DNA from: Bacteroidota bacterium
GTDB lineage: Bacteria; Bacteroidota; Bacteroidia; B-17B0; Aurantibacillaceae
DNA length: 64,000 bases
Direction of reading: 5' to 3'
Assembly: GCA_029237825.1 (NCBI GenBank)
Contig: JAQZBQ010000002.1
Span: 434,001-498,000 of the forward strand
Shown: piece by piece, positions 1-64,000 of the stretch
Layout of the letters: each line of letters begins with the position of its first letter
How positions within the stretch are numbered: the stretch's first letter is position 1
Position numbers and translations under genes: made by a program
Notes under the pieces: generated by a model
Told to the model about the DNA's origin: nothing
Database searches by the model: none
The model's input: the letters and a program-made list of their open reading frames with translations, nothing else

Positions 1-1294
1 TTTTTTCGAAATATTCTTTCTGTATTCCGATCCCGTTGTCTTTTACAGTAAACTCATAATAATCCTTTAAGTCACGTGATTTAATAACGATTTTTGGATG
101 TTCACTCTGATTGTATTTAACCGCGTTGGCAATGAGGTTTGAGAACACCTGTTCAATATGGAGTTTCTCAGTGGTGATAAATGGCATTACTCCATCAATT
201 TGAACAGTAAATTCTTTAGGAACAATCAGGTCGATGACTTCACGAACGAGTTTTAAAACATCAACTGTTTCTGCTCCTTTTTGAACTTTGCCTACTTTGG
301 CATATTCCAGTAACCCATTGATCATATTCTCCAGGCGTGCAGTTCTGCTGATAATCAGGTTTAGGTTTTTTTTAATTTCAGGCGAAATTTCAACTTCAAG
401 GTCTTCTTCCATCCAAAGTACAATGTTGTTAATTCCTCTCAAAGGGGTTTTTAAATCATGTGAAACGACATAGGCAAACTGGTCGAGTTCCTTGTTTTTC
501 TTGGTTAATTCATTAAAGGTTTTTTTCAGCGTCATCGACATTTTATTCAATGCAAACGACAAACGGTTTAATTCATCATTTTTATGATCACTTATTTCTT
601 TAAAATCTCCGGTTGATATTTCTTCTGCCAGTGATACCATATTCGAAATCCGTCGGGTAATCATATTAATGAAGTACGTGCCAAATAGTAATGCTAGTAA
701 GATTGATAAAATAGTAACGGTTAACGTAATGGTATTGGTGGTTACCACCGATTTTTGAAGTGCGATTTTACGTTCCTGCCGTAACTGGTATTCGTAATTG
801 TCAAAGGTTTTAAAGATCTCTTTAATTTTATCATTTAATTTCTTGCCAACTTCCATCCGCAACTTTGTTTCAAACAATTCAATATACTTTGCGTTTGCCT
901 CAGGCAACGTATCCAGTTTGGTAGAAATAAGTGAATTGGCATATTTCACCCATTTTAAATGAATGGTAACGATAGAATCTAAACGTTGTCTTTGGGGAAG
1001 CGTTGACTGAAGCGCTTGTTGTTGGGCAATGATCAGTGGAACGGTTTGTAACCCTTCGTAAAAGGGGCTGAGAAAAACTTCCTGACCGGTTAGTAAAAAC
1101 CCACGGAACCCACTTTGCATCTCAATAATATTTTTGTGCAGCATGTTGGAATTCCTGATAACTGCCTCCGAATTATTAAGGTATGTGGTGTTTTTTTCAA
1201 TATTAGCCGACAGCCTTTTATTAACGATAAAGTCTATCAGGAAAACCAATGTTAATACCGAAAATCCAATAAGTAACTGCGCTCGAATTGACAT
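1..1294 (-). CDS. CHASE3-type membrane sensor histidine kinase (3' end cut by window edge)
   Basis: The reading frame starts at an ATG (complement of 1292-1294) and runs off the window start, so 431 residues are visible and the end of the ATPase domain is missing. There is an N-terminal membrane helix (about residues 6-26), then a periplasmic region with the CHASE3 signature QSGFRGFLLTG near residue 60, and a second helix around 183-208. A HAMP-like linker follows, then a HisKA H-box SHDLKTPLRG with the phospho-acceptor His at about 279, an N-box FSNLIANAVKYN and a G1 box KDNGIGI. CHASE3 ligands are generally unknown. It lies downstream of and co-directional with the Crp/Fnr gene, 112 bases away. 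No response regulator is visible. Confidence 0.9.
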   Translation of the reverse strand, partial: MSIRAQLLIGFSVLTLVFLIDFIVNKRLSANIEKNTTYLNNSEAVIRNSNMLHKNIIEMQSGFRGFLLTGQEVFLSPFYEGLQTVPLIIAQQQALQSTLPQRQRLDSIVTIHLKWVKYANSLISTKLDTLPEANAKYIELFETKLRMEVGKKLNDKIKEIFKTFDNYEYQLRQERKIALQKSVVTTNTITLTVTILSILLALLFGTYFINMITRRISNMVSLAEEISTGDFKEISDHKNDELNRLSFALNKMSMTLKKTFNELTKKNKELDQFAYVVSHDLKTPLRGINNIVLWMEEDLEVEISPEIKKNLNLIISRTARLENMINGLLEYAKVGKVQKGAETVDVLKLVREVIDLIVPKEFTVQIDGVMPFITTEKLHIEQVFSNLIANAVKYNQSEHPKIVIKSRDLKDYYEFTVKDNGIGIQKEYFEK

Positions 1295-1406
1295 GTTAAT
1301 TTATTTCGTTGCGTAAGATCCGCATTTCATCAGCTTTGTCTCTTACATTTATTTGTTATTATTATTGCTACTATTTCAAATAGTGTTGTTTTATATTCTT
1401 GTTGTT

Positions 1407-2099
1407 TCAGATATTTTGAACCATTTCAACAAGCGTTTGCCATTTTAGGATGGTAATTTTTGTTCCCTTAGTGGTTATAATATTTTCATCTTTAAACGTT
1501 CTCAGCATTCGTACTAAAGTTTCTTTGGCTGTTCCTACGAAACCGGCAAAGTCATCGCGGTTAATTGTTATAAATACATTTTTAGTATCATCGTTCCGTT
1601 GGTAAACTTTATGGAGGATTAAGAGGCTTAGGGCTACGCGATCTTTTACGCTTTGCTGGGAGAACACCGTCATTTTGTTTACCCACACCGAAAATTCTTT
1701 GGAAAGGTTGATGGTTAATTCTTTTGCTAGTGAGGAAGAATGTAAAAAGAGTTTCAGGAAATGTTCCTTTGGCAGGAATGATACAACAACGGAATCCATT
1801 GCAACTGCGGAAACCGGATGCGGCTCATCTGCAAGCAAAGGACGGTATCCAAAATAATCTCCTTTTTTATATATGTAAACAATGCTTTCTTTTCCATCTG
1901 CATTGGTTTGAAATATTTTTACCTTTCCTTTTTTTAGAATATAAATACCCTTGGAAAGCGTTTCTTCTTTAAACAGGATTTCGTTTTTAGCAAACTCTTT
2001 CCGGATCAAATTACTTTTAACGGTAGCGGCTTCCCTGTCTGAAAGCGAATCAAATAAGGACGATGATTTTAAATGGTATTTTTCAATATTAAAATTCAT
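1407..2099 (-). CDS. Crp/Fnr family transcriptional regulator
   Basis: The 230-residue protein has a cyclic-nucleotide-binding-fold sensor (about residues 15-135), a dimerisation helix and a C-terminal winged helix-turn-helix at about 180-200. The recognition helix carries E193-T-L-V-R197, the E..R pair that in the Fnr branch reads TTGA half-sites (established for Fnr). The protein contains no cysteine, so it cannot hold an Fnr-type Fe-S cluster; a heme, a nucleotide or no ligand is possible. A perfect Fnr-like palindrome is centred 41 bases upstream of its start codon, which suggests autoregulation (inference). The length is normal for the family. Confidence 0.93.
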   Translation of the reverse strand: MNFNIEKYHLKSSSLFDSLSDREAATVKSNLIRKEFAKNEILFKEETLSKGIYILKKGKVKIFQTNADGKESIVYIYKKGDYFGYRPLLADEPHPVSAVAMDSVVVSFLPKEHFLKLFLHSSSLAKELTINLSKEFSVWVNKMTVFSQQSVKDRVALSLLILHKVYQRNDDTKNVFITINRDDFAGFVGTAKETLVRMLRTFKDENIITTKGTKITILKWQTLVEMVQNI

Positions 2100-2129
2100 T
2101 GTTGTAAAATATCATTTTTTGACTGGGAC

Positions 2130-2151
2130 AAAATTGACAATTGTCAATTTT
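2130..2151. promoter_or_regulatory. 22-bp perfect palindrome, Fnr/Crp-type operator
   Basis: A perfect 22-base dyad with core ATTGACAATTGTCAAT, flanked by AAA and TTT. The half-site TTGAC-N4-GTCAA matches the Fnr/Dnr-type layout TTGAN-N4-NTCAA. It sits between the Crp/Fnr start codon (2099) and a rightward -7 element at 2170-2177. If transcription starts near 2182, the dyad centre falls at about -41.5, the classical class II activator position. The sequence is seen directly; binding by the adjacent regulator is inference. Confidence 0.75.
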
Positions 2152-2169
2152 CATTTTTACACGGGTATT

Positions 2170-2177
2170 TATATTTG
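2170..2177 (+). promoter_or_regulatory. Bacteroidota -7 promoter element TATATTTG
   Basis: Exact match to TAnnTTTG, about 29 bases right of the centre of the 22-bp palindrome. No good TTG lies at the usual -33 distance, which fits an activator-dependent promoter. The predicted start near 2182-2184 is followed within 25 bases by a terminator hairpin. Confidence 0.55.
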
Positions 2178-2182
2178 TAACG

Positions 2183-2240
2183 TAATACTTTAGTTTGTTA
2201 GGGAAGCCTGTTGATTTGTAGCGAATCAGCAGGCTTTTGC
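2183..2240 (+). ncRNA. Candidate short regulator-controlled RNA ending in an intrinsic terminator
   Basis: Between the promoter at 2170-2177 and the hairpin at 2206-2234 there is no ATG-initiated frame, so the predicted 55-60 base transcript would be non-coding. It could be a small RNA or an attenuated leader of the unit starting at 2408. The limits come from the inferred start and the T-run after the hairpin. No homologous RNA family is recognised. Confidence 0.35.
2206..2240 (+). terminator. Intrinsic terminator hairpin
   Basis: Arms 2206-2216 and 2224-2234 form an 11-bp stem (GCCTG..GATT with AATC..CAGGC, one G-U pair) around a 7-base loop. The run TTTTGCTTTT follows on the plus strand. 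No plus-strand gene lies upstream, so it must end a short RNA or act as an attenuator. Confidence 0.6.
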
Positions 2241-2344
2241 TTTTGGTACAGGACGTATGAATGTACTATGTTTAATAATCTTGTTTGGTGAAAAAATGTT
2301 AAACATCTACCGAAGTCGCTGTTGAAACTTATACATTATCAAGA

Positions 2345-2360
2345 ATTGATAATTGTCAAT
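2345..2360. promoter_or_regulatory. Second Fnr/Crp-type box
   Basis: ATTGATAATTGTCAAT matches the core of the 22-bp palindrome at 15 of 16 positions. It lies 48 bases upstream of the first small ORF (2408) of the rightward unit. A weak -7-like stretch follows at about 2383-2399. Its role as an activator site of the small-ORF/nitrilase/ClC unit is inferred from the spacing and the similarity to the first site. Confidence 0.6.
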
Positions 2361-2407
2361 GGAATAATGCAGGAGTCTTCTTTAATTGCATTATACTTTC
2401 AATTAAC

Positions 2408-2587
2408 ATGAATCCTATGAACCAACATAAAAGCAGTAGCCAAAGGATACTTTTCTTGCACAGAGTTAGGAACTGGATTAAACGCATTCCGCTAACTCAT
2501 TTTCTATTTGAAAATGGTTTAAACGTAAAGAATGATTTCACGCATGAATTTATTAAATCACTTCATGAATACCGGTACATAAAGTAA
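2408..2587 (+). CDS. Small basic protein of unknown function
   Basis: An ATG-initiated frame of 59 codons, too short for many gene finders, with an alternative ATG at 2417. The product is rich in Arg, Lys and His, has no clear membrane helix and is not recognised. Support comes from context: it begins just after the second Fnr-type box, its stop is 4 bases before the next small ORF, and the downstream genes run the same way with tight spacing. It could also be a leader peptide. Confidence 0.45.
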   Translation: MNPMNQHKSSSQRILFLHRVRNWIKRIPLTHFLFENGLNVKNDFTHEFIKSLHEYRYIK

Positions 2588-2591
2588 CACT

Positions 2592-2744
2592 ATGGCATTA
2601 CAATTTTTTTCATTATTAGGAGTGATTTTTACAATTTCGCTGATCCTTACAATAGTCATCGCATTTGCAATGCTTATATTTAGATTCTTTATCTTTCCGA
2701 GAAGGAACTCCCAAAGAGTAAATCGTCGTTATGGCAACCAGTGA
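2592..2744 (+). CDS. Small single-span membrane protein
   Basis: A 50-residue product whose residues 5-34 are almost purely hydrophobic (one long transmembrane helix), followed by a basic tail with RRNSQRVNRR. Under the positive-inside rule the tail would be cytoplasmic. Its last 14 bases overlap the start of the GNAT-nitrilase gene (2731) in another frame, a typical arrangement for translational coupling. The family is not recognised. It could be an accessory subunit of the nitrilase or of the ClC channel; that is speculation. Confidence 0.5.
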   Translation: MALQFFSLLGVIFTISLILTIVIAFAMLIFRFFIFPRRNSQRVNRRYGNQ

Positions 2745-4275
2745 TATTACAAAAAAGATTAAGTTACGTAAAATTGTAAAAGACGACTATGCGCAGATAA
2801 CTGCAATCCAAAAACTTTGTTTTCCTGGTATGTTACCCTGGAGTGAAACTCAGTTTCAAAACCTGCTAACTTATTTTCCGGAAGGTCAGATTTGCATTCA
2901 ATACGGAAAAAAGATTATTGCATCTTCCTCGTCACTTATTTTGCACTTTGATAATTACAGTGAAACGTCACCCTGGAAAGAGCTAACCGATAATGGGAAC
3001 ATTACCAACCATGATTCTTATGGCGATACGCTTTACGGCATGGAAATCATGGTTCATCCGAGTTATCAGGGCATGAAGCTTTCGCGCAGGTTGTATGATG
3101 CGCGAAAGGAACTGGCAAAAAAATTCAATTTAAAAAGGATCATCATTGGTGGCCGCCTTCCAAATTTTCATAAATATTCCTCAGCCCTTTCCATTGATGA
3201 ATTTGTGGAGAAGGTATTAAACAGGAGTTTATATGATCCTGTTCTCACAGCACAATTATCCAACGGGTTCACTCTGAAACGTGTTTTGCCAAATTATTTA
3301 CCCAGCGATACTGAATCGGGAGGTTATGCCACGCTCCTGGAATGGGTTAATTACAATCATGAAACTAAAAAGTATGTGAGCTCTCAGGCCCATTATGTGC
3401 GGGTAAGCGCCATACAATATCAGATGCGCCCAATTGCCTCGTTCGAAGAGTTTGCCAAACACTGCGAATTTTTCGTGGATACGTCCTCCGATTACCGTAG
3501 CGATTTTGTAGTTTTTCCTGAGATGATCACATTGCAACTGTTATCATTCTTGCCCAAGCTTCGTCCTGGTGAGGCTGTCAGGCAACTCAGCGCATACACT
3601 TCCCAATATGAAGAGTTGTTTACGCGATTGGCAATCAAATACAACATTAATATCATTGCCGGTTCACATTTTAATGTGGAAAATGATCAGTTATACAACA
3701 TTTCCTATTTATTCAGGCGGGATGGAACAATGGAGAAGCAGTATAAAATTCATATTCCTTCTTCCGAGCGAAAATGGTGGGGCGTTCAAAACGGGGATAA
3801 AGTAAAGATCTTTAATACAGACAAAGGGAAAATTGCCATATTGATTTGCTATGATATTGAGTTTCCTGAACTCGCCCGTATTGCGGTAAGTAAAGGGGCA
3901 AAAATTATTTTTGTTCCATTTAATACAGACGACCGAAGAAGTTATTTGCGTGTGAGGTATTGTTCCCAGGCACGAGCGGTAGAAAATCAGGTGTACGTTA
4001 TCATTACAGGCTGTGTAGGTAATCTTCCCGATGTTGAAAATATGGATGTTCATTTTTCACAATCCGCGATTTTCACACCCTCCGATGTAGAATTTCACAG
4101 AGAGGCGATTGCTTCGGAAGCTACTCCCAACGCTGAAACATTGATCTACCAGGATCTTGATCTTAATTTGCTAAAGCGAAACCGGGAAATGGGTTCAGAG
4201 CAAACATGGAACGATCGTTCGCAGGGATTTTATACGCTCACTTACCAGGAAGACGGAATAACTAAAGAAGTCTGA
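2731..4275 (+). CDS. Bifunctional GNAT acetyltransferase / carbon-nitrogen hydrolase fusion
   Basis: The 514-residue protein fuses an N-terminal GNAT domain (residues about 10-210, acetyl-CoA loop near VHPSYQGMKLSRR at 109-120) to a nitrilase-superfamily domain (about 223-500). The nitrilase triad is visible: Glu264 in FPE, Lys339 in YKIH, and Cys373 in LICYD. Such fusions are known in Bacteroidota and other bacteria, but their substrate is unsettled; an amidase acting together with N-acylation is plausible. It is the third ORF of a rightward unit and overlaps the small membrane protein before it. Cytoplasmic, with no signal peptide. Confidence 0.9.
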   Translation: MATSDITKKIKLRKIVKDDYAQITAIQKLCFPGMLPWSETQFQNLLTYFPEGQICIQYGKKIIASSSSLILHFDNYSETSPWKELTDNGNITNHDSYGDTLYGMEIMVHPSYQGMKLSRRLYDARKELAKKFNLKRIIIGGRLPNFHKYSSALSIDEFVEKVLNRSLYDPVLTAQLSNGFTLKRVLPNYLPSDTESGGYATLLEWVNYNHETKKYVSSQAHYVRVSAIQYQMRPIASFEEFAKHCEFFVDTSSDYRSDFVVFPEMITLQLLSFLPKLRPGEAVRQLSAYTSQYEELFTRLAIKYNINIIAGSHFNVENDQLYNISYLFRRDGTMEKQYKIHIPSSERKWWGVQNGDKVKIFNTDKGKIAILICYDIEFPELARIAVSKGAKIIFVPFNTDDRRSYLRVRYCSQARAVENQVYVIITGCVGNLPDVENMDVHFSQSAIFTPSDVEFHREAIASEATPNAETLIYQDLDLNLLKRNREMGSEQTWNDRSQGFYTLTYQEDGITKEV

Positions 4276-4309
4276 AGAATATACATTCCTGTAACAGGAA
4301 AGAAAAGAT

Positions 4310-6088
4310 ATGCGCGTTAAGAAACTAAATGTAATTGAAAAGTTTGTCAGTTGGATTCACGACCGGACTTCGGAAAAGCAGTTCCTTATTTTTTCAAGCA
4401 TTCTGGTTGGAATAAGCGCAGGCATTGCCGCAGTTATTCTGAAGACGTTTGTATTTTCAATCAGGCATTACCTGATTGAAAATATATTGCTTAAGTATCA
4501 CTTTCGGTATTTGTACCTAATCTTACCTCTAATTGGTATTGGATTAACTGCGCTTATTATCAGAATTTTTTTTAAAGACCGGTTTTTCAAAGGCACGAGT
4601 TTCATTCTGTTTTCCATTGCTAAAAAAAGTAGCTTTTTGCCTTTTCACCAAATGTATTCCCATTTAATCACAAGCGGATTGACAGTGGGCTTTGGTGGAT
4701 CCGCCGGTCTTGAATCGCCCATTGTGAGTACGGGTTCGGCAATAGGATCTAACTTTGCACGCACGTATAAATTAACGTATAAGGAAAGAACTTTACTCTT
4801 AGCCGCCGGAGCAGCCGGAGGAGTTGCCGGGGCTTTCAATGCCCCTATTGCAGGGGTATTATTTGCTCTGGAAGTTATTTTAATTGATATTTCATTAGGT
4901 GCGTTTATTCCCTTATTAATTGCTGCTGCCTCCGGCGCATTGTTATCCAAAATAATATTAAACGAAGAAAGTTTACTCTTCTTTAAGCTTCAGCAACCTT
5001 TTAATTACTATAATCTTCCCTTTTACCTCTTGCTTGGCATTTTTGCTGGTTTATCATCTTTGTATTACATTAATTTTTTTGAAAAGGTTGAGCGATATTT
5101 TTCCAGGTTTGAATCGCCTTTTGCCAAATGGCTAATTGGCGGATTGGCATTGGCCTTTTTGTTTGCGTTATTTCCTTCACTTTTTGGTGAAGGCTATGAA
5201 AGTATCAAAGCACTTTCAGAATACCGGGTAGATGACCTGTTTGAAAACAGCCTTCTTTCAAATTTAATTTTTAACCGGTGGATTTTGCTTGCGTTGCTAA
5301 TTATTACATTGTTATTAAAAGCTGTTGCTGCAGGCATAACACTTGGTAGTGGCGGTAATGGTGGAAATTTTGCACCTTCATTGTTTGTAGGTGCATATGT
5401 CGGTTTTGTGTTTGCCTATTTTCTGAAGTTAATAGGATTTGTTGACGTGCCGGTTAATAATTTTACCATTGTGGCGATGGCCGGCGTTTTGAGCGGAGTT
5501 TTCCATGCACCGTTAACCGGCATATTCCTTATTGCTGAAATCACCGGTGGGTATGAATTAATTTTACCACTCATGATTGTTTCATCAATCAGTTATATCA
5601 TCGTAAAATTTTTTCATCCTCAGTCGCTCGATGTTAGAAAACTCAGAGAGCGTGGCGCAGTTATTTCTGAAGATAGGGATGAAAGTATTTTAGGTAGAAT
5701 TGATACACTGCAGTTAATTGAAACTGATTTTGCTGCTATTCATTACAAGTCAAGTTTAAGGAAAATAGTAGAAACGATTAAACACACCCGAAGGAATATT
5801 TTTCCGGTGATTAAGAAGGATAACAAGCTTCTTGGAATAATTTACCTGGATCATATAAAAGAAGAAATGTTTAATCCTGACTTATACGATGTGGTTACCG
5901 CGAAAGAAGTAATGCGTAAGGCCAGGACAGTTATCGATGTGAAAGAAGATATTTTCTCCATTATGGAAAAATTTGAAAAATCCGGACAATGGAACCTTCC
6001 TGTTGTGGATAACGGAATGTATATCGGCTTTTTATCAAAGTCGAGCATATTAAATAAGTACCGCCAGGAACTATTAGTTACCTTATAA
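4310..6088 (+). CDS. ClC-family chloride channel/transporter with C-terminal CBS pair
   Basis: The 592-residue membrane protein has about ten hydrophobic segments followed by two CBS domains (about 460-590). The ClC filter motifs are present in divergent form: GGSAGLESP (129-137), in which Glu135 occupies the gating-glutamate position, and GGNFAPS (351-357). The helix stretch AAGGVAGAFNAPIAG (168-182) is typical. CBS domains usually bind adenine nucleotides, so gating by energy state is likely. Sequence alone does not decide channel versus H+/Cl- exchanger. It follows the nitrilase fusion by 34 bases in the same direction. Confidence 0.93.
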   Translation: MRVKKLNVIEKFVSWIHDRTSEKQFLIFSSILVGISAGIAAVILKTFVFSIRHYLIENILLKYHFRYLYLILPLIGIGLTALIIRIFFKDRFFKGTSFILFSIAKKSSFLPFHQMYSHLITSGLTVGFGGSAGLESPIVSTGSAIGSNFARTYKLTYKERTLLLAAGAAGGVAGAFNAPIAGVLFALEVILIDISLGAFIPLLIAAASGALLSKIILNEESLLFFKLQQPFNYYNLPFYLLLGIFAGLSSLYYINFFEKVERYFSRFESPFAKWLIGGLALAFLFALFPSLFGEGYESIKALSEYRVDDLFENSLLSNLIFNRWILLALLIITLLLKAVAAGITLGSGGNGGNFAPSLFVGAYVGFVFAYFLKLIGFVDVPVNNFTIVAMAGVLSGVFHAPLTGIFLIAEITGGYELILPLMIVSSISYIIVKFFHPQSLDVRKLRERGAVISEDRDESILGRIDTLQLIETDFAAIHYKSSLRKIVETIKHTRRNIFPVIKKDNKLLGIIYLDHIKEEMFNPDLYDVVTAKEVMRKARTVIDVKEDIFSIMEKFEKSGQWNLPVVDNGMYIGFLSKSSILNKYRQELLVTL

Positions 6089-6104
6089 AAGAATAACAGA
6101 ACGA

Positions 6105-6626
6105 TTAATTTTTACCGTCTAGTTTATCCTTTTGTAGATTGAAATATACTTTTAACGACGCAAGCTCTTCAAATGAGGTGTATTGATCGGCTTCATTCAC
6201 AATCAATTGTCTTACAGAAGGATTAGTGGTATAACCGTATAGGAAATAAGAAAGCGTTTTACGCTTGATGTAAAAAGCCAGCGTTAAATCTTCTGCAATC
6301 ACATCACTTTTATCCAGCATGGCTTTCCCGTCCGAAAGCACACCTAACTGATTTTTTGCCCAGTTATCTAAATTCATTTCAATAAAATCCGAAACGGTAT
6401 TATTGGCAAGAGCCGTTAACTGTAATCGGTTAGATTCAACACTTAATTTCACAAGCTCCGGTTCCGGAATCCTTGCCAGTGGCTTCAACAATGGTAAATC
6501 CACCTCACGTGCAAATCGAATGCTTACAGTAACAAATTCCTCAAGCTTATTCTCCAGTAGGTATTTCGCATATTTAGGCAAGTGTTCAAATACAAAATTT
6601 TCTTTCTTCAGTAAATTTTCTTTCAT
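6105..6626 (-). CDS. Unrecognised alpha-helical protein, possibly a stand-alone sensor domain
   Basis: A 173-residue, mostly helical, soluble protein without a signal peptide. The pattern LPKYAKYLLENKLEEFVT, then PLLKPL and a long helical middle, resembles the N-terminal sensor regions attached to some Bacteroidota histidine kinases and RsbR-type co-antagonists, here with no output domain. This resemblance is weak and made by eye. It has its own -7 element at 6657-6664 and lies downstream of a MarR gene in the same direction. It converges on the ClC gene with 16 bases between the stops. Confidence 0.7.
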   Translation of the reverse strand: MKENLLKKENFVFEHLPKYAKYLLENKLEEFVTVSIRFAREVDLPLLKPLARIPEPELVKLSVESNRLQLTALANNTVSDFIEMNLDNWAKNQLGVLSDGKAMLDKSDVIAEDLTLAFYIKRKTLSYFLYGYTTNPSVRQLIVNEADQYTSFEELASLKVYFNLQKDKLDGKN

Positions 6627-6656
6627 GAGGTCGGTTTAGTACAATACTTGGTGCAA

Positions 6657-6664
6657 CAAATATA
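6657..6664 (-). promoter_or_regulatory. -7 promoter element for the 6105-6626 gene
   Basis: The minus strand reads TATATTTG, an exact TAnnTTTG, 31 bases before the ATG at 6626. The predicted leader is about 25 bases. No clear -33 TTG was found. Confidence 0.5.
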
Positions 6665-6687
6665 AGCTAATTTTCAGTCTAAGGAAA

Positions 6688-7155
6688 TTAATTAGTCTCT
6701 TCCCTGAGTTTTTTTAAGAAATTAATGAAATTTACCGCCTCATCAATAGAATAGGATACTTCATTCTTCAGGAAGGAGTTGTCTGAATTTATTTTACTAA
6801 AAACGTCAAGCCCTTCCGGAGTTACAGCAATGGCTAATTTACGTTTATTTTTAGGATCAATTACTTTTTTAACAAAACCTTTTTGGGTTAACCGAACGAC
6901 TGTTCTGGATACGTCAGATCCGGGTTCTAAAACCATTTCTTTTATTTCTTCCAAAGATGCGGCTGTAGGGTGTTTGTAGACGATGATACTCAATACATTT
7001 GATTGAATTGGCGTAAGATCGTATACGGCTAACACTTTTTTGTGCTTGTCCATTAAAAAAAAATGGGTATAATGGAGCGCACTCAGTATTTTGGGATAAT
7101 CAGATACGGGATCTTCAATTTCTTGTATAAAGGTGAATAGTTCGTCCCGTTTCAT
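6688..7155 (-). CDS. MarR-family transcriptional regulator
   Basis: The 155-residue protein has the MarR layout: N-terminal dimerisation helices, a winged HTH (about 65-115) with SDVSRTVVRLTQKGFVKK as recognition helix and start of the wing, and KNKRKLAIAVTPEG at the wing. MarR proteins usually repress neighbouring genes and respond to small phenolic or oxidant ligands; no ligand can be read from the sequence. The downstream neighbour is the sensor-like gene and the upstream neighbour is carbonic anhydrase, all on the same strand. Confidence 0.9.
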   Translation of the reverse strand: MKRDELFTFIQEIEDPVSDYPKILSALHYTHFFLMDKHKKVLAVYDLTPIQSNVLSIIVYKHPTAASLEEIKEMVLEPGSDVSRTVVRLTQKGFVKKVIDPKNKRKLAIAVTPEGLDVFSKINSDNSFLKNEVSYSIDEAVNFINFLKKLREETN

Positions 7156-7245
7156 TGCGGGTAAAGGTACAAATTATCAGTTAAATTCAGCCTTTCCGAT
7201 ACAAAAACTATTACTCGTTAGATTATTTTGATAATAGGTGGATTT

Positions 7246-7896
7246 TTAGCGCTTACCGCCAAAATTCATCGTATCGTGGTAAAATTTTACTTCTCCCGAA
7301 CTCACGTCATACATCCCGCCAACAATACCAATTTGTTTCCGCTCTACCAAATCCTGCAAAATCGGACTCCGTTCCAGGATAGATTTTACGGTTCGCTTTA
7401 CATTAATGGTGGAAACGTTTTCTACAAAAAGGGCATTTTCCGAATTGCGTTTATCTTTTGTGATGGTTTCGGCCGTTACAGCAGGAAGAATTTTGGTGAG
7501 CAGGCCTGTTAAATTCCCCATTTCCACGTGATCACAGGCACCTTTGATGGCTCCACATTTGGTGTGCCCTAAAACCACAATGATTTTTGCACCCGCCACT
7601 TTGCAGCCAAATTCCATGCTTCCCAAAATATCTTCATTAATAATATTTCCCGCAATGCGTACACTGAATACGTCTCCCAGGCCTTGATCAAAAATAAGTT
7701 CAGCTGATGTTCTGCTATCAATGCAACTTAAAATCACGGCAAAAGGATGTTGTCCGTCAGAAGTTTCGTTAACCTGTTGGAGCAGGTTTCTGTTTACTTT
7801 TAGATTATTGATAAAACGCTTGTTTCCATCTTTTAAAAGTTCTAAAGCCATCGTTGGTGTAATAGCTGCCTGCATTTCCTTTGTAAGTGTTTTCAT
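7246..7896 (-). CDS. Beta-class carbonic anhydrase
   Basis: The 216-residue enzyme interconverts CO2 and bicarbonate. The beta-class zinc site is complete: Cys58-x-Asp60-x-Arg62 in SCIDSR, with His111 and Cys114 in GHTKCG. No signal peptide is seen, so it is cytoplasmic. It starts 6 bases after the stop of a bestrophin gene, so the two are almost certainly co-transcribed and probably translationally linked. Bestrophins can conduct bicarbonate, so a joint role in inorganic carbon or pH handling is a reasonable inference. Confidence 0.95.
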   Translation of the reverse strand: MKTLTKEMQAAITPTMALELLKDGNKRFINNLKVNRNLLQQVNETSDGQHPFAVILSCIDSRTSAELIFDQGLGDVFSVRIAGNIINEDILGSMEFGCKVAGAKIIVVLGHTKCGAIKGACDHVEMGNLTGLLTKILPAVTAETITKDKRNSENALFVENVSTINVKRTVKSILERSPILQDLVERKQIGIVGGMYDVSSGEVKFYHDTMNFGGKR

Positions 7897-7902
7897 AATT
7901 TA

Positions 7903-8796
7903 CTAAAGTAGATAAAAATTTTCGGTTGGTGAATTATCAGGAATTTCATTTTCACCAATTAATTGTTTAAGATTGATTTCTATGGTTTTGGCAATGGCTG
8001 TTACTGGTGTATCGGTCGGCCGGTTCTCAAAAGGATCCTGCATGTGCGCGGCCGATTTCTCTAAAAGGAAGAAGGCCGTTGAAATCAGAAGTAATAAAGG
8101 TATCTCAAAAAAGCCGGCGACATCTTTTAATGAAATGGAAAGAGTTACAACAAACAGGTAAATAATAGAATGCAGAAATATTCTATAAGTAACCGGAAAG
8201 ATGGTGTTTTTGATTCGTTCCGCTTTTCCCTGGGCATCACATAAGCGCACCAGTGTATCATCTAGTTGCAGTTGTGATAAGATGTCTAAATGACCATTCT
8301 CCCTAAGTTGCCGAATGTCCTTACCATGCAATGCCAGCAGCGCCAATGGCTTATTCACTTGTAATTTAATTTCCTCAGTTTCTTTGTCATCAATAAAACG
8401 ATCAAGGTTTTCCAAAGTGTCAAGGCCTCTCAGGCCCTGACCTAATGAATAGCACCAGGCAATTTGTCTCTTTACAATCTTTCGGATGATGGTTTCGTTG
8501 CCGCTTGAAACCAATGTTTGCAGCTGAATGGTTAAGCTACGCGAATCATTTACAATTGCTCCCCAAACTTTTCTTGCTTCCCACCACCTGTCATAAGACT
8601 GGTTGAGTTTGAAGGAAAGAAGAATTGATATGGCCGTTCCAATAAAGGTTGGAATGGTTAATGGCATTTCCGGGAGAAAGTGTTTATATTTTTCGGTAAT
8701 TAAAAGTACTGACAAAGAAACGATAAGTACATAGAAGAAATCCCTCCGTACTTTATTTATGATGTATGAAACCGGTATCCGATGATTTAATAGCAT
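7903..8796 (-). CDS. Bestrophin-family anion channel
   Basis: The 297-residue protein matches the bacterial bestrophin (RFP-TM/UPF0187) layout. Membrane helices lie at about 20-36, 48-63, 205-225 and 228-245, and the conserved block NQSYDRWWEARKVWGA runs from 65 to 80. Family members form pentameric channels for chloride or bicarbonate (established for eukaryotic and some bacterial members). It is the first gene of a two-gene unit with carbonic anhydrase. No clear promoter motif was found in the 100 bases upstream. Confidence 0.9.
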   Translation of the reverse strand: MLLNHRIPVSYIINKVRRDFFYVLIVSLSVLLITEKYKHFLPEMPLTIPTFIGTAISILLSFKLNQSYDRWWEARKVWGAIVNDSRSLTIQLQTLVSSGNETIIRKIVKRQIAWCYSLGQGLRGLDTLENLDRFIDDKETEEIKLQVNKPLALLALHGKDIRQLRENGHLDILSQLQLDDTLVRLCDAQGKAERIKNTIFPVTYRIFLHSIIYLFVVTLSISLKDVAGFFEIPLLLLISTAFFLLEKSAAHMQDPFENRPTDTPVTAIAKTIEINLKQLIGENEIPDNSPTENFYLL

Positions 8797-8904
8797 ATTG
8801 TTTTGCCAATGTTTAGATTTTCTCGTGTATTCTAAATACTGAAACTGATATTTTATTCATAATGAGAAAGTGTTGTATTCATTTGATCCGACTTATATTG
8901 ATGT

Positions 8905-9786
8905 TCATAGCCTGAAAAGTGGTAACGTTGAACAACGGAACAATCCGCCAAGTTTGGATATTTGCCGGTAGTCTACTTCAATGGTGGTAAAACCTTTTTC
9001 TCTGAGCCAGTACTTTAAATCCACAAATTCGCTTTCAATTATAACCTTGGTAGGACCAAGAGAAAGAACATTAGGAGCCATTGCATAAAATTGCCAATTA
9101 TTTACTTTAAAAATGTCGGTATCTTCTATATCAATGTTTTCATACAGATCCTCTATATTCTTAATTCCGTCCTCATAAACAATCGCACATTGGTTTCCCA
9201 AAGGATTAAAAACACAGTCGAGGTGGAGGGAATGGTCTCTGTGGTCATGCGGATTGGTAACAATTTCGACCTGAATCACCTCACGTTTGCCTTTAAACCG
9301 TTCTTTTAAATATTGAAAAGCGTTTGTGTTTGTCCGATCGCTCAACCCTACAAAAACTTTTCCATTGGCTAGTACCACATCTCCACCTTCAATTTTAAGA
9401 TTATTTTCCTTGGAAAGGTCGGTGATATGTTTGGGGCCTATCAGATCCAGCAAGTAGGTAATGCCTTCAACTTCCTTCTCCCTGCCTTCAATCATTGATG
9501 AAATAAAAAACATATCGTCTATTACAAAACCAATATCCCTTGTAAAAATCTGTGTTTTTTTGGAAATGTTTTGAGGTCTGAAAACTTTAATCCCGTTTTC
9601 AATCAGGGCCTGTTCAAAATTATTTACATCATGGATCAGATCTTTGCGGCCGGGATAGGTACCGTGATCTAAATGAAATTCTGCTTTCGGATTGTTAGAA
9701 CCCGGGTCGCTGGTGTCAGTCGCAATTCCCAGGATGACGGAATCAAGTTGCGAGAATTCATTTTCAATCCTTAAGTTTAAAGGCAT
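8905..9786 (-). CDS. Amidinotransferase / arginine-deiminase-fold enzyme (DDAH-like)
   Basis: The 293-residue protein has the pentein-fold signature residues: FTRDIGF (Asp84), IEGGDVV (Glu133, Asp136), SLHLDCVFNPL (His188) and a C-terminal Cys285 in GLFRCSTLPL, the expected Cys-His-Glu/Asp catalytic set. Members hydrolyse or transfer guanidino groups of arginine, methylarginines or related compounds; sequence alone does not set the substrate. It is a single-gene unit between bestrophin and a region of unclear coding content. No signal peptide. Confidence 0.88.
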   Translation of the reverse strand: MPLNLRIENEFSQLDSVILGIATDTSDPGSNNPKAEFHLDHGTYPGRKDLIHDVNNFEQALIENGIKVFRPQNISKKTQIFTRDIGFVIDDMFFISSMIEGREKEVEGITYLLDLIGPKHITDLSKENNLKIEGGDVVLANGKVFVGLSDRTNTNAFQYLKERFKGKREVIQVEIVTNPHDHRDHSLHLDCVFNPLGNQCAIVYEDGIKNIEDLYENIDIEDTDIFKVNNWQFYAMAPNVLSLGPTKVIIESEFVDLKYWLREKGFTTIEVDYRQISKLGGLFRCSTLPLFRL

Positions 9787-10229
9787 ACGAATGGATGTAA
9801 CGTTGAAACTGATTCTAAATATATTTCCTTACTGAGCTTTATGCCTTACATATTTTAGATATTATGATTTTACAATAGGTGAAAAAAAATCCGCGTTTTC
9901 TTCGTGTTGTCAGATTTGGTTGGATTGGATGCGCCTTTTATTTTTTGGATATGTTTTAAACATGTAATTTCAAGAGTAATTGTTATTAACTCATCTATAA
10001 CATTTATACAAATTCCTATTGGCCCACTCCGGGGCGCAATTTCAGTCAACACATTCTTTAGTGAAACAGGATAATTAACAAAATGAGCTTCTTTCTGACG
10101 GAAAATTTGTTTGGAATAATACAACATGTTTAATGTCACTCTTTATTCATTTGTGAGTTATTACATAATACTTACTTTTAACCCGTCAGAAAAATAAAAC
10201 CCGAATTTCATTCATTGAAAAATTAAAGT
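9787..10229. other. Low-density region with one doubtful ORF
   Basis: These 443 bases lie between the amidinotransferase start and a small plus-strand ORF. They hold only one moderate minus-strand frame (9870-10139) and no hairpin, repeat or RNA gene that I can recognise. Confidence 0.5.
9870..10139 (-). CDS. Doubtful 89-residue ORF
   Basis: An ATG-initiated frame of 89 codons with an unremarkable composition and no recognised motif. It has a Lys-rich C-terminal half and no membrane helix or signal peptide. Codon use looks less biased than in neighbouring genes, and no TAnnTTTG element precedes it. It may be a decayed gene remnant or chance; it is listed because the region holds nothing better. 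Confidence 0.25.
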   Translation of the reverse strand: MTLNMLYYSKQIFRQKEAHFVNYPVSLKNVLTEIAPRSGPIGICINVIDELITITLEITCLKHIQKIKGASNPTKSDNTKKTRIFFHLL

Positions 10230-10466
10230 ATGAATAGTTTAAAACTGTTTCAGAACGAAGCAACCGGAGTCGTTACCGTTACTGAAAACAGTCAGTATAA
10301 CAAATTAAGGGCGGAAAAGATTATTGTTTTGGCGCATGTAACAGCACGTGCTTACGGAGAAGTGGTTGATGTTGTGTTGCATGAAGGAGCGGTATTTAAT
10401 TTCCATGGTAAGATTAAAGGGTCCGTTGAAAATCTGGGCGGAGTTTACCACGTTTTTCCACTTTAA
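10230..10466 (+). CDS. Small hypothetical protein, beta-rich
   Basis: A 78-residue product not recognised as a known family. The second half alternates hydrophobic and polar residues with turns (VVDVVLHEGAVFNFHGKIKG), as in short beta-helix or bactofilin-like coils, which is only a structural impression. It has no signal peptide. It stands alone, 195 bases before the SBBP protein gene, with a -7-like TACTTTTA about 60 bases upstream. Confidence 0.5.
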   Translation: MNSLKLFQNEATGVVTVTENSQYNKLRAEKIIVLAHVTARAYGEVVDVVLHEGAVFNFHGKIKGSVENLGGVYHVFPL

Positions 10467-10662
10467 ATAATAGGGAAGATATAAGTTCACCAGCTTGATC
10501 TCTGTTTTTGGCGTCAATTTTTTACCTCTTGCATTTTTATCCGAATCATTTACAGTTTATTTAAGTTAAACGCGTCAACACCGATTTTAATTTCCTGATG
10601 GGCGAATATTACGCCTTTCACGATAGGTACGTTTCTAATTTAGATTAACCAATATTATCGGC

Positions 10663-12309
10663 ATGAGAAAAATTTACATGTTCATTTACAGTTTGTCGGC
10701 CTGTGCAATTTCTTTCGCGCAGAGTTTTGAATGGGCAAAAGTTGAAGGATTATACGCCTATGACTACGGGTATGGAATTGCTAATGATGCCGCCGGCAAC
10801 GTTTACGTAGCGGGTAAGTATGAACAGCAGGCTGTTTTTAGCGGAAATGTTTTACCTATGCAAGGGAACCACGACTCCTACCTCGCTAAATATTCGGCTT
10901 CCGGAAGTTTAAACTGGATCAGGACCTGTGGTGGTTTCAATGGCGATTATGCTCATGCTCTTACCTGTGATCATGCAGGAAATCTAGTGGTTGCCGGTGA
11001 GGTGGAAGATGGAAATGCGACCATCACTTTCCCTGGTTCAACGGTTACCTTAAACCCTGTTGGCGACAATGATGTATTTGTTGCCTCCTATGATGCTGCC
11101 GGCGGAATCCGTTGGGCGCGAACAGACGGTTATAAGTATAATGAGAAGGCCTTGGGCGTGGCTTGTGATCCGTCCGGAAATGTTTTTGTTTGTGGGTATT
11201 TTAAAGACACAACTGCTTTTGACGGAAAGTTGATTCCGTCAAAAGGCGCGGAAGACATTTTCATCGCCAAGTATGATCCCAACGGAAACATCCTGTGGAT
11301 GAAACACGCCGGTGGTCCGGGCGAGGATGAAGCTAAGGCTGTAACCTGCGATGCTTCTGGAAATGTATACGTTTGCGGAATGTATTCGCACGGGGCCATT
11401 TTCGGAGGCTCAACATTGGCAACGGCCATTACGCCATACGGACAGTTTTTTGATGGATTCATTGCAAAATATGATTCGGATGGCGCTTTAATTTGGGTAA
11501 ATAAAATTGAAGGCGATTACGATGATGTTGCCTGGTCAATTACAAAAGATCAGGCGGGAAAACTTTATGTGGCCGGTGAGTTTAGCGGCGCCAGGTTTGA
11601 TGGACAGAATATAGTATGGCCAAATGGACGTCAGGATGCGTTTGCCGCTTGTTATGACCAAAACGGAAATTTCCAGTGGGTAAATCACGGCGGTGGCCCG
11701 ATTGCCGACCGTGCAAGAGGTATTGGAACAGATGGCGTTCAGATATTTATAACCGGCCAGTTTGGCCTTAATGGTACTTTTGGCTCGTCCTCTGTGGCTG
11801 CCGCAGATAGTTCTGATATTTTTATTTCTGCATTAGATAATATGGGAAATTTTTTGTGGACAAAGACGGTAGGCGGAATAAGGGATTCGTTTGAAATTGA
11901 TGGTTTTGAATCTGGCATTGCAGTTTGCGCAATTCCGGGTTCAGCCTACGTAACTGGAACGGTTTTAGATGGCGGAGTATTTGACACCTATTCATTTGCA
12001 GGTTATAAGCGAACCGATGTATTTGTAACAAAACTATCCACCGTGGTGGGGTTGGATGAAAATTCTAAAAATAGTAATGCGGTAAAACTTTTCCCTAATC
12101 CGGCACGCGAAAAATTACTGGTGCGAATGGCTGAAGAGCGGAAGGACGCCGAATTGTTGTTGTTTAATGTATATGGACAGAAGGTTTTAGACCATAAAAT
12201 TCGGAACAACGACGTAGTAGACCTGATTTCGATACCAGATGGATTTTATACATATCAAATTATTGAGAATGGCCGAACCTTAGAAAACGGCAAATTGATC
12301 ATCGAATGA
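10663..12309 (+). CDS. Secreted SBBP-repeat beta-propeller protein with T9SS type A sorting domain
   Basis: The 548-residue protein starts with a signal peptide (residues 1-19, ending ISFAQ). It contains at least six related repeats of the form DAAGNVYVAGKY...GN, each ending in W(A/V)...GG, the SBBP/NHL-like propeller pattern. The last 75 residues (VKLFPNPAREKLLV ... GKLIIE) form a type A C-terminal domain recognised by the type IX secretion system, so the protein is exported and probably surface-attached. The translocon SprA is encoded at 55445. Binding partner unknown. Confidence 0.9.
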   Translation: MRKIYMFIYSLSACAISFAQSFEWAKVEGLYAYDYGYGIANDAAGNVYVAGKYEQQAVFSGNVLPMQGNHDSYLAKYSASGSLNWIRTCGGFNGDYAHALTCDHAGNLVVAGEVEDGNATITFPGSTVTLNPVGDNDVFVASYDAAGGIRWARTDGYKYNEKALGVACDPSGNVFVCGYFKDTTAFDGKLIPSKGAEDIFIAKYDPNGNILWMKHAGGPGEDEAKAVTCDASGNVYVCGMYSHGAIFGGSTLATAITPYGQFFDGFIAKYDSDGALIWVNKIEGDYDDVAWSITKDQAGKLYVAGEFSGARFDGQNIVWPNGRQDAFAACYDQNGNFQWVNHGGGPIADRARGIGTDGVQIFITGQFGLNGTFGSSSVAAADSSDIFISALDNMGNFLWTKTVGGIRDSFEIDGFESGIAVCAIPGSAYVTGTVLDGGVFDTYSFAGYKRTDVFVTKLSTVVGLDENSKNSNAVKLFPNPAREKLLVRMAEERKDAELLLFNVYGQKVLDHKIRNNDVVDLISIPDGFYTYQIIENGRTLENGKLIIE

Positions 12310-12428
12310 TGTGCGATCTGTAAAAAATACAACTCAACGATAGAAAAACAAGATATATGAATTATTAATTATTTTTTATATTGTCGCCGAAATTTCCGAA
12401 TAGAAATTATTACGGGACAAATGAACTA

Positions 12429-12818
12429 ATGAATAAAAAGGAACAACTTGAAGAATTGCATGGTAGAATGATCCAGGAAATTACGGATTATGCTATTATT
12501 TTAATGGATCGGGATGGTACCATATTATCGTGGAATAAAGGCGCTGAGCGGATTAAAGGATATAAAGACGAAGAAATTATAGGCCAGAATTTTCGAATAT
12601 TTTACCTGCCTTCCGATCGCGAAGCTCATCTTCCTGAAAAATTGATTGAACAGGCTATTAAAGAGGGAAGGGCAAAACATATTGGAAGACGGGTTAAAAA
12701 AGACGGGTCTACTTTTTGGGGGAGCATTTTAATTACAGCACTACATAATAAGGATAATGAAGTGATTGGTTTTACTAAACTGACCCGTGAATTGCCAGAG
12801 GGTCAAACGTCCGATTAA
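12429..12818 (+). CDS. Stand-alone PAS domain protein
   Basis: From the ATG at 12429 the product has 129 residues; an upstream in-frame TTG at 12381 would add 16 but does not extend the domain. Residues about 20-120 form one PAS fold with IMDRDGTILSWNKGAERIKGY-type signature elements, followed by a PAC-like tail (RVKKDGSTFWGSILITALHN). There is no kinase, cyclase or DNA-binding output, so it must act through a partner or bind a ligand on its own. It converges on the DHCW cupin gene with 6 bases between the stops. Confidence 0.82.
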   Translation: MNKKEQLEELHGRMIQEITDYAIILMDRDGTILSWNKGAERIKGYKDEEIIGQNFRIFYLPSDREAHLPEKLIEQAIKEGRAKHIGRRVKKDGSTFWGSILITALHNKDNEVIGFTKLTRELPEGQTSD

Positions 12819-12824
12819 ACGCGG

Positions 12825-13160
12825 TTATTTTAGAAAGGTACCGTCAATTATTAAAAGCCTGGCTCCTTTATTTGAACGGGACCGGTGAGTACTCAGTTCG
12901 TCCGAAACGATATAAGACGTTCCTTCCTTTAATGCAATTATTTCGCCAGAACTTAATTCACTGCTGAATTCTCCTTCCAGGCAATGTACAATATGTCCTT
13001 TCTTACACCAATGATCAGCAAGGTAATTTTCTGAGTATTCCACTATTCGAACTCTTAATCCATCATATTGCAGTGTTTGCCAAAATGATGTTCCCGTTTC
13101 GCCTTTATATTCAACCTTTTCTATGGTTGACCAGTTTACCTGTTGAAATGGAATTTCCAT
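12825..13160 (-). CDS. DHCW-motif cupin-fold protein
   Basis: The 111-residue single-domain protein has cupin-like beta strands. The family name motif appears as ADHWCKKGHIVHCLEGEF around residues 48-65, with His and Glu residues that could hold a metal. The function of this widespread small family is not established. It lies 75 bases downstream of the copper-storage-type gene on the same strand; joint transcription is possible, but I found no stronger link. Confidence 0.85.
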   Translation of the reverse strand: MEIPFQQVNWSTIEKVEYKGETGTSFWQTLQYDGLRVRIVEYSENYLADHWCKKGHIVHCLEGEFSSELSSGEIIALKEGTSYIVSDELSTHRSRSNKGARLLIIDGTFLK

Positions 13161-13235
13161 TGCTTTTTCATCTAAAGGTATAGATTAAATAATAAGACAG
13201 CAACCTTATACCCAAGGAAATGTTAATCACAATAT

Positions 13236-13583
13236 TTAGAGGATCAAGGCTTCTCTGCTGATCATTCGACATTCCCTCACACATTTTCTACAGGCCTCAG
13301 CACATTTCCTGCACTGCTCGCTATCTAAATGGTTTTCGCATTCTTTGGCGCAGGCGTTGCAAATACCTGCACAAACCTCACAAATTTGGATTGCAAATTC
13401 ACTTTCACTTGCCATCAATTTTGCTGCTAATGCACACATAGCGGCACAGTCGCTATTGAGTTTAATGCACTGGGTCAGGTCTTTTACATTTGCAGATTCC
13501 AGGCACGAAGTAGTGCAATGTTTACATTCGGTTGCGCATTCGTAACACGCGTTTATGCAACTTTGAAATTTTTCGTGATTCAT
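13236..13583 (-). CDS. Four-helix-bundle copper-storage-type protein (Csp3-like)
   Basis: The 115-residue protein carries 19 cysteines placed with helical periodicity (C9, C13, C16, C20, C23, C27, and again around 68-104), the hallmark of Csp copper-storage four-helix bundles whose core binds many Cu(I) ions. It has no signal or Tat peptide, so it is probably the cytosolic Csp3 type. Older databases call such proteins four-helix bundle copper-binding or ferredoxin-like. No copper regulator or P-type ATPase is near. Confidence 0.9.
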   Translation of the reverse strand: MNHEKFQSCINACYECATECKHCTTSCLESANVKDLTQCIKLNSDCAAMCALAAKLMASESEFAIQICEVCAGICNACAKECENHLDSEQCRKCAEACRKCVRECRMISREALIL

Positions 13584-13719
13584 ATCCGTAAATTTTGATA
13601 ATTCTTATTTCTAAGATACGTTCCATAAAACTGATTTTGGTAAGTCTTCTTTAAAGTCAATTTTTAAATGGACATTAAGGCTTTTTTATTCGGTAGATAA
13701 ATCAGCATTTAAGAATTAA

Positions 13720-13740
13720 AATGCTATGAAATATAGCATT
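13720..13740. promoter_or_regulatory. Inverted repeat, candidate operator of the exonuclease/GIY-YIG gene
   Basis: A perfect inverted repeat AATGCTAT-N5-ATAGCATT. Its centre lies about 33 bases left of the start of the -7 element at 13760, near -43 relative to the predicted start. The spacing suits a regulator-binding site overlapping or replacing the -33 element. The regulator is unknown. Confidence 0.45.
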
Positions 13741-13759
13741 CACGTGGATAAAAGAACAG

Positions 13760-13767
13760 TAATTTTG
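13760..13767 (+). promoter_or_regulatory. -7 promoter element directly before a start codon
   Basis: TAATTTTG is an exact TAnnTTTG. Its last base is only 5 bases before the ATG at 13773, so transcription would begin at or next to the start codon, giving a leaderless message. Confidence 0.5.
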
Positions 13768-13772
13768 TGTTC

Positions 13773-15143
13773 ATGTTCGCCATTATTGATATCGAAACCT
13801 GCGGTAGTAAGTACGAATTCCGCAGAGGGCGGATCACGGAGATTTGTATCATCGTTCACGACGGACTTCAGGTTATTGAAAAATTCACCAGTTTAATAAA
13901 TCCTGAGTGCTACATAAGTCCTTATTTCATTAGTCTCTCCGGCATTACTAACGAAATGGTTGCAAACGCGCCAAAGTTCCATGAGGTTGCTAAAAAGATC
14001 ATTGAAATGACTGAAGGACGAATTTTCGTTGCACACAATGTTGGTTTCGATTATGGTTTTATTAAAGATGAATTTGCCTCACTTGGTTATAAATATAAAA
14101 GAGAAACGCTGTGTACTGTTCGGTTAAGCCGGAAATTAATGCCGGGAAAGCTTTCCTACAGTTTAGGGAAATTATGTGATTCTATTGGCATTGAAATTGA
14201 ACACAGGCATAGAGCGGAGGGTGACGCGGTTGCTACTGTAAAGTTATTCGAAAAACTGCTCGAATTAAAAAGCATGCATCCTCAATATAAAAATCAAGGT
14301 GTTGAGGATTTGATGACACGGCGTATTGATAAAATTAAACAATACATACTTAATAAATTACCGGAGGAGTGCGGTGTTTATTATTTTTTAAATAAAGAAG
14401 GTGAAATCATTTACATTGGCAAAAGCGTGAATGTTTATAACCGGGCAATGAGCCATTTCAACAGCAAGGAGTACAAAAGCAAGAAGATGTTGAATGATTT
14501 ATTTAATGTGGATTTTGTGAAGACAGGGAGTGAACTGATTGCGTTGTTACTGGAAGCAGAAGAAATTAAGAGACATAAACCTAAATATAACCGTATGCGA
14601 AAAGCACACGAGTTTACGCATTGTATTGACTGGTTTAAATGTGAGAATGGTATTGTTCATTTTAAACTGGTAGATTACGAAGCTTCTGAAAACAGTTTGC
14701 TCTCATTTACTAATTATTTAAGTGCACGCGAGCGGTTAGAGCAGTGGATTGAAGAATATGAATTATGCCTTCGTTACTGTCATCTTACCGGCGATGAATC
14801 CATTTGCTTTAATCATCAATTGAAGAAGTGCCGGGGAATTTGCAATGGCGCTGAGGAAATTGAACTTTATAATAAGCGCGCCATGGAAATTATCAATCTG
14901 ATTGTATTTAAGGATGAACATTTCGCATTGATCGATCACGGCAGGCATAAAGATGAACGATCGATCATCCTTGTTGAAAACAGGAATTTTGTTGGGTACG
15001 GACAGTTGGATCATTCGTCATCCTTTAGTTCTATTGACGAATGCCGGAGTTTAATTACTAAACGGCCATTTTACCCGGATGCTAATGACCTGATAAAAGG
15101 GTATTTGAAAAATAACCGTTTGAAAAAAATAGTGTTCCGTTAA
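13773..15143 (+). CDS. DnaQ-like 3'-5' exonuclease fused to a GIY-YIG nuclease domain (UvrC/Cho-like)
   Basis: The ATG at 13773 is preferred over a GTG two codons upstream. Residues 1-165 are a DEDDh exonuclease: FAIIDIETCG (Asp6, Glu8), AHNVGFDYGF, and HRAEGDA at the third motif. Residues about 195-280 form a GIY-YIG nuclease (CGVYYFLNKEGEIIYIGKSV ... KPKYN) like the N-terminal half of UvrC or Cho, followed by a Cys-containing UvrC-like region (CHLTGDESICFNHQLKKCRG). Such fusions occur across bacteria and may give a Cho-like incision activity in repair. It converges on the hydroxybutyrate dehydrogenase gene. Confidence 0.9.
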   Translation: MFAIIDIETCGSKYEFRRGRITEICIIVHDGLQVIEKFTSLINPECYISPYFISLSGITNEMVANAPKFHEVAKKIIEMTEGRIFVAHNVGFDYGFIKDEFASLGYKYKRETLCTVRLSRKLMPGKLSYSLGKLCDSIGIEIEHRHRAEGDAVATVKLFEKLLELKSMHPQYKNQGVEDLMTRRIDKIKQYILNKLPEECGVYYFLNKEGEIIYIGKSVNVYNRAMSHFNSKEYKSKKMLNDLFNVDFVKTGSELIALLLEAEEIKRHKPKYNRMRKAHEFTHCIDWFKCENGIVHFKLVDYEASENSLLSFTNYLSARERLEQWIEEYELCLRYCHLTGDESICFNHQLKKCRGICNGAEEIELYNKRAMEIINLIVFKDEHFALIDHGRHKDERSIILVENRNFVGYGQLDHSSSFSSIDECRSLITKRPFYPDANDLIKGYLKNNRLKKIVFR

Positions 15144-15155
15144 AAAAGAGTTTTA

Positions 15156-15926
15156 TTATTGGGCATTCCAACCGCCGTCCACCGGAAGAGCGGTTCCGGT
15201 CATGGTTTTGGCTACGTCAGAAGCAAGGAAAACCGCGAGCTGGCCTAATTCTTCTAATGAAACAAAATCTTTCACCGCCTGCTTATATAGCATAACTTTA
15301 TTAACGACATCACTTTCACTCATACTGTGTGCTTTTGCCTGGTCAGCAATTTGCTTTTCTACCAACGGCGTTTTTACGTAACCTGGGCAAATGGCATTGG
15401 CAGTAATTCCATAAGGCGCCCCTTCCAAAGCGATGGTTTTAGTAAATCCAACAATACCATGTTTGCTTGCCACGTAAGCGCTTTTAAATTCGGAAGCTAC
15501 CAGGCCATGAGCAGAAGCGATATTGATAATCCGCCCGAATTTCCGGTCTTTCATTCCTTTCCAAACAGCTTTGGTTAAATGAAATGCAGATGTCAGGTTA
15601 ATACCAATTATCGCATTCCATTTTTCTTCCGGAAAATCTTCAACAGGAGAAACATGCTGAATGCCAGCATTATTAACTAATACATCGATTCCTCCAAACT
15701 TTGAAACCGCATCATCAACCATCTTTCTTAATTCTTCAGGCTTTAGCATGTTGGCGTTACTAAACATAACTTCAATACCAAACTGCTTGCCAACATTATC
15801 GGCAATTTCCTGCCCGTTTGTTTCAAGCCCGTTAAATACAATATTGTATTGTTTGCTCTTGGCAAATTCAATAGCAATACCTAAACCAATACCACTTGTA
15901 CTTCCTGTAATTAAGATTGTTTTCAT
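15156..15926 (-). CDS. 3-hydroxybutyrate dehydrogenase (SDR family)
   Basis: The 256-residue classical short-chain dehydrogenase has nucleotide motif TGSTSGIG (7-14), NNAG (85-88), and catalytic Ser138, Tyr151 and Lys155. The regions IQHVSPVEDFPEEKW and CPGYVKTPLVEKQI are characteristic of D-3-hydroxybutyrate dehydrogenases, which oxidise 3-hydroxybutyrate to acetoacetate with NAD+. The HMG-CoA lyase fragment at the end of the window also yields acetoacetate. A palindromic element lies just upstream (15945-15970). Confidence 0.9.
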   Translation of the reverse strand: MKTILITGSTSGIGLGIAIEFAKSKQYNIVFNGLETNGQEIADNVGKQFGIEVMFSNANMLKPEELRKMVDDAVSKFGGIDVLVNNAGIQHVSPVEDFPEEKWNAIIGINLTSAFHLTKAVWKGMKDRKFGRIINIASAHGLVASEFKSAYVASKHGIVGFTKTIALEGAPYGITANAICPGYVKTPLVEKQIADQAKAHSMSESDVVNKVMLYKQAVKDFVSLEELGQLAVFLASDVAKTMTGTALPVDGGWNAQ

Positions 15927-15944
15927 GTTATTTACGTTTGTTTG

Positions 15945-15970
15945 CGCTTAAATGATTAAGGCCTTAAGCG
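15945..15970. promoter_or_regulatory. Palindromic element upstream of the hydroxybutyrate dehydrogenase gene
   Basis: The arms CGCTTAA (15945-15951) and TTAAGCG (15964-15970) flank a region that contains a second perfect 12-base palindrome, TTAAGGCCTTAA (15956-15967). It is centred about 30 bases before the start codon at 15926. It could be an operator; nothing identifies the regulator. Confidence 0.35.
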
Positions 15971-16018
15971 TTATGATTGATTATTAACTTGCGGGAGTAA
16001 TTTATAAAATTAAAAATG

Positions 16019-16738
16019 CTAGAAATTTGGTTTTAACATATAGCGGCTGTAAAAGTCTACAATATGTTTCACAGCTTCATCTGCCGTGTCAACAATTTTA
16101 AAAAGATCAAGATCTACTTCATTTATGTTTTGTTCCTGTTCCAACATAGTAGTTTTAATCCAGTCGATCAAACCAGTCCAATATTCCCTGCCAACGAGTA
16201 CAACCGGGAATTCAGCAATTTTATTAGTTTGCACAAGCGTTAACGATTCAAATAATTCATCAATTGTTCCAAATCCCCCAGGCATTCCAATGAACCCCTG
16301 TGAGTATTTTAAGAAGATTGTTTTCCGAACAAAAAAGTAATTAAAGTCAATGCTTTTATCCCTGTCAATATATTCGTTTGGCCTTTGCTCAAACGGAAGG
16401 TTGATATTCAGTCCCACTGAATTTCCTTTTCCTCGCTTTGCGCCTTTGTTTGCAGCTTCCATAATCCCTGGACCACCACCGGTAATTACACCGTAACCTT
16501 CCTGGGTAAGTTTAAAAGCAATTTCTTCAGCAAGAATGTAATACTTATTATTGGGTTTAGTGCGTGCCGACCCAAATATAGATACGCAGGGGCCAATTTC
16601 CTGCATGCGTTCAAAACCGTTCACGAATTCACTCATGATTTTAAAAATCTTCCAACTGTCGGAAGCCAGGACTTCACGGGTTTCTTTTGTGGCAAATGCT
16701 TTTCTTATTTTATCTTCTTTATCGAGGGTCATGATCAT
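16019..16738 (-). CDS. LOG-family / TIGR00730 Rossmann-fold nucleoside monophosphate phosphoribohydrolase-like protein
   Basis: The 239-residue protein contains both family signatures, GGGPGIMEA (87-95) and PGGFGTIDE (153-161). Characterised relatives cleave the ribose phosphate from cytokinin nucleotides, AMP or related nucleotides; the exact substrate here is unknown. A second in-frame ATG two codons into the gene is an alternative start. It lies 96 bases downstream of uvrA on the same strand. Confidence 0.9.
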   Translation of the reverse strand: MIMTLDKEDKIRKAFATKETREVLASDSWKIFKIMSEFVNGFERMQEIGPCVSIFGSARTKPNNKYYILAEEIAFKLTQEGYGVITGGGPGIMEAANKGAKRGKGNSVGLNINLPFEQRPNEYIDRDKSIDFNYFFVRKTIFLKYSQGFIGMPGGFGTIDELFESLTLVQTNKIAEFPVVLVGREYWTGLIDWIKTTMLEQEQNINEVDLDLFKIVDTADEAVKHIVDFYSRYMLKPNF

Positions 16739-16834
16739 ATTACTTATTATTATTCTTTTTTAGTTCTTAAGAATTTATGTACGAATATACAGAGTTTTGA
16801 GCTGAGTAAAGCCTCCTACATAAAAATGATGGCA

Positions 16835-19690
16835 TTAGAGTTCTTTTTTTAAAAACGGTGCAGTATATCCTTTTTTTGATTTAACTAGTTCTTCGGGGGT
16901 GCCGGTAAAGAGAATTTCACCACCGCCTTTTCCGCCTTCCAATCCAACTTCAATCAGATGGTCGGCTACTTTAATGATGTCCATATTGTGTTCAATTACA
17001 AGAACGGTATTACCGCCATCAACCAGGCGATTTAATACGCCTAACAAAATTCGTATGTCTTCAAAATGTAGTCCCGTTGTAGGCTCATCCAGAATATAAA
17101 GAGTGTTTCCTGTATCCCGTTTACTAAGTTCTGTTGAAAGTTTTACGCGCTGGGCTTCACCGCCGCTTAACGTTGTTGCCTGCTGCCCCAAAGTAATATA
17201 TCCTAGACCCACATCCTGAAGTGTTTTGATCTGGCGATAAATGTTAGGCAAATTTTCAAAAAATTCACATGCCTGGTCTATTGTCATATTCAACACATCA
17301 CTGATGGATTTTCCTTTATACCGGATTTCGCAGGTTTCACGATTGTAACGCTTACCATTGCACTCATCACAGTTTACGTAAACATCCGGTAGAAAATTCA
17401 TTTCAATTGTTTTTACTCCAGCGCCTCCGCAGGTTTCACAACGTCCGCCTTTTACATTGAAGGAAAATCGTCCGGGCTTGTAACCCCTGATTTTGGATTC
17501 AGGTAATTCAGCAAACAAGTTTCGGATATCAGAAAACACATTCGTATAAGTTGCCGGGTTGCTTCGTGGTGTACGGCCAATTGGAGACTGATCGATATCA
17601 ATTACCTTATCAATATTTTCAATCCCGTTAAACGATTTATATGGTAAAGGGCGTTTTTCAGAATTATAAAAATAATTGCTTAATATTGGGTAAAGTGTTT
17701 CATTAATCAAACTGGATTTTCCGCTTCCGCTAACACCTGTAACGCAGATGAACTTACCTAACGGAATATCGACATTCACGTTCTTTAAATTATGACCCGT
17801 ACAGCCCTTTAAGCTTAATTTTTTACCATTTCCTTTCCGGCGAATTTTGGGTACTTCGATAAGTCTTTTCCCTGTAATGTATTCTGACGTCACCGTATTA
17901 AACCGAAGCATTTGTTTAGGCGGCGCTGCGGCAACAACACGCCCGCCATGCACACCTGCGCCGGGTCCGATATCAATCACGTAATCACTTTCAATAATCA
18001 TGTCCTTATCGTGCTCTACAACTAAAACACTATTTCCAACATCACGCAGGTTTTTTAAAGCGTCAATTAATTTCATGTTATCCCTTTGATGCAATCCTAT
18101 GCTTGGCTCATCAAGGATGTATAGTACGCCTACCAATTGAGAACCAATTTGTGTTGCTAACCGAATCCGCTGAGCTTCGCCACCGCTTAAGGTTTTAGAG
18201 GATCGGTTGAGCGTCACATAATCCAATCCCACTTCGAGTAAAAATCCAATCCGGGTTCTGATTTCTTTTAAAACTTCTTTAGCAATCACATTCTGTGACT
18301 TACTTAACCTTTTTTCAATTCCTTTAAACCATTCATTTAAAACGGTGATGTCCATTTCTGACAATTCCGCAATATGTTTTCCATCTATTTTAAAGTAAAG
18401 GGCTTCTTTTTTAAGTCGTGTGCCATCACAGGTTGCACAGTTTATTTTATTTGTGAAGCCTTCAACCCATCGGCTCATCGCGGGTGAAGGATTTTCTTCT
18501 GCCTGCCGGGCAATGTGCGTGGCGATACCGTCGAACAAAGAACTATATCCTCCGGAATTAGTATCCGACTTTATAGTGAACAGTTCTTCTGTGCCATTCA
18601 ATAAAATATTAACAGCCTCCTCCGGAATTTCTTCAAAAGGGGTATCCAGTGTGAACTTATACTTTTCGCCAATAGCCTCGATTTGCTTAAATACCCAAGT
18701 GCCTTTTGATGGGCCTAACGGTGCGATAGCTCCTTTACGAATAGAAAGATTGGGATTAGGAACAATTTTACTGATGTCTACTTCCGAAACAACACCCAAG
18801 CCGTTACAATGCGGACAAGCGCCATAAGGAGAATTAAATGAAAAAAGATTTGGGGCCGGTTCATCGTATGAAATACCGGAGGTAGGGCACATCAGCGAAC
18901 GACTGAAAAACTGAACTTTGCCAAATCCGAAACCTGAAGCCGGCTTCTTTTTAGGTTTAGGTTCCATTTCTTCATGTTCTATCACCATGATCGTTCCTTT
19001 ACCTTGCTTCATTGCAGTCTGTAACGACTGATGAAGCCTTGGTTTAACATCTTTGCCGATTTCTAAACGGTCAATTACAATTTCAATGTCATGGATCTTA
19101 TAACGGTCTACCTGCATCTTAGCGGTAATATCTACGATGCTACCATCAATGCGCACTTTATTGAATCCTTTTTTGCGAACGTCTTCAAACAATTCGCGGT
19201 AATGCCCCTTTCTTCCTTTAACTACAGGTGCAAGTAAATTTATTTTTTTCTGTTTGTATTTTTCAAGGATCAATTCTATAATCTGATCGTCGCTATACCG
19301 TACCATTTTTTCTCCCGTAACATAAGAGAAAGCCTCGCCGGCACGAGCATATAATAAGCGAAGAAAATCATAAATTTCCGTGATTGTTCCAACAGTTGAC
19401 CGTGGATTCTTATTGACTGTTTTTTGTTCAATGGAAATTACCGGGCTTAACCCCGATATTTTATCCACGTCCGGTCTTTCCATATTGCCAAGAAACTGTC
19501 GGGCATAACTTGAAAAACTTTCAATATAACGGCGCTGACCTTCCGCATAAATTGTGTCGAATGCCAGTGACGACTTTCCGCTTCCACTTAATCCGGTTAA
19601 AACTACTAATTGATTGCGGGGTATTGTGAGGGATATATCTTTTAAATTATGCGCACGTGCGCCAATTACTTCAATGTGTTCTTCTTCCAT
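16835..19690 (-). CDS. uvrA: UvrA, excinuclease ABC subunit A
   Basis: The 951-residue damage-recognition ATPase of nucleotide excision repair. Two ABC modules are complete: Walker A GLSGSGKSS near 32 and GVSGSGKSS in the second half, with signatures LSGGEAQRIRL and LSGGEAQRVKL. The zinc-binding cysteines CPHC, CATC, and CETC with CDEC are all visible. Length and motif order are normal. It acts with UvrB and UvrC, neither of which is in the window, although a UvrC-like nuclease fusion lies at 13773. Confidence 0.99.
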   Translation of the reverse strand: MEEEHIEVIGARAHNLKDISLTIPRNQLVVLTGLSGSGKSSLAFDTIYAEGQRRYIESFSSYARQFLGNMERPDVDKISGLSPVISIEQKTVNKNPRSTVGTITEIYDFLRLLYARAGEAFSYVTGEKMVRYSDDQIIELILEKYKQKKINLLAPVVKGRKGHYRELFEDVRKKGFNKVRIDGSIVDITAKMQVDRYKIHDIEIVIDRLEIGKDVKPRLHQSLQTAMKQGKGTIMVIEHEEMEPKPKKKPASGFGFGKVQFFSRSLMCPTSGISYDEPAPNLFSFNSPYGACPHCNGLGVVSEVDISKIVPNPNLSIRKGAIAPLGPSKGTWVFKQIEAIGEKYKFTLDTPFEEIPEEAVNILLNGTEELFTIKSDTNSGGYSSLFDGIATHIARQAEENPSPAMSRWVEGFTNKINCATCDGTRLKKEALYFKIDGKHIAELSEMDITVLNEWFKGIEKRLSKSQNVIAKEVLKEIRTRIGFLLEVGLDYVTLNRSSKTLSGGEAQRIRLATQIGSQLVGVLYILDEPSIGLHQRDNMKLIDALKNLRDVGNSVLVVEHDKDMIIESDYVIDIGPGAGVHGGRVVAAAPPKQMLRFNTVTSEYITGKRLIEVPKIRRKGNGKKLSLKGCTGHNLKNVNVDIPLGKFICVTGVSGSGKSSLINETLYPILSNYFYNSEKRPLPYKSFNGIENIDKVIDIDQSPIGRTPRSNPATYTNVFSDIRNLFAELPESKIRGYKPGRFSFNVKGGRCETCGGAGVKTIEMNFLPDVYVNCDECNGKRYNRETCEIRYKGKSISDVLNMTIDQACEFFENLPNIYRQIKTLQDVGLGYITLGQQATTLSGGEAQRVKLSTELSKRDTGNTLYILDEPTTGLHFEDIRILLGVLNRLVDGGNTVLVIEHNMDIIKVADHLIEVGLEGGKGGGEILFTGTPEELVKSKKGYTAPFLKKEL

Positions 19691-19747
19691 TCCAAAATTT
19701 AAGATACTAAAGATAAGGAATTTGGAGGCTGAAGGTTTCCTAATAAG

Positions 19748-20833
19748 TCATAAATTTTTAGGAGCGCGGTTGTGTTGCAGAGAATCAACCAACAGCTTGA
19801 GCGTATCGCTTTTACCATGAATGGTCACAGAATCCGTTGAGAGTGATTGAGGAAACACATCATTAAAATAGGTACTTAAATCAATATTCTGATTTTTTGG
19901 AATTTTAAAAATGAACGGATGGTGGTCGGGATTATTTAATTTATCCCCAATAATCCATGGGTTAAACGTTTTAAGTGTAACAACATTCGTACCCATATAT
20001 TTAGCGAAGGTCGTTAAGAGAGTAATGCTCGAATCTACTTTAATCATCTTAAAAGCCGGAAAAGATCCTTTTTTAATTTTACTTTTTACCCCGAAGTGCT
20101 CGGGGTCCGATAACAGCGTTTTAAAGGCCAGGATTCTGTAAATGAAGCTGCCTGTTTCTTTATTCAACAACAGATCATAGTAATTGTTGGTGTTTTGTTT
20201 TTTCAATGCGTTTTGAATACCGCCAATTCCCACATTATAAGCGGCTGCTGCAAGCGTCCAGTTTTGAAAATACCGGTATGCATCCTTGAAATGTTTGCAT
20301 GCCACATAGGTCGATTTTTCTACATCCAGCCGTTCATCTACTTCATTGTTGACAATAAGTCCGTAATGCTGGGCAGTTACCGGCATTAGTTGCCAGAAGC
20401 CGGCAGCGCCCATCGGCGAAACAACATTAGATAAGTGACTTTCTATCATCGCAACGTATTTAAAGTCATCAGGGACACCTTCTTTTTTTAAGATCGGTTC
20501 AATTAATGGAAACCATTTTTGAGCTTTTACAAATAAGGAGACAGATGAGTTTTTCCATGTTTTATTGGCGAAGAATTCCTTTTCAAGGCTCTCTTTAATT
20601 TCGTAATCGTTTTGAGGAACCTTTTCTCCTGCGAACTGAAGATTTGTCGGGATATTCAAGCCTAATACTTTAAAATTTGAGTTTGAATAGTCGAGTGAAT
20701 GGATTCTTGGTGTAAAGGCTGATAGGCGGATCAGTACCACGATCAGCAGCCACGAAACAAAACTCACATAGATTTTTTTATAGAGAGGAGATGGTTCGCG
20801 AAAAATTTTTAATATCCAAACAGATATTGTCAC
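19748..20833 (-). CDS. Membrane-anchored lytic transglycosylase (SLT/GH23)
   Basis: The 361-residue protein has an N-terminal membrane helix (about 21-40) and a soluble-lytic-transglycosylase domain (about 100-250). The catalytic Glu131 sits in MIESHLSN, followed by AAGFWQLMPVTAQHYGL and AAAAYNVG, all typical of GH23/MltD-type enzymes that cleave peptidoglycan to 1,6-anhydro products. No LysM repeat is obvious at the C-terminus. Its start overlaps the stop of the sugar-phosphate transferase by 4 bases, so it is translationally coupled to the polysaccharide genes. It may open the wall for export (inference). Confidence 0.9.
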   Translation of the reverse strand: MTISVWILKIFREPSPLYKKIYVSFVSWLLIVVLIRLSAFTPRIHSLDYSNSNFKVLGLNIPTNLQFAGEKVPQNDYEIKESLEKEFFANKTWKNSSVSLFVKAQKWFPLIEPILKKEGVPDDFKYVAMIESHLSNVVSPMGAAGFWQLMPVTAQHYGLIVNNEVDERLDVEKSTYVACKHFKDAYRYFQNWTLAAAAYNVGIGGIQNALKKQNTNNYYDLLLNKETGSFIYRILAFKTLLSDPEHFGVKSKIKKGSFPAFKMIKVDSSITLLTTFAKYMGTNVVTLKTFNPWIIGDKLNNPDHHPFIFKIPKNQNIDLSTYFNDVFPQSLSTDSVTIHGKSDTLKLLVDSLQHNRAPKNL

Positions 20834-21915
20834 TTCCGTTTAATAATCGTATTGAGATATAAAGATACAAAAGCTATCAAACAAAAGCCAATAGCGGCAG
20901 CGATCCAAACTGTATGGTAATTTAGGATTAAATTTAATGCCAATGCCAGGCCGGTTAATCCTATTCCACAAAATAAAATTGCGATTCTTTTTTCAGTTAC
21001 ACCCCGGAAAAACAGATGATGTGTCGTATGATCTTTCCCTCCAACAAAAGGTGATTGTCCTCTCTTGATGCGGTTAATACTCACAGTTATTGTATCTGTT
21101 ATTGGTAAAATAAATACTAATCCTACTGATAGAAACCCTAAAGACACAGGATTGATGGAAAACCAGGAGTAATGTACCAGAGTAAAAGAATTCCAACAGT
21201 AATCGATCCCGGCAACCGATAAAAAAGCGCCTAAAAACTGGCTACCGGTATCACCCATAAACATTTTTGCTGGGTGCCAGTTGTATACTAAAAATCCGAG
21301 TAATGCACCTGCAATACCCATGCTCAGTATCGGAATAGGTGCAAGGATCATATTGAGATTCAGGTTTAATAGTATTATGAAAAATAAAATTACGATGGAA
21401 ACAATAGTCGTTATGCCATCCATATTATCCAGCATGTTGATTGAATTCATTAATCCAATGACCCATAAAATGGTTAATCCAAAGTTTAAGCCATCATTAG
21501 TAAATATACTTATTTTGGTTCCAGTGAAATAGAGAACCAAGCCGCAGAGAAGTTGGGTTGTAAACTTTAAAAGTGGTTGCGTGTTGTAAGCATCATCCGC
21601 CAGACCCATTAAAAACGCAATGGTACACACCACAAAAACGCCAACGATTTTTAAATTTTCATAATCAATTGGTAATAAATGATCGATAAAATTGAGAACT
21701 ATAAACGAGAGCAGAAAAATCACGAAAAAGGAAATGCCGCCAACCGATGGCTTCACTGCCGGGCTCCACCGAATGTCTTTTGTATTTGTTTGTGAGCGAA
21801 CCCCTAATGTTTGCGAAAATTTAAGCAGAATGGAATTAAATACGATCGACAATAGAAATGTAGGACCAATAGAAAGGACCACAAACAGCAGGGTGTTATT
21901 CTGGAAATAAGTCAT
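20830..21915 (-). CDS. WecA/MraY-type polyprenyl-phosphate sugar-1-phosphate transferase
   Basis: The 361-residue polytopic protein carries the family's cytoplasmic motifs: GLADDAYNTQ (Asp107, Asp108), INMLDNMDGIT (160-169), MGDTGSQFLGA and the His motif GKDHTTHHLF. These enzymes load the first sugar phosphate onto undecaprenyl phosphate. Position inside an export operon, and not with mur genes, favours the WecA/TagO role of starting exopolysaccharide or O-antigen repeat units. It shares one base with the rfbC stop and 4 bases with the transglycosylase start. Confidence 0.92.
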   Translation of the reverse strand: MTYFQNNTLLFVVLSIGPTFLLSIVFNSILLKFSQTLGVRSQTNTKDIRWSPAVKPSVGGISFFVIFLLSFIVLNFIDHLLPIDYENLKIVGVFVVCTIAFLMGLADDAYNTQPLLKFTTQLLCGLVLYFTGTKISIFTNDGLNFGLTILWVIGLMNSINMLDNMDGITTIVSIVILFFIILLNLNLNMILAPIPILSMGIAGALLGFLVYNWHPAKMFMGDTGSQFLGAFLSVAGIDYCWNSFTLVHYSWFSINPVSLGFLSVGLVFILPITDTITVSINRIKRGQSPFVGGKDHTTHHLFFRGVTEKRIAILFCGIGLTGLALALNLILNYHTVWIAAAIGFCLIAFVSLYLNTIIKRK

Positions 21916-22457
21916 TAAAACGGACTTTTAAATTCTTTGAAGGGAGTGCCGGTTAAATCTTTTTCAGAAAGTATCGGGTCTTTTATGTTCCAGGTGATTC
22001 CCAACGAAGGGTCGTTCCATAAAACGGTGCCTTCCGAGGCCTTGTTGTATAGGTCTGTACATTTATAAGAAAAAATGGTGTTATCTCTTAATGTTAAAAA
22101 TCCGTGGGCAAACCCGGGGGGAATATAGAACATCGTTTTATTTTCTTCTGTTAATTCAATTGAAACATGTTGTCCGTATGTTTCGGAATCTTTTCGGATA
22201 TCGACTGCTACATCAAGCACGGCCCCTGTAATAACACGTACGAGTTTACCCTGCGCAAAGGGAGGCGCCTGAAAATGCAGTCCTCTTAATACTCCGGTGT
22301 GCGAAAGTGATTGATTGTCCTGTAAAAAGTTCACATTAATATTATGGTCGCGGAAAACCCTTTCGTTATAACTTTCAAAAAAATATCCCCTGGTATCAGC
22401 AAATACTTTGGGTTTAATAATTAACAGGTCTTTAATTTTTGTTTCAATTACTTCCAT
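21915..22457 (-). CDS. rfbC: dTDP-4-dehydrorhamnose 3,5-epimerase
   Basis: The 180-residue enzyme has the conserved LRGLHFQ with base His61, IPPGFAHGFLTL (112-123) and Tyr131 in YKCTDLY, the usual catalytic set. It epimerises C3 and C5 of the dTDP-4-keto-6-deoxyglucose intermediate in dTDP-L-rhamnose synthesis. RfbA, RfbB and RfbD are not in this window, so the remaining steps must be encoded elsewhere. It overlaps the end of the tyrosine kinase gene by 10 bases. Confidence 0.95.
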   Translation of the reverse strand: MEVIETKIKDLLIIKPKVFADTRGYFFESYNERVFRDHNINVNFLQDNQSLSHTGVLRGLHFQAPPFAQGKLVRVITGAVLDVAVDIRKDSETYGQHVSIELTEENKTMFYIPPGFAHGFLTLRDNTIFSYKCTDLYNKASEGTVLWNDPSLGITWNIKDPILSEKDLTGTPFKEFKSPF

Positions 22458-24883
22458 AATTTAGAAAATCGTTTCTTTTTCTCTACCGAGTCGTCCGAAT
22501 AATATCCATTACCATAGCCATACCCGTAACCGTATCCGTAACCATATTTATAACCGTAAGTAGACCGCGTAGTGTCAACTCCGTTCAGAATCATTGAAAG
22601 ATTTTTTATGTTTCCCTCATTTATGAGTTTATCAAGAATTTGAACAAATGCTTTTTTCGAATAATCAGCCCTGAATACATAAATCGGGAAATCGGCTTTT
22701 TGGATGGTTGTGATCCCGTCAGTAACGAGTCCTATCGGCGGATTATCAAATACAATATAATCATAGTCGAGTTTCAATTCTTCTATTAATATATTCAAAC
22801 GGCTGCTAATGATCAACTCAGACGGATTCGGAGGAATAGGACCGGCAGTGATATAATCAAGGTTTGGGAAGTGGCTTTTATTAATACATTCTTTTGTGGG
22901 AGTCATGTTGGTAAGAATCGTACTCATCCCGATTTCATTGGTAACTCCAAATCCTTTATGAATTTTAGGTTTCCGCATATCCAGGTCAAGTAGAATTACT
23001 TTTTTTCCTGTGTATGCCAAAATTCCCGCAACATTCAAGCATACAAAGGTTTTTCCCTCACCGGAAATCGATGATGTAACTGCAATTATTTTCGCGCCTT
23101 CCGAATTATTAATAAAATTGAGGTTAGACCGTATGCTTCGGAAAGCCTCCGATATCTGAGACTTTGGGTTCTTGTCAACCACCAATTGCGACACAGGAAC
23201 ATCGCTCTCATAATTAGGAACAATGCCGAGTACAGAAATGGAAGCGTCAATATTGTTTACTACATCATTGATCGACGTTATTTTATCATGTACAAAATAG
23301 CGTATAAATACCAATAACAGGGAAAGAAGTAGAGCAGACAGGATAGCTATGAGAATGGCATTTCTTTTATTAGGTGAAACCCAGGCGCCATCATGTATAG
23401 CTTCTTCCAAAATAACGTTTTCTGACACAAAACCAGCTTTGGAAATGGAGAACTCCGTTTTCTTTTCCAGGAGCATTGTATAATATTTTTCACTGATACT
23501 AAACAACCGCATTAATCGGGAATGTTCAAGGTCCTCATCCGGATTGTTGATGTTTTTGCTTTTGTATTCGGAATATTTTTGCGTAAGTGTTGTGTATTTT
23601 GATTTGTATTTTAATCGTACGGCATTGATGGTCTCAATCAATAATTTTTTTTGGGTCTCAATGTTGAAGTTAATTTGTTTAACGTTTTCACTGCTAGGTG
23701 TAACCATGTATAACAGGTCTTCTTTTTCTAAAAGCAGTTTTTGAATATTCTGTGTATATTCTTTTATTGCATTTTCATACTCGGTACCGGATATTAATGA
23801 AATTAACTGATACGTATCAATACCCTTATTTTTTAAAATATTTTGCTGCAATTCTGCTAAAATTTTTTCATCCAGTTCAGCTTTTAATAAATCATCTTCA
23901 ATCTTTGTCAGCCTTACTGCGTTAGGATCAACGGCTTCATTTTTAACGGTGTAATTGTGTGTTTTTCTAAACTCCTGTAAATTGTTTTCGCTCGATTTTA
24001 AGTCACTGTATACCAGATCGAGCTGACCATCAATAAACGCGATGATACTTTTTGAGCTTTCGCTTTTTCGCTCCACGTCGAACTGCAGATATTCTTTAGA
24101 AATAAGATTAACCAAATCCTTAGATTTTTGAGGATTTATATCAGTTACTTTTATCTGAATGGTTCGGGCTGCTTCATTGATTAATTTTATATCAATTTTG
24201 GATTGTAAATCGGTCGTTACATTATCAATATTGTTAATTATAAAATACGACTTATTGCCTGCCGTTAACTGTGATGAAAAGGTGTGTTTGTCAATTTTAG
24301 AATTAGGTGAAATACTCAGTTCGAAGTAGGGTGTATTAACTACATTATACGTTGTGAATGGAATAACATAATTTTTTCCTTCAACGGTATAATTGAGCTG
24401 GCCCGAATTGGCGTCCTTAAACTCAATGTAAATCTTCGTACCATAAATAGCGTTACGCTTGACATTAAATTTAACAAGGAAGGGAGATGATAGATAGAGT
24501 TCGTTATTTTTGAATGTACCCTCGTTAAAATAACTCACTTGAATATCAGATTTCTCAACAACACGTTTCAAAAATATGCGTGAGCGGATTTGCTCAATGG
24601 CTTCAGCAATCTTGTTATCACCACCATCAAATTTTGTCATTTGAAGCACTTCAGTTGCCTGGTTGTTTTTATTAATCTGAATGATTGTTGACGACTGATA
24701 TTCTGGCTGGCTATATCTTAAATAAATTACCGCTATGCCAATACTTAAAACAAAAAAGGCAAAAATGAACCAAAGGCTTTTCTTGATGATATAAATCACT
24801 AAACCTAAGTCAAGTTCACTACTGAACTTTGAAACCCGGTCCCTATATTTATCAATAGAGTTAGTGCCTTGGGGTTGAATCAT
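22448..24883 (-). CDS. Wzc-type polysaccharide co-polymerase / bacterial tyrosine autokinase
   Basis: The 811-residue inner-membrane protein has a Wzz-like N-terminal part with helices near 34-54 and 517-537, a long coiled-coil periplasmic region, and a BY-kinase domain. The kinase has Walker A SSISGEGKT (about 607), Walker A' LLDLDMRKP (about 633) and a B motif VFDNPPIG (about 714). The C-terminus bears a striking GY-repeat tyrosine cluster (about 775-795), the autophosphorylation tail that controls oligomerisation and export. It directly follows the outer-membrane export lipoprotein gene, overlapping it by 4 bases. Confidence 0.96.
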   Translation of the reverse strand: MIQPQGTNSIDKYRDRVSKFSSELDLGLVIYIIKKSLWFIFAFFVLSIGIAVIYLRYSQPEYQSSTIIQINKNNQATEVLQMTKFDGGDNKIAEAIEQIRSRIFLKRVVEKSDIQVSYFNEGTFKNNELYLSSPFLVKFNVKRNAIYGTKIYIEFKDANSGQLNYTVEGKNYVIPFTTYNVVNTPYFELSISPNSKIDKHTFSSQLTAGNKSYFIINNIDNVTTDLQSKIDIKLINEAARTIQIKVTDINPQKSKDLVNLISKEYLQFDVERKSESSKSIIAFIDGQLDLVYSDLKSSENNLQEFRKTHNYTVKNEAVDPNAVRLTKIEDDLLKAELDEKILAELQQNILKNKGIDTYQLISLISGTEYENAIKEYTQNIQKLLLEKEDLLYMVTPSSENVKQINFNIETQKKLLIETINAVRLKYKSKYTTLTQKYSEYKSKNINNPDEDLEHSRLMRLFSISEKYYTMLLEKKTEFSISKAGFVSENVILEEAIHDGAWVSPNKRNAILIAILSALLLSLLLVFIRYFVHDKITSINDVVNNIDASISVLGIVPNYESDVPVSQLVVDKNPKSQISEAFRSIRSNLNFINNSEGAKIIAVTSSISGEGKTFVCLNVAGILAYTGKKVILLDLDMRKPKIHKGFGVTNEIGMSTILTNMTPTKECINKSHFPNLDYITAGPIPPNPSELIISSRLNILIEELKLDYDYIVFDNPPIGLVTDGITTIQKADFPIYVFRADYSKKAFVQILDKLINEGNIKNLSMILNGVDTTRSTYGYKYGYGYGYGYGYGNGYYSDDSVEKKKRFSKLWK
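22499..22556 (-). repeat. Tandem hexanucleotide repeat coding for the (Gly-Tyr)n tail
   Basis: Degenerate 6-base units, written CCGTAA/CCGTAT/CCATAC on the plus strand, encode alternating Gly and Tyr codons at the kinase C-terminus. Because units are 6 bases, expansion or contraction would add or remove GY pairs without a frameshift. Confidence 0.7.
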
Positions 24884-25638
24884 CTTATCCTTTCTGTAAG
24901 GGTATAAAGTAAGAAGGTAGTGCTGATTAAAGATACAATCGGTGTAATTTCAGCAACTAAAGTACGGGCAAAACGGTATCGCGGTTCAACATAAATGATA
25001 TCATGCGCCAGTACAACCGTATTTCCAACAGCAATTCCCTCAATTTTAGAAAGATCCATCAGATACACTTTAGGAGGTTGATTTTCCTGGTTTCGGATTA
25101 ATTTTACTTTATACGCTTTGCCGTCATCCGAAATGCCGCCTGTTAAAGCAAGCGCTTCAATTACAGTAGTGTTGTTATTCACAAGATTTAAAACTTTTGC
25201 AGCACCGCCATTACCAGGAAATACGATCACCCTCTTATTCGTAATTGTAAGGTATACAAAGGGTTTTACATAATAGTCGGCGTAAATTTGCTCAAGGTAT
25301 TCGGTAGCCTCACGTACGCTTAAACCGGCTAATTTTACGCGACCCACCAATGGAAGTTTTGCAGTTCCATCCCTGGTGACCACATAATCGATATCAATAA
25401 AACGAGCGTTTTGTGCAGTATTAGCTAAATCCACAATTTTAAAACCATCATTTGAAAATATTCGAACGTTGATGATATCGTTGAAATCTATCTTATAATC
25501 CTGTTTGGATAAAGAATCTACAATTTTATCATAAGTATAATCCTTTGGAGTTTTCAGCATTAAATTTGGTCGAAGAAGTTTACAGGAAGAAAACCCCAAC
25601 AATACCAAAAGAAAAGAGAAATATTTTAAAAAACGCAT
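24880..25638 (-). CDS. Wza-type polysaccharide export outer-membrane lipoprotein (OPX)
   Basis: The 252-residue protein has a lipoprotein signal with lipobox LGFSSC (Cys19), a polysaccharide-export domain (about 50-140, containing the KLPLVGRVKLAGLSVREA block), an SLBB-like region and a hydrophobic C-terminal segment. With the Wzc-type kinase it forms the trans-envelope export path. It is the first gene of the operon and has its own promoter (25657-25686). Operon members follow with 4-, 10-, 1- and 4-base overlaps. Confidence 0.94.
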   Translation of the reverse strand: MRFLKYFSFLLVLLGFSSCKLLRPNLMLKTPKDYTYDKIVDSLSKQDYKIDFNDIINVRIFSNDGFKIVDLANTAQNARFIDIDYVVTRDGTAKLPLVGRVKLAGLSVREATEYLEQIYADYYVKPFVYLTITNKRVIVFPGNGGAAKVLNLVNNNTTVIEALALTGGISDDGKAYKVKLIRNQENQPPKVYLMDLSKIEGIAVGNTVVLAHDIIYVEPRYRFARTLVAEITPIVSLISTTFLLYTLTERIR

Positions 25639-25656
25639 ATAAATGAATTATACGAA

Positions 25657-25686
25657 CAAAGTTAAGATTTATCCACTAATTACAAA
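25657..25686 (-). promoter_or_regulatory. Promoter of the exopolysaccharide operon (-33 TTTG, -7 TAACTTTG)
   Basis: On the minus strand TTTG (25683-25686) is followed after 18 bases by TAACTTTG (25657-25664). Both match the Bacteroidota sigma-70 type. The predicted leader is about 13 bases before the ATG at 25638, just after the glycosyltransferase gene ends. Confidence 0.6.
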
Positions 25687-25687
25687 A

Positions 25688-26869
25688 TCAGGCGCATTTT
25701 AACAGGTGATGGTATAATTGCCTCATGTCTTCCACAAGGCGTCCGAATCCAAAATTGGAAAGTGCCCATTTCTCACCTTTCTGAGCAACCTCGCTTCGAA
25801 ATATTTGCTGAATACAAGTCGTTAAAAGATTATCAAAGAATGCATTTTTGTCATTGACATTTGATAACAGGCCACACTCCGGGTGAAGGATATCTTCGAT
25901 ACCACCCACGTTGGTAGCAACTACGTATTTTCCAGCAGCCTGGGCTTCAATAATACTCACCGGTGTCCCTTCATTTAATGACGTTAGTGTAATAACGTCT
26001 AAACCATGCAAAGCCCATTCTACATTTGTGATCCATGACGTAAAAATAACATCCACCGCTTCAGCGGGGTTATCCGACCATGTAACACCATTTTTTTTAC
26101 AGGATTCAATGATGGAATCCTTTGTGTCGCCGTCGCCTATGATAAATCCCTTAAAATTTTTAATTCCATGTTGTTTCAGGAAAGCGATCGCTTCAATAAA
26201 AAGACTGTGGTTTTTTATTGGAGCAAGCCTGCCAATGATTCCTATGGCAATCTGTTCTGGCTCCAGCCTGTATTTGAATCTGAATTCTTCACGGTTTTTT
26301 TCTTTATTCGTCGTGAACTTTTCCAGATTAAAACCTAATGGAACGACATGAATTTTTTCTTTTGGAGCAATATTAAAAATTTCTGAAAGTTCATGTTTTT
26401 GTTTATTGCTGATTGCAATGACCGCAGTTGAGTGTTTAGCGAGGTATCGCTCAATAGTTATGTAAAAAGCAGTTTTTAGTTTACCAAAATAAGAATGAAA
26501 CACGTGGCCATGAAAAGTATGAACTATAACAGGAACCTTACAATGAATAGCAGCTAAACGGCCAATTGCACCAGCCTTCGAAGCATGCGTATGAACAATA
26601 TCCGGTTTGAACTCTTTGATGAGATTTTTTATTTCTTTATAAGCCCTGAAATCAGAAGATACATTTACTTCGCGTTGAAACTGATTTAAAACCAAAGGCT
26701 TAAGCCCCAGGCTTTCGGGTATGTAAAGCGAACTATCTTCCCCTTCTTCTTCCGGTCCGCCCACTAATAACGTTTCATATTCGGGGGCAAGGTATTTTGA
26801 AAGGTAACTGACGTTGTATGTTATTCCGCCAATGTTGAAGCGGTTGATGATTCTTAGAACTTTAGGCAA
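25688..26869 (-). CDS. GT4-family glycosyltransferase
   Basis: The 393-residue two-domain GT-B enzyme has the N-terminal Gly-rich region NIGGITYNV, HTHASKAGAIGRLAA in the acceptor half, GIIGRLAPIKNH at the donor hinge, and the donor motif LNEGTPVSIIEAQAAGKYVVATNVGG with the paired acidic residues E..E. Such enzymes add a sugar to a lipid-linked or polysaccharide acceptor from a nucleotide donor. It follows Mpl by 4 bases and precedes the export operon promoter, so it may be transcribed with Mpl while serving the polysaccharide pathway. Confidence 0.93.
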   Translation of the reverse strand: MPKVLRIINRFNIGGITYNVSYLSKYLAPEYETLLVGGPEEEGEDSSLYIPESLGLKPLVLNQFQREVNVSSDFRAYKEIKNLIKEFKPDIVHTHASKAGAIGRLAAIHCKVPVIVHTFHGHVFHSYFGKLKTAFYITIERYLAKHSTAVIAISNKQKHELSEIFNIAPKEKIHVVPLGFNLEKFTTNKEKNREEFRFKYRLEPEQIAIGIIGRLAPIKNHSLFIEAIAFLKQHGIKNFKGFIIGDGDTKDSIIESCKKNGVTWSDNPAEAVDVIFTSWITNVEWALHGLDVITLTSLNEGTPVSIIEAQAAGKYVVATNVGGIEDILHPECGLLSNVNDKNAFFDNLLTTCIQQIFRSEVAQKGEKWALSNFGFGRLVEDMRQLYHHLLKCA

Positions 26870-26873
26870 AACA

Positions 26874-28241
26874 TTAATTTAGGTTTAATTCCATTGAAAG
26901 CGTGTTAAAGTCTATGCAGTCGAAATTTCCTGAACTCATCATCAATAAAACATGATTCCGGAGTGATTTTGACTTGAGATAATTTATAAGTGCAGTACTG
27001 TCCGTAAATATTTTTAAATCATTCCGGTTAAAATATTTTGAGATTTGCGTTTCTGTAATCGGTTTTAATTTTTTGTGTGCAATTGTTTGAGGATTAAAGT
27101 AAACGATTGCTTCATCCGCATCATTCATCGCACCGTTATATTCTGAAAGGAAGTTTTCGTTCAAGCTGCTAAAGGTATGCAACTCCATACACGCAATTAT
27201 GGTACGATTATTAAATTGCTGTTTAGTTGCCTGGGTAGTTGCTTTAAGTTTAGAGGGGGAATGGGCAAAGTCTTTATAAAAAGCAAAATTATCAGTTTTA
27301 GCTACCAACTCTAAACGTTTTGCAGCGCCTTTAAAGGTTTGAATCGCATCGTAAAATTGCGCGTCGCTTAGCCCTAAGGTGTTACAAACTAATCGGGCGC
27401 CGTTTAAATTCATCAGATTATGGTTCCCGAAAATCTGAAGTGGGATTTCTTGCCCTTTTTCTATCAGGTATGTAGTACCGTTTTGTATATGGTGTGTTGG
27501 AATAGAATAGGGTAATTTCTTGAGTTTATTTTTGATTCCGCTATGCCCGGCTATCTGTTTAAGGTCCTTGTCTTCTTCACAGAATATCAGAGTACCGTTT
27601 GGTTCTATTAAATCAATAAATTGTTCGAACTGATTTATGTAAATTTCAAATGTTGGGAAAACGTTAATGTGATCCCACGCAATGCCACTGAGAACTGCAA
27701 TATGTGGACGATACAAATGAAACTTTGGCCTGCGATCAATAGGGGAGGCGAGGTATTCGTCACCTTCCAGGACCGCGATGGGCGCATCATTTGTTAATTT
27801 TACCATTGTATTAAATCCTTCCAATTGCGCTCCAACAAGATAGTCGGCATCCAAATGGTGAAAATTTAATACATGCAGAATCATTGCCGTTATGGTGGTT
27901 TTACCATGGCTTCCTCCTACCACAACACGGGTTTTGTTTTTTGTAGCCTCAAAAATGTACTCGGGATAGGAATACACTTTTAAACCTAATTCTTTAGCTC
28001 TTATTAATTCAGGATTGTCTTCTCGCGCATGCATTCCCAAGATAACAGCGTCAATTTCAGACGTTATTTTTGATGGAAACCATCCTATCTCTGGGGGAAG
28101 AATACCAGCTTTTTGTAGGCGTGATTTCGAAGGTTCATTAATCTCATCGTCGCTTCCACTAACCGTAAATCCTTTTTCATGCAGCGCCAATGCCATGTTA
28201 TGCATCGCGCTTCCCCCAATTGCTATTAAATGAACCCTCAT
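26874..28241 (-). CDS. mpl: Mpl, murein tripeptide ligase
   Basis: The 455-residue Mur-ligase-fold enzyme has an N-terminal Rossmann part (IGGSAMHNMALAL), an ATP-binding loop GGSHGKTTITAM (about 112-123), central motifs and a C-terminal domain. The spacing and the AREDNPEL/SYPEYIFE region resemble Mpl more than MurC. Mpl attaches the recovered tripeptide L-Ala-D-Glu-meso-Dap to UDP-MurNAc in wall recycling, which fits a lytic transglycosylase encoded in the same region. It is followed by the GT4 gene after 4 bases. Confidence 0.9.
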   Translation of the reverse strand: MRVHLIAIGGSAMHNMALALHEKGFTVSGSDDEINEPSKSRLQKAGILPPEIGWFPSKITSEIDAVILGMHAREDNPELIRAKELGLKVYSYPEYIFEATKNKTRVVVGGSHGKTTITAMILHVLNFHHLDADYLVGAQLEGFNTMVKLTNDAPIAVLEGDEYLASPIDRRPKFHLYRPHIAVLSGIAWDHINVFPTFEIYINQFEQFIDLIEPNGTLIFCEEDKDLKQIAGHSGIKNKLKKLPYSIPTHHIQNGTTYLIEKGQEIPLQIFGNHNLMNLNGARLVCNTLGLSDAQFYDAIQTFKGAAKRLELVAKTDNFAFYKDFAHSPSKLKATTQATKQQFNNRTIIACMELHTFSSLNENFLSEYNGAMNDADEAIVYFNPQTIAHKKLKPITETQISKYFNRNDLKIFTDSTALINYLKSKSLRNHVLLMMSSGNFDCIDFNTLSMELNLN

Positions 28242-28280
28242 TCTTTCTGATTATATTACGAAGTAAGCTTTTAAAAACTA

Positions 28281-28309
28281 AAAATGCAGGCATTTGTAGC
28301 CTGCATTTT
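28281..28309 (-). terminator. Intrinsic terminator of the desaturase gene
   Basis: The arms AAAATGCAGGC (28281-28291) and GCCTGCATTTT (28299-28309) form an 11-bp stem with a 7-base loop, 20 bases after the desaturase stop. A T-rich tract follows on the minus strand. It separates the desaturase from the Mpl transcription unit. Confidence 0.75.
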
Positions 28310-28329
28310 AAACAATGATTTGTTAAGTA

Positions 28330-29430
28330 TTATGCCATTGCTGGGTTAGGTTTACCTAATGCATAAAGCAATTTCGCATGAGCCGCTATGGCTCCAACAA
28401 AAGTTTTTTTAGAATAGTATGGTAAATTGAATTCTTTCGCGGTTTGCTGAATGATGGGTGCAATTTTTTTATAATGCACATGGCAGATATTAGGGAATAA
28501 ATGATGCTCTACCTGGAAATTTAATCCCCCTACAAACCAGGAAAAAGCCCAGCTTTTTTGAGCAAAATTTGTGGTGGTTTTTAACTGGTGCGAGGCCCAG
28601 TCATCCTGCATATTTCCTGTAGAGTCTGGAAGAGGAAATTCTGTAAGGTCTACAACATGCGCCGGTTGAAATATTAAAGCAAGAATTAAACCGCAGGTAA
28701 AATGCATAATCGACCAACCAATTAATATCTGATACCATGGATTTTCCATCACAAGTAACGGCAGTGCAAGACTATAACCTAAATAAAAGATTTTGTTTAA
28801 AATCAGAAGAAACAATTGCTTTTTAAAGGTTGTTTTCTTTGTTGCCAATAAGCCTTTTCTGTTATATCGTGCCAATTGTTGAAAATCCTTGGTCGTTGCC
28901 CACATAATGGTCATTAACCCATAAAAGAACCACGCGTATAAATATTGGTACTTGTGAATTTTTTTATAATCAGCATGTGGGTCAAAACGCATAAACCCGG
29001 GAGGCGCGATATCCTCATCATGCTCGTGAATATTGGTATAGGTATGGTGAAGTACATTATGCTGTAGTTGCCAGTTAATGGAACTTCCACCAATGAAATT
29101 CATACTGCGGCACATAAGGGCATTGATTTTAGCATTTCTGGAATAAGACCCATGGTTTGCGTCGTGCATGATCGATAATCCAATGCCACTCATCCCAAAT
29201 CCCATAACCACACATAAGAACGATTGTAACCAGAGATTGTCGAAGACGTTGAAAATCAGAAGGATAAATGGAGTAAAGTAGAGGGTAAACATGAATATAG
29301 ACTTTATAACCATTTGGGCGTTTCCGTAACGCGAGAGGTTATTTTCCTTGAAGTAATCGTCTACTCTTTTTTTTGCTGTTAAATAGAAGGAACGGTTGGC
29401 ATTGTTAAAGCGAATTGTTTGTGTACTCAT
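28330..29430 (-). CDS. Membrane fatty-acid (acyl-CoA/lipid) desaturase
   Basis: The 366-residue membrane protein has the three His boxes of this di-iron family: HDANH (89-93), HNVLHH (124-129) and QVEHH near the C-terminus. The QxxHH form of the third box is typical of front-end and linoleoyl-CoA-type desaturases; regiospecificity cannot be read further. Four hydrophobic stretches place the boxes on the cytoplasmic side. It is a single gene with its own promoter (29462-29469) and terminator (28281-28309), as expected for a membrane-fluidity gene under separate control. Confidence 0.93.
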   Translation of the reverse strand: MSTQTIRFNNANRSFYLTAKKRVDDYFKENNLSRYGNAQMVIKSIFMFTLYFTPFILLIFNVFDNLWLQSFLCVVMGFGMSGIGLSIMHDANHGSYSRNAKINALMCRSMNFIGGSSINWQLQHNVLHHTYTNIHEHDEDIAPPGFMRFDPHADYKKIHKYQYLYAWFFYGLMTIMWATTKDFQQLARYNRKGLLATKKTTFKKQLFLLILNKIFYLGYSLALPLLVMENPWYQILIGWSIMHFTCGLILALIFQPAHVVDLTEFPLPDSTGNMQDDWASHQLKTTTNFAQKSWAFSWFVGGLNFQVEHHLFPNICHVHYKKIAPIIQQTAKEFNLPYYSKKTFVGAIAAHAKLLYALGKPNPAMA

Positions 29431-29461
29431 TATTCAATTAAGGTAATAGGGTGTTAAATAC

Positions 29462-29469
29462 CAAAGATA
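29462..29469 (-). promoter_or_regulatory. -7 promoter element of the desaturase gene
   Basis: The minus strand reads TATCTTTG, an exact TAnnTTTG, 32 bases before the ATG at 29430. A TTG at 29490-29492 (minus strand), 20 bases further upstream, could serve as -33. Confidence 0.55.
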
Positions 29470-29573
29470 AAACTTTAAAACCCAAAAATCAAGAGGCCGA
29501 CGCATGCATAATTCAACAATGTTATGTTGCAAAGGCATTGTTTAGATAAACCATGAAGTTTTTGGGATAGATT

Positions 29574-30704
29574 CTATTTATAAAGCGATAAAATAAAACT
29601 TACAAGACTTTCAACTTCCTCTTTTTGGCTTTTTTTACCAAGTGAGAAACGGATAGAATTCGACGCGTCTAAGTTATCGAGGCCCATACTTTTTAAAACG
29701 TGTGAAGGTTCGGGCGTTGCGGAGGTACAGGCCGAACCTAAGGCCACGGCATATTGGTGTTTTAGGTGAGAATATACATGGTCGCCGTTAGTTAAAGGCG
29801 GCAAATACAGGTTAGATGTATTATAAAGTCTGTACCGCGTTGACCCGTTAATTCTTAAACCTGGTATTTCTAAAAGTTGATGTTCGATATAACCACGCAG
29901 TTTGGATATTCTGGTATTATCCTCCCAAAATTCATCACTTGCTATATCGCAGGCTTTTCCTAATCCAACAATTCCGGGTACATTTAACGTGCCGCTTCGT
30001 TTAGCGTTTTCGTGACCGCCCCCGTGAAAAAGAGGAATCAGATTGACACGTGGATTTTTTCTTCGTATAAAAAGGGCACCAGCACCCTTTGGTCCATATA
30101 GCTTGTGCGAGGAAACACAGCAAACATCAATGCCGGTTTCATTAACATCCAAAGGAAGTTTTCCTGCCATCTGAGTGGTATCGCTAAAAAAAATCGCGCC
30201 GGCAGCATGAGTAAATTCAGAAATTTTTTCCAAATCCTGTAATACGCCGGTCTCGTTATTGGCAGCCATTACAGCTACCAGAATGGTTTTGTCGGTAAGG
30301 ACAGATTTCAGTTCATCCAAATCAATCCGCCCTTCCTGATCGACACCTAAAAAAGTTACCTCGGCACCTCTTTCCTGTAGAAAAGCACAAGTATCAAGCA
30401 CAGCCTTGTGTTCGGTAACACACGTGATAATATGATTTCCTTTACTTTTGTAAGCGTAATAAATTCCTTTCAAAGCCAAATTTATGGATTCAGTAGCACC
30501 AGAGGTAAAAATAATTTCCGAAGCTTCAGCGCCAATAAAATCGGCTACTTGTTTCCGTGCTTTTTCAACAGCGCCTTGCGCGTGCCATCCAAAGGCATGG
30601 GTGCTGCTGGATGCATTTCCGAAATGTTCGGAAAAAAATGGTAACATTTCTTCCAATACACGATTATCAACGGGGGTTGTAGAATTGTAATCGAAATAAA
30701 CCAT
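29574..30704 (-). CDS. Cysteine desulfurase (NifS/IscS class)
   Basis: The 376-residue PLP enzyme releases sulfur from cysteine for Fe-S clusters or thio-modification. The PLP lysine is Lys201 in SSHKLYGPKG and the persulfide cysteine is Cys326 in GSACTSATPEPSH, within the flexible loop characteristic of group I enzymes. The N-terminal DYNSTTPVD and TSGATESIN motifs are standard. Its ATG overlaps the thiolase stop codon (TAATG), so it is translationally coupled to a thiolase, with no scaffold gene such as iscU nearby. Confidence 0.95.
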   Translation of the reverse strand: MVYFDYNSTTPVDNRVLEEMLPFFSEHFGNASSSTHAFGWHAQGAVEKARKQVADFIGAEASEIIFTSGATESINLALKGIYYAYKSKGNHIITCVTEHKAVLDTCAFLQERGAEVTFLGVDQEGRIDLDELKSVLTDKTILVAVMAANNETGVLQDLEKISEFTHAAGAIFFSDTTQMAGKLPLDVNETGIDVCCVSSHKLYGPKGAGALFIRRKNPRVNLIPLFHGGGHENAKRSGTLNVPGIVGLGKACDIASDEFWEDNTRISKLRGYIEHQLLEIPGLRINGSTRYRLYNTSNLYLPPLTNGDHVYSHLKHQYAVALGSACTSATPEPSHVLKSMGLDNLDASNSIRFSLGKKSQKEEVESLVSFILSLYK

Positions 30705-31909
30705 TAAGCTTTTTCAATAATCGCGGCATATCCCTGCCCAACTCCAATACACATGGTTACCAACGCATATTTTTTATTTTGCAGGTTTAGTTCAATAGCA
30801 GCAGAATTGATAATTCTTGCACCGCTCATTCCTAAGGGATGACCTAAAGCAATTGCTCCTCCATTTGGATTGATTCTAGGATCTTTATCATCAAGCCCCC
30901 ACTGGCGTATGCATCCCAAAGCCTGAGCTGCAAATGCCTCGTTCAGTTCGATCAGGTCAATATCTTTCCAAGTAAGTCCCGCTTTTGCCAAAGCAAGTTT
31001 CGCTGCCTCCACAGGCCCTAATCCCATGATACGCGGTTCAACCCCGGTTACTGCACTGCTTACAATTCTCACGAGTGGTTTTAGATTATAAGATTTAATC
31101 GCATGCTCACTGGCCAGTAAAATAGCAGCGGCACCATCATTTAATCCTGAAGCATTTCCTGCAGTCACCGTTCCGTCTTTGCGAAACGAAGGTTTTAATT
31201 TCTGGAGCCCTTCCAAGTTGGTTCCGGGTTTCGCGAATTCATCGGTTTTAAAAACAAGCGGGTCGCCCTTTTTCTGAGGAATTTCAACGGGCACTATTTC
31301 TTTTTCGAATCTACCAGCAGCAATAGCCTTGGCAGCTTTTTGCTGGCTCCATAAGGCGAAGGTATCCTGATCTTCACGACTAATTTTATGCATTTCAGCA
31401 ACATTTTCAGCGGTTTCACCCATTGCATCTACGCCAAATTTTTCTTTCAATTTAGGATTGATGAATCGCCATCCGAAACTACTGTCAAATAATTGTTGAT
31501 CACGTCCAAAAGCTGAACTGGCTTTACTCATAACCAGAGGTCCACGTGTCATATTTTCTACTCCTGAAGAGATCATTAAATCCGCTTCTCCTAACTGAAT
31601 GTACCGTGCCGCGTCAACTGTCGCACTTAATCCGGATGCACACAACCTATTTACCGTTTGACCGGGTACCGTAATAGGCAAACCCGCCATTAGTGATGCC
31701 ATCCTAGCAACGTTACGATTGTCTTCTCCGGCCTGGTTTGCGCAACCCATAATGACGTCTACTACTTTTGAAAAATCAACGGACGGATTTTTCACCATTA
31801 ATTCTTTTAATACAAGAGTTGCTAAATCATCTGTTCTTACCGTGGATAAAATTCCCCCGAAATTTCCTATGGCGGTTCTTACGCCGTTAATAATGTATGC
31901 TTGTTGCAT
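30704..31909 (-). CDS. Acetyl-CoA C-acyltransferase (thiolase)
   Basis: The 401-residue thiolase has the nucleophile Cys90 in VNRLCASGLSA, the His motif IALGHPLGMSGAR and the second cysteine in CIGVGQGYA. It catalyses thiolytic cleavage of 3-ketoacyl-CoA in beta-oxidation, or the reverse condensation. The substrate chain length is not decided by sequence, though the architecture is that of FadA-type degradative thiolases. It has its own -7 element at 31929-31936 and is coupled to cysteine desulfurase. Confidence 0.95.
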   Translation of the reverse strand: MQQAYIINGVRTAIGNFGGILSTVRTDDLATLVLKELMVKNPSVDFSKVVDVIMGCANQAGEDNRNVARMASLMAGLPITVPGQTVNRLCASGLSATVDAARYIQLGEADLMISSGVENMTRGPLVMSKASSAFGRDQQLFDSSFGWRFINPKLKEKFGVDAMGETAENVAEMHKISREDQDTFALWSQQKAAKAIAAGRFEKEIVPVEIPQKKGDPLVFKTDEFAKPGTNLEGLQKLKPSFRKDGTVTAGNASGLNDGAAAILLASEHAIKSYNLKPLVRIVSSAVTGVEPRIMGLGPVEAAKLALAKAGLTWKDIDLIELNEAFAAQALGCIRQWGLDDKDPRINPNGGAIALGHPLGMSGARIINSAAIELNLQNKKYALVTMCIGVGQGYAAIIEKA

Positions 31910-31928
31910 GAGTAATAGAGTTGAGGTA

Positions 31929-31936
31929 CAAAAGTA
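31929..31936 (-). promoter_or_regulatory. -7 promoter element of the thiolase-cysteine desulfurase unit
   Basis: The minus strand reads TACTTTTG, an exact TAnnTTTG, 20 bases before the ATG at 31909. No good -33 was found. Confidence 0.5.
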
Positions 31937-32055
31937 TTGTTTTTACTAAAACTTACTCATTTAAACAGGCATTTTAATAGTTTTAGGTTTTTTAGCACAC
32001 TAAAGAAGTTGGATTTTCGTTTCTTTGTAGTTGAATCACAATTATTTACTGTTTT

Positions 32056-34071
32056 TTGAAGGGAACATTCGCATATATATTGACTCTTTTGAGCTGTGTC
32101 CTATTTTGTGAGCTAAAAGGACAACTGGCGGCTCCTGATTTGAGATGTGTGTCTGTCACATCTCCAACCAGTGCGGTTTTGTCGTGGATTATTCCGCCTG
32201 ATCCTTCCGGGTTATTTTCAGAATATCAAATCTGGTCGTCTTCAGTTCAAACAGGGCCTTTTGTAAAGATCGGTACAGTGAATGTTTATGCACAAACATC
32301 ATTTACCCAAGTTCCTACGAATGCCGACTTGCAATCCCAGTATTATTATATGACAACGGTGAGTGGAACCACAAGTTCGTTGCCCTCAGATACTTTGCGA
32401 TCAATTTTTGTAAATTTTAGTAATCCCAATGGCGTTGTTAGTTTGAACTGGAATGCCGTTCACACGCCGTTATTACCAAGTTCATCTGTCACATATACAT
32501 TGTCGAGGGAAGCGCCGGCTGGTACCTGGACAGCCATTTATGTAGGGAATAAGCAGAATTATAAAGATACAATTGAAGTTTGTAAGATTTTTTATAATTA
32601 CAAAGTAGAGATTGCAGATAACTCCGGATGTATATCGTTGTCGAATGTAACGGGCGATACCTGTTATAACATACAGGCACCAAATATCATCGTTATTGAT
32701 TCGGTATCTGTAAAGGCTAATGGAGAATCGGTTATCGGCTGGTCACCGTCCTCATCAATGGATGTTACCTCCTACATTATTTATAAATCGTCGGGTGGCT
32801 TTCTTATTCCCATAGATACGGTATTTGGTTATAATAATACCGCATTTACTTTCACATCAACGTCTGCAAATTCCGGTTCTGAGGGATATTGTGTGGCTGC
32901 AGCAGATAGCTGTGGCAATTATAGTATTCCGAGCCTCACTCATAACACGATGTTTTTAAAAGCAACTTATGATTTATGCTCGAGAACAGCTGGCTTATCC
33001 TGGACAGCGTATTCCAATCTGACAAATAATGTGTTAAAATATGATGTCTATTGTTCTGTTGATGGCGCTCTACCTTTTTTAGTCGGTTCTGCGACTGGAA
33101 CAACATTTAACCATACGTCACTTATCCCAGGCTCTAATTATTGCTATACCATACGGGTTTGGAATTCAGATCAGTCAATCAGCGCTAGTTCAAATCAAAC
33201 TTGTCTCACAGCTGGCAGTTTGCCGGGTCCATTGTTTGCGTATATCAACTCGGTGAGCGTCAATGCCAATAAGCAAGTGGAAGTAAGTTTTAGTGTAGAC
33301 ACTACAAATCCGTACAAAGGAACTAATATTTATAAATCAGAAGATCGCATCCATTTTTCCAAAATAGGCTTTGTTGCCTCTACAACAGTTATGCCGATTG
33401 TATACACGGATATTGACGTGAAAACGAGCGAAAAAAACTATTACTATAAAGTGGAGGTTTCTGATGACTGTAATAATCCCGGTGTTTCAAGCGATACTTC
33501 TAAGACAATTGTATTACAGGTTAGCAATGATAATGAAAACGTTTTTCTTAATACGTTAACATGGGATGATTACCAAAAATGGTCGGGTGGAGTAGCTTCT
33601 TATAATATATACCGTGCGGTAAATGGTGTGTTTGACTCATCGCCAGTTGGAAACGTATCCGGGTCGACCAGATCTTTCGTTGATAATGTTCAGGATTACG
33701 TGAGTGAGCAAGGAAAATTTTCATATTTTGTTGAGGCAGTAGAGGGACCCGGCAATATTTACGGATTTAATGATGTGGCAAGGTCAAATGTAGCGGATGC
33801 TTATGTAGAGGTGACTGTTTTTGTACCTAACGCATTTGCTCCCAAGGGACAAAACAATGTATGGCTGCCAATTGCCCAGTATGTGGAAAAGAGTGATTAC
33901 AAAGTGATGGTATTTAACCGTTGGGGGGATAAAGTTTTTGAAACTCAGAGCGATACCGAAGGCTGGACAGGTGATGCTGCCACAGATGAAATATATGTTT
34001 ATGTGATTGAATATAAAAACGCCCGTGGTGAATATATCCAGTTAAAAGGGCACTTAACAGTTATACGGTAA
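32056..34071 (+). CDS. Secreted multi-domain protein with gliding-motility-type (CHU_C) C-terminal domain
   Basis: The 671-residue exported protein uses a TTG start; the frame has a stop at 32032-32034 and no ATG before the signal peptide (residues 1-21). The body contains repeated fibronectin-III-like modules (for example VISWSPSS-, LSWTAYSNLT- and YNIYRAVNGVF-type strands). The final about 85 residues (FVPNAFAPKGQNNVW ... VMVFNRWGDKVFETQ ... GWTGDA) are the CHU_C domain, which directs type IX secretion. Likely surface adhesin or matrix protein; partner unknown. Confidence 0.88.
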   Translation: MKGTFAYILTLLSCVLFCELKGQLAAPDLRCVSVTSPTSAVLSWIIPPDPSGLFSEYQIWSSSVQTGPFVKIGTVNVYAQTSFTQVPTNADLQSQYYYMTTVSGTTSSLPSDTLRSIFVNFSNPNGVVSLNWNAVHTPLLPSSSVTYTLSREAPAGTWTAIYVGNKQNYKDTIEVCKIFYNYKVEIADNSGCISLSNVTGDTCYNIQAPNIIVIDSVSVKANGESVIGWSPSSSMDVTSYIIYKSSGGFLIPIDTVFGYNNTAFTFTSTSANSGSEGYCVAAADSCGNYSIPSLTHNTMFLKATYDLCSRTAGLSWTAYSNLTNNVLKYDVYCSVDGALPFLVGSATGTTFNHTSLIPGSNYCYTIRVWNSDQSISASSNQTCLTAGSLPGPLFAYINSVSVNANKQVEVSFSVDTTNPYKGTNIYKSEDRIHFSKIGFVASTTVMPIVYTDIDVKTSEKNYYYKVEVSDDCNNPGVSSDTSKTIVLQVSNDNENVFLNTLTWDDYQKWSGGVASYNIYRAVNGVFDSSPVGNVSGSTRSFVDNVQDYVSEQGKFSYFVEAVEGPGNIYGFNDVARSNVADAYVEVTVFVPNAFAPKGQNNVWLPIAQYVEKSDYKVMVFNRWGDKVFETQSDTEGWTGDAATDEIYVYVIEYKNARGEYIQLKGHLTVIR

Positions 34072-34144
34072 CTGCCGGGTAATTCTTAGCAATTCACATT
34101 TAATAAGTTTTTACCGGATTCCAATATTGTATTGTATCCTCGTT

Positions 34145-34152
34145 TATTTTTG
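34145..34152 (+). promoter_or_regulatory. -7 promoter element of the VWA protein gene
   Basis: TATTTTTG is an exact TAnnTTTG, 14 bases before the ATG at 34167. The predicted leader would be under 10 bases. Confidence 0.45.
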
Positions 34153-34166
34153 GAATTATATTTCCA

Positions 34167-35543
34167 ATGGTTCATAGAATACTACTTATAATTTTTTTTC
34201 TGTTTTTACTAAACGGCCTGCGTGCACAAGTAAAAAAGGCTGAGCCAACTGTAACGCGGGTACTTTTTGTTTTTGACGCGAGTAATAGTATGAAAGCAAA
34301 ATACAATTGCTCCACCCGCATTCAGGGGGCGAAGGAGTTGTTTTATAAATTCCTTGACAGCCTGAATAAACAAAAAAATATCCAGTTCGCCTTACGGATG
34401 TACGGACATACGGTGAAATATCCACCGGGTGACTGCAAAGATTCGAAACTGATTGTTCCGTTTGGGAAAAATAACATTGCACTTATTAAAACGAAAGTTG
34501 CTGAAGCAAAGCCAACAGGAATTACGCCAATTGAACATTCACTTACTGAATCTGCGAATGACTTTCCTGATTCGAAAGCGATTAACATGATTATTTTGAT
34601 TACCGATGGAATAGAGGAGTGCGATGGCGACCCATGTAAAGCGCGCCTAAAACTGATGGAAAAAGGTATTGTATTTAAACCTTTCATTATTGGGATTGGC
34701 CTTTCACCCGAACAAATTAAAACGTTTGAATGTGTGGGTGATTACTATGATTTCGATAACGCTAACCTAGTTTCGGATATCAGTTCAATTATATCCAAAC
34801 AGAAATTAAATAAAACGACCTCTCAGGTGAATTTATTAAACAGTAAATCACTTCCATTGGAAACGAATGTGAATATGACGTTCTATAACACATCAACAGG
34901 AAGTTACGTTTATAATTATATGCATACCTTAAATCAAAAAAATAATCCGGATACCTTATACATTGATGATTTTCCAACCTATAAAGTGGTAGCGCATACC
35001 ATCCCTGCTGTTGAAAGTAAGGATGTTAAGTTATCCGCCGGAAAGCATACCATAATTCCAATTGATGCGCCACAGGGATACATTGAATTAAGACGTCCGT
35101 CGGGGGTGTATAATTTTAATGAAAGGATAAAAAGTATTGTTCGTCTTTCGGGCGGAAACATGCAAACCTTGAATGTTCAGCAAATGAACACTACTGAAAA
35201 GTACATTACCGGAAGTTACGACCTTGAGATTTTAACTTTGCCCAGAACATATATCAGTGGAGTTGATGTTGCCCAGTCACAAACTAAGCTTATTGAATTG
35301 CCAAATGCCGGGATGTTAACAGTGAGGGCATTGGATGGTGGTGATGGATGTATCTTAAAGGACAGCAAAAAACTTGAGTGGGTTTGTAATTTAAATAATT
35401 CAACAAGTCAGGTTTATTATTTGCAGCCTGGCAATTACAGAATTGAATGGCGATCAAAGTCGTTGAAAGGATCTATTTATACTATAGAGAAAAAATTTTC
35501 AATTCGTTCGGATGTGGAGACCAAAGTAGAGTTGTATAAATAA
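34167..35543 (+). CDS. Exported von Willebrand factor A domain protein
   Basis: The 458-residue protein has a signal peptide (1-20) and a VWA domain (about 30-210) whose metal-ion site DxSxS is intact (Asp37, Ser39, Ser41 in FDASNSM), with a Thr in PTGITPIE and an Asp in LITDGIEECDGD. The C-terminal half is beta-rich and of unknown fold. It has no T9SS tail, so it may stay in the periplasm or use another route. The stop codon abuts that of holA on the other strand. Confidence 0.88.
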   Translation: MVHRILLIIFFLFLLNGLRAQVKKAEPTVTRVLFVFDASNSMKAKYNCSTRIQGAKELFYKFLDSLNKQKNIQFALRMYGHTVKYPPGDCKDSKLIVPFGKNNIALIKTKVAEAKPTGITPIEHSLTESANDFPDSKAINMIILITDGIEECDGDPCKARLKLMEKGIVFKPFIIGIGLSPEQIKTFECVGDYYDFDNANLVSDISSIISKQKLNKTTSQVNLLNSKSLPLETNVNMTFYNTSTGSYVYNYMHTLNQKNNPDTLYIDDFPTYKVVAHTIPAVESKDVKLSAGKHTIIPIDAPQGYIELRRPSGVYNFNERIKSIVRLSGGNMQTLNVQQMNTTEKYITGSYDLEILTLPRTYISGVDVAQSQTKLIELPNAGMLTVRALDGGDGCILKDSKKLEWVCNLNNSTSQVYYLQPGNYRIEWRSKSLKGSIYTIEKKFSIRSDVETKVELYK

Positions 35544-36617
35544 TTAATGAAGGATTTTAAAAACAAGTTCCTTCATGAGTTCTCCGTTGTTTACACCGCT
35601 ATTGTCAACGCCTTTGGTTTTAAGGTCGTATTCTTTTAAAAAGGCAAAAATTGCTTTTAATTTTCCCGTGCTGTAGTTCTGTGCGGCTTTAGCATAGCCC
35701 TCCACAAAAAAAGGATTTACGCCTAATGTTTGTGCTACAACAAATTTCGATTTATCAGGAGCAAAGTGATAAATGAGAATTTTGGAAAAATATCCGTAGA
35801 GTGTGCTAAGCGTCATTACCGCCGGATGATCTTTCTCGTTAGAGGAGAAATAGTTGATTATCCGGTTGGCTTTTAATATGTCTTTTTTTGCCAGTGCGTC
35901 CTGCAATTCAAATACATTAAATTCTTTACTGATGCCAATATTATCCTGAACCGCATCTTGGGTTATTTCGTCTCCTTCTTTTAAGTTGATAAATAGTTTT
36001 TCAACCTCATTACTTATTTTTGAAAGATCATTTCCTAAAAATTCTGATAAAAGGAATGATGCTTTTGGTCCAATTTTAAAATTACGTTCCTGAACAAAAT
36101 TTGTAATCCAGTCTGGTATCTGGTTTTCGTACATTTTCTTTGTCTCCAGAAAAACATGGTTTTTCTGAAGGGATTTATATACGGAGCTTCGTTTATCCAG
36201 AGTTTTGTATTTATAGCAAAACACTAATATGGTTGAAGGTTGAGGTTGCTGCAAATATGCTATTAATGCATTTCCTCCACCGGTATTTTTTTTACTTTTG
36301 GTTTCAACTTCGTCCTCTTCATCATCTCCTCCAGCAGTCTTTCCTAATTCTTTTAAATTCTGGGCTTCTTTAACAATTACCACCTGATACTCGCTCATCA
36401 TAGGAAAACGCTTGGCTGCCGATACAATCGTATTCATATCCGCTTCCTTTCCATACAGGATTGTTTGATTGAATTCCTGTTCGCTTTCATCAAGTACATT
36501 TTTCTCGATGTAATCACTTATCAGGTCAATATAATAAGCCTCTTCACCACTTAAAAAATAAACAGGTTTGAAAATCCTCCGTTTTAAATCAGTAAGTATC
36601 TGGTTAACTTCTTTCAA
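35544..36617 (-). CDS. holA: DNA polymerase III subunit delta
   Basis: The 357-residue clamp-loader subunit matches HolA. The N-terminal ATPase-like region has VYFLSGEEAYYIDLI (18-32); MMSEYQVVIVKEAQNL follows near 75. The middle helical region contains LSEFLGNDLSKISNEVEKL, and the C-terminal collar domain follows. It opens and loads the beta sliding clamp. Its stop codon directly abuts the convergent VWA gene, leaving no space for a terminator. Confidence 0.95.
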   Translation of the reverse strand: MKEVNQILTDLKRRIFKPVYFLSGEEAYYIDLISDYIEKNVLDESEQEFNQTILYGKEADMNTIVSAAKRFPMMSEYQVVIVKEAQNLKELGKTAGGDDEEDEVETKSKKNTGGGNALIAYLQQPQPSTILVFCYKYKTLDKRSSVYKSLQKNHVFLETKKMYENQIPDWITNFVQERNFKIGPKASFLLSEFLGNDLSKISNEVEKLFINLKEGDEITQDAVQDNIGISKEFNVFELQDALAKKDILKANRIINYFSSNEKDHPAVMTLSTLYGYFSKILIYHFAPDKSKFVVAQTLGVNPFFVEGYAKAAQNYSTGKLKAIFAFLKEYDLKTKGVDNSGVNNGELMKELVFKILH

Positions 36618-36668
36618 GCTGTTTTTAGTTACAAATTAAGTATATCGAAGAATAAATGATTGCTAAAA

Positions 36669-37025
36669 TTACTTCTTAAAAAAGAAATATACAGCAATAA
36701 ATAAACACAAGAAACCAACAACATGGTTCCACTTTAATGTTTCGGTTTTAAAGACCAGTAACGTGAATATTACAAATACACTGATTGAGATCACTTCCTG
36801 AATGATTTTTAGCTGAAACATATTAAAAGGTCCACCGTTGATATTACTCCCAATTTTATTTGCCGGAACCATTAAACTATACTCCAGTAAGGCAATTCCC
36901 CAGCTTATCAGAACGGCAGCAACCATTCCAACATGTTTAAACTTTAAATGGCCGTACCATGCAATCGTCATAAAGGTGTTTGACGCCATGAGGAGAAGTA
37001 TTGTACTCAATCCTTTTGCAACCAT
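36669..37025 (-). CDS. DUF486 family four-helix membrane protein
   Basis: The 118-residue protein has four hydrophobic helices with the conserved IAWYGHLKF, WGIALLEYSLMVPANKIG and MFQLKIIQEVISI blocks of DUF486, a DMT-transporter-like small family of unknown substrate. Its ATG overlaps the methylmalonyl-CoA mutase stop (TAATG), so it is coupled to the mutase operon. A metabolic link is unproven. Confidence 0.92.
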   Translation of the reverse strand: MVAKGLSTILLLMASNTFMTIAWYGHLKFKHVGMVAAVLISWGIALLEYSLMVPANKIGSNINGGPFNMFQLKIIQEVISISVFVIFTLLVFKTETLKWNHVVGFLCLFIAVYFFFKK

Positions 37026-39157
37026 TATTTCGCTTTTTCAATCAGTTTTTCTAAAATTTCAATAGCTGAAACACTGATAACGGTACCGGGCCCAAAAACA
37101 CCCGACACTCCGGCTTTATACAGAAAATCATAATCCTGTTGAGGGATCACACCCCCGGCAATAACCATGATGTCTTCCCCCCCATATTTTTTCAGTTCTT
37201 CTATTACCTGTGGAATCAATGTTTTGTGACCAGCGGCTAATGACGAAACACCTAAAATATGCACATCATTTTCAACAGCCTGTTTTGCTGCTTCAGCCGG
37301 TGTCTGAAAAAGCGGACCGATGTCCACGTCAAATCCCATATCAGCAAAGCTTGTAGAGATTACTTTGGCACCTCGGTCATGTCCATCCTGTCCCATCTTA
37401 GCGATCATGATGCGTGGGCGGCGTCCATCCAATTCAGCAAATTGATCGGCCAGTTCTTTTGCTTTTATAAAATGTTTGTCCATGCTAATCTCTTTACTGT
37501 AAACTCCGGCGATACTTCTGATATTGGCTTTATAGCGACCAAACACTTTTTCCAGTGCAAATGAAATTTCTCCTAAACTACAGCGCACACGGGCCGCATT
37601 AATCGCTAATTCCAATAAATTTCCCTTACCGGATTTAGCGGATTCGGTTAATGCATTTAAGGCAGTTTCTACTTTTTGTGGATCACGTTCCCCTTTTAGT
37701 TTCGCTAAACGTTCCAACTGTTGAGTCCTGACTTTTGCATTATCTACATCCAGTATATCGATGTGTGTTTTCTCATCCGTTTGGTAACGGTTCACACCTA
37801 CAATAATATCCTTTCCTCCATCGATGCGTGCCTGTTTTCTGGCTGCAGCTTCTTCGATACGCATTTTAGGGATTCCAGTTTCGATGGCTTTTGCCATACC
37901 TCCGAGTTTTTCAACTTCTTCAATTAACCCCCATGCTTTATGCGCCAATTCATGTGTTAAGGTTTCCACATAATAGGAACCGGCCCATGGATCAACGACT
38001 TTACATACATTGGTTTCCTGTTGTAAAAACAATTGGGTATTACGGGCAATACGTGCGCTGAAATCCGTTGGTAAAGCAATGGCTTCGTCCAGCGCGTTAG
38101 TGTGTAAACTTTGCGTATGACCCATGGCAGCCGCTAATGCTTCTACACATGTACGGGTAACATTGTTAAACGGGTCTTGCTCTGTAAGACTCCAGCCGCT
38201 GGTTTGGCAGTGTGTTCGCAAAGCCATGGATTTCGCAGATTTTGGATTGAATTGTTTCACCATTTTTGCCCACAACATTCTTCCGGCTCGCATTTTCGCA
38301 ATTTCCATAAAATGATTCATGCCAATGGCCCAGAAAAAAGAAAGACGGGGAGCGAAGGCATCAATATCCAGCCCTGCTTTGATACCGGTTCTGATATATT
38401 CCAAACCATCGGCAAGGGTATAAGCCAATTCAATATCGGCGGTGGCTCCTGCTTCCTGCATGTGGTACCCGCTAATGGAAATGGAATTGAACTTAGGCAT
38501 CTTTTGAGAAGTAAATTCAAAAATATCACCAATGATTTTCATAGATGCTTCTGGTGGATAGATGTAAGTATTTCGCACCATGAACTCTTTCAAAATATCA
38601 TTTTGAATTGTGCCGCTCAGTTTTTCCATACTCACGCCTTGTTCCTCTGCTGCAACAATATAAAATGCGAGAATTGGTAATACAGCTCCATTCATTGTCA
38701 TACTCACACTCATTTGATCGAGTGGTATCTGATCAAATAAAACTTTCATATCAAGGATGGAATCGATGGCTACACCAGCCTTTCCAACGTCACCAATTAC
38801 ACGTTCATGATCACTGTCATAGCCCCTGTGAGTAGCTAAATCAAAAGCTACAGATAATCCTTTTTGTCCTGCGGCCAGATTTCTTCTGTAGAATGCATTA
38901 CTTTCTTCGGCGGTGCTAAAGCCGGCATATTGACGAACAGTCCATGGATTTTGCACATACATGCTGGAGTAAGGTCCTCTCAAAAAAGGAGGGATTCCCG
39001 CACCAAAATTCAAGTGTTCAAACTGTGTTATATCGTTTGAAGTGTAACAAGCTTTTAATTGAATTTGTTCTGCTGTAACAAATGGCTCAGCGGATCCAGT
39101 TGATTCAATCGCCGGTTCGAATGCTTTATACGATATGTTTGAAAAATCTTTTCTCAT
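37025..39157 (-). CDS. mutB: Methylmalonyl-CoA mutase large (catalytic) subunit
   Basis: The catalytic subunit isomerises (R)-methylmalonyl-CoA and succinyl-CoA in propionate metabolism. The N-terminal TIM barrel has [22 protein letters not shown] and a CoA-binding region. The C-terminal B12-binding domain has GQDGHDRG, whose His (about 594) is the cobalt ligand, with [11 protein letters not shown] following. I place the start at 39157 (710 residues), because an in-frame ATG 11 codons upstream would overlap the small-subunit gene by 32 bases, while this ATG follows the mutA stop by one base. Confidence 0.96.
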
Positions 39158-39158
39158 A

Positions 39159-40412
39159 TTAGTTAACGGATTGCTGTACTGAAGATTCACTTAAATTGAC
39201 TGGCTTAATTCCAAAAACGTTAGAAGGCTTTATTACTTTAAGCTCTTCCGGTGATTCGTTTTTGTTTTGGAATTTATTTACCCCAACAAGCACTAATTTA
39301 CCATCCTTAAACTGTTGAATTAACCGCTGCGCGTCTTCCGAAATTATTTTCTGAATGGTATTTAATTTTAAGCACTCAAATAAACCACCCTTTGCTTCAA
39401 GATCTTTAAACTCCTCCCAGGCCAACTGGCACAGAGTCTCGGTGAGGGATTCGATATAGTACGACCCTGCTGAAATATCGGCTACGGCGTTTAAATAACT
39501 TTCTTCTTTCAAAATCAACTGTTGATTTCTTGCCATTCTTAAACTGAAATCTCCGGGCGCTTTAAATGGTTGGTCAAAGGGTAAAACGCATACACTATTT
39601 GCACCACCAATGGCCGCACTCATCGCTTCTGTGGTTGACCGAAGCAGATTATTATAGCTGTCTGCCGCGCTTTTATTTAAAGAGGTAGTCTGCGCATGGA
39701 TATGTATTTTTGCATTGATCGAATATTGATCCATCAAAAACTGAAGCAATCTACGGAGCGCCCTTAATTTTCCTATTTCCATGAAAAAATCGCCTCCCAC
39801 GGAAACAGTTAGGTGAATGATTGAAACCGTTGAGTTTAAAGTAAGGTATTCATTGACATGTGCCAGTGTAAAAGCGAGCTCGTGCACAGTATTTGAACCC
39901 GATTCCTGGTAAAGGGATGCATTCGCACAAATCGTATGGTTGGGAGCAGTTATTATTCCCCTCAACACTTCATCACATTCAATAAAACAATTTGTACCGC
40001 AGTTATGCGACATAAAATAGTTAAGGAGATCCTCCTGTACGTGTGATTCAATTTTAAATAATGTGTAAATGTGTTTGAGAGAGATTCCCGAAAGTAAAAG
40101 GCTAAAATCTGTTTTTTTTGAAATCTGGAATATCAATCCGGAAGCGCCGTGTTCAAGCGCATCTAAAGCTTGTTGATTTGCAGCTTTTTCTTCATTAACT
40201 AAAATCATTTCACAGATACTCCAGTCATTGAGATGAAATAACGGAGAAGGGTTCCCTTTAAGATCGGCTTTCGTATAAAACGGTTGTATTTTAAATCCTG
40301 AATTAGTTTCCCAAATCAGGTTTTTATAATCAATTCCTTTTAAATCTTTAATGAGTTGTTCTTTCCATTGATTCGCAGTAACTGGATTGAATTCGGAGAA
40401 TAGTTTTTGCAT
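39159..40412 (-). CDS. mutA: Methylmalonyl-CoA mutase small subunit
   Basis: The 417-residue homologue of the catalytic subunit keeps the barrel pattern (for example [33 protein letters not shown], matching the large subunit in compressed form) but lacks a B12-binding domain and its cobalt-ligand His motif. It is shorter than the classical Propionibacterium subunit, as is common in Bacteroidota. It stabilises the heterodimer. It is the first gene of the mutA-mutB-DUF486 unit; no cobalamin riboswitch is apparent upstream. Confidence 0.92.
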
Positions 40413-40500
40413 GATTTAATTTGTTCGATTTATTGAACTTCGGTGAGCCATACTCATCCATTATTTGATTCTGATATTTTGGATTCCTTTTTAATAAATT

Positions 40501-41025
40501 TTAAAAAGTTTGAGAAATCTCTTTTTTGATGTAATCAATAGCAACATCGTTAGGAAGTTTTTTGCCAAGATTTGCTGTGATATTTAAAATCATCATGGCT
40601 AATTCAGAACTATTCGAATCATGAGCCACCTTTGACGATGAAATATTTACTAACTGAATAATTTCTTCTTTAGTGGTTTTTACTAATTCCCATGCTCCGG
40701 CTGAAATGTAAATTTGTTGTGATAAATTATGTTCGTATTCTGACTTGATAGTAGCAACCAGATCCTGATGTAGTTGCCTTGAAGCCATCCCGTTTTTATT
40801 TATCCTAACAACCAGATTATTCGGGTTGATACGTTCTAAAAAGATGATGATGCGTTCGTACGCCTGAATTTTTAAAGGAGTGATTGTTCCCTGCGCGTTT
40901 TTTTTTAATTCATGTTCCCGTCTTTTTTGGTCGTTTTCAAGAAAACGATTTACTAAAAAATAGGCCGCGGCAAATACCGCTGCAGCCGGAATTAAAATTT
41001 TAAGAATCTCAATTAAAGCGTTCAT
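40501..41025 (-). CDS. Conserved hypothetical membrane-anchored protein (DUF7935-like)
   Basis: The 174-residue protein has one N-terminal membrane helix (about 7-26), a basic linker (RREHELKKNAQG), and a soluble helical domain with IQAYERIIIFLERINP and LHQDLVATIKSEYEHNLSQQIYIS. This pattern recurs in Bacteroidota and I assign it tentatively to DUF7935. No function is known. It lies between the eIF1-like gene and mutA in the same direction, 88 bases ahead of mutA. Confidence 0.75.
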   Translation of the reverse strand: MNALIEILKILIPAAAVFAAAYFLVNRFLENDQKRREHELKKNAQGTITPLKIQAYERIIIFLERINPNNLVVRINKNGMASRQLHQDLVATIKSEYEHNLSQQIYISAGAWELVKTTKEEIIQLVNISSSKVAHDSNSSELAMMILNITANLGKKLPNDVAIDYIKKEISQTF

Positions 41026-41093
41026 ATTGTTCAGTTTTATAGTTTCTAATATCGGTATTTTATACCGTCGTTTCTAAAAAAAATAAATATATT

Positions 41094-41435
41094 TTATCCA
41101 CCCGCTTTTTTAGCTTTGTAGTTAGCTTTTATGAGTAAGTCAAGGAGTTTTTCCCTGTTGTCACCCTGTATCAGAATATTGCCATCTTTAGCGTTACCAC
41201 CAACGCCGCATTTTTGCTTTAATAATTTAGCAAGATCATTCAAATCATTTTCAGTTCCAACAAACCCGCTAATCCGTGTAACTAATTTTCCCCCACCAAT
41301 ACGGTCCAGGAATAATTTTAAATTCTGTTGTTGTGGCGGCAGTGTCGTCTCAGACTCTTCCTCGTCCTTTTGGTAACTGAAATCCGGGTTTGTTGAATAA
41401 ACCACATTCACCCGATTTTTTTCTTTTTTACTCAT
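41094..41435 (-). CDS. eIF1/SUI1-family translation factor (YciH-like)
   Basis: I start the gene at the ATG at 41435, which overlaps the TPR gene's stop as ATGA, in preference to an in-frame ATG 22 codons upstream inside that gene. The 113-residue product ends in a SUI1 domain (about 50-110) with LVTRISGF and the KLLKQKCGVGGNAKDGNILIQGD hallmark. Bacterial YciH affects start-codon selection in vitro. The N-terminal 40 residues are acidic and probably unstructured. Confidence 0.92.
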   Translation of the reverse strand: MSKKEKNRVNVVYSTNPDFSYQKDEEESETTLPPQQQNLKLFLDRIGGGKLVTRISGFVGTENDLNDLAKLLKQKCGVGGNAKDGNILIQGDNREKLLDLLIKANYKAKKAGG

Positions 41436-42517
41436 CTCTTTAAACGTATTAATAGCAAAGGGAAAATAATTAACATTCCTAATACCGAAAATAGCAACCA
41501 ATTATTTTTTCGTTGTTGTGATAACTCTTTAGGATAATTCTCGGTTCGTTCGTATTGGATTTCAAAGTCTTTTTGTACCTGTGCAACACTATGTAAGCTA
41601 TCTCTTAATTCAAAATGTTTTTTCAACCAGGTATTTGCTTCTCTAAAATCGTTTTGTGCTTCATAATATACCGAACGTGTATGATAGAGATCAATCAAAG
41701 CATCTTCATAGCCGTATTTGTGACATACTTCCTCTGCCATGGAAATATATTGACTGGCAAGCTTAAAATTTTTCAATACGATATACACATTCGCAATATT
41801 ATTATAGCTGTCAGCCATCTCAAACTCATTGTCTGTTTGTTGCTTTATTTTTAAGCTTTCTTCCAGGTAGATCAATGCGCTATCGGGTTTGTTAAGTTCC
41901 CTTAAAATGGTTCCGATATTATTGTAGCTGGAAGCCATCAAATCATGATCACCAATTTGCGTTGCAAACGTTAAGGTCTGTTCAAATTGTTTAATTGCCG
42001 AATGAAGTTGCTTCTGTGAATATTTAAGAACTCCGATATTCAAGAGGCAACGGGCGATCTGCTTTGTATTTTGAGTTAGGTTGTATGCTTTTAAGGCTTG
42101 TAAATAAAAGCTTTCGGCTAATGAAGGTTGATTGATGTCGCTATAAATATTTCCCAGGTTGGTAAGATTTATAGCCGCGCCGGTTTCATTTTTTATGAAA
42201 CGGTTAATTGCCAACGCTTCTTTTTGAAAACTCAGGGCTTTCGTGTAGTCTCCTCTTTTATAAGATAATATCCCTAATAAATTATAGCTTTTGGCAACAT
42301 GCATTTTTGACCTGCTTTTTAAAGCGGCAATTTCTGCTGCCTGCGCAAATTCAAGTGCAGATTCCGGATCGGAATTGCGGATATTAAACCCGTGCTGATA
42401 GAGTAAATTGACTTTTTCGGTATCGTTAGTGATACTTTCGATCTGAAAGAGGAGCGAATCATTTTCCTGCGAAATACAAGCAATGGAAATATGCATAGCA
42501 ATCAGGAACGCTCTCAT
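41432..42517 (-). CDS. TPR-repeat protein with C-terminal membrane helix
   Basis: The 361-residue protein has an N-terminal signal-like segment (1-15), about six tetratricopeptide repeats (residues 25-300, with consensus A..YNNIG.....A..Y.E.SL), a short coiled segment and a C-terminal membrane helix NNWLLFSVLGMLIIFPLLLI. The layout equals the sensor half of TPR-linked histidine kinases or LuxR-type regulators common in Bacteroidota, but the output domain is absent. It overlaps the SUI1 gene by 4 bases (ATGA), coupling the two. Confidence 0.9.
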   Translation of the reverse strand: MRAFLIAMHISIACISQENDSLLFQIESITNDTEKVNLLYQHGFNIRNSDPESALEFAQAAEIAALKSRSKMHVAKSYNLLGILSYKRGDYTKALSFQKEALAINRFIKNETGAAINLTNLGNIYSDINQPSLAESFYLQALKAYNLTQNTKQIARCLLNIGVLKYSQKQLHSAIKQFEQTLTFATQIGDHDLMASSYNNIGTILRELNKPDSALIYLEESLKIKQQTDNEFEMADSYNNIANVYIVLKNFKLASQYISMAEEVCHKYGYEDALIDLYHTRSVYYEAQNDFREANTWLKKHFELRDSLHSVAQVQKDFEIQYERTENYPKELSQQRKNNWLLFSVLGMLIIFPLLLIRLKR

Positions 42518-42582
42518 AATTACTGTAAATATAATTTGTTTTTGCTTAAGCTTTATATAAATTTAAGTACTAATTTTTTATC

Positions 42583-44301
42583 ATGATCCACTACAAGCTA
42601 TATCTTAAAAACCCCCAATCGCACTACATTTATGTTGATTTGACAATTGATGAGTTAAATGACACAATAGTTGAATTAAAACTTCCTTCGTGGAGGCCCG
42701 GTAGATATGAGCTTGGTAATTTTTCTAAAAACATCAAAAAACTGGAAGTGTTTGACGAGAATGAAAACACGCTTGGCTATCTGAAAACAGACAAAGACAG
42801 CTGGAGGATAGAAACAAATGGATCAAAAAAAATAAAGGTAACCTATAGTTACCATACTTCAGAAATTAACGCAGGAAATTGTTTTGCCGATGAAAATCAA
42901 TTATATGTGAATCCCGTTCACCTTTGCATGTATATACCAAACCGTATGAATGAGGAACATGTATTGGAGCTGGCGGTTCCCGACAATTATAAAATTGCAA
43001 GCTCATTAAATCGGAGCGGAACGCGCCTGTCGGCAGAAAATTTTGATGAGTTAGCAGATAGTCCAGTAATTGCCAGTGCAGGTTTGAAATCCGAATTTTA
43101 CGTTGCAAGCGGTGTCAAATTCTGGCTTCATTTTATGGGCGAATGTAAACCTGATATCACAAAATTTAAAGATGATTTTTCGCGGTTCACACAAACCCAA
43201 TTGAGTTTTTGGGGTGATATACCTGTTAAAGAATACCACTTTTTATTTCAGGTTTTACCATATAAATACTACCATGGGGTTGAGCATCTTAAATCAACAG
43301 TCATCGCCATAGGTCCGGGTTATGCCCTTAACAAAGGGAAAACCTATGAAGATGTATTGGGAGTTTCCTGTCATGAACTTTTTCACACCTGGAACATTAA
43401 ATGCATTCGTCCGATGGAAATGCTTCCATATGATTTCTCAAAAGAAAATTACGCCCGAACAGGATTTGTTTATGAAGGTTTTACAACCTATTATGGCGAT
43501 TTGTTACTGCTTACCAGCGGTGTCTTTACTGTTAACCAGTATTTCGAAACGCTTGAAGAGCGACTTACCAAACATTTTCATAATTACGGGCGATTTAATT
43601 TATCAGTAGCACACTCCAGTTTTGATACCTGGCTGGATGGTTACGTGCCAGGCGCACCTTACCGTAAAACATCTATTTATGATGAAGGAAATCTCGTAGC
43701 TTTCATGTTAGATGTGCAGATAATGAAGCACACCAACAATACAAAAGGATTAAAAAATGTTTGCCGCGAATTGTATGAGCAATTTGGAAAGAAGAAAATT
43801 GGATATACCGAAAGAGACATTGTTCAATTGTGTGAAAAAGCGGCCGGTGTTTCCTTAAGTTTTTTCTTCGATAAATACGTATATGGAACTGAGGATTTTA
43901 GCACACCTTTGCAGGAATGTTTTTCATACCTTGGTATTGAAATGGTTCAGTCACCAAGCGTTCAGGTAAGTGAGTCGGTTTATGGTTTTAAAACGGTTGA
44001 TCATGGAAACAATAGAAAAGTATCACTTATCGCTCCTTATTCTTCCGCATGGAAATCAGGATTAAGTATAGGTGACGAAGTATATTCTGTGAATGGATAT
44101 ACTTTAAAAAATGATTTCAATGAATGGATGAACTACTTTAAACATGAAGAAATAGAGCTAACCGTTTCTTCAAACCAGCAGCTCAAACAAATTAAATTAA
44201 TAAAGGCAAGCCAACAAACCAGTTGTTTTGATACTTTTAAACTGAAGCAAACTAACGAAGTTTCAACAGCTTTTTCAGCCTGGCTCGAGCTGAACGCTTA
44301 G
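42583..44301 (+). CDS. M61-family metallopeptidase (glycyl-aminopeptidase type) with PDZ domain
   Basis: The 572-residue zinc peptidase has the HELFH motif (His264, Glu265, His268) followed by the third-ligand region FVYEGFTTYYGD about 35 residues later, as in the M61 family. The N-terminal beta domain (about 1-170) contains LPSWRPGRYELGNFSKNI, and a PDZ domain sits near 470-540. I see no signal peptide, so it may act in the cytoplasm. It has no evident operon partners. Confidence 0.92.
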   Translation: MIHYKLYLKNPQSHYIYVDLTIDELNDTIVELKLPSWRPGRYELGNFSKNIKKLEVFDENENTLGYLKTDKDSWRIETNGSKKIKVTYSYHTSEINAGNCFADENQLYVNPVHLCMYIPNRMNEEHVLELAVPDNYKIASSLNRSGTRLSAENFDELADSPVIASAGLKSEFYVASGVKFWLHFMGECKPDITKFKDDFSRFTQTQLSFWGDIPVKEYHFLFQVLPYKYYHGVEHLKSTVIAIGPGYALNKGKTYEDVLGVSCHELFHTWNIKCIRPMEMLPYDFSKENYARTGFVYEGFTTYYGDLLLLTSGVFTVNQYFETLEERLTKHFHNYGRFNLSVAHSSFDTWLDGYVPGAPYRKTSIYDEGNLVAFMLDVQIMKHTNNTKGLKNVCRELYEQFGKKKIGYTERDIVQLCEKAAGVSLSFFFDKYVYGTEDFSTPLQECFSYLGIEMVQSPSVQVSESVYGFKTVDHGNNRKVSLIAPYSSAWKSGLSIGDEVYSVNGYTLKNDFNEWMNYFKHEEIELTVSSNQQLKQIKLIKASQQTSCFDTFKLKQTNEVSTAFSAWLELNA

Positions 44302-44429
44302 ATGAATGCCGGATTTTTAAATATGAACATGGTCATCTTTCCTTCCTATGTTAATAACTAACAGGAACTGTCTTGAGCGCAAAAGAAAAATTTGTTCTTT
44401 TTTTGTGAAAACAAATTAAAAAATCAATT

Positions 44430-44807
44430 ATGGAACAAACAACTACAACAACATCAAAAGCGGGCAAAGGATTAGGCGTTGCCGGATTAGTACTTGGTAT
44501 TTTAGCAGCAGTAATTTCATTTGTGCCTTGCTTAGGCATGTACGCGATGATTCCAGGAGTAATAGGCTTGGTGTTATCTGTTATTAGTATTATTCAGGCA
44601 AATAAAGCTGGTGCGGCAAAAGGCATGGCAATTGCAGGTCTTATTTGTGCAATTGTAGGTATTGCTATTGCGGGATGGCAGTATTCTAAGTTAAAAGCTG
44701 TGGGTGAAGAATTAAAAGAAACGATTGAAAACCTGGATACAGCGAAGTTAAGAATGGAAATGAATCAGGCGTTTGAAAGCATTACCGATTCGCTTGAACA
44801 GCATTAA
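44430..44807 (+). CDS. DUF4190-type two-helix membrane protein
   Basis: The 125-residue protein has a short polar N-terminus (EQTTTTTSKAGKG), two glycine-rich membrane helices (about 13-32 and 35-53) and a further hydrophobic segment with KGMAIAGLICAIVGIAIAG, matching DUF4190. The C-terminal 45 residues are helical and acidic. It opens a run of four small membrane proteins (44430-46312). Function unknown. Confidence 0.85.
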   Translation: MEQTTTTTSKAGKGLGVAGLVLGILAAVISFVPCLGMYAMIPGVIGLVLSVISIIQANKAGAAKGMAIAGLICAIVGIAIAGWQYSKLKAVGEELKETIENLDTAKLRMEMNQAFESITDSLEQH

Positions 44808-44808
44808 A

Positions 44809-45198
44809 TTGCAGCTAAAAGCCAAATATAACGATTACTTTTTAGTGAATTTTATTTTTGTATTTTTAATAGGAATAGTATTAATCTATTCCTATTTTTT
44901 TTACCCGAATAATCATCCACTGGCTTGTGCCGTAAAAGAAATTACGGGGCAAAATTGCTCAACTTGTGGATTTTCAAGGGCCTTTTCATCGTTTACGCAT
45001 TTTAAATTCGACGAAGGAATTCAGTTTAATCCATTAGCGTTCAATTGTTTTTTGTTTTTTGTATTACAATTCATTTTGAGAGGTTCAATGATCTTTCATG
45101 GTTTGATAAAACCAATAAGCAAATTGTTGATTACCGCTGAACTTTTTGTTACTGTACTCATGTTCTTATGGGCGTTTATGCCTTTAATCTTTAATTAA
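44809..45198 (+). CDS. DUF2752 membrane protein
   Basis: The DUF2752 signature HPLACAVKEITGQNCSTCGFSRAF is clear, with three membrane helices around it. There is no ATG start. TTG codons at 44773, 44794 and 44809 are possible; I choose 44809 because it follows the preceding stop by one base and avoids a 35-base overlap. The conserved Cys pairs are typical of the family, whose role is unknown. Confidence 0.8.
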   Translation: MQLKAKYNDYFLVNFIFVFLIGIVLIYSYFFYPNNHPLACAVKEITGQNCSTCGFSRAFSSFTHFKFDEGIQFNPLAFNCFLFFVLQFILRGSMIFHGLIKPISKLLITAELFVTVLMFLWAFMPLIFN

Positions 45199-45274
45199 CT
45201 GTTAATAAATAACAATCATGTCTAACAATAAGAATAAAACGATTACTAATTTTAGCAACAAACTCTAACAATTT

Positions 45275-45757
45275 ATGGAAAATATTTTAATGGAAAATCA
45301 ACCACAGGTAGCCGAGCCAAAAAGGCCGCAATTTTTAACTGTATTATGTATCTTAACATTTATCGGAAGTGGACTGGCGTTTATTGGTGCCATCTGGGGA
45401 TATTTTTCGGTGAAAGCATCAGCTGGTTTATTAGAGAATATGGGGAATATGGAAGGTGATGCTTACGGCATGATGAGCGGCATGCAGGAAACCATGATAA
45501 AAGCGGTGGAAAACGCAGTACCTAATTTAGTCATCGGACTGGTTTGTTCCTTATTATGTTTATTTGGCGCCTTGCAAATGTGGAAACTGAAAAGATCAGG
45601 GTTTTTTATTTACAGCGTAGGTGAAATTACACCAGCAATTGCAGCATTTTTTCTTGGGGGCGGTGGTTTAATCGGGAGCGCCGGTGCAATATTGGGTTTA
45701 GTGATTGCCATTGTCTGGATAGTTCTTTATGCGGTGAACTTAAAACACATGCGTTAA
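45275..45757 (+). CDS. Small membrane protein, first of a tandem paralogous pair
   Basis: The 160-residue protein has a polar N-terminus with KRPQFLTVLCILTFIGSGLAFI as first helix, a hydrophilic loop rich in Met and Glu, then three more hydrophobic segments. It aligns by eye with the next gene product in the same order (QFL.xLCIL.F, LLxFLGxLxMW.L.R.GFxIY). Function unknown. The two have probably arisen by duplication. Confidence 0.8.
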   Translation: MENILMENQPQVAEPKRPQFLTVLCILTFIGSGLAFIGAIWGYFSVKASAGLLENMGNMEGDAYGMMSGMQETMIKAVENAVPNLVIGLVCSLLCLFGALQMWKLKRSGFFIYSVGEITPAIAAFFLGGGGLIGSAGAILGLVIAIVWIVLYAVNLKHMR

Positions 45758-45790
45758 AACTATTTATCAATCTTAATACATTTACCTGAA

Positions 45791-46312
45791 ATGGAAGAAA
45801 ATTTAATACTCGATAGCAACCAACCCGATTTGCCAAAGCGGTCACAATTCTTAAAAATACTTTGCATATTATCATTTGTAATGTGCGGAATCAGTTTCTT
45901 ATCAGGGCTGTGGGGCGCTTATCAAAGTACTCCTGAAGCCATGCAGAAAAATGTGGAACAGTTAAGAAGTTATAACCAGGATATGGCCGACAAAATGGAA
46001 GATCAGATGATTGAAATGCAAAACAATCCCTATAGCAAAGTTGCTCCGTATTTGGGATTAGCATATACACTTTTGTCGTTCCTTGGTGTTTTAATGATGT
46101 GGAATCTTACCAGAAAGGGATTTTATATTTACGCGATCGCCGAAATTTTACCTTACACCAGTTTCATTTTTATGGGTAAGAATTCTTTGGCTATGATGGG
46201 GCCGCCTGGAGGAAACAATACCGCCATCGCAATGGGAGCCTTAATTATAATGGTTATTATTGACGTTGTTTTTGTGGGAATGTATGCAAGGACATTAAAA
46301 GAGATGAAATAA
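45791..46312 (+). CDS. Small membrane protein, second of a tandem paralogous pair
   Basis: The 173-residue homologue of the preceding protein has the same helix order: KRSQFLKILCILSFVMCGISFL at the start, a long acidic loop (about 50-85) and MWNLTRKGFYIYAIAEI near residue 107. The loop is longer and less similar than the helices. Its stop codon abuts the convergent yggS stop codon. Function unknown. Confidence 0.8.
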   Translation: MEENLILDSNQPDLPKRSQFLKILCILSFVMCGISFLSGLWGAYQSTPEAMQKNVEQLRSYNQDMADKMEDQMIEMQNNPYSKVAPYLGLAYTLLSFLGVLMMWNLTRKGFYIYAIAEILPYTSFIFMGKNSLAMMGPPGGNNTAIAMGALIIMVIIDVVFVGMYARTLKEMK

Positions 46313-46963
46313 TTATTTCACGTAATTCCTATCCCCAAAAATACTGCTTCCTATTCGCACCATGGTGGAACCTTCCTCAATGGCAATTTTATAATCACTA
46401 CTCATTCCGAAACTCAATACATCGAGCGAAGGAAATTGCAGACTGAAATTTTTCAACGCAGAGAATTCGTTTTTTATTTGTTCCTGGTTTTCTGTATTGG
46501 AAGCCATAGCCATAAAACCCTTCACGCGAACATTATTGAGATCCTTGAATTCTTTTGAATTCAAAATATCCTGTGCCTCTTTAAAATCCATACCAAATTT
46601 GGTTTCTTCGGAAGCAATATGAATTTGTAAAAGGCAATCGATTATTTTATTTTGTTTGGCTGCCTGTTTATTAATTTCTCTCAGTAAACTTAGACTATCC
46701 ACGCCGTGAATTAAATAAACAAAAGGAACAATGTATTTTACCTTGTTGCTTTGCAAATGACCAATGAAATGCCAGCGGATGTCTTTTGGCAGCGTATCGT
46801 ATTTGTCGATAAGTTCCTGAACATAGTTCTCGCCAAAATCGCGCTGCCCGGCCTCGTAGGCTTCCAAAATCAATGCATTGTGTTTGGTTTTTGAAACAGC
46901 AACCAATACAACATTTCCCGGCATTCCCGCTTTAATTTCCTTTAAATTTTCTGCAATTGGCAT
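46313..46963 (-). CDS. yggS: PLP homeostasis protein, YggS/PROSC family
   Basis: The 216-residue single-domain PLP protein has the lysine Lys25 in VAVSKTKH, followed by FGENYVQEL and IRWHFIGHLQSNKVK, which are diagnostic of YggS. The C-terminal motif SFGMSSDYKIAIEEGSTMVRIGSSIFG is intact. Members bind PLP, control free PLP levels and affect amino-acid metabolism. It is the last gene of the DUF1015-GNAT-yggS unit, starting one base after the GNAT stop. Confidence 0.96.
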   Translation of the reverse strand: MPIAENLKEIKAGMPGNVVLVAVSKTKHNALILEAYEAGQRDFGENYVQELIDKYDTLPKDIRWHFIGHLQSNKVKYIVPFVYLIHGVDSLSLLREINKQAAKQNKIIDCLLQIHIASEETKFGMDFKEAQDILNSKEFKDLNNVRVKGFMAMASNTENQEQIKNEFSALKNFSLQFPSLDVLSFGMSSDYKIAIEEGSTMVRIGSSIFGDRNYVK

Positions 46964-46964
46964 A

Positions 46965-47489
46965 TTATTTTAAATTGTATTTCATCATAAGATCAGTTTG
47001 CGGATCATTGCCTAAAATAAATATGTGCTTATCGAATTGAGTAAAGCCCAGTTTTTTATAGAAGGCGATTGCTTCGGTATTTTTTTCCCAAACCCCCAGC
47101 CAGATATAATCGTTCTGATTTTTGAGACCGATTGATTTTGCTTTTTCAAATAAGCGTAGCCCTGCTCTCTGGTGATGGTAATCTTTTAAAACGTAAATAC
47201 GTTCAATTTCCAGCGCATTTGTATTTGGTTCGGATTGCGCATTCCCTGAATTTAATTTCAAGTAGCCAACGAGCACCTGATTTTTAAAAATGAAATAAAA
47301 CAAAGATCCAGCGGTATTAATTTCAGTTAATAGTTTAGTTACGCTGAGATTTGCGTTAAGGTAAGCTTGAATATTTTCTTCAGTGTTAAAAGGGGCAAAG
47401 GTTTCGTAAAATGTTTTCCGGCTTATGTCACATAGAATCGCTACATCTTCTTTTCTTACCTGAGATATACGAAAACCAAGTTCCTCCAT
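46965..47489 (-). CDS. GNAT-family N-acetyltransferase
   Basis: The 174-residue protein follows the GNAT fold. ALEIERIYVLKDYHHQRAGLRLFEKAKSIG carries the acetyl-CoA pyrophosphate loop Q-R-A-G, and YIWLGVWEKNTEAIAFYKKLGF supplies the C-terminal motif. The acceptor is unknown. The gene lies 6 bases after the DUF1015 stop and one base before yggS. Confidence 0.93.
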   Translation of the reverse strand: MEELGFRISQVRKEDVAILCDISRKTFYETFAPFNTEENIQAYLNANLSVTKLLTEINTAGSLFYFIFKNQVLVGYLKLNSGNAQSEPNTNALEIERIYVLKDYHHQRAGLRLFEKAKSIGLKNQNDYIWLGVWEKNTEAIAFYKKLGFTQFDKHIFILGNDPQTDLMMKYNLK

Positions 47490-47495
47490 GATACT

Positions 47496-48743
47496 TTATT
47501 CTTCCAGACTATAAATTACTAAACCACTTCTCATTTTGGGTTCAACCCAGGTAGATTTAGGTGGCATAATGTTGTTGGTATCGGCAATCCATTTTAAATG
47601 ATCCATCGTAACGGGAAACAGTCCAAACGCAATGGCAGCCTTACCTTCATCCACCTGTTTTTTTAACTCTTTGCTTCCTCTAACTCCCGGAACAAAACCT
47701 ATGCGTTTGTCGGTTTTAAGGTCATGGATGTCGAGGATTGGTGATAAAATATATTTTGTTAGTATTGCGGCATCCAGGCTATCGATTGGATCATTAGGAT
47801 TGTAAATGGAATCCTTTGCTTTTAATGAATACCACTTTTGATCTACATACATCGAAATTTCATGTTTCCTAGAAGGCTTAAAGTCGCTTGCATTTACTTC
47901 ACTAATTGTAAAATTTACTTCTAGCTGGTTCATCAATTCGTTTACCGAAAGGTTATTCAGATCTTTAACAATGCGGTTATAATCGTAAATTCTCAGGTGG
48001 GTTTCCGGAAAAAATACCCCGAGGTAATAGTTGAATGCTTCTTCTCCAGAATAATTTTTTCGTGTGCTTCTTCTTAATTTTCCTAAGAGGGTAGAGGATG
48101 CCGAGCGGTGATGCCCATCTGCGATATAAATATTTGGAATACCGGAAAAGCGTTCGGCTATTTGTTTCACTATTTTCCTATTATCAATTACCCATACCGT
48201 GTGTCTTACTTTATCGGTAGTTGTAAAATCGTAATCGGGCCGGGTGCTGGAAATTTCTTCAGAAAGTTGATCAATGATCGTGTCGTTTGGATAGCAGAAT
48301 AATACCGGTTCGGCATTAAACTCGCACACTTCAAGATAATCCTTCAATTTTTCTTCCCGGGTGGTTAAGGTTTGTTCATGAACTTTTATCACTCCATTCA
48401 TATAATCGTCAATACTTGTACAGGCGATAATGCCAATAAATTCGTTTCCTTCCTTAATTTGCCTATACAGGTAATAGCATGGATTTTCATCACGAAGGAA
48501 TATTTTTTCGCGAACAAATTTTTTAAAATGATTCTTTACTTTGGTGAGCCTTTCTTTAGATCCGGGTTTTGTTTTGATACCATCCTCATAATCCGGGTTA
48601 ATAACGTGCAAAAAAGAATAGGGATTGCCTGCTAACTTTTCCCTTAGTTCGGCAGGGTTATATCCATCCACTGATCGGGAAGCTACTAAATGTACCTTAT
48701 CACCCTCCGGGCGTATTGCTTTAAATGGAATAACTTTAGCCAT
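47496..48743 (-). CDS. DUF1015 family protein
   Basis: The 415-residue cytosolic protein matches DUF1015: the N-terminal AIRPEGDKVHLVASRSVDGY, IPNIYIADGHHRSASS in the middle (a conserved D-G-H-H motif suggesting a catalytic or metal site), and GIKTKPGSKERLTK. Some DUF1015 members have been linked to serine metabolism, but no serA or serC is adjacent here. It begins the GNAT-yggS unit. Confidence 0.93.
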   Translation of the reverse strand: MAKVIPFKAIRPEGDKVHLVASRSVDGYNPAELREKLAGNPYSFLHVINPDYEDGIKTKPGSKERLTKVKNHFKKFVREKIFLRDENPCYYLYRQIKEGNEFIGIIACTSIDDYMNGVIKVHEQTLTTREEKLKDYLEVCEFNAEPVLFCYPNDTIIDQLSEEISSTRPDYDFTTTDKVRHTVWVIDNRKIVKQIAERFSGIPNIYIADGHHRSASSTLLGKLRRSTRKNYSGEEAFNYYLGVFFPETHLRIYDYNRIVKDLNNLSVNELMNQLEVNFTISEVNASDFKPSRKHEISMYVDQKWYSLKAKDSIYNPNDPIDSLDAAILTKYILSPILDIHDLKTDKRIGFVPGVRGSKELKKQVDEGKAAIAFGLFPVTMDHLKWIADTNNIMPPKSTWVEPKMRSGLVIYSLEE

Positions 48744-48812
48744 GAAATATCGAGTCGTTATCGATTTTAAATATAACAGAATTTGAGATTGGTGTAACTT
48801 TTTTGGGCATAA

Positions 48813-48841
48813 AAAAACCTCCTGATGTTCAGGAGGTTTTT
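48813..48841 (-). terminator. Intrinsic terminator of the OmpA/TPR lipoprotein gene
   Basis: A 13-bp perfect stem AAAAACCTCCTGA / TCAGGAGGTTTTT with a 3-base loop, 20 bases after the lipoprotein stop, followed by a U-tract when read on the minus strand. It also separates that gene from the DUF1015 gene. Confidence 0.85.
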
Positions 48842-48861
48842 ATAAATAAAATTAATTTCTA

Positions 48862-50604
48862 TTAATTAGCGACTGCCTGGAATGCTGCATTGTCACGTAA
48901 TTTAACGAATTCAGCATCGTCTTTAGCAGCAGCTTTTAAAGAACCGTCTTTTTCAATAGCGGTTTTTAAATTTGTTACTGCATCAGATGCGTTGCTGTTT
49001 CTTGCAGCTGCCACAGCTTTCAAGTAAAACGCCATTGCGACATCTTTTTCGTTGCTTCCATCTAGTGTGCTTGCAACTGCACCGGCATTACCGTTTAACA
49101 ATTCAGCTAAAGCTTTGTTAAATCCTTTGTATTCACCAAAGTTTCCAACAGCGTCAGAATATTTACCATCACGGATGTTTACAATTCCTTTGTTGTAGTT
49201 AACCTCATTACCTGCACCGTTCGCTTTGTCATAATATTCCATAGCTTTTCTACGGTCGCCTGCTTTTGCAGCTACTATTCCAAGATTATTCATCAGAATA
49301 GGGTTTCCGTTAGCATTTGCTTCTGCGCGTTTAAATGCTTCACCAGCTTCAGATACTTTATTGTTCATTAACAAAGCAACACCTAGGTTGTTGGATGTTC
49401 TCCAGTCTGTACCGTATTTCTTTTCAGCCGCAGTATAAATCTGAACTTTAGTGTTCATATCGTTAGTGAGGTTAGCGCCGTATAACATCTCTTCCACTGA
49501 TAATGAATCCGGGTAAGAAGTAGTTAATTTTGTAATTTGCTCGTCGGTACGTGACTTTTTATCTACGTTAACAGTTAAAACAGAACGACGTAATTTTGGT
49601 AAAATTTTGTCAGCAACCTCAGTATAGGTTTTAGATAAATTCTTGATTTCTTTTTCACGTTGTTCACCATCCTGGTACATTGTTAAAACACGTAAAATCA
49701 AATCTTTATCAGCAATAGAAGATTGTTCCATTAGCCTTTTAAAACCATCCCAGTCTTCAGCTGTAGTCTGTGTTTTAAAGTTTGATTCTTCTTTACCAAA
49801 TTTCTGGCTTTTATTTTTGTTCTTTTTAAATTCACCCATTAAGGCGCGAGATCCGCTTTTCGCACGGTCTTTTGCTAAATTTTCGTTCAGTGATAATTCT
49901 CCATCCGGAGAAGCGTATGCCGAAACATTGATGTCTTTAAACTCATACCAGGTATTATTAATGTTTTCATTAATAAACTTATTTAAGTTTTTGATCTCAT
50001 CGCTTTTCATTTCGCTGGCACGAACATCCGATTTATTAATTAAATAATAAATATTGGCTGTTTGATTAACCGGAGTAGATTTTACAAAAGCATCTTTTGC
50101 ATAAATCCCTTTTTCATCATTACGAACCAATAGTGGAGTAACGATCGTTCCGTCACCTAATTTAACAGGTGTAAAGTCTTTTGTTTTTTTCTTTACCTTG
50201 CCTTGTGCGCGTAACTCAACGGTTGCTACTTTCATAGCAGGCTCATAGGCAAATTTTTCTGAAGTATAACTGAACGTTCCCCCTTTATCGAAAGATATTT
50301 TTTGGCCCGGGTCAGTTGCTTTATCGCCTACTAAAATAACGGGTTTCAATGCTTTTTCTCCTCCAGAATATTTAACAACAGGAGTTAAAGTAACCGTAGC
50401 TTTTTTTGCGAATATTTTTGCCGGATATTTTCCAGTAACCGTAAAACCAACGCTGTCTCCATGCATTTCTAACGGATTTGGTTTCATGTCGTAGGAAAAA
50501 GTGGATTGCTTTTTTACCATTTTACCCAAACCATTGCAACCCACTAATAGGGCAGTGGTGCCAACAGCAAGACTTAAGTTTCGTAAAGTTTTAGAATTCA
50601 TCAT
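48862..50604 (-). CDS. TPR and OmpA-like domain lipoprotein
   Basis: The 580-residue protein has a lipoprotein signal with Cys in LLVGCNG (about residue 23). An N-terminal beta-rich region is followed by a segment around 225-260, VSAYASPDGELSLNENLAKDRA, that resembles a divergent OmpA/MotB peptidoglycan-binding core. Several TPR repeats (about 395-500) come after it. It is probably anchored in the outer membrane. Its exact role is unknown. It has its own -7 element and terminator. Confidence 0.85.
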   Translation of the reverse strand: MMNSKTLRNLSLAVGTTALLVGCNGLGKMVKKQSTFSYDMKPNPLEMHGDSVGFTVTGKYPAKIFAKKATVTLTPVVKYSGGEKALKPVILVGDKATDPGQKISFDKGGTFSYTSEKFAYEPAMKVATVELRAQGKVKKKTKDFTPVKLGDGTIVTPLLVRNDEKGIYAKDAFVKSTPVNQTANIYYLINKSDVRASEMKSDEIKNLNKFINENINNTWYEFKDINVSAYASPDGELSLNENLAKDRAKSGSRALMGEFKKNKNKSQKFGKEESNFKTQTTAEDWDGFKRLMEQSSIADKDLILRVLTMYQDGEQREKEIKNLSKTYTEVADKILPKLRRSVLTVNVDKKSRTDEQITKLTTSYPDSLSVEEMLYGANLTNDMNTKVQIYTAAEKKYGTDWRTSNNLGVALLMNNKVSEAGEAFKRAEANANGNPILMNNLGIVAAKAGDRRKAMEYYDKANGAGNEVNYNKGIVNIRDGKYSDAVGNFGEYKGFNKALAELLNGNAGAVASTLDGSNEKDVAMAFYLKAVAAARNSNASDAVTNLKTAIEKDGSLKAAAKDDAEFVKLRDNAAFQAVAN

Positions 50605-50633
50605 ATAAATAAGTTATGGTTTTTGATTTCGGA

Positions 50634-50641
50634 CAAAATTA
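50634..50641 (-). promoter_or_regulatory. -7 promoter element of the TPR/OmpA-like lipoprotein gene
   Basis: The minus strand reads TAATTTTG, an exact TAnnTTTG, 30 bases before the ATG at 50604. No clear -33 was found. Confidence 0.5.
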
Positions 50642-50696
50642 GAAAATAAATAACTAATGCCTAATTATTTTAGTATTATATTTAGAATATACAATA

Positions 50697-50733
50697 AAAA
50701 ATCCCATCCAACCTGTTGGTGAATGGGATTTTT
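50697..50733 (-). terminator. Intrinsic terminator of rpsT
   Basis: The outer arms AAAAATCCCAT (50697-50707) and ATGGGATTTTT (50723-50733) pair perfectly, and an inner CCAA/TTGG pairing extends the hairpin. It lies 21 bases after the rpsT stop, with a U-run on the minus strand. Confidence 0.85.
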
Positions 50734-50754
50734 GAAATATTTCTGTAAAAAAAA

Positions 50755-51012
50755 TTACTTCGCGATTGCGTTTACTTTTTTAGTCAATTTTGACTTCAAA
50801 TTTGACGCTTTGTTTTTGTGGATCACATTTTTCTTTGCTAATTTATCCAACATGGCTACAACTTTCGGTAACAAGGCAGATGCTTCTTTTTTAGTACCTG
50901 TTTCGCGTAATTTTTTTACTGCATTACGTGTAGTTTTCGCATAATAACGGTTCTGTAAACGTTTAGCGTCGTTTGATCTGATTCTTTTTATTGCCGACTT
51001 ATGATTTGCCAT
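50755..51012 (-). CDS. rpsT: 30S ribosomal protein S20
   Basis: The 85-residue basic helical protein, [18 protein letters not shown]-type N-terminus, is unmistakably S20, which binds 16S rRNA early in 30S assembly. Length and sequence are normal. It is a single-gene unit with its own promoter (51051-51080) and terminator (50697-50733). Confidence 0.98.
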
Positions 51013-51050
51013 TCTATTTAAGTATTAATCTGTTTTTTAATTTTGGATTG

Positions 51051-51080
51051 CAAATATACGCTTTTTTCCGGAATAACAAA
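51051..51080 (-). promoter_or_regulatory. rpsT promoter (-33 TTTG, -7 TATATTTG)
   Basis: On the minus strand TTTG (51077-51080) precedes TATATTTG (51051-51058) by 18 bases. Both are exact Bacteroidota elements. The predicted leader is about 33 bases. This is the clearest promoter in the window. Confidence 0.7.
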
Positions 51081-51118
51081 TGTTCATAACAAATATTTAT
51101 CGAATATCGTCTAAAACT

Positions 51119-51126
51119 TACATTTG
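51119..51126 (+). promoter_or_regulatory. -7 promoter element just before the OmpA-family gene
   Basis: TACATTTG is an exact TAnnTTTG ending 9 bases before the ATG at 51136, so the leader would be about 4 bases or absent. No clear -33 was seen. Confidence 0.45.
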
Positions 51127-51135
51127 CGGGCAAGA

Positions 51136-52230
51136 ATGGTGTTAAAGAGAGCATATTTCCTGTTGTTTGTTCTGATTTCGGTTTCCGGATTTTCGCAGCA
51201 ACCGGCAAATGTCGTTAAAAATATAGTTCCGAACGGCAGTTTTGAAAATTACCGGAAAAAATCAGGCAATATTAAACAGGCCATCCCGTGGCAGCAAATT
51301 GCCAGTGTTGATTTTTATCAGGAGCCTATTAGTAACGATACAACATCGCACAGAGGGGCTCATACAGGAAACTGTTATGCGGGTTTGAGGTTTCAGAAAA
51401 AATACAAGGAATTTCTTCAGGTAAAACTGGCCGAATCCCTTCACCGGGGTACCACTTACGAGTTTGAAATGTATTTTCGTCTCGCTTTTTGGAGTAACGC
51501 CAGCTTAAAGTCGTTGGGTGCATTATTCACCAAAGTTGGGTATAAAAGTAAAGCGGACGTAGTGCCTTCGGCCCTGATTGATTCGGTAAGTAAAAAAGGG
51601 AGCTTCATTAATGGATACCATTGGTTCAAAATTTCCGGAAAATACATGGCCGACGGTGGGGAGAAATACCTGACTATAGGGAATTTTTCCCCAAACGTTA
51701 AAAAAGATATGGTCCGCATGAATATCTTCAAACTGGGTTTTAAAGAAGCGTATTATTTTGTTGACGACATTTCACTTGTTAAAGCAAAAGAAGTGATTGA
51801 GAAAGTAAAAGTTGAAATAGTAGGGTCGTTTAACCTCGATGGGAGCCCGCAGGACTCTGTTTTGGAGGTGAAAAACAATATTAAAGTCGGCGAAAAAGTG
51901 CAGTTAAAAAATATCTTTTTCGAGAATGGTCGTTACTATTTACTTCCCGAATCTTATTCGGAGTTAAACAAACTGGCACAATACCTATTGCGTAACCCGG
52001 GTATGGAAATTCAGATTAATGGACATTCTGACAATTCCGGATCTAAAGGAAAGAACCAGAAAATTTCGGAACAACGGGCCCGCGAAGTATTTGAATACCT
52101 GATAAAGAAAGGGGTACAGAATAAAATGTATTTTAAAGGGTATGGAAGTTCCTTGCCGGTAGCAGGCAATGAGACAGAAGCGGACCGCGCAAAAAACAGA
52201 CGTGTTGAATTCGAAATCATTAAAAATTAA
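51136..52230 (+). CDS. OmpA-family outer-membrane/peptidoglycan-linked protein
   Basis: From the ATG at 51136 (an in-frame TTG at 51124 is less likely since it lies in the -7 element) the product has 364 residues. A signal peptide (about 1-22, ending GFSQ) is followed by a beta-sandwich domain (NGSFENYRK ... YFVDDISLV, carbohydrate-binding-like). The C-terminal OmpA domain (about 255-364) has QINGHSDNSGSKGKNQKISEQRAREV and ends NRRVEFEI, typical of peptidoglycan anchoring. It runs divergently from rpsT. Confidence 0.92.
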   Translation: MVLKRAYFLLFVLISVSGFSQQPANVVKNIVPNGSFENYRKKSGNIKQAIPWQQIASVDFYQEPISNDTTSHRGAHTGNCYAGLRFQKKYKEFLQVKLAESLHRGTTYEFEMYFRLAFWSNASLKSLGALFTKVGYKSKADVVPSALIDSVSKKGSFINGYHWFKISGKYMADGGEKYLTIGNFSPNVKKDMVRMNIFKLGFKEAYYFVDDISLVKAKEVIEKVKVEIVGSFNLDGSPQDSVLEVKNNIKVGEKVQLKNIFFENGRYYLLPESYSELNKLAQYLLRNPGMEIQINGHSDNSGSKGKNQKISEQRAREVFEYLIKKGVQNKMYFKGYGSSLPVAGNETEADRAKNRRVEFEIIKN

Positions 52231-52284
52231 AATTCTCAAACAGACTGCCTTGATAATTTCCACCAACTATTAAAATCAAAGAAT

Positions 52285-53625
52285 ATGGAAAACTTGATTG
52301 AAAAAGATCATCCTAAAACAATTAAAGCATGGTCCTTTTATGATTGGGCCAATTCGGTATTTCCCCTGGTCATAACATCTGCAATTTTCCCTAATTTTTA
52401 TGATTATGTAACCACGCACGACGAGGCAAAAAACTTTCTCGGTCACTCTGTATTATTTATGGGTACCGATTTTGAGAATCAAAATATTTATTCGTTCGTA
52501 TATGCTTTTGCCTTATCCATTGTTGTGATCATAACGCCACTTTTAAGCGGCGTTGCCGACTACCTGGGTAATAAGAAACGATTTTTGCAGTTCTTTTGCT
52601 ATTTAGGTTCCATTTCCTGCATGGGTTTATTCTTCTTTACCAGGAAACACCTCGAATTGAGTTTTATTCCGTTTATTACTGCTACGATCGGGTTTTGGGG
52701 TAGCCTGGTTTATTATAATTCATATTTACCGCAAATTGCTTCCACCGAAAATCAGGATAGGGTAAGTGCGCGTGGTTTCGCTTTAGGTTATTTTGGAAGT
52801 TCTCTACTTTTAATTATTTGTTTGGTAGCGATCATGGTTTTTCATGTTCCAGCAAAATACAGTTTTCTATTGGTAGGACTTTGGTGGATGGGTTTTGCCC
52901 AATACACATTTGCAAATTTGCCCAATAAAACACATAATCATTCCACCCACGACCGTCAAGGTATTCTATACAAAGGTTTCAAGGAACTAAATGGGGTTTG
53001 GAAACAGGTTAAACAACTCCCAAACCTGAAGCAGTTTTTAACAGGATACTTCTTTTACAATATGGGTGTTCAAACTATAATGGTAGTTGCAGTTTTATTT
53101 GCGCGCAACGAAATTGATTGGGGAACAGGGGAGGAAGCAGAAAAAACCAAAACCAGTTCTTTGATCATTAGTATCCTCATCATACAATTTGTAGGGATTG
53201 CCGGTTCCTTTTTATTTTCCTGGCTGTCTAATAAAATCGGGAACATTTCTTCACTGATGTGTTCCATCGCCATCTGGATTTTCATTTGTGTGTTTACCTA
53301 TACGGTTGTTCATTCACCTGTCCAGTTCTATATCGTGGCATTTTTGGTAGGTTTGGTTATGGGTGGAATTCAGGCTTTATCGCGGAGCACCTATAGCAAA
53401 TACCTTCCAGTAACCGAGGATCATACAAGTTTTTTCAGTTTTTATGATGTATTTGAAAAGTTGGGTATGATCCTCGGAACGGTTTCGTTTGGAATGATTA
53501 GCCAGATAACCGGTGGAATGAGGAATTCAATATTATCACTGATCATTTTTTTCCTCATCGGGATGGTATCTCTGTTTCAATTAAACAGAAAGTTAAATAC
53601 GGAGCGGAAAAACGCCTTATTATAA
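52285..53625 (+). CDS. MFS transporter of the UMF1/Atg22-like family
   Basis: The 446-residue transporter has about 12 membrane segments and the UMF1 signature KAWSFYDWANSVFPLVITSAIFP at the N-terminus. Other conserved stretches are LSGVADYLGNKKRF (52560 region) and GLVMGGIQALSRSTYSKYLP. Members resemble yeast vacuolar amino-acid exporter Atg22; the substrate in bacteria is unknown. It begins 54 bases after the OmpA-family gene and may share its transcript. Confidence 0.92.
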   Translation: MENLIEKDHPKTIKAWSFYDWANSVFPLVITSAIFPNFYDYVTTHDEAKNFLGHSVLFMGTDFENQNIYSFVYAFALSIVVIITPLLSGVADYLGNKKRFLQFFCYLGSISCMGLFFFTRKHLELSFIPFITATIGFWGSLVYYNSYLPQIASTENQDRVSARGFALGYFGSSLLLIICLVAIMVFHVPAKYSFLLVGLWWMGFAQYTFANLPNKTHNHSTHDRQGILYKGFKELNGVWKQVKQLPNLKQFLTGYFFYNMGVQTIMVVAVLFARNEIDWGTGEEAEKTKTSSLIISILIIQFVGIAGSFLFSWLSNKIGNISSLMCSIAIWIFICVFTYTVVHSPVQFYIVAFLVGLVMGGIQALSRSTYSKYLPVTEDHTSFFSFYDVFEKLGMILGTVSFGMISQITGGMRNSILSLIIFFLIGMVSLFQLNRKLNTERKNALL

Positions 53626-53720
53626 GTGCGGTTGATTCGGGCTATTGAAATCTAGCTTCCACCGAAAGAAATTGACAAACTGAGATTCCTCTGTTAATTT
53701 TATAGTTTAAATCTGCAGCT

Positions 53721-53993
53721 ATGAAATCTCCGCTCACCAGATCTCAATATAATACCGATATACTGGCAAAACGGTATGCAGAACGTGTTATTTTAAATAA
53801 CCTCAAAATTATTGATTGTATTGGCCGTGAGAAATACGAGGAAGCGGCCAAACTGAGGGATGAAATTAAAAAGGATCTTGAAGAAACCGCCATTTATATT
53901 GCTGATCTTACTAAAACCGACCTACAAACTGTACGCGACATGCTGGTTAAAAACAATCAGAAAATTTTTGACACCCTAAGCGAACAAAAATAA
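53721..53993 (+). CDS. Small UVR-motif protein
   Basis: The 90-residue helical protein contains REKYEEAAKLRDEIKKD (about 36-52), matching the UVR motif found in UvrB, UvrC and Clp-associated McsA-type proteins, where it mediates protein contact. The rest is helical with no other domain. It may be an adaptor or a nucleoid or repair accessory protein; function is unproven. It ends 7 bases before the convergent plsY stop. Confidence 0.75.
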   Translation: MKSPLTRSQYNTDILAKRYAERVILNNLKIIDCIGREKYEEAAKLRDEIKKDLEETAIYIADLTKTDLQTVRDMLVKNNQKIFDTLSEQK

Positions 53994-54000
53994 CTGGTAC

Positions 54001-54633
54001 CTAAAGCTTTTTAGCAAACAAATTAACCTTCGACTCCTGGCGTTTTAACAAACGGCTGATATTTTTCTTGTGAGTAACAATTAACAGAACGGCAACAAAC
54101 AAAGAAAAAATTAGAAGGGTTTCATTTTGGTTTTTTAAAATCACATTCAGAAAAAATGGGAAGCTCATTCCGGCAGTTATCGATGATAACGACACATACC
54201 GCGTGGCAAGTAAAACAGTTAAAAATACGCCTAAAACCATTAAACTGGTAACGGGTGTCAGGCAAATCACTACACCTAAAATAGTGGCCACACCTTTTCC
54301 GCCCCTAAAACCAGCAAAAATGGGAAAAACATGCCCTACCAGGGCGGCAATTCCCAAACCAAGTTCCAGATTTACGAATTCATTGGTATCATAAACATAT
54401 GGCGAAAGATGGGCTAACAACACTGCATAGGTTCCTTTGATAATATCGATAATTAATACAGGAATTCCGGCTCTTTTCCCTAATACCCTGAAAGTATTGG
54501 TTGCCCCTGCGTTTCCACTACCAAACTCCCGTACATCAATTCCGTAATATTTTTTACCCCACCAAACTGCGGTAGGAATAGAACCTAATAGATAGGCGAA
54601 AATCAAAACCGATATAATAAGAATAGTTTCCAA
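54001..54633 (-). CDS. plsY: Glycerol-3-phosphate acyltransferase PlsY
   Basis: The 210-residue membrane enzyme transfers acyl groups from acyl-phosphate to glycerol-3-phosphate, the first step of phospholipid synthesis. The conserved blocks are present: FGSGNAGATNTFRVLG (37-52) and GHVFPIFAGFRGGKGVATILG (about 100-120), with five membrane helices. The -7 element at 54653-54660 gives it its own promoter, divergent from ruvA. Confidence 0.96.
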   Translation of the reverse strand: METILIISVLIFAYLLGSIPTAVWWGKKYYGIDVREFGSGNAGATNTFRVLGKRAGIPVLIIDIIKGTYAVLLAHLSPYVYDTNEFVNLELGLGIAALVGHVFPIFAGFRGGKGVATILGVVICLTPVTSLMVLGVFLTVLLATRYVSLSSITAGMSFPFFLNVILKNQNETLLIFSLFVAVLLIVTHKKNISRLLKRQESKVNLFAKKL

Positions 54634-54652
54634 AACGGATGTTAATTTAAAA

Positions 54653-54660
54653 CAAATATA
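54653..54660 (-). promoter_or_regulatory. -7 promoter element of plsY
   Basis: The minus strand reads TATATTTG, an exact TAnnTTTG, 20 bases before the ATG at 54633. Confidence 0.5.
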
Positions 54661-54705
54661 CTGAAATAATACGCGAATGGTTACCTAAACAGTTTAGCAA
54701 CGTCG

Positions 54706-54721
54706 AATTGTTTTAACAATT
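54706..54721. promoter_or_regulatory. Inverted repeat in the plsY-ruvA intergenic region
   Basis: AATTGTT (54706-54712) and AACAATT (54715-54721) form a 7-bp dyad with a 2-base spacer, about -67 relative to plsY and -96 relative to ruvA starts. A candidate operator only; no T-run follows in either direction, so it is not a terminator. Confidence 0.3.
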
Positions 54722-54774
54722 TTCTGTTTAAAATTCATTCCACAAAGGAATTCCTGGCTTTTGGCGTGTAAACT

Positions 54775-54803
54775 TTTGGTGTTGGCATCCATTATTTATT
54801 TTG
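54775..54803 (+). promoter_or_regulatory. Likely promoter of the ruvA-sprA unit
   Basis: TTTG at 54775-54778 is followed after 17 bases by TTATTTTG at 54796-54803 (one mismatch from TAnnTTTG). It gives a predicted start about 35 bases before the ruvA ATG at 54844. Confidence 0.45.
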
Positions 54804-54843
54804 CATTTTTTCAAAAAAGTTTTGTTATTTTCACACCTCTTTT

Positions 54844-55437
54844 ATGATCAGTTATGTTAGCGGGCAAATTGCCGAACTCAATCCTGCCTTAGCAGTTATC
54901 GACACACATGGAGTTGGATATGGCTTACTGATTTCATTAACAACTTATAGCCAGATTCAGGGAAAAACGTCAGCTAAGCTCTATGTGGAAAGTGTTTATG
55001 TAAGAGATGATAATCCGCGTTATTTCGGATTCGCCGACCCGGAGGAACGCGACTTGTTTCGTAAACTCATATCCGTTTCCGGGGTAGGTGGTGGGAGCGC
55101 CATTTTGATGCTGTCATCTTTAAGTGCACCAGAGATTGCCGGGGCGATCAATACCGCCAACGTGGCCTTATTAAAAAGTATTAAGGGTATTGGGGAAAAA
55201 ACAGCGCAACGCATCGTAGTTGATTTAAAAGGGAAAATGGGTAAACATGAAGGCGGCATCTCACAGATTTTAAGCCCATCATACAATAAAAATAAAGACG
55301 AAGCGTTAATGGCTCTGGTTACACTGGGTTTTCCTAAAGCAACCGCAGAGAAGGCCATTGAAAAAGCAATTAAACAACAAGGAATACCTACAGATAATGT
55401 TGAACAGTTGATTAAGTCAGCTTTAAAAAATATGTAA
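54844..55437 (+). CDS. ruvA: Holliday junction helicase subunit RuvA
   Basis: The 197-residue protein has the OB domain (MISYVSGQIAELNP ... IDTHGVGYGLLIS), the two helix-hairpin-helix elements (SVSGVGGGSAILML and SIKGIGEKTAQRIVVDLKGK) and the C-terminal RuvB-binding domain (EALMALVTLGFPKATAEKAIEKA). It binds four-way junctions with RuvB and RuvC. It is followed after 7 bases by sprA, an arrangement reported in other Bacteroidota. Confidence 0.98.
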   Translation: MISYVSGQIAELNPALAVIDTHGVGYGLLISLTTYSQIQGKTSAKLYVESVYVRDDNPRYFGFADPEERDLFRKLISVSGVGGGSAILMLSSLSAPEIAGAINTANVALLKSIKGIGEKTAQRIVVDLKGKMGKHEGGISQILSPSYNKNKDEALMALVTLGFPKATAEKAIEKAIKQQGIPTDNVEQLIKSALKNM

Positions 55438-55444
55438 TTTACGC

Positions 55445-58400
55445 GTGGTAAAAGGAGTGGTAAAATTTCTTGTAGTGGGTTCTGTGTCTCTTGGCCTTAT
55501 GAGCATTGTAGTGAGCTCAAAAGCTAAGAACGCGCCCTTAAGTAAACCACACTTTTTTAATCAATCTGTTCTCAACCTGGATTCTCCAATCGTCACTAAA
55601 GACGATTTACCATTTAAATTTAATGATAACAATGGCGCACAGCCTAACTATGACGAGAACAGCGGGCTCTATTTGAATAACCCTTCAAATATTACTACCG
55701 AAACCAATTACAATCCTCAAACCGGCAATTACGATATTACGCAGAAAATCGGGAACATGAATTACCGGCCCGAAACGTATGTGGAGTTCCAGGATTATCA
55801 GGATCAGCAATTTAAGACAGCAGTTAAAAATCACTGGAAATCTAAGATTAAAGCCGAAGACCTTCAAAACCAAAATAAAAAGGGATCCATTCCCAAACTG
55901 ACGGTTGGTGGAGATATTTTTGACCGGATATTCGGAGGTAACACCGTAGATATCAAACCTACGGGAACCGCCGAGCTAATTTTTGCATTGAACCGTAATA
56001 AGACACTGAACCCTGCTATTCCGCAACGCCAGCAGAAAGTAACCAATTTCGACTTTAACATGCGTATCCAATTAAACCTGATAGGAAAAATTGGAGATAA
56101 ATTAAAAATTACGACGAGTTATAATACCGAAGCATCTTTTGATTGGGAAAATCAAATGAAACTGGAATATACCGGTTACGAAGATGAGATCATTAAAAAA
56201 ATTGAGGCAGGAAATGTGAGCATGCCGTTAAACAGTTCTTTGATCCAGGGAAGTCAGAGTTTGTTTGGTGTGAAAACACAATTACAGTTCGGGCGGTTAA
56301 CGGCGACGGCTTTATTTTCTCAGCAGCGCGGAAAAAAACAGGAAGTATCCGTACAGGGCGGGGCGCAAACCATGTATTTTAACGTGAACGCGGATAACTA
56401 TGAGGTGAATAAGCATTATTTCCTTGGCCATTACTTCCGGGATAATTATGATCAGTGGATGACCACTTTGCCGGTGGTAACTACTCCAATTGTTATTACC
56501 AAAGTAGAGGTATACATCACCAACCAAACCGGTAGTACAGAACAGGTAAGAAGTATTGCTGCATTTACGGATCTGGGGGAAGATTCAACACATGTAAATT
56601 CAGTGCTTCGCTCAACAAGTTGCCAGCAAAACCCAAATTACCGAATCATTGACGGTGCGGACGTATTTCCTCACAATGACGCCAATACACTCTACAAAAT
56701 CCTGACGGATACCGGATCCACAGCGATCATGCCTGCCCGTTCAAATGGCAATGCTTCATTAATTTATTCTGCCTTGTCGAATAATGGACAGGCCCCAAAC
56801 TTTTGTAATGATGGCAACAAGTTCCTTCAGTCAGCCCGTGATTTCGAGGTTGCTCAAAACTGCCGCCGGTTAAATCCTTCCGAGTTCACGTTTAACAGCC
56901 GACTGGGTTTTATCTCTATCAACCAATCCATCAACAATGATCAAACGGTTGCAGTAGCTTATCAGTATACCTACAACGGACAGGTTTACCAGGTGGGAGA
57001 ATTTTCTGATCAGTATACTTCGGGTCCTTTATATCTGAAATTATTAAAGTCAGGATCGGTTACAAGTCCAAAGTTCAGTACCTGGGATTTAATGATGAAG
57101 AATGTGTATTCACTCGGCGCTTATAACCTGAATGCCGCTGATTTTAAATGTGACATTTTTTACAATAACATCGAGACCGGCGTGGATATTCCATATATCC
57201 CTTATGGAAGTGTGAACGGAAAACTATTGGTTCAGGTAATGGGTCTTGATAAGTTAAGCGTAAATGGTGACCCCTATTCCGATGGTGTTTTTGATTTTAT
57301 TCCAGGATATACCATTAATGCTAACAATGGACGAATTTACCTCTCCTCGAAAGAACCTTTTGGAAATAACCTGCGGAGTAAGTTCGATGCCGGCGACTTC
57401 CCTACGGCAAATAAGTACATTTATCAGGAATTGTACGATTCTACCCGAACGGTGGCCCAGCAACTTCCTGAAAAGAACCGATTTAAAATCAAAGGGCAGT
57501 ACAAATCAGCTTCCGGCTCTGAGATCTCGTTGAATGCACTCAATATTCCGCAAGGTGCTGTAGCTGTTACAGCAAACGGACAGAAATTGACCGAAAACGT
57601 GGATTATACCGTAGATTATACACTGGGTCGTGTGAAAATTATTAACGAAAGCATTTTAAATTCAGGCGCCAACATTAAAGTGAGTACTGAAAGCAACTCG
57701 CTCTTTAATGTTCAGCAGCGAAGTTTATTGGGTACCCGATTAGATTTTAAAGTGAACAATGATTTAACGCTGGGTGGAACTTTGCTCCATTTAAATGAAA
57801 AGCCCACTACTCAAAAAGTTAACATTGGCGACGAACCTGTTTCCAACACCATTTGGGGTGTGGATTACAATTACAAAACTGACGTGCCATTCCTTACCCG
57901 GTTAATTGACCGCATTCCGTTGATTAACACCAAGGAAATGAGTAGCATCGTTACCCGGGGTGAATTTGCGCAATTGGTTCCGGGAAACTCAAGAGCAATT
58001 GGTAAAGACGGTAATTCCTACGTAGATGACTTTGAAGGAAGTATTTCACTGATTGATTTGAAAAGCCCTAATGCCTGGTTTATGGCCAGTGTTCCGCAGG
58101 GGCAACCCAATTTATTTCCTGAAGCCGTTGAAAATGATAATATATTCCCTGGAATAAACCGGGCTCAGTTTAACTGGTACACCATTGATCCGTTATTTTA
58201 CGGACAACAAAATACCAGCACGAAACCTGCAAATATTCCTGAAGCAACTTTCTCTAATAATTTCATGCGCCAGGTTTTGGAAACGGAATTGTTTCCTAGT
58301 AAAACACCGCCAAACGGCCAGCCGGTTGTTTTATCTGTTTTGGATTTAGCTTTTTATCCCGGGGAACGCGGTCCTTATAATTATGATGTAGAACCCACTG

Positions 58401-61400
58401 TTTACTCTAGCGGGATAATTAAACCTCCGGCAGCGAATGTAGGAAGACTTGCTAACCCGGAAAGCCGTTGGGGTGGCATCATGCGCCGTTTGGAGACCAA
58501 TGACTTTCAGGCTGCAAATATTGAATACGTTCAATTCTGGATGATGGATCCGTTCAATGATGATTATAACAGTAGTACTTATCCGGATATGGATAAAGAC
58601 AACAAACCGAGCGGAGAAATGTACATCAACCTCGGTAACATCAGCGAAGATATTATCAAAGACGGGAAAATGTGTTACGAAAATGGTTTACCAAGTGCCA
58701 GTGGTACTAATGCCGTGCTTCCAACCATTGAATCGAATATCGGTAAATCACCTTTAATCAGCCCAATTTCGAATTCTTTTGTGAATGACCCTGCCGACAG
58801 GCCCTTTCAGGATTTAGGGTATGATGGTTTTTCAAATGCTGATGAAGCTACAAAGTTTTCTCAGTTTATGACAGCTTTAAATCCTTACTCTGGGCCTGAG
58901 ATTGATAAGGCTAGAAATGACCCAAGTTCCGATGAGTACCATTTTTTCCGGGGCAGTGATTACGATGGCTTATCAAATCTGGAAGGAAATACCCTTCACC
59001 GTTATAAAAAATACAATAACCCGGAGGGAAACTCTCCAACCGAAGCACAATATCCTGATGCAAGTATTCCAAGTGCGGCCACAAACCTGCCGAATATTGA
59101 GGATATTAATAAAGACAATACGCTGAGCGAAACAGAAAATTATTACCAGTACCGTATTAAAATTTCACCGCAGGACCTTACTCCAAATAACGTTGGGCAA
59201 AACTACATTGTGAACGTCATTGATGGAACGGCCACGATTGGCAATACACAGAAAAATGTGAAATGGTACCAATTTAAAGTTCCTGTGACGGAATTTGAAA
59301 AGTCGGTTGGTTCCATTGAAGGTTTTAACTCGATCCGTTTCATGCGTGTATTCATGAAAGGTTTTAACAAGCCTGTTGTTTGTCGTATTGCCCGTATGGA
59401 GTTGGTAAGAAGTGACTGGAGACGTTATGCTTTCGACCTTCAAAAACCGGGAGAGTATATTGCAAATGACGATAACACAACTACGTTTGACGTATCTGCT
59501 GTGAGTTTACAGGAAAATGGCTCAAAAGTTCCGGTTAACTATGTCATTCCACCGGGTATCTCACAGCAGCAGAATGTGCAAACCACCAATAATACTTTGC
59601 TAAATGAGCAGGCCCTTTCATTAAGAACCTGTAACCTGAAGGATGGTGATAGCCGCGCTATCATCAAAAATACGGAACTCGATGTACGTTCTTTTGGAAA
59701 ACTGAAGCTGTTCATGCATGCTGAAAAACTTGGTTCAGACCCTTTAAATGACGGTGATGTAACGGTTTTTGTGAGACTTGGTTCAGATTATAATAATAAC
59801 TATTACGAATATGAGATTCCGGTTAAATTAACACAGCCGGGCTATTACGATCCTAACGTAGACGGTGACAGGGCAACCGTGTGGCCATCCGATAATGAGT
59901 TTGTGATCGATTTTGAAAAGATAACGTCCGCGAAAGTCAACCGGAATTCGGACGCAGGTATCGATCTGGTGGCGATGCAAAAACCGTATTCTCAGTCGGA
60001 CGGTTCTAATACCATTACCGTAGTTGGTAACCCAAATTTAGCCAGTGTCAAAAGCATTATGGTTGGTATCCGAAATCCGAAAGACAATGGAAGCCTTCCT
60101 AAATGCGTGGAAGTATGGATTAACGAATTACGGTTAACCGATTTCGTGAATAAAGGCGGTTGGGCAACAACCGGAAGTATTCAGGCCAAGCTGGCCGACT
60201 TAGGTCAGGTTTCGCTTGCGGCTACTTATAGTAAGCCATATTTTGGAAGTATCGAGAAAAAAATCAGTGAGCGTAGCCGTGAAACCAATTTTCAGTGGGA
60301 CGCTGCCTCAACCTTTCAAATGGGAAAATTCTTTCCTGTAAAATGGCGGGTAAATTTACCGGTGTATTATGCCTATGGGCAAACACGGATCACACCACAA
60401 TACAGTCCGTATGATCCAGATATTAAAATTGACAATCCTAATATAGATCCCGCTCTTCAAAAAGAAATTAAAAGGAATGCGCAGGACGTTACAGTGAGAA
60501 AAGGCTACAATTTCTCAAATGTACGGATTGACGGCTTTAAAAAAGAAGGAACAAAACCGATGCCCTGGGATGTTTCCAATTTTTCTGCAACCTACGCCTA
60601 TAATGAAACTACACGCAGAAATGTGAATATTGAGCGAAGCATCCTCAAATCTTACCGAGGAGCGCTGTCTTATAATTACGCCATAACCGCAAAAGCCTGG
60701 ACTCCGTTTAAAAAGACCAAATCCAAAATTTTAAATAACAAATGGCTAACGCTTGTTAAAGAATTTAATGTAACCCCTCTTCCTAACCGTGTAGGCTTTA
60801 ACATGGAAATTAACCGAACCTACAGTGAACTGTTGAACCGTGACATTACAAGCTTTTATTCAGGTGTATCAGATAATTTAACCAAAGCCCAATTTAACAA
60901 AACCTTTACCATGGCGCGTAATTACGATTTGCAATGGAACCTTACCAAAAATCTGAAATTTGATTTTACAGCCAATAATGATGGTAGGATTTTGGAACCA
61001 TTGGATAAAATTGATACCCAGGAAGAGAAAGATACAATTCGCCGTAACATAATTGGCTTAGGAACTACTACCTCTTACCGGCATTCAGCCAACCTCAATT
61101 ATCAGATTCCAATCAATAAAATACCAATTTTTGATTTTGTAAATGCCAGTGCAAAATATAGTACTTCATACACGTGGACAAGACGACCTTTTGCCCAGGA
61201 ATCGGTGGGTAATACGATTCAAAATACAAATACCAAGGGACTTAACGGGACCCTGAATATGACGACCCTTTACAATAAGATTCCTTATTTCAGGAAGCTC
61301 AACACAGGGAATAAGCCAAAACCAAATGTCAAACCAACGGCTCCTAAAACAGCAGCCGATTCCGCAAAGAAGGCCACTCCTGAAAGCGTGAAGGATATTG

Positions 61401-62839
61401 GCGAATTTATAGCGCGGGGAATAATGATGATTAAACAGGTATCATTGACCTATCAGCAAACCAATGGTACCGCTTTACCAGGCTTCTTCCCGAGTTCGCA
61501 ATATCTCGGAATGGACCCAAGCAAGAACATGGCTCCTGGGTTTGGTTTCATCAGTGGTTCTAACGATAGTATTCTTCGTAACGCCATCAATAACGATTGG
61601 CTGGTAAAAAATCCAAATCAAAGCCTTCCTTATACACGAACGAACACCAATAATTTCACCTATCGGGCTAATGTCGAACCACATGGTAGTTTAAAGATTG
61701 AATTAAACGGTACAAAATCATTCGGCCGTAATGAATCTATGTTTGTGAGGTATGATTCGTCACAAACAGATAATGGTAACCGCGGATATATGTTTGAAAC
61801 GCCGAATAACTCCGGGAATTACAGCATCAGTGTGTTTACACTTGGAAAATCATTTAAGGACAAGGGAAATATTAAAGATGGAACATCTGAATTGTTTACT
61901 GAATTTCTGGCTACCCGACAGGATGTAGCAAAGGAACTTGCATTAGCTAACAGTACCGGAATTGATGATTTACAGTCAGATGGACGTGGTGGGTCTTATT
62001 ACGATGGATATAGCAATACCCAGCAGGATGTTTTATTGGGGGCGTTTTATGAAACCTACACCGGTAAACGATTGAAAGGAGTAGGGACAGATAAAATGTT
62101 CAAGCAAATTCCTATGCCAAACTGGACGGCAAGTTGGGATGGTTTGGGAAAAGTAAAATTTATGAAAAAGTATTTCCAGTCCGTAACAATTCGTCATGCA
62201 TACCGCTCCACTTATTCACTGGGAGGTTACGCCAACAACTTGTTGTTTGTAGATAATGACAATGATGGATATTCTGAATCAAGGGTGCCGGTGCAGAACT
62301 CAGTTTTTGGAGGCGTACAACAATCAGCGAACTTTAATCCAAAATATACCATCCAGGGAGCAACCATCACAGAAGCCTTTAGTCCCTTAATTAAATTCGA
62401 TTTTAAATTCAATAAACCTGGATTACTCGCAAACTTTGAAATTAAAAAGGACAAGACGGTGAACCTGAATATTACCGGTCCGCAAATTATTGAAACAAAA
62501 GGGCAGGAGTATGTTGTAGGAATTGGTTACCGTATCCCGAACCTTACAATTTCATCTATAACCATAAAAGGACAGCCGCTTAAAAGTGATTTGAATTTTA
62601 AACTCGATTTATCTTACCGGAAGAACATGACCGTTATCCGAAGAATTGTTGACGAAATCAGTACACCAACCGGAGGGCAAAATATCATTACCTTAAAAAC
62701 CGCTTTGGATTACCAGTTAACACAAGCAATCAACTTAAGGTTCTTTTATGATTGGATTAAAACCACACCTCAAACTTCCAACTCTTTTCCTACAGCAAAT
62801 ACAAACGCTGGTTTTAGCTTAAGATTTAACCTGCAATAA
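55445..62839 (+). CDS. sprA: SprA, type IX secretion outer-membrane translocon
   Basis: The 2464-residue beta-barrel protein is the translocon of the T9SS (called SprA in gliding Flavobacterium, Sov in Porphyromonas), with length near the 2400 residues of the family. It has a signal sequence, then SprA-type blocks such as DFNMRIQLNLIGKIGDKLKI, YVDDFEGSIS, and a barrel rich in aromatic strands to the end. The start is a GTG at 55445; a 9-base repeat makes a second GTG (55457) possible, and no ATG precedes the signal peptide. It exports the SBBP and CHU_C proteins found here. Confidence 0.97.
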   Translation: MVKGVVKFLVVGSVSLGLMSIVVSSKAKNAPLSKPHFFNQSVLNLDSPIVTKDDLPFKFNDNNGAQPNYDENSGLYLNNPSNITTETNYNPQTGNYDITQKIGNMNYRPETYVEFQDYQDQQFKTAVKNHWKSKIKAEDLQNQNKKGSIPKLTVGGDIFDRIFGGNTVDIKPTGTAELIFALNRNKTLNPAIPQRQQKVTNFDFNMRIQLNLIGKIGDKLKITTSYNTEASFDWENQMKLEYTGYEDEIIKKIEAGNVSMPLNSSLIQGSQSLFGVKTQLQFGRLTATALFSQQRGKKQEVSVQGGAQTMYFNVNADNYEVNKHYFLGHYFRDNYDQWMTTLPVVTTPIVITKVEVYITNQTGSTEQVRSIAAFTDLGEDSTHVNSVLRSTSCQQNPNYRIIDGADVFPHNDANTLYKILTDTGSTAIMPARSNGNASLIYSALSNNGQAPNFCNDGNKFLQSARDFEVAQNCRRLNPSEFTFNSRLGFISINQSINNDQTVAVAYQYTYNGQVYQVGEFSDQYTSGPLYLKLLKSGSVTSPKFSTWDLMMKNVYSLGAYNLNAADFKCDIFYNNIETGVDIPYIPYGSVNGKLLVQVMGLDKLSVNGDPYSDGVFDFIPGYTINANNGRIYLSSKEPFGNNLRSKFDAGDFPTANKYIYQELYDSTRTVAQQLPEKNRFKIKGQYKSASGSEISLNALNIPQGAVAVTANGQKLTENVDYTVDYTLGRVKIINESILNSGANIKVSTESNSLFNVQQRSLLGTRLDFKVNNDLTLGGTLLHLNEKPTTQKVNIGDEPVSNTIWGVDYNYKTDVPFLTRLIDRIPLINTKEMSSIVTRGEFAQLVPGNSRAIGKDGNSYVDDFEGSISLIDLKSPNAWFMASVPQGQPNLFPEAVENDNIFPGINRAQFNWYTIDPLFYGQQNTSTKPANIPEATFSNNFMRQVLETELFPSKTPPNGQPVVLSVLDLAFYPGERGPYNYDVEPTVYSSGIIKPPAANVGRLANPESRWGGIMRRLETNDFQAANIEYVQFWMMDPFNDDYNSSTYPDMDKDNKPSGEMYINLGNISEDIIKDGKMCYENGLPSASGTNAVLPTIESNIGKSPLISPISNSFVNDPADRPFQDLGYDGFSNADEATKFSQFMTALNPYSGPEIDKARNDPSSDEYHFFRGSDYDGLSNLEGNTLHRYKKYNNPEGNSPTEAQYPDASIPSAATNLPNIEDINKDNTLSETENYYQYRIKISPQDLTPNNVGQNYIVNVIDGTATIGNTQKNVKWYQFKVPVTEFEKSVGSIEGFNSIRFMRVFMKGFNKPVVCRIARMELVRSDWRRYAFDLQKPGEYIANDDNTTTFDVSAVSLQENGSKVPVNYVIPPGISQQQNVQTTNNTLLNEQALSLRTCNLKDGDSRAIIKNTELDVRSFGKLKLFMHAEKLGSDPLNDGDVTVFVRLGSDYNNNYYEYEIPVKLTQPGYYDPNVDGDRATVWPSDNEFVIDFEKITSAKVNRNSDAGIDLVAMQKPYSQSDGSNTITVVGNPNLASVKSIMVGIRNPKDNGSLPKCVEVWINELRLTDFVNKGGWATTGSIQAKLADLGQVSLAATYSKPYFGSIEKKISERSRETNFQWDAASTFQMGKFFPVKWRVNLPVYYAYGQTRITPQYSPYDPDIKIDNPNIDPALQKEIKRNAQDVTVRKGYNFSNVRIDGFKKEGTKPMPWDVSNFSATYAYNETTRRNVNIERSILKSYRGALSYNYAITAKAWTPFKKTKSKILNNKWLTLVKEFNVTPLPNRVGFNMEINRTYSELLNRDITSFYSGVSDNLTKAQFNKTFTMARNYDLQWNLTKNLKFDFTANNDGRILEPLDKIDTQEEKDTIRRNIIGLGTTTSYRHSANLNYQIPINKIPIFDFVNASAKYSTSYTWTRRPFAQESVGNTIQNTNTKGLNGTLNMTTLYNKIPYFRKLNTGNKPKPNVKPTAPKTAADSAKKATPESVKDIGEFIARGIMMIKQVSLTYQQTNGTALPGFFPSSQYLGMDPSKNMAPGFGFISGSNDSILRNAINNDWLVKNPNQSLPYTRTNTNNFTYRANVEPHGSLKIELNGTKSFGRNESMFVRYDSSQTDNGNRGYMFETPNNSGNYSISVFTLGKSFKDKGNIKDGTSELFTEFLATRQDVAKELALANSTGIDDLQSDGRGGSYYDGYSNTQQDVLLGAFYETYTGKRLKGVGTDKMFKQIPMPNWTASWDGLGKVKFMKKYFQSVTIRHAYRSTYSLGGYANNLLFVDNDNDGYSESRVPVQNSVFGGVQQSANFNPKYTIQGATITEAFSPLIKFDFKFNKPGLLANFEIKKDKTVNLNITGPQIIETKGQEYVVGIGYRIPNLTISSITIKGQPLKSDLNFKLDLSYRKNMTVIRRIVDEISTPTGGQNIITLKTALDYQLTQAINLRFFYDWIKTTPQTSNSFPTANTNAGFSLRFNLQ

Positions 62840-62845
62840 CCTGTA

Positions 62846-63364
62846 ATGAACGAGAAACTTAGTATGCAGGATTTGGGACGGCTAAGCTCGGATGAGTTTA
62901 AAGCCATCAATAAAAACAAAATCATACTTGTACTTGATAATGTAAGAAGTTTGAATAATGTTGGTTCAGCTTTTAGAACCGCTGACGCTTTTTTGATCGA
63001 AGAAATTTATATATGTGGAGTAACAGGTATTCCTCCAAAGCCCGAAATTGAAAAAACAGCTTTAGGAGCTACTGCCACAGTTTTCTGGAAATATTTTAAG
63101 ACGACGCAATTGGCTCTGGAAGAATTGAAATTAAACAACTATTTTATTGCTTCCGTTGAACAGGCAAAGAACTCCATTAAATTAAATCAGTTTCAAAAAC
63201 CGCTGCAACCTATTGCTTTAGTTTTTGGGAATGAAGTTTACGGCGTAGAGCAGGAAATCATTAATCAAAGCGACGTGTGTTTAGAAATACCACAATTTGG
63301 TACCAAACATTCGTTTAATGTGTCCGTGAGTATGGGAATCGTTTTGTGGGAACTACTTCGTTAG
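62846..63364 (+). CDS. TrmH/SpoU-family RNA methyltransferase
   Basis: The 172-residue SPOUT protein has the three motifs: LNNVGSAFRTADAF (about 35-48), ALVFGNEVYGV and the C-terminal knot segment KHSFNVSVSMGIVLWELL. It adds a 2'-O-methyl group to tRNA or rRNA ribose; the target nucleotide is not predictable. It follows sprA by 6 bases and may be its operon partner. The length is short for TrmH, near that of minimal TrmL-type proteins. Confidence 0.92.
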   Translation: MNEKLSMQDLGRLSSDEFKAINKNKIILVLDNVRSLNNVGSAFRTADAFLIEEIYICGVTGIPPKPEIEKTALGATATVFWKYFKTTQLALEELKLNNYFIASVEQAKNSIKLNQFQKPLQPIALVFGNEVYGVEQEIINQSDVCLEIPQFGTKHSFNVSVSMGIVLWELLR

Positions 63365-63427
63365 ATCATTTAAACATTAAAACGGACATCATCATCCATC
63401 AATAAACTTTGTTCCTCAATTCTATAT

Positions 63428-64000
63428 TTAATGGTACTTGTTAAAAACGTCCCAGCTCTCGGAATAAGCCTTTTTCAATTGTTCTTTGTTGAGGTTTAGG
63501 TTAAGGTGATTGCTTTCAAAATAATTTTCCAAATCTTCAGTCGCTAAATTTCCGGTTAGATCGTCCTTTGCCATTGGGCAACCGCCAAAGCCATGAATAG
63601 CTACATCGAAACGCTTACAACCGTTTTTATAAGCAGCATCGATCTTTTCGAGCGAGCTTTCCTTGGTGGAATGTAGGTGTGCACCAATCTCAACATCTTT
63701 AAATTCAGGAATCATGGTAGAAAATAAGTGAGCGATATTTTCCCTGTTTGAGACGCCAATCGTATCGGAGAGCGCTAAAATTTTTACGCCTAACAGGCTT
63801 AGTTTTTTTGACCAGTTAATGACGATCTCGCTGTTGTATTCATCTCCGTATGGGTTCCCAAACGCCATGGAAATATACACAACAAGTTCTTTGTTTTGTT
63901 TTGCACACAGGTTTTGGATTTCTTCCACACGATTAAGGGATTCTATGATCGTGGAGTTTGCATTACGCTGCTGAAAAGTTTCAGAAATTGAGAATGGGAA
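63428..64000 (-). CDS. Hydroxymethylglutaryl-CoA lyase (5' end cut by window edge)
   Basis: The frame stays open to the last base of the window (SETFQQRNAN before GTG at 63928), so the protein continues beyond it; 190 residues of the C-terminal part are visible. VSNRENIAHLFS, EIGAHLHSTKES with the two metal-binding His, and the signature FGGCPMAKDDLTGNLATEDL with its Cys match HMG-CoA lyase, which splits HMG-CoA into acetyl-CoA and acetoacetate, in leucine breakdown or ketogenesis. Confidence 0.93.
   Translation of the reverse strand, partial: FPFSISETFQQRNANSTIIESLNRVEEIQNLCAKQNKELVVYISMAFGNPYGDEYNSEIVINWSKKLSLLGVKILALSDTIGVSNRENIAHLFSTMIPEFKDVEIGAHLHSTKESSLEKIDAAYKNGCKRFDVAIHGFGGCPMAKDDLTGNLATEDLENYFESNHLNLNLNKEQLKKAYSESWDVFNKYH

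Follow-up and report, generated by a model that had tools for sequence, protein, structure and literature searches.

A Crp/Fnr-family regulator gene and a promoter-like sequence pointing away from it are separated by a 22-bp perfect palindrome in the window, which is the whole stretch of 64,000 nucleotides that was analyzed. The question raised by this locus was whether the palindrome serves the adjacent regulator, and what the promoter that faces away from the regulator gene produces. The reading of site and promoter in the original prediction was supported, whereas it had missed a small RNA (sRNA) with its terminator, a promoter directed toward the regulator gene, and a second dyad. Our whole model, to which we give a probability of about 0.7, comprises an operator of the regulator, back-to-back class II promoters, an sRNA of approximately 63 nt, and a second operator for the next operon (Table 1). 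All evidence was comparative, and the genomes compared were mostly metagenome assemblies.

Table 1. Features predicted around the palindrome, with positions in the window
Feature	Position	Strand	Basis or remark
Crp/Fnr-family regulator, 230 aa, no Cys, recognition helix GTAKETLVR (E193, R197)	1407–2099	−	PF00027 and PF13545
Weak −7 box toward regulator, TATTTTAC	2104–2111	−	22 nt from dyad core; autoregulation predicted
Palindrome, predicted operator of regulator	2130–2151	none	Core TTGACAATTGTCAA at 2134–2147; centre at −41.5 relative to predicted sRNA start
−7 box TATATTTG (TAnnTTTG)	2170–2177	+	22 nt from dyad core
Predicted sRNA, ~63 nt: unpaired leader 2182–2201 (~20 nt) and terminator	2182–2244	+	Fold, covariance model
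Intrinsic terminator hairpin, 17 pairs, then GCTTTT	2202–2238	+	Fold, covariation, terminator counts
Second dyad, TTGATAATTGTCAA	2346–2359	none	Conserved before divergent operon in relatives
−7 box of predicted second class II promoter, TTAATTGC	2382–2389	+	Exactly 22 nt from second dyad; relatives mostly TTACTTGC
59-aa ORF, first of predicted second transcript	2408–2587	+	No family
50-aa single-span membrane ORF	2592–2744	+	Similar small ORFs after unit in L077 and L139 (by eye)
GNAT acetyltransferase–carbon-nitrogen hydrolase fusion	2731–4275	+	Pfam; homologues near regulator in L036, L041, and L047
ClC chloride channel with CBS domains	4310–6088	+	Pfam; recurrent divergent neighbour, 10 members in compared loci

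The palindrome and its conservation with the regulator

The palindrome reads AAAATTGACAA/TTGTCAATTTT (full string, AAAATTGACAATTGTCAATTTT), and re-reading of the sequence confirmed the exact 22-bp symmetry described earlier. It also lies near the start codon of the regulator, as had been stated, with 30 bases separating it from the ATG at 2097–2099. No other palindrome of at least 18 bp occurred in the window. When 64-kb sequences were simulated with a first-order Markov model, 7 of 100 contained a 22-bp palindrome; taken alone, the bare palindrome is of only modest surprise value. The loose motif TTGAY-N4-RTCAA showed no clear enrichment in the window or genome-wide (19 copies versus 14 in the control). 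The strict motif TTGAYAWWTRTCAA was present in two copies in the 3.55-Mb genome (control, 0), at window positions 2134 and 2346, and a search for a TTGA-N6-TCAA dyad with TANNTTYG at 21–23 nt gave the window site as its single genome match.

Orthologues of the regulator were compared in two sets: 13 close orthologues from genome contigs (62–73% identical), and others from whole genomes (46–74%). The TTGAY-N4-RTCAA dyad upstream of the regulator was kept in 13/13 close orthologues, and in 11 of these a −7 box with at least five of six matches pointed away from the regulator at 21–22 nt. The two without such a box were L044 and L047, and L047 had RNA units elsewhere in the locus. The arrangement of dyad and box was retained in most of the more distant orthologues, the exceptions being L083, which had no dyad, and L010, which had an operon-side dyad only. 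Eight less closely related Crp/Fnr paralogues (31–42% identical; L011–L016, L018, and L031) lacked the motif in their loci. The check proposed in the original prediction, conservation of the palindrome with the regulator in relatives, was thus passed, with the dyad, the box spacing, and the E193/R197 helix all kept. Because the position and spacing of the dyad are conserved in relatives, a role beyond chance is indicated, and on this comparison the palindrome is the conserved operator to which the adjacent Crp/Fnr-type regulator is predicted to bind.

The regulator scored 83.4 bits with PF00027 (cut-off 27.5) and 45.4 bits with PF13545 (cut-off 27), which placed it in the Crp/Fnr superfamily. 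Its association with a TTGA-N6-TCAA-type operator, seen from linkage and from the upstream regions of orthologues, agreed with this placement. In an alignment of 23 orthologues, E193, R197, G84, R86, and P95 were invariant and the helix GTAKETLVR was almost unchanged, in line with the earlier assignment of E193/R197 to the recognition helix; this pair occurs in Fnr-type readers of TTGA. The earlier statement that the protein lacks cysteine and therefore an Fnr-type Fe-S cluster also proved correct: there is no cysteine in the window regulator and there are 0–3 in each of the 23 orthologues, so that a four-cysteine Fe-S cluster is excluded. The protein is not an Fnr proper, since it lacks the four cysteines for a 4Fe-4S cluster, and it scored 68.7 bits with PRK11161 against a cut-off of 228. 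The canonical cAMP phosphate-binding cassette is FGE...R-x-A. The ligand loop of the regulator, FGYRPLLADEPHPVSA, does not have this cassette of Crp, and PRK11753 gave 62 bits against a cut-off of 266. None of the curated NCBIfam models reached its cut-off on the regulator. Like the superfamily members Fnr, FixK, Crp, HcpR, and DNR, the regulator combines cNMP_binding and HTH_Crp_2 domains, an E-x-x-x-R helix, and a TTGA-N6-TCAA operator; unlike the named members, it reaches no NCBIfam cut-off, has a loop conserved in orthologues as GYRPLL-x-x-x-PHPVSA, and has an apparently local regulon.

The distribution of the regulator was patchy, with 12 of 395 class genomes giving a match below E 1e-60 and none of 19 same-genus relatives having a close copy; horizontal transfer or repeated loss is therefore likely. 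A CHASE3-HAMP-HisKA histidine kinase adjoins the regulator in the window (1–1292, minus strand, cut by the window edge). L041 and L046 have homologues of this kinase adjacent to the regulator, L139 has one next to an extra RNA unit, and the kinase probably belongs to the signalling module of the regulator. The gene panD (aspartate 1-decarboxylase) recurrently adjoins the regulator (L035, L037, L041, L046, and L047).

Promoters on the two sides of the operator

In the transcription start map of Flavobacterium psychrophilum, the TAnnTTTG −7 box spans −12 to −5 (PMC9723704). With this published position, transcription from TATATTTG would start at 2182, so that the dyad centre, 2140.5, falls at −41.5, the value near which the original prediction had placed it. 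A class II activator position of the dyad is thus supported, with the start predicted from the box. Among 25 units compared, a box with at least five of six matches lay at a spacing of 22 nt in 20 units and of 21 nt in four, and in none at 14–20 or 23–32 nt; the count of 20/25 is somewhat optimistic because some units had been picked with the help of the −7 box. Pairwise identity over the 25 units was 86% in the dyad, 66% in the −7 box, 32% in the spacer, and 29% downstream.

On the regulator side, a TAnnnTT-type box at spacing 22 had at least four of six matches in 15 of the 25 units, and other spacings gave at most 5/25. This box stops a few bases ahead of the ATG in many relatives, and a transcript starting there would therefore be nearly leaderless. 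Because boxes lie on both sides at 22-nt spacing, the dyad appears to act as a class II switch in both directions.

A predicted small RNA with a covarying terminator hairpin

The product of the rightward promoter appears to be an undescribed non-coding sRNA of approximately 60–63 nt, and not a protein. The predicted RNA folded at −24.3 kcal/mol (z, −4.7), and both the minimum free energy and the centroid structures in the window were the terminator hairpin. The plan of the hairpin was common to the relatives, with differing stem sequences. In 10 aligned units, 97% of the pair cells were standard pairs and double changes were found in seven of the 10 pairs; the covariation score was 0.64, compared with 0.31 for shuffled alignments, and was reached by 0 of 500 shuffles, with slid registers far below. 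A terminator followed the promoter in 22 of 25 units, whereas 7 of 459 control segments had one. L080, L084, and L085 did not pass the strict terminator test, and looser hairpins were seen by eye in L084 and L085. At almost every locus, the hairpin and the next gene are separated by a second dyad that has a −7 box of its own, so that the product would be an sRNA rather than the mRNA of the neighbour.

A covariance model (R1) consisting of the dyad, box, leader, and stem, whose E-values are rough, gave 95 bits on the window unit, itself a seed member. Units outside the seed were recovered in L078 (69 bits), L077 (62 bits), L046 (71 bits, 276–386), and L047 (68 and 57 bits, 2198–2312 and 421–545). 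The surroundings of 29 other Crp/Fnr genes, 113 kb in total, gave no match (best E, 0.8). In 395 class genomes, matches below E 1e-6 occurred only at regulator loci, and across 17 whole genomes that encode the regulator, convincing matches lay almost exclusively at its locus. The main off-locus exception, on contig C46 of genome G451, combined a dyad with TATTTTTG after 22 nt and a hairpin, and adjoined a CHASE3 kinase similar in kind to the one beside the window regulator. A match at C8:55644 (46 bits, the second best in the genome of the window) was a GCCTGC terminator without a dyad and was rejected, as were, as units, other class-wide matches below approximately 48 bits without a dyad.

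Rfam gave no meaningful match in window positions 1900–2900, and in 15 relatives nothing at gathering score except RNase P elsewhere in L084. A peptide encoded by the RNA was considered and rejected: by reading, the window RNA has no ATG, and an eight-codon TTG frame was not kept in relatives. A literature search, largely without subscription papers, found no description of the sRNA or of the regulator–RNA pair. Two to four copies of the sRNA unit per regulator were present in L041 (units at 563, 2301, 2851, and 5556), L043, L046, and L047; such multi-copy loci had at least two leader subtypes, resembling sibling sRNAs. ORFs of 66–85 aa begin within or just past the hairpin in L037 and L078, where expression by read-through is possible. 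Three loci (window 2290–2304, L036, and L043) share a string like GAAAAAATGTTAAAC past the hairpin.

The second operator and the next operon

The second dyad precedes kamA, which we take to be lysine 2,3-aminomutase-like (Pfam Radical_SAM below cut-off), in most relatives, and trehalase is the divergent neighbour in L077. The trehalose, ClC, and kamA-type genes together give hints of osmotic or acid stress as the condition concerned. The small membrane ORFs after the unit in the window, L077, and L139 are approximately 40–50 aa long with a Lys/Arg-rich tail, and these loci are otherwise different.

Regulon, leader RNA, and alternative readings of the unit

A large direct regulon was considered and rejected: the loose dyad was not clearly enriched, and off-locus strict sites in relatives were mostly intragenic or without a −7 box at 22 nt. 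The direct regulon appears to be very small and confined to the regulator locus, which makes the sRNA a plausible route to other genes.

The leader was examined for signs of such a role. In L041, L046, and L047, 18–20 of 20 leader positions were identical, compared with 10–13 of 22 in the spacer; since the leader is kept while the spacer varies, the leader RNA itself seems to be under selection in these loci. A second leader subtype, with TTGGGTGATTAAATCTG in common, occurred in L041 and L047. Nine of 24 leaders contained CUUUUUCAU or UUUUCCAU, complementary to AUG with A-rich codons (shuffled mean, 0.4), a count to be read with the leaders not being independent. The window leader, GUAAUACUUUAGUUUGUUAGGG, has no CAU, that is, no anti-ATG motif. 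Pairing of the leader with the start of the regulator's own mRNA was no better than with shuffled leaders, and near-exact complements of the L041, L046, and L047 leaders in three whole genomes gave no shared target.

These data bear on whether the RNA has any function, and a functionless product, with the promoter–terminator pair acting as an operator decoy or as an insulator between two neighbouring operons, is the alternative that survives best, although we regard it as unlikely. It is consistent with the failure of the target searches, with stems that vary freely save for pairing, and with the low identity of leaders from distant loci (37%, against a background of 29%). The near identity of the L041, L046, and L047 leaders beside differing spacers, the shared second subtype, and the existence of extra unit copies argue instead for selection on the RNA.

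Simple autoregulation, by activation or repression, with the palindrome controlling the regulator gene only and the rightward promoter and hairpin incidental, is quite improbable. The closeness of the dyad to the regulator ATG and the weak regulator-ward box at 22 nt would fit it, and L010, L044, and L047 have a regulator-proximal dyad and no adjoining sRNA (the RNA unit beside the regulator was missing in L010, L044, and L083, and weak in L086). Of the two boxes, however, the rightward one is stronger and better conserved, and it is mostly followed by a terminator; in L043 and L046 the sRNA has its own dyad apart from the regulator-proximal dyad; and L041, L046, and L047 carry extra units away from the regulator.

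About equally improbable is an attenuator, in which the hairpin would terminate transcription conditionally within the 5′ leader of the downstream operon and no free sRNA end would form. Such an arrangement might be read from the hairpin's place between promoter and operon and from the ORFs at the hairpins of L037 and L078. Against it, nearly all loci have a second dyad with a −7 box at 22 nt between hairpin and operon, no alternative anti-terminator pairing was apparent beside the terminator fold, and the unit stays constant while the downstream gene varies (kamA, ClC, and trehalase). A chance palindrome without a role, which the simulated windows and the unenriched loose motif would allow, has a negligible probability, as the position and spacing of the site are kept in orthologues of several families.

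Proposed circuit

In the model of back-to-back promoters and an sRNA, a regulator dimer on the palindrome would touch RNA polymerase at both class II promoters, whose boxes each lie 22 nt from the dyad core. The stronger of the two, with TATATTTG and start 2182, would yield the non-coding RNA ending at the hairpin, and the weaker one faces the regulator gene itself. The second operator would switch on the next operon, which holds small ORFs, the GNAT–nitrilase fusion, and the ClC channel in the window and kamA in most relatives. The sRNA would be the regulator's likely reach to other genes. Sequence comparison shows the operator, spacing, boxes, covarying hairpin, and regulator linkage; from these we infer binding, activation, and transcription, and our suggestions on pairing targets and signal are speculative. 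Bacteroidota mRNAs lack Shine-Dalgarno sites (PMC6847099). Our favoured, speculative mode of action is start-codon masking, in which the U-rich leader would pair with A-rich start-codon regions. Tentatively, with the odds against it in this full form, the locus may represent a self-contained, patchy Bacteroidota module of a non-Fe-S Crp/Fnr regulator with a locus-only direct regulon and one to several co-encoded sRNAs that mask A-rich start codons.

Comparison with known systems and significance

To our knowledge, the transcriptional controller is known for few of the sRNAs described in Bacteroidota. Rfp18 and other sRNAs of F. psychrophilum are likewise Bacteroidota intergenic RNA candidates with predicted structure; unlike the window RNA, Rfp18 contains three or more stem-loops, and Fnr is absent from the main text of that paper (PMC9723704). 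The closest known system is FnrS, an sRNA of E. coli and other enterobacteria. PMC3032703, citing the E. coli work, describes E. coli FnrS as a short RNA that ends in an intrinsic terminator and has an FNR site centred at −41.5, and a gonococcal RNA named after fnrS as also terminator-ended. The locus in the window resembles FnrS in having a Crp/Fnr-family site at −41.5, here relative to a start predicted from the box, and a Rho-independent terminator. Unlike FnrS, the Bacteroidota RNA gave no Rfam FnrS match, is approximately 63 nt long with a single hairpin, adjoins its own regulator gene, and has a Bacteroidota sigma box; the regulator here lacks Fe-S ligands, and some genomes have several RNA copies. 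By the tests made, the predicted circuit is FnrS-like, and its candidate RNA is new and not a homologue of FnrS.

The regulator, operator, promoter, and RNA form one block of approximately 850 bp. Because this block is conserved across several families, Bacteroidota appear to have evolved an FnrS-like circuit independently, built on an unrelated RNA. With its small size, the block could be transferred to a laboratory Flavobacterium or Bacteroides, where its signal, binding, and targets would be testable.
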